This document shows, one piece after another, positions 1 through 11,911 of a DNA stretch of 11,911 nt. This DNA is from Candidatus Atribacteria bacterium (GTDB taxonomy: Bacteria; Atribacterota; JALVIU01). Position 1 is the first letter of the stretch. Every line of letters starts with the position of its first letter. The notes beneath the pieces were generated by a model, which had not been told where the DNA came from, ran no database searches, and was given only the letters and a program-made list of their open reading frames with translations. The translations under genes were made by a program, and so were the position numbers. The stretch covers positions 1 to 11,911 of the forward strand of contig JALVIU010000202.1 in the NCBI GenBank assembly GCA_027028665.1, written 5' to 3'.

Positions 1-743
1 AGCTTTTAATAAGAGATTTTAAAGACCATAATATAGATACAAATGGTATTATTTTGGAAAAGGGAAAAAATTCGATGTTTACCTGGATACAGGTAGATGA
101 ACAGGGAGATAGGGCTATAGTGATGTTTCCAAATACCATTGTAGACCTTACTATGGAAGAAATAGAGATAAGATTTAAAGAGTATATCAAAGATGTAAAA
201 ATATTTTCTTCTGAGGCTACATTGATTCCCTTAAATATTATATTAAAAGCTGCTAAGATTGCTGTTGAAAGTGGTGCAAGGTTTGTATTTGATATAGATG
301 TTGACCCCCTTTCGCTTTCTGTCTCAGGATTGGGAGAAGAAGTAGAGCTCCGTGAACTTATCAGTCTTTCCTATGCTACTATACCTTCCAAGGCCACAGC
401 AAAGACCCTTACAGGTAAGGAGGATCCGTATGAAATTGTAAAGGCCCTTTTAGATTTGGGTCCAGAAATTGCAGGGATAACCTTGGGAGATGAGGGGTGT
501 ATATTGGGAAACAGAGATGAAATAGTTAAAATTCCTGCATATCCTGTTGAAGTAAGAGATACTACAGGAGCAGGAGATGCATTTCATGGTGCATTTATAT
601 ATGGCCTTCTTCAGGGATGGGATTTGCATAAAATAGGGAAGTTTGCAAATGCTACTGCTTCATTGGTATGTACAAGGTTAGGTGCAAGATCTATTTTTAG
701 AAAAAAAGAAATTGAAGAATTTACCAAAAAATTTGATCAATAA
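1..743 (+). CDS. PfkB/ribokinase-family sugar kinase, 5'-partial
   Basis: This is the C-terminal 246 residues or so of a cytoplasmic ATP-dependent sugar kinase; the frame is open from position 3 and the true start lies to the left of the window. The second PfkB signature is plain: DTTGAGDAFHGAF, with the GAGD codons at 567-578, where the Asp is the catalytic base and GAG forms the anion hole. The family usually has 300-330 residues, so about 60-80 N-terminal residues, including the sugar-contacting region, are missing and the substrate cannot be assigned. The stop is 17 nt before the AllA-like gene, whose ribosome binding site follows immediately, so the two are very likely co-transcribed. 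The internal TTG at 54 is not a start, since the frame continues upstream with kinase-like sequence. With the FGGY kinase and sugar transporter downstream, a role in carbohydrate catabolism is inferred. Family call is secure; substrate unknown. Confidence 0.9.
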   Translation, partial: LLIRDFKDHNIDTNGIILEKGKNSMFTWIQVDEQGDRAIVMFPNTIVDLTMEEIEIRFKEYIKDVKIFSSEATLIPLNIILKAAKIAVESGARFVFDIDVDPLSLSVSGLGEEVELRELISLSYATIPSKATAKTLTGKEDPYEIVKALLDLGPEIAGITLGDEGCILGNRDEIVKIPAYPVEVRDTTGAGDAFHGAFIYGLLQGWDLHKIGKFANATASLVCTRLGARSIFRKKEIEEFTKKFDQ

Positions 744-746
744 GGA

Positions 747-752
747 AGGAGG
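747..752 (+). promoter_or_regulatory. Ribosome binding site of the AllA-like gene
   Basis: AGGAGG lies 8 nt before the ATG at 761 and only 2 nt before the in-frame TTG at 755. The spacing therefore selects the ATG as the start. Confidence 0.8.
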
Positions 753-760
753 AATTGCGT

Positions 761-1276
761 ATGACTCAGATAATAAGAGTACCTATAAAGGATGTTACTG
801 TTTCTGATTTTGAAAAATATGGTTGGGTAGCAGGCCCTCAGACAAGCTGGACTCCAGTGGAGGAAAGTGAAGTTTATAAGTGTTGGACAGCTGTTTCTGA
901 TATTAAATTTGAGGCAGGAGATATAAGAATTTATGAATTTCCGAAGAGGCCCTTTACATTTGATTGGATGGAAAGGCACCTAAACACATATGAGGTTTTA
1001 GTCCCATTAGATGGAAATCCCAGTATAATAGGGATTTCAAGGGCCCACAATGTGGAAGACAAAGAAGATCTTCCTATAGCAGAAGAGGTAGAATTATTCT
1101 TCTGGAATGGAAAGGATATTCTTATCCTGGATAAGGGTGTATGGCATACTGCTCCATTTCCTATTACTCCCACTATAAGATATTTTGTTGTAATAGAAAA
1201 AGGTACTCCTACAGTGGATATGATTAAAAAGAATTTTAAAGATGGAAAAAGGGTAGAAGCAATATTCCCTGTGTAG
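761..1276 (+). CDS. Ureidoglycolate lyase (AllA)-family cupin protein
   Basis: A 171-residue soluble protein. The core fits the AllA family (ureidoglycolate lyase, which splits ureidoglycolate to glyoxylate and urea). Seen here are MERHLNTYEVLVPLDGNP around residues 70-87, matching the family's ERHP..TQ.F.P..G segment, a W-N-G-K stretch near 116-119, and GVWHTAPFP at 126-134, matching the conserved VWHHPLF strand; then a VVIEKGT strand. Length agrees with the family (160-170). The ATG at 761 is chosen because a strong Shine-Dalgarno is well spaced from it. No allantoin or purine genes are nearby; the neighbours are a sugar kinase and a sugar transporter. The real substrate may therefore be a sugar-derived acid or other carbohydrate intermediate; that is inference. 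The literal ureidoglycolate activity should not be assumed. Confidence 0.75.
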   Translation: MTQIIRVPIKDVTVSDFEKYGWVAGPQTSWTPVEESEVYKCWTAVSDIKFEAGDIRIYEFPKRPFTFDWMERHLNTYEVLVPLDGNPSIIGISRAHNVEDKEDLPIAEEVELFFWNGKDILILDKGVWHTAPFPITPTIRYFVVIEKGTPTVDMIKKNFKDGKRVEAIFPV

Positions 1277-1281
1277 AGATT

Positions 1282-1301
1282 AAAATTTATTAAAAAATTT
1301 T
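1282..1301 (+). terminator. Possible weak AT-only terminator hairpin
   Basis: AAAATTT (1282-1288) and AAATTTT (1295-1301) form a perfect 7-bp stem with a 6-nt loop just after the AllA-like stop. The stem has no G or C and is followed by only a short mixed T stretch, so it is weak as an intrinsic terminator. Position between two transcription units is the main argument for it. Confidence 0.3.
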
Positions 1302-1331
1302 CCTTAAAATTGTATCTATTGCAATAATTTG

Positions 1332-1343
1332 TGGTATAATATA
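1332..1343 (+). promoter_or_regulatory. Extended -10 promoter of the transporter operon
   Basis: TATAAT at 1335-1340 is preceded by TGG, giving a perfect TGnTATAAT extended -10 element. A TTGTAT at 1310-1315 could serve as a -35 box, but its spacer is long (19 nt); extended -10 promoters depend little on the -35. The predicted start is near 1347, giving a 5' untranslated leader of about 250 nt before the ATG at 1600. The same 12 bases TGGTATAATATA recur in the promoter at 10702-10713. Confidence 0.75.
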
Positions 1344-1359
1344 AAAAAGCACATTAAAA

Positions 1360-1387
1360 ATTATCTTGAACAAATGTTCAAGATAAT
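1360..1387 (+). promoter_or_regulatory. Perfect 28-bp palindrome, operator or 5' RNA hairpin
   Basis: ATTATCTTGAACA (1360-1372) and TGTTCAAGATAAT (1375-1387) are exact reverse complements around a central AA. It lies about 14-41 nt after the predicted transcription start. That is a classic place for a dimeric repressor operator, and in RNA it would also be a strong hairpin at the 5' end of the transcript. A subterminal palindrome of an IS605-derived miniature element is a third possibility. No regulator gene is in the window. Confidence 0.7.
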
Positions 1388-1403
1388 AGAAACATGCAGA
1401 AGT

Positions 1404-1552
1404 TAAGGTAGCCGAAATATAAAAATAATCCTCTGGTTATCCTTAGAAGAATAGCAAGGGTGAGTTGCCCCAGGTTTATACCCGAAGAGGGTGTAGTAGT
1501 ATCCTGTGAAGTGGGAAACTCCTCATTTTAACAAGAGGAGTAAGTCACCTTA
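1404..1552 (+). ncRNA. Structured leader RNA, resembling an IS605 right end / omega-RNA scaffold
   Basis: This untranslated leader has several nested helices. Bases 1476-1483 pair with 1489-1496 (8 bp, two G-U) around a GAAGA loop. ACTCCTC (1518-1524) pairs with GAGGAGT (1535-1541). GTGA (1506-1509) can close that arm with TCAC (1545-1548). TAAGGT (1404-1409) could alternatively pair with ACCTTA (1547-1552) and enclose the whole. The arrangement GTGGGAA, then a C-rich/G-rich hairpin, then a short linker and GTCAC is what I recall from the right ends and guide-RNA scaffolds of IS200/IS605 TnpB elements. No TnpB or TnpA reading frame or recognisable remnant is present. It may be a decayed or miniature element, a domesticated guide RNA, or an unrelated cis-regulatory leader. 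I recognise no known riboswitch class. Structure is moderately supported; the class is uncertain. Confidence 0.4.
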
Positions 1553-1560
1553 CAATAAAA

Positions 1561-1576
1561 AGGCTGTATAGAGCCT
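1561..1576 (+). promoter_or_regulatory. Small hairpin upstream of the binding-protein ribosome site
   Basis: AGGCT (1561-1565) and AGCCT (1572-1576) form a perfect 5-bp stem with a 6-nt loop. It ends 9 nt before the Shine-Dalgarno AAGGGGG (1586-1592). It could affect ribosome loading or mRNA stability, but its small size makes function uncertain. Confidence 0.35.
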
Positions 1577-1599
1577 AAACTAATTAAGGGGGTATTTGT

Positions 1600-3147
1600 A
1601 TGTTTAAGAAAAAGCTTACAAGGCGCGAATTTTTAAAGTACACAGGCGCCACAGGTGCAGCTTTGGCCGCAAGCAGTGCTTTAGGTCCTGTTGCTCGGGT
1701 ATTTGCAAAGGATAAGATTAAAGTACCAATTGGTGACCCAAATTACTTTAAGGGAATGAAGCTTAATTATGTACAGGACACCAACTGGTTACATGCACCC
1801 CTATTTGTTTCACCACATATTGAAAAAGAGGCAGGAGTTAGTGTAGGAAGGGATACAGTAGAATATTTCAAGATTGGAGAAGGATTTTCAAAAATAATGC
1901 CTCAGCTTATGTCTAAGAAGCCAAAATGGGATTGGATTCAATTTTCTCCAATGTTTTTAGGTAGTTTTGTTTCTATGGGGGCACTTGAGCCACTTGATCC
2001 ATATCTTGAGAAGTATGCAGGTACAGATGAATATCTTAATCAGGTAATGCCTGCATACCGTGAGTTTTATATGAAGTGGGATGGAAAGGTCTATGGTGTA
2101 ATGCTTGATGGTGATATTCACCTTCTCCATTATCGTCCTTCCTTCTTTAATGATCCAGAACTTAAAAAGAAGTTTGAAAAGAGATTCAAAAAAGAACTTA
2201 AGCCACCTGAGACATGGTATGATTACAGAGATACAGCCCAATTCTTTACAGAAGAATTAAAAAATAAAGGGATATATGGTGTTGAGTGGGTAGTAAATAA
2301 TCCGCTATTCGGATGGGGATTCTATTATGATATGATCGCATCAAAGGGTATAAACTATTTTGATGAAAATATGAATCCAACTATTGTAAATGATGATGCA
2401 GTAGAGGCATTAGAGCTATTTAAAGAGATTAACCAATTTGCACCTCCAGGACATGAAACAATGGGTATAGATGAAACAATTACCTACTGGCAAAGTGGTA
2501 GAGTGGTAATGGCTGTCTGGTGGATAGACCTTACAGAGTTTACTGCACAGGCAAAACCAGAGATTGCAGATGACCAGGCAAGTGCGCTTGTTCCGGGATG
2601 GAAGATAGGAGATAAAGTTGTACATAGGGCTATGACCCTTTACAACAGAATTGCAAGTATTCCAAAGAATATTCCTCAAGATAGAAAAGAAGCAGCATTC
2701 TACTTTATCTATCGTCTATCTCATCAGGATTATAGTACTCACTATGTAGCAGATGAATATTCTGGTTCTGACCCATTTATGAAGAGACATTATGAGACAC
2801 CAGAAGAATATCTTAATCCTGATCCATTAAGAGGTACATCTGATCTGTGGCCGACAAATAATGGCATATTCCATAAGCTTTCAACAGCAAAGAACCATTT
2901 GAAGGCTGGATATGAAAATGTTCAGGTAGGTTACCCACAATTTAACTGGTCAGGCGCTGTAGAGTATGCACAGAGTATGAGTATTAATTTCTCCAAGTTT
3001 ATCTCTGGACAGCTTACTGCAAAACAGGCACTTGAAAAAACCGCTGATGAATGGGTAAAGATCGTACAAAAATATGGACTTGAGAGTCAGAAAAAACAGT
3101 ATGCAAACTTTGTTGCAGGTGCTAAGAAACTGGGATACTGGAAGTAA
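1600..3147 (+). CDS. Tat-exported CUT1 sugar ABC transporter substrate-binding protein
   Basis: A 515-residue family 1 (MalE-like) extracellular solute-binding protein. The N terminus has a textbook twin-arginine signal: TRREFLK at 7-13 (R8, R9), a mild hydrophobic stretch of about 14-29 rich in Ala and Gly, and a V-F-A site predicting cleavage after A36. There is no lipobox Cys, so the mature protein should be soluble and fully folded before export, which fits a periplasm. The mature part has typical features: a region near the N-terminal third with WDWIQFSPMFLGSF and LEPLDPYL, a WDGKVYGVMLDGD hinge segment, and many Trp and Tyr suited to sugar stacking. It is longer than MalE (about 370 mature), like some rhizobial and thermophile polyol or oligosaccharide binders. 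AAGGGGG at 1586-1592 sets the ATG 7 nt later. It heads the operon behind a strong promoter and a G/C hairpin, consistent with high expression. Ligand unknown. Confidence 0.9.
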   Translation: MFKKKLTRREFLKYTGATGAALAASSALGPVARVFAKDKIKVPIGDPNYFKGMKLNYVQDTNWLHAPLFVSPHIEKEAGVSVGRDTVEYFKIGEGFSKIMPQLMSKKPKWDWIQFSPMFLGSFVSMGALEPLDPYLEKYAGTDEYLNQVMPAYREFYMKWDGKVYGVMLDGDIHLLHYRPSFFNDPELKKKFEKRFKKELKPPETWYDYRDTAQFFTEELKNKGIYGVEWVVNNPLFGWGFYYDMIASKGINYFDENMNPTIVNDDAVEALELFKEINQFAPPGHETMGIDETITYWQSGRVVMAVWWIDLTEFTAQAKPEIADDQASALVPGWKIGDKVVHRAMTLYNRIASIPKNIPQDRKEAAFYFIYRLSHQDYSTHYVADEYSGSDPFMKRHYETPEEYLNPDPLRGTSDLWPTNNGIFHKLSTAKNHLKAGYENVQVGYPQFNWSGAVEYAQSMSINFSKFISGQLTAKQALEKTADEWVKIVQKYGLESQKKQYANFVAGAKKLGYWK

Positions 3148-3168
3148 TATTTATATATTGATTTCTCT

Positions 3169-3191
3169 ATGGGGGGAGTTGTTCCCCCCAT
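3169..3191 (+). terminator. Intercistronic G6/C6 hairpin, attenuator or mRNA stabiliser
   Basis: ATGGGGGGA (3169-3177) pairs perfectly with TCCCCCCAT (3183-3191) around a GTTGT loop, followed by the T-rich TTTAGTTTAT. It sits between the binding-protein stop and the first permease. The T tract is interrupted, so partial termination plus protection of the upstream message is likely. This would give more binding protein than permease, as in many sugar ABC operons. Confidence 0.75.
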
Positions 3192-3207
3192 TTAGTTTAT
3201 ATGAAAG

Positions 3208-3213
3208 AGGAGG
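3208..3213 (+). promoter_or_regulatory. Ribosome binding site of permease 1
   Basis: AGGAGG lies 5 nt before the ATG at 3219. The upstream in-frame ATG at 3201 would place this site inside the coding region and has no site of its own, so 3219 is the better start. Confidence 0.8.
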
Positions 3214-3218
3214 ATGAT

Positions 3219-4124
3219 ATGTCAAGAAAGGGAGAGGATATATTAGTTAAACGATATGTGCCCTTTTTATTGGTCTTGCCCGCATTTATTGTCTTATTCT
3301 CTGTAACAATATTCCCTACAATTTGGTCTTTATATATGAGTTTTCATCAGTATAACCCTATTATAGGGAAGCCTGTACCTGTAGGATGGAAAAATTTTAA
3401 TTATATTCTTCACTGGGATAGATTTCAAAATAGTGTTGTTCACCTCTTTTACTACCTGCTTTTTGGTGTAGGCATCGAGATGATCCTTGGTATTACCGTT
3501 GCTCTTCTTCTGTACGAACTCATAAAGAGTGAGAAGATAAGGCTTTTATTACTGGTTCTCTTTATTATTCCTATGATGATCCCACCATCTATTGTAGGTA
3601 CATTGTGGAGATTTCTTCTGGATCCATTCTCAGGGGTTGTAAACACTATTCTTTCTATGTTGCATTTACCGGTTGTAGATTGGTTTGGAAGTAAAATGGC
3701 CCTTGCAAGTCTTATTATAGCAGATATCTGGGAATGGACATCTTTGCCACTTATGATTATTTATAGTGGTAGAGTATCTCTCCCACAGAGTGTATATGAG
3801 GCTGCATGGGTAGATGGGGCATCTCAATGGACCATCCTTAGGAGGATTACGCTACCTATGTTAAAGGAGTTAATAGCAATAGCCCTTATAATAAGATTTA
3901 TGGATGCCTATAAGTTTATAGATAAAGTTACTGTTATGACTCAAGGGGGACCAGGTGGTGCATCAGAGCTTCCATCATATCTTGCCTATCTTGTGGGTGC
4001 TCAACAGTTTAATATGGGAGTTGCAAGTGCTATGACATGGATTATTGGCCTTGGGTCTATTATTGTAATCATGCTCTTTGTAAAGTTTATGAAAAAGGTA
4101 TTGAAATCCCAGAAGATAGCATAA
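3219..4124 (+). CDS. Sugar ABC transporter permease, MalF-like (CUT1)
   Basis: A 301-residue inner-membrane protein with about six membrane spans, the first near residues 13-35 (FLLVLPAFIVLF). It is the MalF/UgpA-type subunit of the importer. The cytoplasmic coupling motif is present: EAAWVDGASQW...RRITLPML, fitting EAA-x3-G-x9-I-x-LP, which docks on an ATPase subunit. A following TQGGPGGASELPS segment matches the Gly-rich loop seen in this family. The length is typical of CUT1 permeases without the large extra loop of enteric MalF. The start at 3219 is set by the Shine-Dalgarno. It is separated from the binding-protein gene by 71 nt holding a hairpin and from permease 2 by 16 nt. Confidence 0.92.
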   Translation: MSRKGEDILVKRYVPFLLVLPAFIVLFSVTIFPTIWSLYMSFHQYNPIIGKPVPVGWKNFNYILHWDRFQNSVVHLFYYLLFGVGIEMILGITVALLLYELIKSEKIRLLLLVLFIIPMMIPPSIVGTLWRFLLDPFSGVVNTILSMLHLPVVDWFGSKMALASLIIADIWEWTSLPLMIIYSGRVSLPQSVYEAAWVDGASQWTILRRITLPMLKELIAIALIIRFMDAYKFIDKVTVMTQGGPGGASELPSYLAYLVGAQQFNMGVASAMTWIIGLGSIIVIMLFVKFMKKVLKSQKIA

Positions 4125-4140
4125 TTTAAGGAGGATAGAG

Positions 4141-4977
4141 ATGTCTCAAAAGAGGTTTAGTTTAATAAGAACATTAGGTATTATATTTATGATTACATAT
4201 ATAGTATTTATTGCTTTTCCTATTTATTGGCAGTTAAATACATCATTTAAGCATATAGGGGAGGTAAGAAAGATTCCACCAACTTTTTTCCCAAAACATT
4301 TTACATTGTCTCCATATATCAATGTTATGAATAACCCTATGGCAAGAAAATCTATATATGATAGTCTTATTATATCGATTACTACTACATTACTCTCTGT
4401 GCTTATAGGATCCCTGGCAGGCTATGCCTTTGCCCGGTATCCAAAATATGCAGGAGGTGAAAACCTCTCATTTTGGATGCTTTCTGTAAGGATGTTTCCA
4501 CCTATAGTGTTTATACTACCATTTTTCTTCATTTTTAATAACCTGGGTCTTACAGATACATACTTTTCTCTTATTGTAATGTACTTCACATTTAATCTCC
4601 CGCTTTCTGTATGGCTTATGATGATGTTTTTTGGAGATATTCCAAGAGAGCTGGAAGAAGCAGCATATGTAGATGGATATAAACCCTTTAGAGCATTTTT
4701 TAAAGTGACATTACCATTAGTGCTTCCAGGTATGGTCTCAGTAGTTATGCTTTGCTGGATTTTTGCATGGAATGAGTTTTTATTTGCAAATGTTCTGGTA
4801 GGCACCAGGGTAAAGACATTTCCTCTTGTAATACCTACTTTTGCATCGGGGAGTTCTATACTTTGGAATCAGGTAATGGCATTTACGGTCATTGCGATGT
4901 TGCCGCCAATTATCCTATTTATTATCCTTAGAAGATACATGATTAGAGGCCTTTCATTGGGTGTTGTTAAAGGATAA
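4141..4977 (+). CDS. Sugar ABC transporter permease, MalG-like (CUT1)
   Basis: A 278-residue inner-membrane protein with about six spans, partner of the preceding permease in the membrane channel. Typical MalG-type landmarks are visible: an N-terminal span followed by FPIYWQLNTSFK, an AGYAFARY segment after the second span, the motif EEAAYVDGYKPFRAFFKVTLPLVLPG (EAA-x3-G-x9-LP), and the characteristic WNEFLFA loop. It ends in RRYMIRGLSLGVVKG, the usual MalG-family C terminus that reaches into the ATPase dimer. AAGGAGG at 4128-4134 lies 6 nt before the ATG. The gene is 26 nt from ATPase 1. Confidence 0.93.
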   Translation: MSQKRFSLIRTLGIIFMITYIVFIAFPIYWQLNTSFKHIGEVRKIPPTFFPKHFTLSPYINVMNNPMARKSIYDSLIISITTTLLSVLIGSLAGYAFARYPKYAGGENLSFWMLSVRMFPPIVFILPFFFIFNNLGLTDTYFSLIVMYFTFNLPLSVWLMMMFFGDIPRELEEAAYVDGYKPFRAFFKVTLPLVLPGMVSVVMLCWIFAWNEFLFANVLVGTRVKTFPLVIPTFASGSSILWNQVMAFTVIAMLPPIILFIILRRYMIRGLSLGVVKG

Positions 4978-5003
4978 AATTTAATTTAGAAGGGGTTAAA
5001 GAT

Positions 5004-6113
5004 ATGGCTAGAATTAGATTTGAGAATATAACCAAAAAGTTTGGAAAGACAGTTGCTTTGAAGGATGTCTCCTTTGATGTAGATGATGGGGAGTTTTTTG
5101 TTCTTTTAGGGCCGAGTGGGGCCGGAAAGACAACAACCTTAAAACTTCTTGCGGGATTATATAAACCTACAGAAGGAAATATATTTATAAATGATAAAAA
5201 TGTGTCAGAAGACCCTCCATACAATAGAAATGTGGCAATGACATTTGAAAGCTATGCCTTATATCCTCATCTTACTGTATTTGAAAATATTGCAAGTCCT
5301 CTTAAGGCACCAGGAAGAAATATACCTTCTAAAGAGGTAAAGGAGAGAGTAGAAAGAGTAGCTAGAATGCTAAAAATAGATCAGTTACTTGATAGAAAGC
5401 CTGCTGAAGCAAGCGGAGGGCAGAAGCAGAGAATCGCCCTTGCAAGGACCATGGTAAGAGAACCAGATATATATCTATTAGATGAGCCACTTTCCCACCT
5501 TGATGCAAAGATAAGATATGAGTTAAGACAGGAGTTTCATAGACTTGAGGCATTAAAAGGAGTAACAACAGTTTATGTTACACACGATTATGTAGAGGCC
5601 CTCAGTTTGGGGGATAGGATCCTTATGCTGGATCATGGAGAAGTCCAGCAGATAGGAAAACCCCGAGAGATTTATGAAGACCCTGCTAATATAAGGGTAG
5701 CAAAGCAGGTGGGACAGCCAGATATCAATATTGTAGAGTGTGTAACAAGAGTAGAAGGGGAGAAGATAGTTCTTATGCCAAAAAATGAACCGACTATAAA
5801 TATAGAGATCAGTGATGAAGCACAGGCAGCATTTAGAAACAATACATATCCTGAAGTATTACTTGGGATAAGACCTCAATTTATAAAGGTAGGGGAAATA
5901 CCTGGGTCACAAATCTTTGATGGAAGAGTAGATGTTTATCAGGTGTTGGGCTCTGAAGGTGTATTAAATGTAGAAATAGGGGATTTAAATTTGATTGCAC
6001 TTACCAGCCCAGAGGATAGATATACCCATGGTGAAGAAATAAAAGTATATTTCCTTAAAGATAGGTTCTATTTCTTCTCTCCAGAAAATGGAGAAAGAAT
6101 AAGGTTCTCTTAA
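5004..6113 (+). CDS. Sugar ABC transporter ATPase 1 (MsmK/UgpC-like)
   Basis: A 369-residue cytoplasmic ATPase that powers the importer. Motifs in order: Walker A GPSGAGKT (36-43), Walker B IYLLDEP with D160 and E161, D-loop SHLD (164-167), and switch His H194 in VYVTHD. The signature is ASGGQ (136-140) rather than LSGGQ. The Q-loop Gln is replaced by Glu: VAMTFESYALYP, E82. Residues from about 235 on form the TOBE/OB-fold regulatory domain common in MalK-type proteins (LLGIRPQFIK is visible). It pairs with a second, different ATPase encoded 14 nt downstream, suggesting a heterodimer as in rhizobial polyol transporters with two ATPases (GlpS/GlpT type); the pairing is inference. The ATG is preceded by AAGGGG with 8-nt spacing. 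Confidence 0.93.
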   Translation: MARIRFENITKKFGKTVALKDVSFDVDDGEFFVLLGPSGAGKTTTLKLLAGLYKPTEGNIFINDKNVSEDPPYNRNVAMTFESYALYPHLTVFENIASPLKAPGRNIPSKEVKERVERVARMLKIDQLLDRKPAEASGGQKQRIALARTMVREPDIYLLDEPLSHLDAKIRYELRQEFHRLEALKGVTTVYVTHDYVEALSLGDRILMLDHGEVQQIGKPREIYEDPANIRVAKQVGQPDINIVECVTRVEGEKIVLMPKNEPTINIEISDEAQAAFRNNTYPEVLLGIRPQFIKVGEIPGSQIFDGRVDVYQVLGSEGVLNVEIGDLNLIALTSPEDRYTHGEEIKVYFLKDRFYFFSPENGERIRFS

Positions 6114-6127
6114 GATAGGGGGAAAAA

Positions 6128-7252
6128 ATGGCAAAGGTAACATTAAAAAATGTATATAAAATTTATACTCCTCGCACAAAAGGGGGGAAAGAAGTAGAAG
6201 CTGTAAGGGATCTTAATTTGGTCATAGAAGATGGTGAATTTATGGCACTTTTGGGTCCATCTGGATGTGGAAAAACCTCTACATTGAGGATGATAGCAGG
6301 ACTTGAATCCATTACAAAAGGAGATATATATTTTGACGATGTAAGAGTAAATGATCTTTCTTCTGTGGAGAGGAATGTGGCAATGGCATTTGAAACATAT
6401 TCTCTTTATCCACATATGACAGTATATAAAAATATCTCCTTTCCTCTTGAAGTGAGGCATAAGTCAAAAAAAGAGATACATAAAATAGTAGAAAATCTTG
6501 CAAAAAAGTTTCAGTTAGATGATGTATTAAATGAGTATCCTGCTCGTCTTTCAGGAGGACAACAGCAGAGGGTTTCTTTAGCAAGGGCTCTTGCGAGAGA
6601 ACCATCAGTTTTCCTATTAGATGAACCTCTCTCTCACTCAGATGCCCAACTTAGATTTCAGATGAGGACAGAGATAAAAAGACTTCATTATGAAATAAAA
6701 TCTACCATGATATACGTTACCCATGACCAACTTGAGGCTCTTTCTCTTGCAGATAGAGTGGCAGTTATGAATTTTGCAGAACTTCAGCAGGTGGGCACCC
6801 GTGATGAATTGTACAATAATCCCTATAATCTTTTTGTTGCAGATTTCATTGGTGAACCCCCAATGAATCTTAATAAAGGATTAGTTACTCAGGAAGATGA
6901 TGATCTATTCCTTAAGCTCTTAGGTTCTTCCATAACTTTACATATGAATGCAGAAAGAACAGAAAAGATAAAGAGATTAGATAAAAAGGAGTATATAGTA
7001 GGGATAAGGCCCCAGGATATTATTCCAGTTGAGGTACCCTCAGGATTTATGACATTTGATGCGGAGGTAGATTTTGTAGAATTTATTGGTGAAAGAAGTT
7101 TGCTTACCATAAAAAATGGAGATCTTACTCTTAAAGTCCTTGCGTCTCCAGATTTTGATGTGAAAGCTGGAGAGGTTCTTAAGTTTTCTTATCCGCCAGA
7201 GAGGGTACATGTCTTTGATATAGAGACAGAAAAGTCTATTTTAGTACTATAA
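6128..7252 (+). CDS. Sugar ABC transporter ATPase 2 (MsmK/UgpC-like)
   Basis: A 374-residue second ATPase, related to but clearly distinct from the preceding one. Walker A GPSGCGKT (43-50), signature LSGGQ (141-145), Walker B VFLLDEP with D165 and E166, switch His H199 in IYVTHD. As in ATPase 1, the Q-loop Gln is Glu: VAMAFETYSLYP, E89. The D-loop reads SHSD (169-172) where the family normally has Leu before Asp. A TOBE-type regulatory domain occupies about 240-374 (IVGIRPQDIIPVE). Its signature is canonical while its partner's is altered, so the two ATP sites of a heterodimer would not be identical. AGGGGG at 6117-6122 is 5 nt before the ATG. The stop is 2 nt before the FGGY kinase start. 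Confidence 0.93.
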   Translation: MAKVTLKNVYKIYTPRTKGGKEVEAVRDLNLVIEDGEFMALLGPSGCGKTSTLRMIAGLESITKGDIYFDDVRVNDLSSVERNVAMAFETYSLYPHMTVYKNISFPLEVRHKSKKEIHKIVENLAKKFQLDDVLNEYPARLSGGQQQRVSLARALAREPSVFLLDEPLSHSDAQLRFQMRTEIKRLHYEIKSTMIYVTHDQLEALSLADRVAVMNFAELQQVGTRDELYNNPYNLFVADFIGEPPMNLNKGLVTQEDDDLFLKLLGSSITLHMNAERTEKIKRLDKKEYIVGIRPQDIIPVEVPSGFMTFDAEVDFVEFIGERSLLTIKNGDLTLKVLASPDFDVKAGEVLKFSYPPERVHVFDIETEKSILVL

Positions 7253-7254
7253 TC

Positions 7255-8739
7255 ATGACAGATTACCTATTAGGTATAGATATCGGAACAACAGGTATAA
7301 AGGTTGCTTTGTTTGATGCAGAAGGAAAACTCTGGGGAAGTGAGTATAGGGAATACCCCTTATATACTCCTTCCCCATATATGGTAGAACAGGACCCCGA
7401 TGATTGGATTCGTGCCCTCATAGAGTGTACCTCTTCATTATCTCGCTCATTTCCTCAAGCTATAAGAGATATAAGGGCAATAGGTATAGATGGCCAAATG
7501 CATACATCTGCCCTTTTGGATGCGTCAGGCAGGGTTCTAAGAAGGGCTATTACCTGGATGGATCAAAGAAGTAAAGATATTGTAGAAGGTATGGAATATA
7601 AACCTGGTAGAGAATATATATTTAAGCATACCATGAATTTTCCCACCACCACTTATCTATTGCCGAATCTTTTGTGGATCAAAGAGAATCAGCCTCAGGT
7701 TTGGGATAAGATAAATAAAGTCCTTATGGCAAAAGATTATATCAAGTATTGGCTTACAGGAGAGATGGTTACAGATCCGTCAGATGCAAGTGGGACACTT
7801 TTGTTTAATATAAAGGAGCTCAAGTGGTCAGAAGAACTCATGAACTATTTTTCTATACCTTCACCTTGGTTTCCAGAAGTTGCCTTATCCACACATGTCA
7901 TAGGAAAAGTAAGAAAAGAAGCCTCTTACTTACTGAATATCCCATCCGGAATCCCTGTTGTAAATGGATGTGCAGATCATGCCGCTACATACATTGGTGG
8001 AGGCGTAATCTCAAAGAATGAAGGTGCTGCTATTTTAGGTACAGCAGGGGTCTTAAGTTTCACTACAGATTTGCCTGTGCCTGATCCCTCATTTAGATTA
8101 CTCACATGGGCCCATGGGATCCCTCATAAGTGGCTACTTTTAGGTGTCATGCAGACTGCAGGGGCATCACTTAGATGGTTCAGAGATTCCTTTTCTCTTG
8201 AAAAAGAGTCATATGAAGTTTACTCAAGCCTTGCAGAAAAGGTTCCTCCAGGGTCTGAGGGATTGATTTTTTTACCATTTCTCATGGGTGAGCGAAGCCC
8301 TTATTGGAATCCTTTGGCAAAAGGTGTATTTTATGGTATTACTTATGCCCATAAAAAGGCGCATTTCATTCGATCCATAATGGAGGGGATAGGTTTTGGA
8401 TTAAAGACTATATTGGATGCTGCTGAATCTTTGGATGTAAATATAGAAAGATTTAGAATTTTAGGTGGAGGGGGAATAAGCAAGGTCTGGCAAAAAATTA
8501 TATCTGACATACTTGACAAAAGGATTATTGTGGTGCAAAATAAAGAACAGGCAGCCTTTGGTGCTGCTCTCCTTGCAGGTGTAGGGGTAGGGGTCTATAG
8601 CTCTTTTGAGAATGCAATAGATAAAAAGATTCAGATAGATAAAGAGATTTTGCCCACATATTATAAAGTGTATGAAAGAAACTATATTATATACAAAGAC
8701 TTGTATGAGGTGTTGAAACCGCTATATGAAAGAGATTGA
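7255..8739 (+). CDS. FGGY-family carbohydrate kinase, xylulokinase-like
   Basis: A 494-residue cytoplasmic kinase that phosphorylates an incoming or derived sugar with ATP. Seen: N-terminal phosphate loop DIGTTGIK (9-16), substrate-side segments GIDGQMHTSALLD (77-89) and ITWMDQRS (99-106), DPSDASGTLLF (174-184) close to the XylB pattern, the likely catalytic base D241 in GCADHAATYIGGG, the adenine-site ILGTAG (260-265), and the C-terminal FGGY signature region GGGGISKVWQKII. The overall length and motifs are closest to xylulokinase, but residues around QMH differ from classic XylB, so another ketose or polyol is possible. No Shine-Dalgarno is visible: the gene starts 2 nt after the ATPase 2 stop and is probably translated by coupling. 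Its last codons overlap or nearly abut tatC. Confidence 0.88.
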   Translation: MTDYLLGIDIGTTGIKVALFDAEGKLWGSEYREYPLYTPSPYMVEQDPDDWIRALIECTSSLSRSFPQAIRDIRAIGIDGQMHTSALLDASGRVLRRAITWMDQRSKDIVEGMEYKPGREYIFKHTMNFPTTTYLLPNLLWIKENQPQVWDKINKVLMAKDYIKYWLTGEMVTDPSDASGTLLFNIKELKWSEELMNYFSIPSPWFPEVALSTHVIGKVRKEASYLLNIPSGIPVVNGCADHAATYIGGGVISKNEGAAILGTAGVLSFTTDLPVPDPSFRLLTWAHGIPHKWLLLGVMQTAGASLRWFRDSFSLEKESYEVYSSLAEKVPPGSEGLIFLPFLMGERSPYWNPLAKGVFYGITYAHKKAHFIRSIMEGIGFGLKTILDAAESLDVNIERFRILGGGGISKVWQKIISDILDKRIIVVQNKEQAAFGAALLAGVGVGVYSSFENAIDKKIQIDKEILPTYYKVYERNYIIYKDLYEVLKPLYERD

Positions 8740-8749
8740 AGATAGAGAA

Positions 8750-9454
8750 ATGACATTAATAGAACATCTAACGGAGCTCAGGACGAGGCTTATTCGTTCT
8801 CTCCTTGCCATTGCATTAGGGTTTATTATTACTTATTCCTTTTCACTTAAGATATTTGAGGTATTAAAGAAGCCTGTTGGCAACCTTGTTTTTTTAAGCC
8901 CTACAGAGGCATTTTTCACAAGACTTAAAGTTTCTTTTTTTGCAGGATTTCTTCTTGCTCTTCCCTATATTTTATGGGAAACATGGGGATTTGTATCCAT
9001 AGCCTTGAAAAAACATGAGAGAAAATATACTATACTTTTTGTAGTATTCGCTCTTATATTCTTTATTCTTGGAGGATCTTTTGGTTTTTTCGTTATTCTT
9101 CCCCTGGGTCTTAGGTTCTTGTTGGGATACGGTCTTCCAGGTGTAAGCCCAATGCTTTCTGTGGGAAAATATACTTCCTTTGTTATAGCTGTTATTTTGG
9201 TTTTTGGTACAGTATTTGAAATGCCTTTATTCTTTTTATTTCTTGCAAAACTCGGGGTGGTTACGCCCAGATTTATGTCCAAGAATCGTCCCTATATTGT
9301 ACTTATAATATTTATCCTTGCTGCGCTTTTAACCCCTCCAGATGTAGTTACTCAAGTACTCCTTGCGCTTCCTATGCTTGTACTTTATGAGATAAGCCTT
9401 ATATTGGTGAAAATTGTGGTAAGAAAGAAAGAAGAAAGACAAAAAGAAGAATGA
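8750..9454 (+). CDS. tatC: Sec-independent protein translocase subunit TatC
   Basis: The core membrane subunit that binds twin-arginine signal peptides and, with TatA/B, exports folded proteins. With the start at 8750 it has 234 residues and six spans. Family hallmarks are all present: N-terminal LIEHLTELRTRL, the loop FFTRLKVSF, LPYILWETWGFVSIALKKHERKY after span 2, FGTVFEMPL with the conserved intramembrane Glu, and KNRPYIVLIIFILAALLTPPD, which nearly matches the enteric protein. An upstream in-frame ATG at 8726 would add eight residues and overlap the kinase gene by 14 nt. I prefer 8750 because MTLIEHL matches the usual TatC start; neither start has a good ribosome site. It lies in the same operon as a Tat-dependent binding protein. 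No tatA/tatB is in the window. Confidence 0.95.
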   Translation: MTLIEHLTELRTRLIRSLLAIALGFIITYSFSLKIFEVLKKPVGNLVFLSPTEAFFTRLKVSFFAGFLLALPYILWETWGFVSIALKKHERKYTILFVVFALIFFILGGSFGFFVILPLGLRFLLGYGLPGVSPMLSVGKYTSFVIAVILVFGTVFEMPLFFLFLAKLGVVTPRFMSKNRPYIVLIIFILAALLTPPDVVTQVLLALPMLVLYEISLILVKIVVRKKEERQKEE

Positions 9455-9960
9455 TAAGATTTATTCTCGGTGGTGCCCGTTCAGGGAAGACGAATTTTGC
9501 CATAGAATCTGCATTGAAATATCCCCCAGAAAGGATATATATTGCTACAGCTCTCCCTATTGATGATGAGATGAGGGAGAGAATAGATGCCCATAAGAAA
9601 GAAAGGGGAAAGAAATTCCGGACATGGGAGATTCCTTATGCTCTTCTGGAAATTTTAGATCGGCCTTTGGAGGATGTAGGAGTATTTGTACTTGATTGTA
9701 TTACTATATGGACGGCAAATGCTATGATAGAAAGTATAGATCCCCTTTCTTATTTAAAAAGTTTCATATGTAAATTAAAAGGTATTAAACCTGAAACTCC
9801 ATTTTATGTAGTATCAAATGAAGTGGGTATGGGTATAGTCCCCGCTAACTCTTTATCGCGGAGATACAGGGATATACTTGGGAAAGTTAATACCTTTCTT
9901 GCACAGGAGGCAGAAGAGGTATATTTTATGGTAGCTGGCATCCCATGGAAACTAAAATAG
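9451..9960 (+). CDS. cobU: Adenosylcobinamide kinase / cobinamide-phosphate guanylyltransferase
   Basis: A 169-residue bifunctional cytoplasmic enzyme of late cobalamin synthesis. It phosphorylates adenosylcobinamide and then transfers GMP to make adenosylcobinamide-GDP, the substrate of CobS. Seen: P-loop GGARSGKT (7-14), H48 in RIDAHKKERG, corresponding to the His that carries the GMP intermediate, the FVLDCITIW segment, and VVSNEVGMGIVPANSLSRRYRDILGKVN, a very characteristic CobU block. The C terminus VAGIPWKLK matches the family end. Length fits (about 180 in enterics). The start overlaps the tatC stop by 4 nt (ATGA), so translation is coupled, and cobS overlaps its 3' end by 16 nt. No cobalamin riboswitch is visible before it; expression seems to come from the upstream operon. 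Confidence 0.95.
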   Translation: MIRFILGGARSGKTNFAIESALKYPPERIYIATALPIDDEMRERIDAHKKERGKKFRTWEIPYALLEILDRPLEDVGVFVLDCITIWTANAMIESIDPLSYLKSFICKLKGIKPETPFYVVSNEVGMGIVPANSLSRRYRDILGKVNTFLAQEAEEVYFMVAGIPWKLK

Positions 9961-10709
9961 CAAGTCTTTTTAGGGCTTTTTTGCTCTCCTTTTCTTTCCT
10001 TACCAGGATTCCTTTATCCTTTGTCTCTTTCAAAGATGAGGATTTTGGAAATGCCTCTTTATTTTTTCCTGTAGTGGGTCTTTTTTTGGGCCTGCTTAAC
10101 CTTCTCATATACTTTCTTCTAAGTCCTTTTTTCTCTCTAAATATAGTTGTTCTCATCATTTTGTTTATTCAATATATGATGGCCAATCTCTTTCACTTTG
10201 ATGGTTTTTTAGACTTTTTTGAGGCCCTTTTTTCACAGAGAAGAGAAAGAGATGAGCTTATAAGGATTATGAAGGATCCAAGAATAGGGAGTATTGCTCT
10301 TTTTTTTGGCGTTTTTTATCTATTAGCCAAATTCTTTTTTATAAAGGATATGCTTTCTCAGTTGTATGTCTCTATTATTTATGTATACCCAATAGTGGGA
10401 AGAATCTCTCAAGTAGTAGTTATGTCCTTCCTTAAGCCTGCAGAAAATAAAGGATTGGGTGTACTTTTTAGAGATATTTCACCTAAATATTTGCCTTTTG
10501 TATTTTTCCTTGGCTTATCCCTCGTATTTTTTGAGGGTGAGAAGGTAGTGTTTTCTTTTCTTTTTGTCCCCTTTATGACATTTCTTTTGGTCGGAATACC
10601 TGCATATAAAAAACTTGGAGGATTTACAGGAGATGTAATTGGTGCATCTAATGAGATAGGAGAGCTTCTCTTTTTATGTTGTTTTCAAATTATTTTCCAT
10701 ATGGTATAA
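9945..10709 (+). CDS. cobS: Cobalamin synthase (adenosylcobinamide-GDP ribazoletransferase)
   Basis: A 254-residue polytopic membrane enzyme that joins adenosylcobinamide-GDP to alpha-ribazole (phosphate), completing the lower loop of B12. The metal-binding signature appears as HFDGFLDFFEALFS followed by RIMKDPRIGSIA, matching HLDGLADTADA...IMKDSRIG of the family; the third acidic position is Glu here instead of the usual Asp. Near the end GGFTGDVIGASNEIGEL matches the conserved GGxTGDxxGA.xE segment. Phe is very abundant in the membrane spans, reflecting the AT-rich genome. No Shine-Dalgarno is visible; the 16-nt overlap with cobU suggests coupled translation. The stop codon lies inside the next gene's -10 box. 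Confidence 0.93.
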   Translation: METKIASLFRAFLLSFSFLTRIPLSFVSFKDEDFGNASLFFPVVGLFLGLLNLLIYFLLSPFFSLNIVVLIILFIQYMMANLFHFDGFLDFFEALFSQRRERDELIRIMKDPRIGSIALFFGVFYLLAKFFFIKDMLSQLYVSIIYVYPIVGRISQVVVMSFLKPAENKGLGVLFRDISPKYLPFVFFLGLSLVFFEGEKVVFSFLFVPFMTFLLVGIPAYKKLGGFTGDVIGASNEIGELLFLCCFQIIFHMV

Positions 10710-10710
10710 T
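10682..10710 (+). promoter_or_regulatory. Promoter of the GAF-DHp / inositol-phosphatase unit
   Basis: TTTTCA (10682-10687) and TATAAT (10705-10710) are separated by exactly 17 nt, and TGG before the -10 makes it an extended -10 element. The -10 overlaps the cobS stop codon. Predicted transcription start is near 10717, giving a leader of about 24 nt. Confidence 0.7.
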
Positions 10711-10728
10711 ATACGAAAAAATACTATT

Positions 10729-10735
10729 AAGGTGA
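10729..10735 (+). promoter_or_regulatory. Ribosome binding site deciding a GTG start
   Basis: AAGGTGA complements the 3' end of 16S rRNA and lies 5 nt before GTG at 10741. The alternative in-frame GTG at 10732 is inside this site and has none of its own. Confidence 0.7.
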
Positions 10736-10740
10736 TAAAG

Positions 10741-11445
10741 GTGGATAATAAAAGACTTGAAATTCTTTCTAATATGAGGCTTTTTCCTTTAGAGGATAAA
10801 GATACTACTTATGAAACAATTGTAAATTATACGAGAGAACTATTCGGACCGCGGAGAATAGTCTTATATGTGAAAGATGATACATGGAAGAGAGAATATT
10901 CTTATCCTTCTGAGGAAATGCTGGGATTTGAATTAAAAGACGAGTATCTTGATAATATATATGAAAAATTTGCACCTTGTATATTCTCTTTTGAAGAGGC
11001 AAAAGATGTTGGTATTAATTTAGAAGGTATTACAATTTTTTTGTCCCTGGGTACAAAAGAGTTACCTATAGGGATTCTGGTGCTTGCAGGTATTAAAGGG
11101 GTAGTAGATGAAATAAAGGAAGAATTGCCTGTATTGAAAATCTTTTCGAGATATATAGAAGCCCTTATATATAATGTTAAGAAACTTGATAAAAAAAGAG
11201 AAGAGGAGAATATAGAAGATAATATGGTTTCCACTTTAAAGCATGATATTGTATCCATGTTGTCCCGAGAAGTAAGAACACCTCTCAGTTCTATCCTTGC
11301 CTATGCAGAAACTCTTAAAGAGACAGAGGACCTAAGCGAAAAGGAAAAAAAGGATTTTATAGAGACCATTTATAAAGAGGCCCTTAAACTAAAAGAGATA
11401 ATGGATAGGATTATGGATTATCTTTCTATGCTTGTGGAGGAATGA
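10741..11445 (+). CDS. GAF-like plus DHp protein, degenerate histidine kinase without His or ATPase domain
   Basis: A 234-residue soluble protein. Residues of about 20-145 look like a GAF-type sensor fold (FGPRRIVLYVKDD, then LPIGILVLAG), and 150-230 form a charged helical hairpin like a histidine-kinase dimerisation domain. The H-box is recognisable as MLSREVRTPLSSILAYAETL, but the phospho-accepting His of SHELRTPL is Arg (R176, codon CGA at 11266-11268). The protein ends right after the DHp second helix, with no N, G1 or G2 boxes. The gene ends cleanly: its last codons hold the next gene's Shine-Dalgarno, and the downstream sequence is a different gene, so this is not a frameshifted kinase. 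It cannot be a normal autokinase; a dimeric sensor, a partner or anti-kinase for another system, or a regulator of the neighbouring phosphatase gene are guesses. The function is not known. Confidence 0.75.
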   Translation: MDNKRLEILSNMRLFPLEDKDTTYETIVNYTRELFGPRRIVLYVKDDTWKREYSYPSEEMLGFELKDEYLDNIYEKFAPCIFSFEEAKDVGINLEGITIFLSLGTKELPIGILVLAGIKGVVDEIKEELPVLKIFSRYIEALIYNVKKLDKKREEENIEDNMVSTLKHDIVSMLSREVRTPLSSILAYAETLKETEDLSEKEKKDFIETIYKEALKLKEIMDRIMDYLSMLVEE

Positions 11446-11911
11446 ATGGAACTTTTGGAAGGTGCAAAAATTGCATCATATGCAGCGGGAAAATTTCTGC
11501 TTTCACATCTTCATGAAATTAAGGAAGTGATGACCAAAAGTAATGCCTTCGACCTTGTAACGAAATTTGACAAAGACGCAGAGGAAATATTTTTTACATA
11601 TCTTGAACGATACTTTCCGGATATTCCTTTTTTCTCTGAGGAAAGTGGAAAATTATGGACAGGGAAAAAGAACAGGTTTTGGGTAATTGATCCACTTGAT
11701 GGAACAACCAACTATGTAAAAGGTATCCCTATGTTTGCAACCTCTTTGGCCCTTGTAGAAGATGGGAAACCCATTCTTGGTGTTATATATGATCCTGCTC
11801 GGGATGAGATGTTCTGGGCCGAAAAAGGAAAAGGCGCCTATTTAAATGGTTCTCCTATAAAGGTGTCTTCTCATAGAGAATTATTAGGTGCTATACTTAG
11901 CACTACATTTT
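11446..11911 (+). CDS. Inositol monophosphatase-family phosphatase, 3'-partial
   Basis: The first 155 residues of a Mg-dependent phosphatase of the IMPase/SuhB/FBPase-like family; the gene runs off the right edge (full length is usually about 250-270). Visible motifs: NAFDLVTKFDKDAEE (33-47), the metal-binding Glu pair in FFSEESG (E65, E66), and WVIDPLDGTTNYVKG (79-93) with D82, D85, G86 and T87 as metal and catalytic residues. YLNGSPIKVS fits the strand after the motif. Members hydrolyse inositol phosphate, fructose-1,6-bisphosphate or related sugar phosphates; in thermophiles dual activity is common, so the substrate is left open. GGAGG at 11436-11440 lies 5 nt before the ATG and within the end of the preceding gene, so the two are translated as a pair. 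Confidence 0.92.
   Translation, partial: MELLEGAKIASYAAGKFLLSHLHEIKEVMTKSNAFDLVTKFDKDAEEIFFTYLERYFPDIPFFSEESGKLWTGKKNRFWVIDPLDGTTNYVKGIPMFATSLALVEDGKPILGVIYDPARDEMFWAEKGKGAYLNGSPIKVSSHRELLGAILSTTF

Follow-up and report, generated by a model that had tools for sequence, protein, structure and literature searches.

An IS605-like omega-RNA scaffold in the 5' leader of a sugar ABC-transporter operon of a Candidatus Atribacteria bacterium

What becomes of a transposon guide RNA once its nuclease is gone? Cas12 guides descend from the guide RNAs of TnpB nucleases; to our knowledge little has been described of the fate of these RNAs after loss of the nuclease gene. The locus analysed here raises this question in a cellular setting: an omega-RNA scaffold that is still recognisable, and whose stems can still be drawn, lies in the leader of an operon in a genome without detectable TnpB. 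It resembles the omega-RNA family in both sequence and structure, it is present in a single copy, and neither TnpB nor TnpA is detectable alongside it. We asked to which class the leader belongs, where it came from and whether it still acts on anything.

The leader and its genomic setting

The window, i.e. the whole stretch of 11,911 nt that we analysed, is one contig of a 1.79-Mb assembly of 413 contigs (completeness 89.9%). It encodes a PfkB sugar kinase and a ureidoglycolate-lyase-like protein, followed by an ABC sugar transporter operon consisting of a TAT-exported binding protein, two permeases and two MalK/UgpC-type ATPases; also present are a xylulokinase-type FGGY kinase, a tatC-like gene and cobalamin genes (inspection was the only basis for tatC and the second cobalamin gene). 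The binding-protein gene (extracellular solute-binding protein with a TAT signal, SBP_bac_1) occupies 1600-3147 on the plus strand, with its start codon at 1600. The MalK/UgpC-like ATPase genes of this operon are adjacent to one another (5004-6113 and 6128-7252), and the pairing suggests a heterodimeric ATPase.

As the preliminary description of the locus had it, the element sits between a promoter and the start codon: the omega-like stretch lies downstream of an extended -10 element, TGGTATAAT (1332-1340, plus strand; recognised by consensus inspection only and absent from the sigma-70 scan listing), and upstream of position 1600. Just 3' of this predicted promoter there is a perfect 13-bp inverted repeat, ATTATCTTGAACA-AA-TGTTCAAGATAAT (1360-1387, unstranded), which is single-copy in the genome, scans as a terminator on the minus strand and, judged by its letters, looks like a repressor operator of the transporter operon. 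The palindrome has no similarity to the right-end hairpin discussed below and hence provides no obvious IS605 left end. A 21-nt sequence close to its left half occurs in several genomes of one genus (L004, L006 and L007) beside GTTCCACGTGGAAC; this is probably an unrelated repeat. Next comes a 5' leader hairpin, UAAGGUAGCC/GGUUAUCCUUA (1404-1445, plus strand), that is outside the omega-like part. The scaffold had been described as extending over 1404-1563, and the omega-like part does fall within these limits; it starts, however, near 1454 and not at 1404. The leader is single-copy in the 1.79-Mb genome. The RNAfold z-score of 1404-1563 is -3.06, the fold being more stable than that of 199 out of 200 dinucleotide shuffles, and on the sense strand neither a terminator nor a known riboswitch was detected.

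Covariance models built from TnpB loci and the leader

The preliminary description had assigned the leader, from its pattern of elements, to the orphan IS605-like omega-RNAs and had proposed a covariance-model search as a check. We gathered TnpB loci by protein homology only and then read their 3' ends, which share GAAGCnnGAAGC, a hairpin and then AG..GTTCAC or GTCAC. A right-end covariance model built from 28 of these TnpB 3' ends with the window excluded (R1) has its best match in the window precisely at 1502-1548 (18.8 bits, E 0.006; the runner-up has 11 bits), a score that is not significant on its own genome-wide (E 0.86), where two higher-scoring chance matches fall inside coding regions. 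The second model, R2, is slightly biased, as its training includes some rows from leader-derived searches; it scores 1481-1548 at 28.7 bits, which is the sole match in the leader's own genome at E<=5, and across 50 genomes the leader ranks fourth, with the G010 and G030 TnpB omega-RNAs and a G031 orphan above it. The third model, R3, was built from 12 omega-RNAs identified by TnpB protein homology alone, again with the window excluded, and gives 27.0 bits to 1467-1548 (E 4.2e-6 within the window). In the whole genome the R3 match to the leader has an E-value of 6.1e-4, and nothing else is found at E<=10. The same model gives between 12.6 and 62.5 bits, and mostly more than 20, to genuine TnpB omega-RNAs on which it was not trained; in 281 kb of unrelated loci its best score is 9.6 bits. 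Models trained on TnpB-adjacent RNAs thus pick out the leader, which bears out this assignment.

The Infernal E-values are rough, owing to a short calibration (a second window match of 14 bits was given an E of 0.008, which looks optimistic), and more weight belongs to the empirical nulls. The weak R3 match at 11409-11506 (14 bits) lies partly inside a histidine-kinase gene, and we regard it as chance. The training structures show strong covariation, and stem 2 covaries clearly among the protein-identified TnpB loci (for example CCTGT/GCAGG, CTGAT/GTCAG, CTAGT/GCTAG, CGGGT/ACCCG and CTTGT/GCAAG). Since training rows were picked for an intact stem 2, the percentage paired is biased upward; stem 1, which was outside this selection, also covaries.

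Simple pattern searches point the same way. A rule combining the GAAG..GAA.C box, a hairpin of at least 6 pairs and TCA[CA] within 7 nt yielded 8 matches in 120 Mb of simulated genome-like DNA, corresponding to about 0.0016 expected in the window, and in 690 kb of real sequence all of its matches besides the window's own copies were IS605 ends. A scan with a leader-derived 19-mer hit seven places, one of which is the end of a genuine Halomonas cerina TnpB gene, CCTGTGAAGTGGGAAGCCCCGCCCGTTAGGGCGGAGAGCAGTCAC; this end reads CCTGTGAAGTGGGAAGCCCC...AGCAGTCAC, compared to CCTGTGAAGTGGGAAACTCC...TAAGTCAC in the leader.

Searches by primary sequence similarity were unproductive. When the leader was compared to TnpB 3' regions by plain blastn, it did no better than control windows, 31 of 292 of which score as high. 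BLASTN against plasmids and phages returned nothing significant (the best plasmid match, in Psychrobacter, is without TnpB), and the best foreign match over 61 genomes, in G033, was discarded as it falls in a coding region; copies next to tnpB, which the preliminary description had proposed to look for, did not turn up by BLASTN, and the leader remains single-copy. Rfam gave no relevant match to the leader, either at gathering scores or at E<=5; weak matches to AMV, STnc150 and ARRPOF are chance. Rfam release 15 also gave no gathering-score match in six loci (L025, L156, L164, L111, L076 and L173) that do carry TnpB omega-RNAs (an orphan in L173, and one with a deleted tnpB in L164), and because it misses loci with such RNAs, its negatives on the leader are uninformative for the omega-RNA class. 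TnpB omega-RNAs are easily overlooked and likely missed by standard annotation; they can be found with a small covariance model. Scans of viral sequences for motifs of the leader produced eight chance matches and one orphan element, L155.

Could an ordinary structured leader simply resemble a right end by chance? Part of the record speaks for this: the leader was singled out by its very resemblance, R1 alone scores as well elsewhere in the genome, and the blastn scores do not exceed those of the controls. Against it stand the uniqueness of the R3 match in 1.79 Mb together with the low ceiling of its null in unrelated DNA, the joint agreement of the right-end box and terminus with stems 2 and 4, and a complementarity of the stem 1 loop to the 3' end (described below) that the models do not score. 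We consider a chance resemblance highly improbable, and hold with high confidence that an IS605 omega-RNA or right end is the source of the leader stretch.

Scaffold elements and the competing free fold

In the cryo-EM structure of an omega-RNA (PMC10097598) there are four stems, numbered 1-4, and the loop of stem 1 forms a pseudoknot with the 3' end. All five elements can be drawn in the leader: stems 1 to 3, the pseudoknot, and stem 4 with GUCAC at its end. As drawn, their order is the same as in the ISDra2-type omega-RNA, or reRNA (PMC10097598; right ends L156 of Halomonas cerina, L025, L111 and L164), namely stem 1, the stem 2 5' strand, (G)GAG, stem 3, UGAA, the stem 2 3' strand, AANC, stem 4 and GTCAC. 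All elements given below are on the plus strand.

Stem 1 (1454-1468) pairs GCAA (1454-1457) with UUGC (1465-1468) around the loop GGGUGAG (1458-1464). It is a manual fit to the ISDra2 architecture in a register that departs from the consensus, and the R3 alignment places stem 1 differently, from 1467. Within this loop GGUGA (1459-1463) can pair with UCACC (1545-1549), a counterpart, going by complementarity, of the stem-1-loop/3'-end pseudoknot; the predicted pairing would be a further likeness to the ISDra2-type omega-RNA, and such pairing is possible in 12 of 12 genuine omega-RNAs. A hairpin with a loop complementary to the 3' end arose in 154 of 20,000 dinucleotide shuffles (p ~0.008); this figure concerns the manual stem 1, which the models do not score. 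An alternative closing pair, GTGA (1506-1509) with TCAC (1545-1548), had been put forward in the preliminary description. The two strands are indeed complementary; in real omega-RNAs, though, the partner of the 3' TCAC is the loop of a hairpin lying upstream, so that GTGA/TCAC is probably irrelevant as a closing pair.

The 5' strand of stem 2, CCCG(A) (1481-1485), comes from the R2 and R3 alignments. CCCG (1481-1484) pairs with UGGG (1512-1515), the fifth pair is A.G, and AGAG follows, like the conserved GGAG. The leader differs from the usual omega-RNA in that stem 2 has four pairs and A.G instead of U.G or U-A at its base. Earlier pairings of CAGG (1471-1474) with CCUG (1503-1506) and, for stem 2, of CCCA (1469-1472) with UGGG were replaced by the model alignment. 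Stem 3, AGGGU (1488-1492)/AUCCU (1501-1505), was obtained from a constrained fold spanning 1488-1505. It is followed by GUGAAGUGGGAA (1506-1517; R1, R2 and R3 alignments), which holds the conserved UGAA, the stem 2 3' strand and AA, and whose letters are also found in the Halomonas TnpB right end. RNA folding then gives stem 4, CUCCUC/GAGGAG (1519-1540), with a loop containing UUUA; its six pairs and 10-nt loop are another difference from the ISDra2-type omega-RNA. The scaffold 3' end, GUCAC (1544-1548; all three alignments), corresponds to the IS605 right-end terminus, and 1519-1548 has the terminal hairpin followed by GTCAC of a right end. In this part of the leader the letters and coordinates first reported were accurate: GTGGGAA at 1511-1517, the hairpin CTCCTC (1519-1524)/GAGGAG (1535-1540) and AAGTCAC at 1542-1548. 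The bases just 3' of GUCAC, CUUACAAUAAAAAGGC (1549-1564), are flanking DNA in the putative guide position.

The leader has a fold of lower energy than the omega fold, which again sets it apart from the ISDra2-type omega-RNA. The omega fold costs 6-9 kcal/mol over the free fold of the naked RNA (pseudoknot left out), as compared to 0-4 kcal/mol in most genuine omega-RNAs (the exceptions are 6.7 and 10.1), and the two folds are predicted to be mutually exclusive. The free fold involves the Shine-Dalgarno sequence, AAGGGGGU (1586-1593, plus strand), which is predicted to pair with AUCC (1501-1504) or GCCCC (1467-1471): the pairing of its G-run reaches about 90%, for the most part with 1501-1505 or 1467-1471. 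When 1446-1548 is deleted in silico, the probability that the Shine-Dalgarno is unpaired rises to about 0.55-0.75. According to these folding models, a cis effect of the scaffold on translation of the binding protein through such pairing is possible.

The folds bear on the idea that the leader has been exapted in cis, as an omega-RNA-derived 5' UTR under selection in which alternative folds expose or hide the Shine-Dalgarno, or which binds a factor, and so controls the transporter. The location between promoter and start codon fits this idea, as do the stability of the fold relative to shuffles, the occlusion of the Shine-Dalgarno and its release upon scaffold deletion, and the mutual exclusion of the two folds; there is also a precedent in Borrelia, where IS605 hairpins are kept beside genes in RNA form (PMC2775950). 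G-rich Shine-Dalgarno sequences, however, readily pair with C-rich stretches by chance, the sense strand is without a terminator or known riboswitch, and four orthologues in the phylum are without such a leader. On balance we think selected cis control unlikely. If it is real, an omega-RNA would have turned into a regulatory UTR. It is likewise doubtful that the transposon scaffold, without its protein, has been exapted in the broader sense, be it as a translational control leader of the sugar transporter or as a guide RNA that an uncaptured TnpB or TldR uses in trans, targeting through a guide in the operon's own leader.

Missing partners, probable origin and related elements

The absence of tnpA and tnpB from the 11,911-nt window, which had been pointed out before, extends to the whole assembly: searches with PF07282, PF01385 and PF01797 detected no TnpB, TnpA or TldR in this 89.9% complete genome. 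Its PF07282 match is a PriA zinc ribbon and not TnpB, its PF01385 match is a frame full of stops that overlies gcvP, and with PF01797 nothing credible came up. No coding remnant of TnpB was found in the leader. Neither a left end nor an insertion boundary was identified, and no left-end hairpin resembles CTCCTC..GAGGAG. The putative guide (1549-1564) has no second match in the window at up to 3 mismatches and no significant one in the genome. Upstream of four orthologous binding-protein genes from the phylum (at most 41% identical; the genomes compared are related at the phylum level) the leader is missing, and a scan of the genome contigs for the binding-protein gene found no relative. The preliminary description had named as the mark of a plain cis leader a lack of similarity to tnpB flanks combined with conservation only upstream of this binding-protein gene; such similarity exists, and the phylum orthologues are without the leader.

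Might the scaffold nevertheless be a functional guide RNA, used in trans by a TnpB or a nuclease-dead TldR encoded elsewhere, with 1549-1564 as the guide? TldRs are TnpB-like nuclease-dead repressors with guide RNAs (PMC13418256), and these RNAs belong to the same scaffold class as the leader; here, by comparison, no tldR gene was detected and no target was found. That all scaffold elements can be drawn, that the R3 score is within the range of TnpB-adjacent RNAs, that the metagenome-assembled genome is only 89.9% complete and that TldR guide RNAs are known as RNA-guided repressors (PMC13418256) would all agree with such a role. The assembly, on the other hand, yielded no TnpB-family protein and, at the sensitivity used, no second guide match; furthermore, the naked RNA prefers its other fold by more than most genuine omega-RNAs do, and the transcript continues into the mRNA. 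Beyond the scaffold itself nothing supports guide use in trans, and we regard it as very unlikely.

The reading that we favour, and consider fairly probable, is that the leader scaffold is a passive or near-passive relic, the stranded right end of a core-deleted IS605 element. An IS605 element would have inserted upstream of the sugar ABC-transporter operon; tnpA, tnpB and the left end would then have been lost by core deletion or recombination, leaving the right end (1454-1548) stranded, and this right end would now be transcribed within the 5' leader of the operon. It probably has no RNA-guided activity today. Through its C-rich strands, for which pairing with the Shine-Dalgarno is predicted, it may passively reduce or modulate translation of the binding-protein gene. 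One point against a relic is that all five structural elements remain drawable, although a relic that died long ago would not have to retain them. Among the functional options initially listed, a stranded end is thus the most likely and cis regulation is possible, whereas trans guidance would have to do without a partner protein in the assembly.

Free-standing IS605 ends are already known, and the leader adds one more case. Core-deleted IS605 elements are well described, as PATEs and terminal-only IS605 elements in Haloquadratum (PMC3119063). In these, and by the proposed history in the leader too, core deletion left behind an end sequence that derives from IS605 and has no transposase; unlike these archaeal repeats, the bacterial leader is single-copy and has no second palindrome that we recognise. 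Free-standing IS605 stem loops have also been linked to lipoprotein genes in Borrelia (PMC2775950). There, as here, an IS605 end structure without transposase stands beside an unrelated gene, but the Borrelia hairpins are located at gene 3' ends and are conserved among orthologues, whereas the leader carries a longer omega-RNA scaffold in a 5' position. The leader itself differs from an ISDra2-type locus in having no upstream tnpB gene and no TnpB in the assembly.

In the course of the searches we came across further elements of this kind. Rhodothermus phage RM378 carries an unannotated IS605 element (L164 1501-1857; NC_004735.1 25383-25739) that retains a left-end hairpin and a complete omega-RNA but only the first part of tnpB, the bulk of this gene being deleted. 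Several orphan IS605 right ends or omega-RNAs lie on the phage-like contig 55 of G031, a genome from the same phylum (L173, L183, L188 and L189), and a PF07282 search of that genome found no TnpB. Like the leader, these are orphan omega-RNAs or right ends without an intact tnpB; unlike it, they are intergenic copies in phage genomes rather than part of an operon leader, and the RM378 element keeps its left-end hairpin and a tnpB fragment. By analogy, these core-deleted relatives may be taken as close parallels to the stranded-end history proposed for the leader. On another phage contig (L155 8357-8480, minus strand) the left and right ends of an IS605 element are fused to about 100 nt; no TnpB is found in this 129-kb record, and the element sits in the leader of a phage gene and resembles that of RM378. 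We had equated its inner hairpin with stem 3 of the leader, an assignment that was dropped, since RM378 identifies the L155 hairpin as the left-end hairpin.
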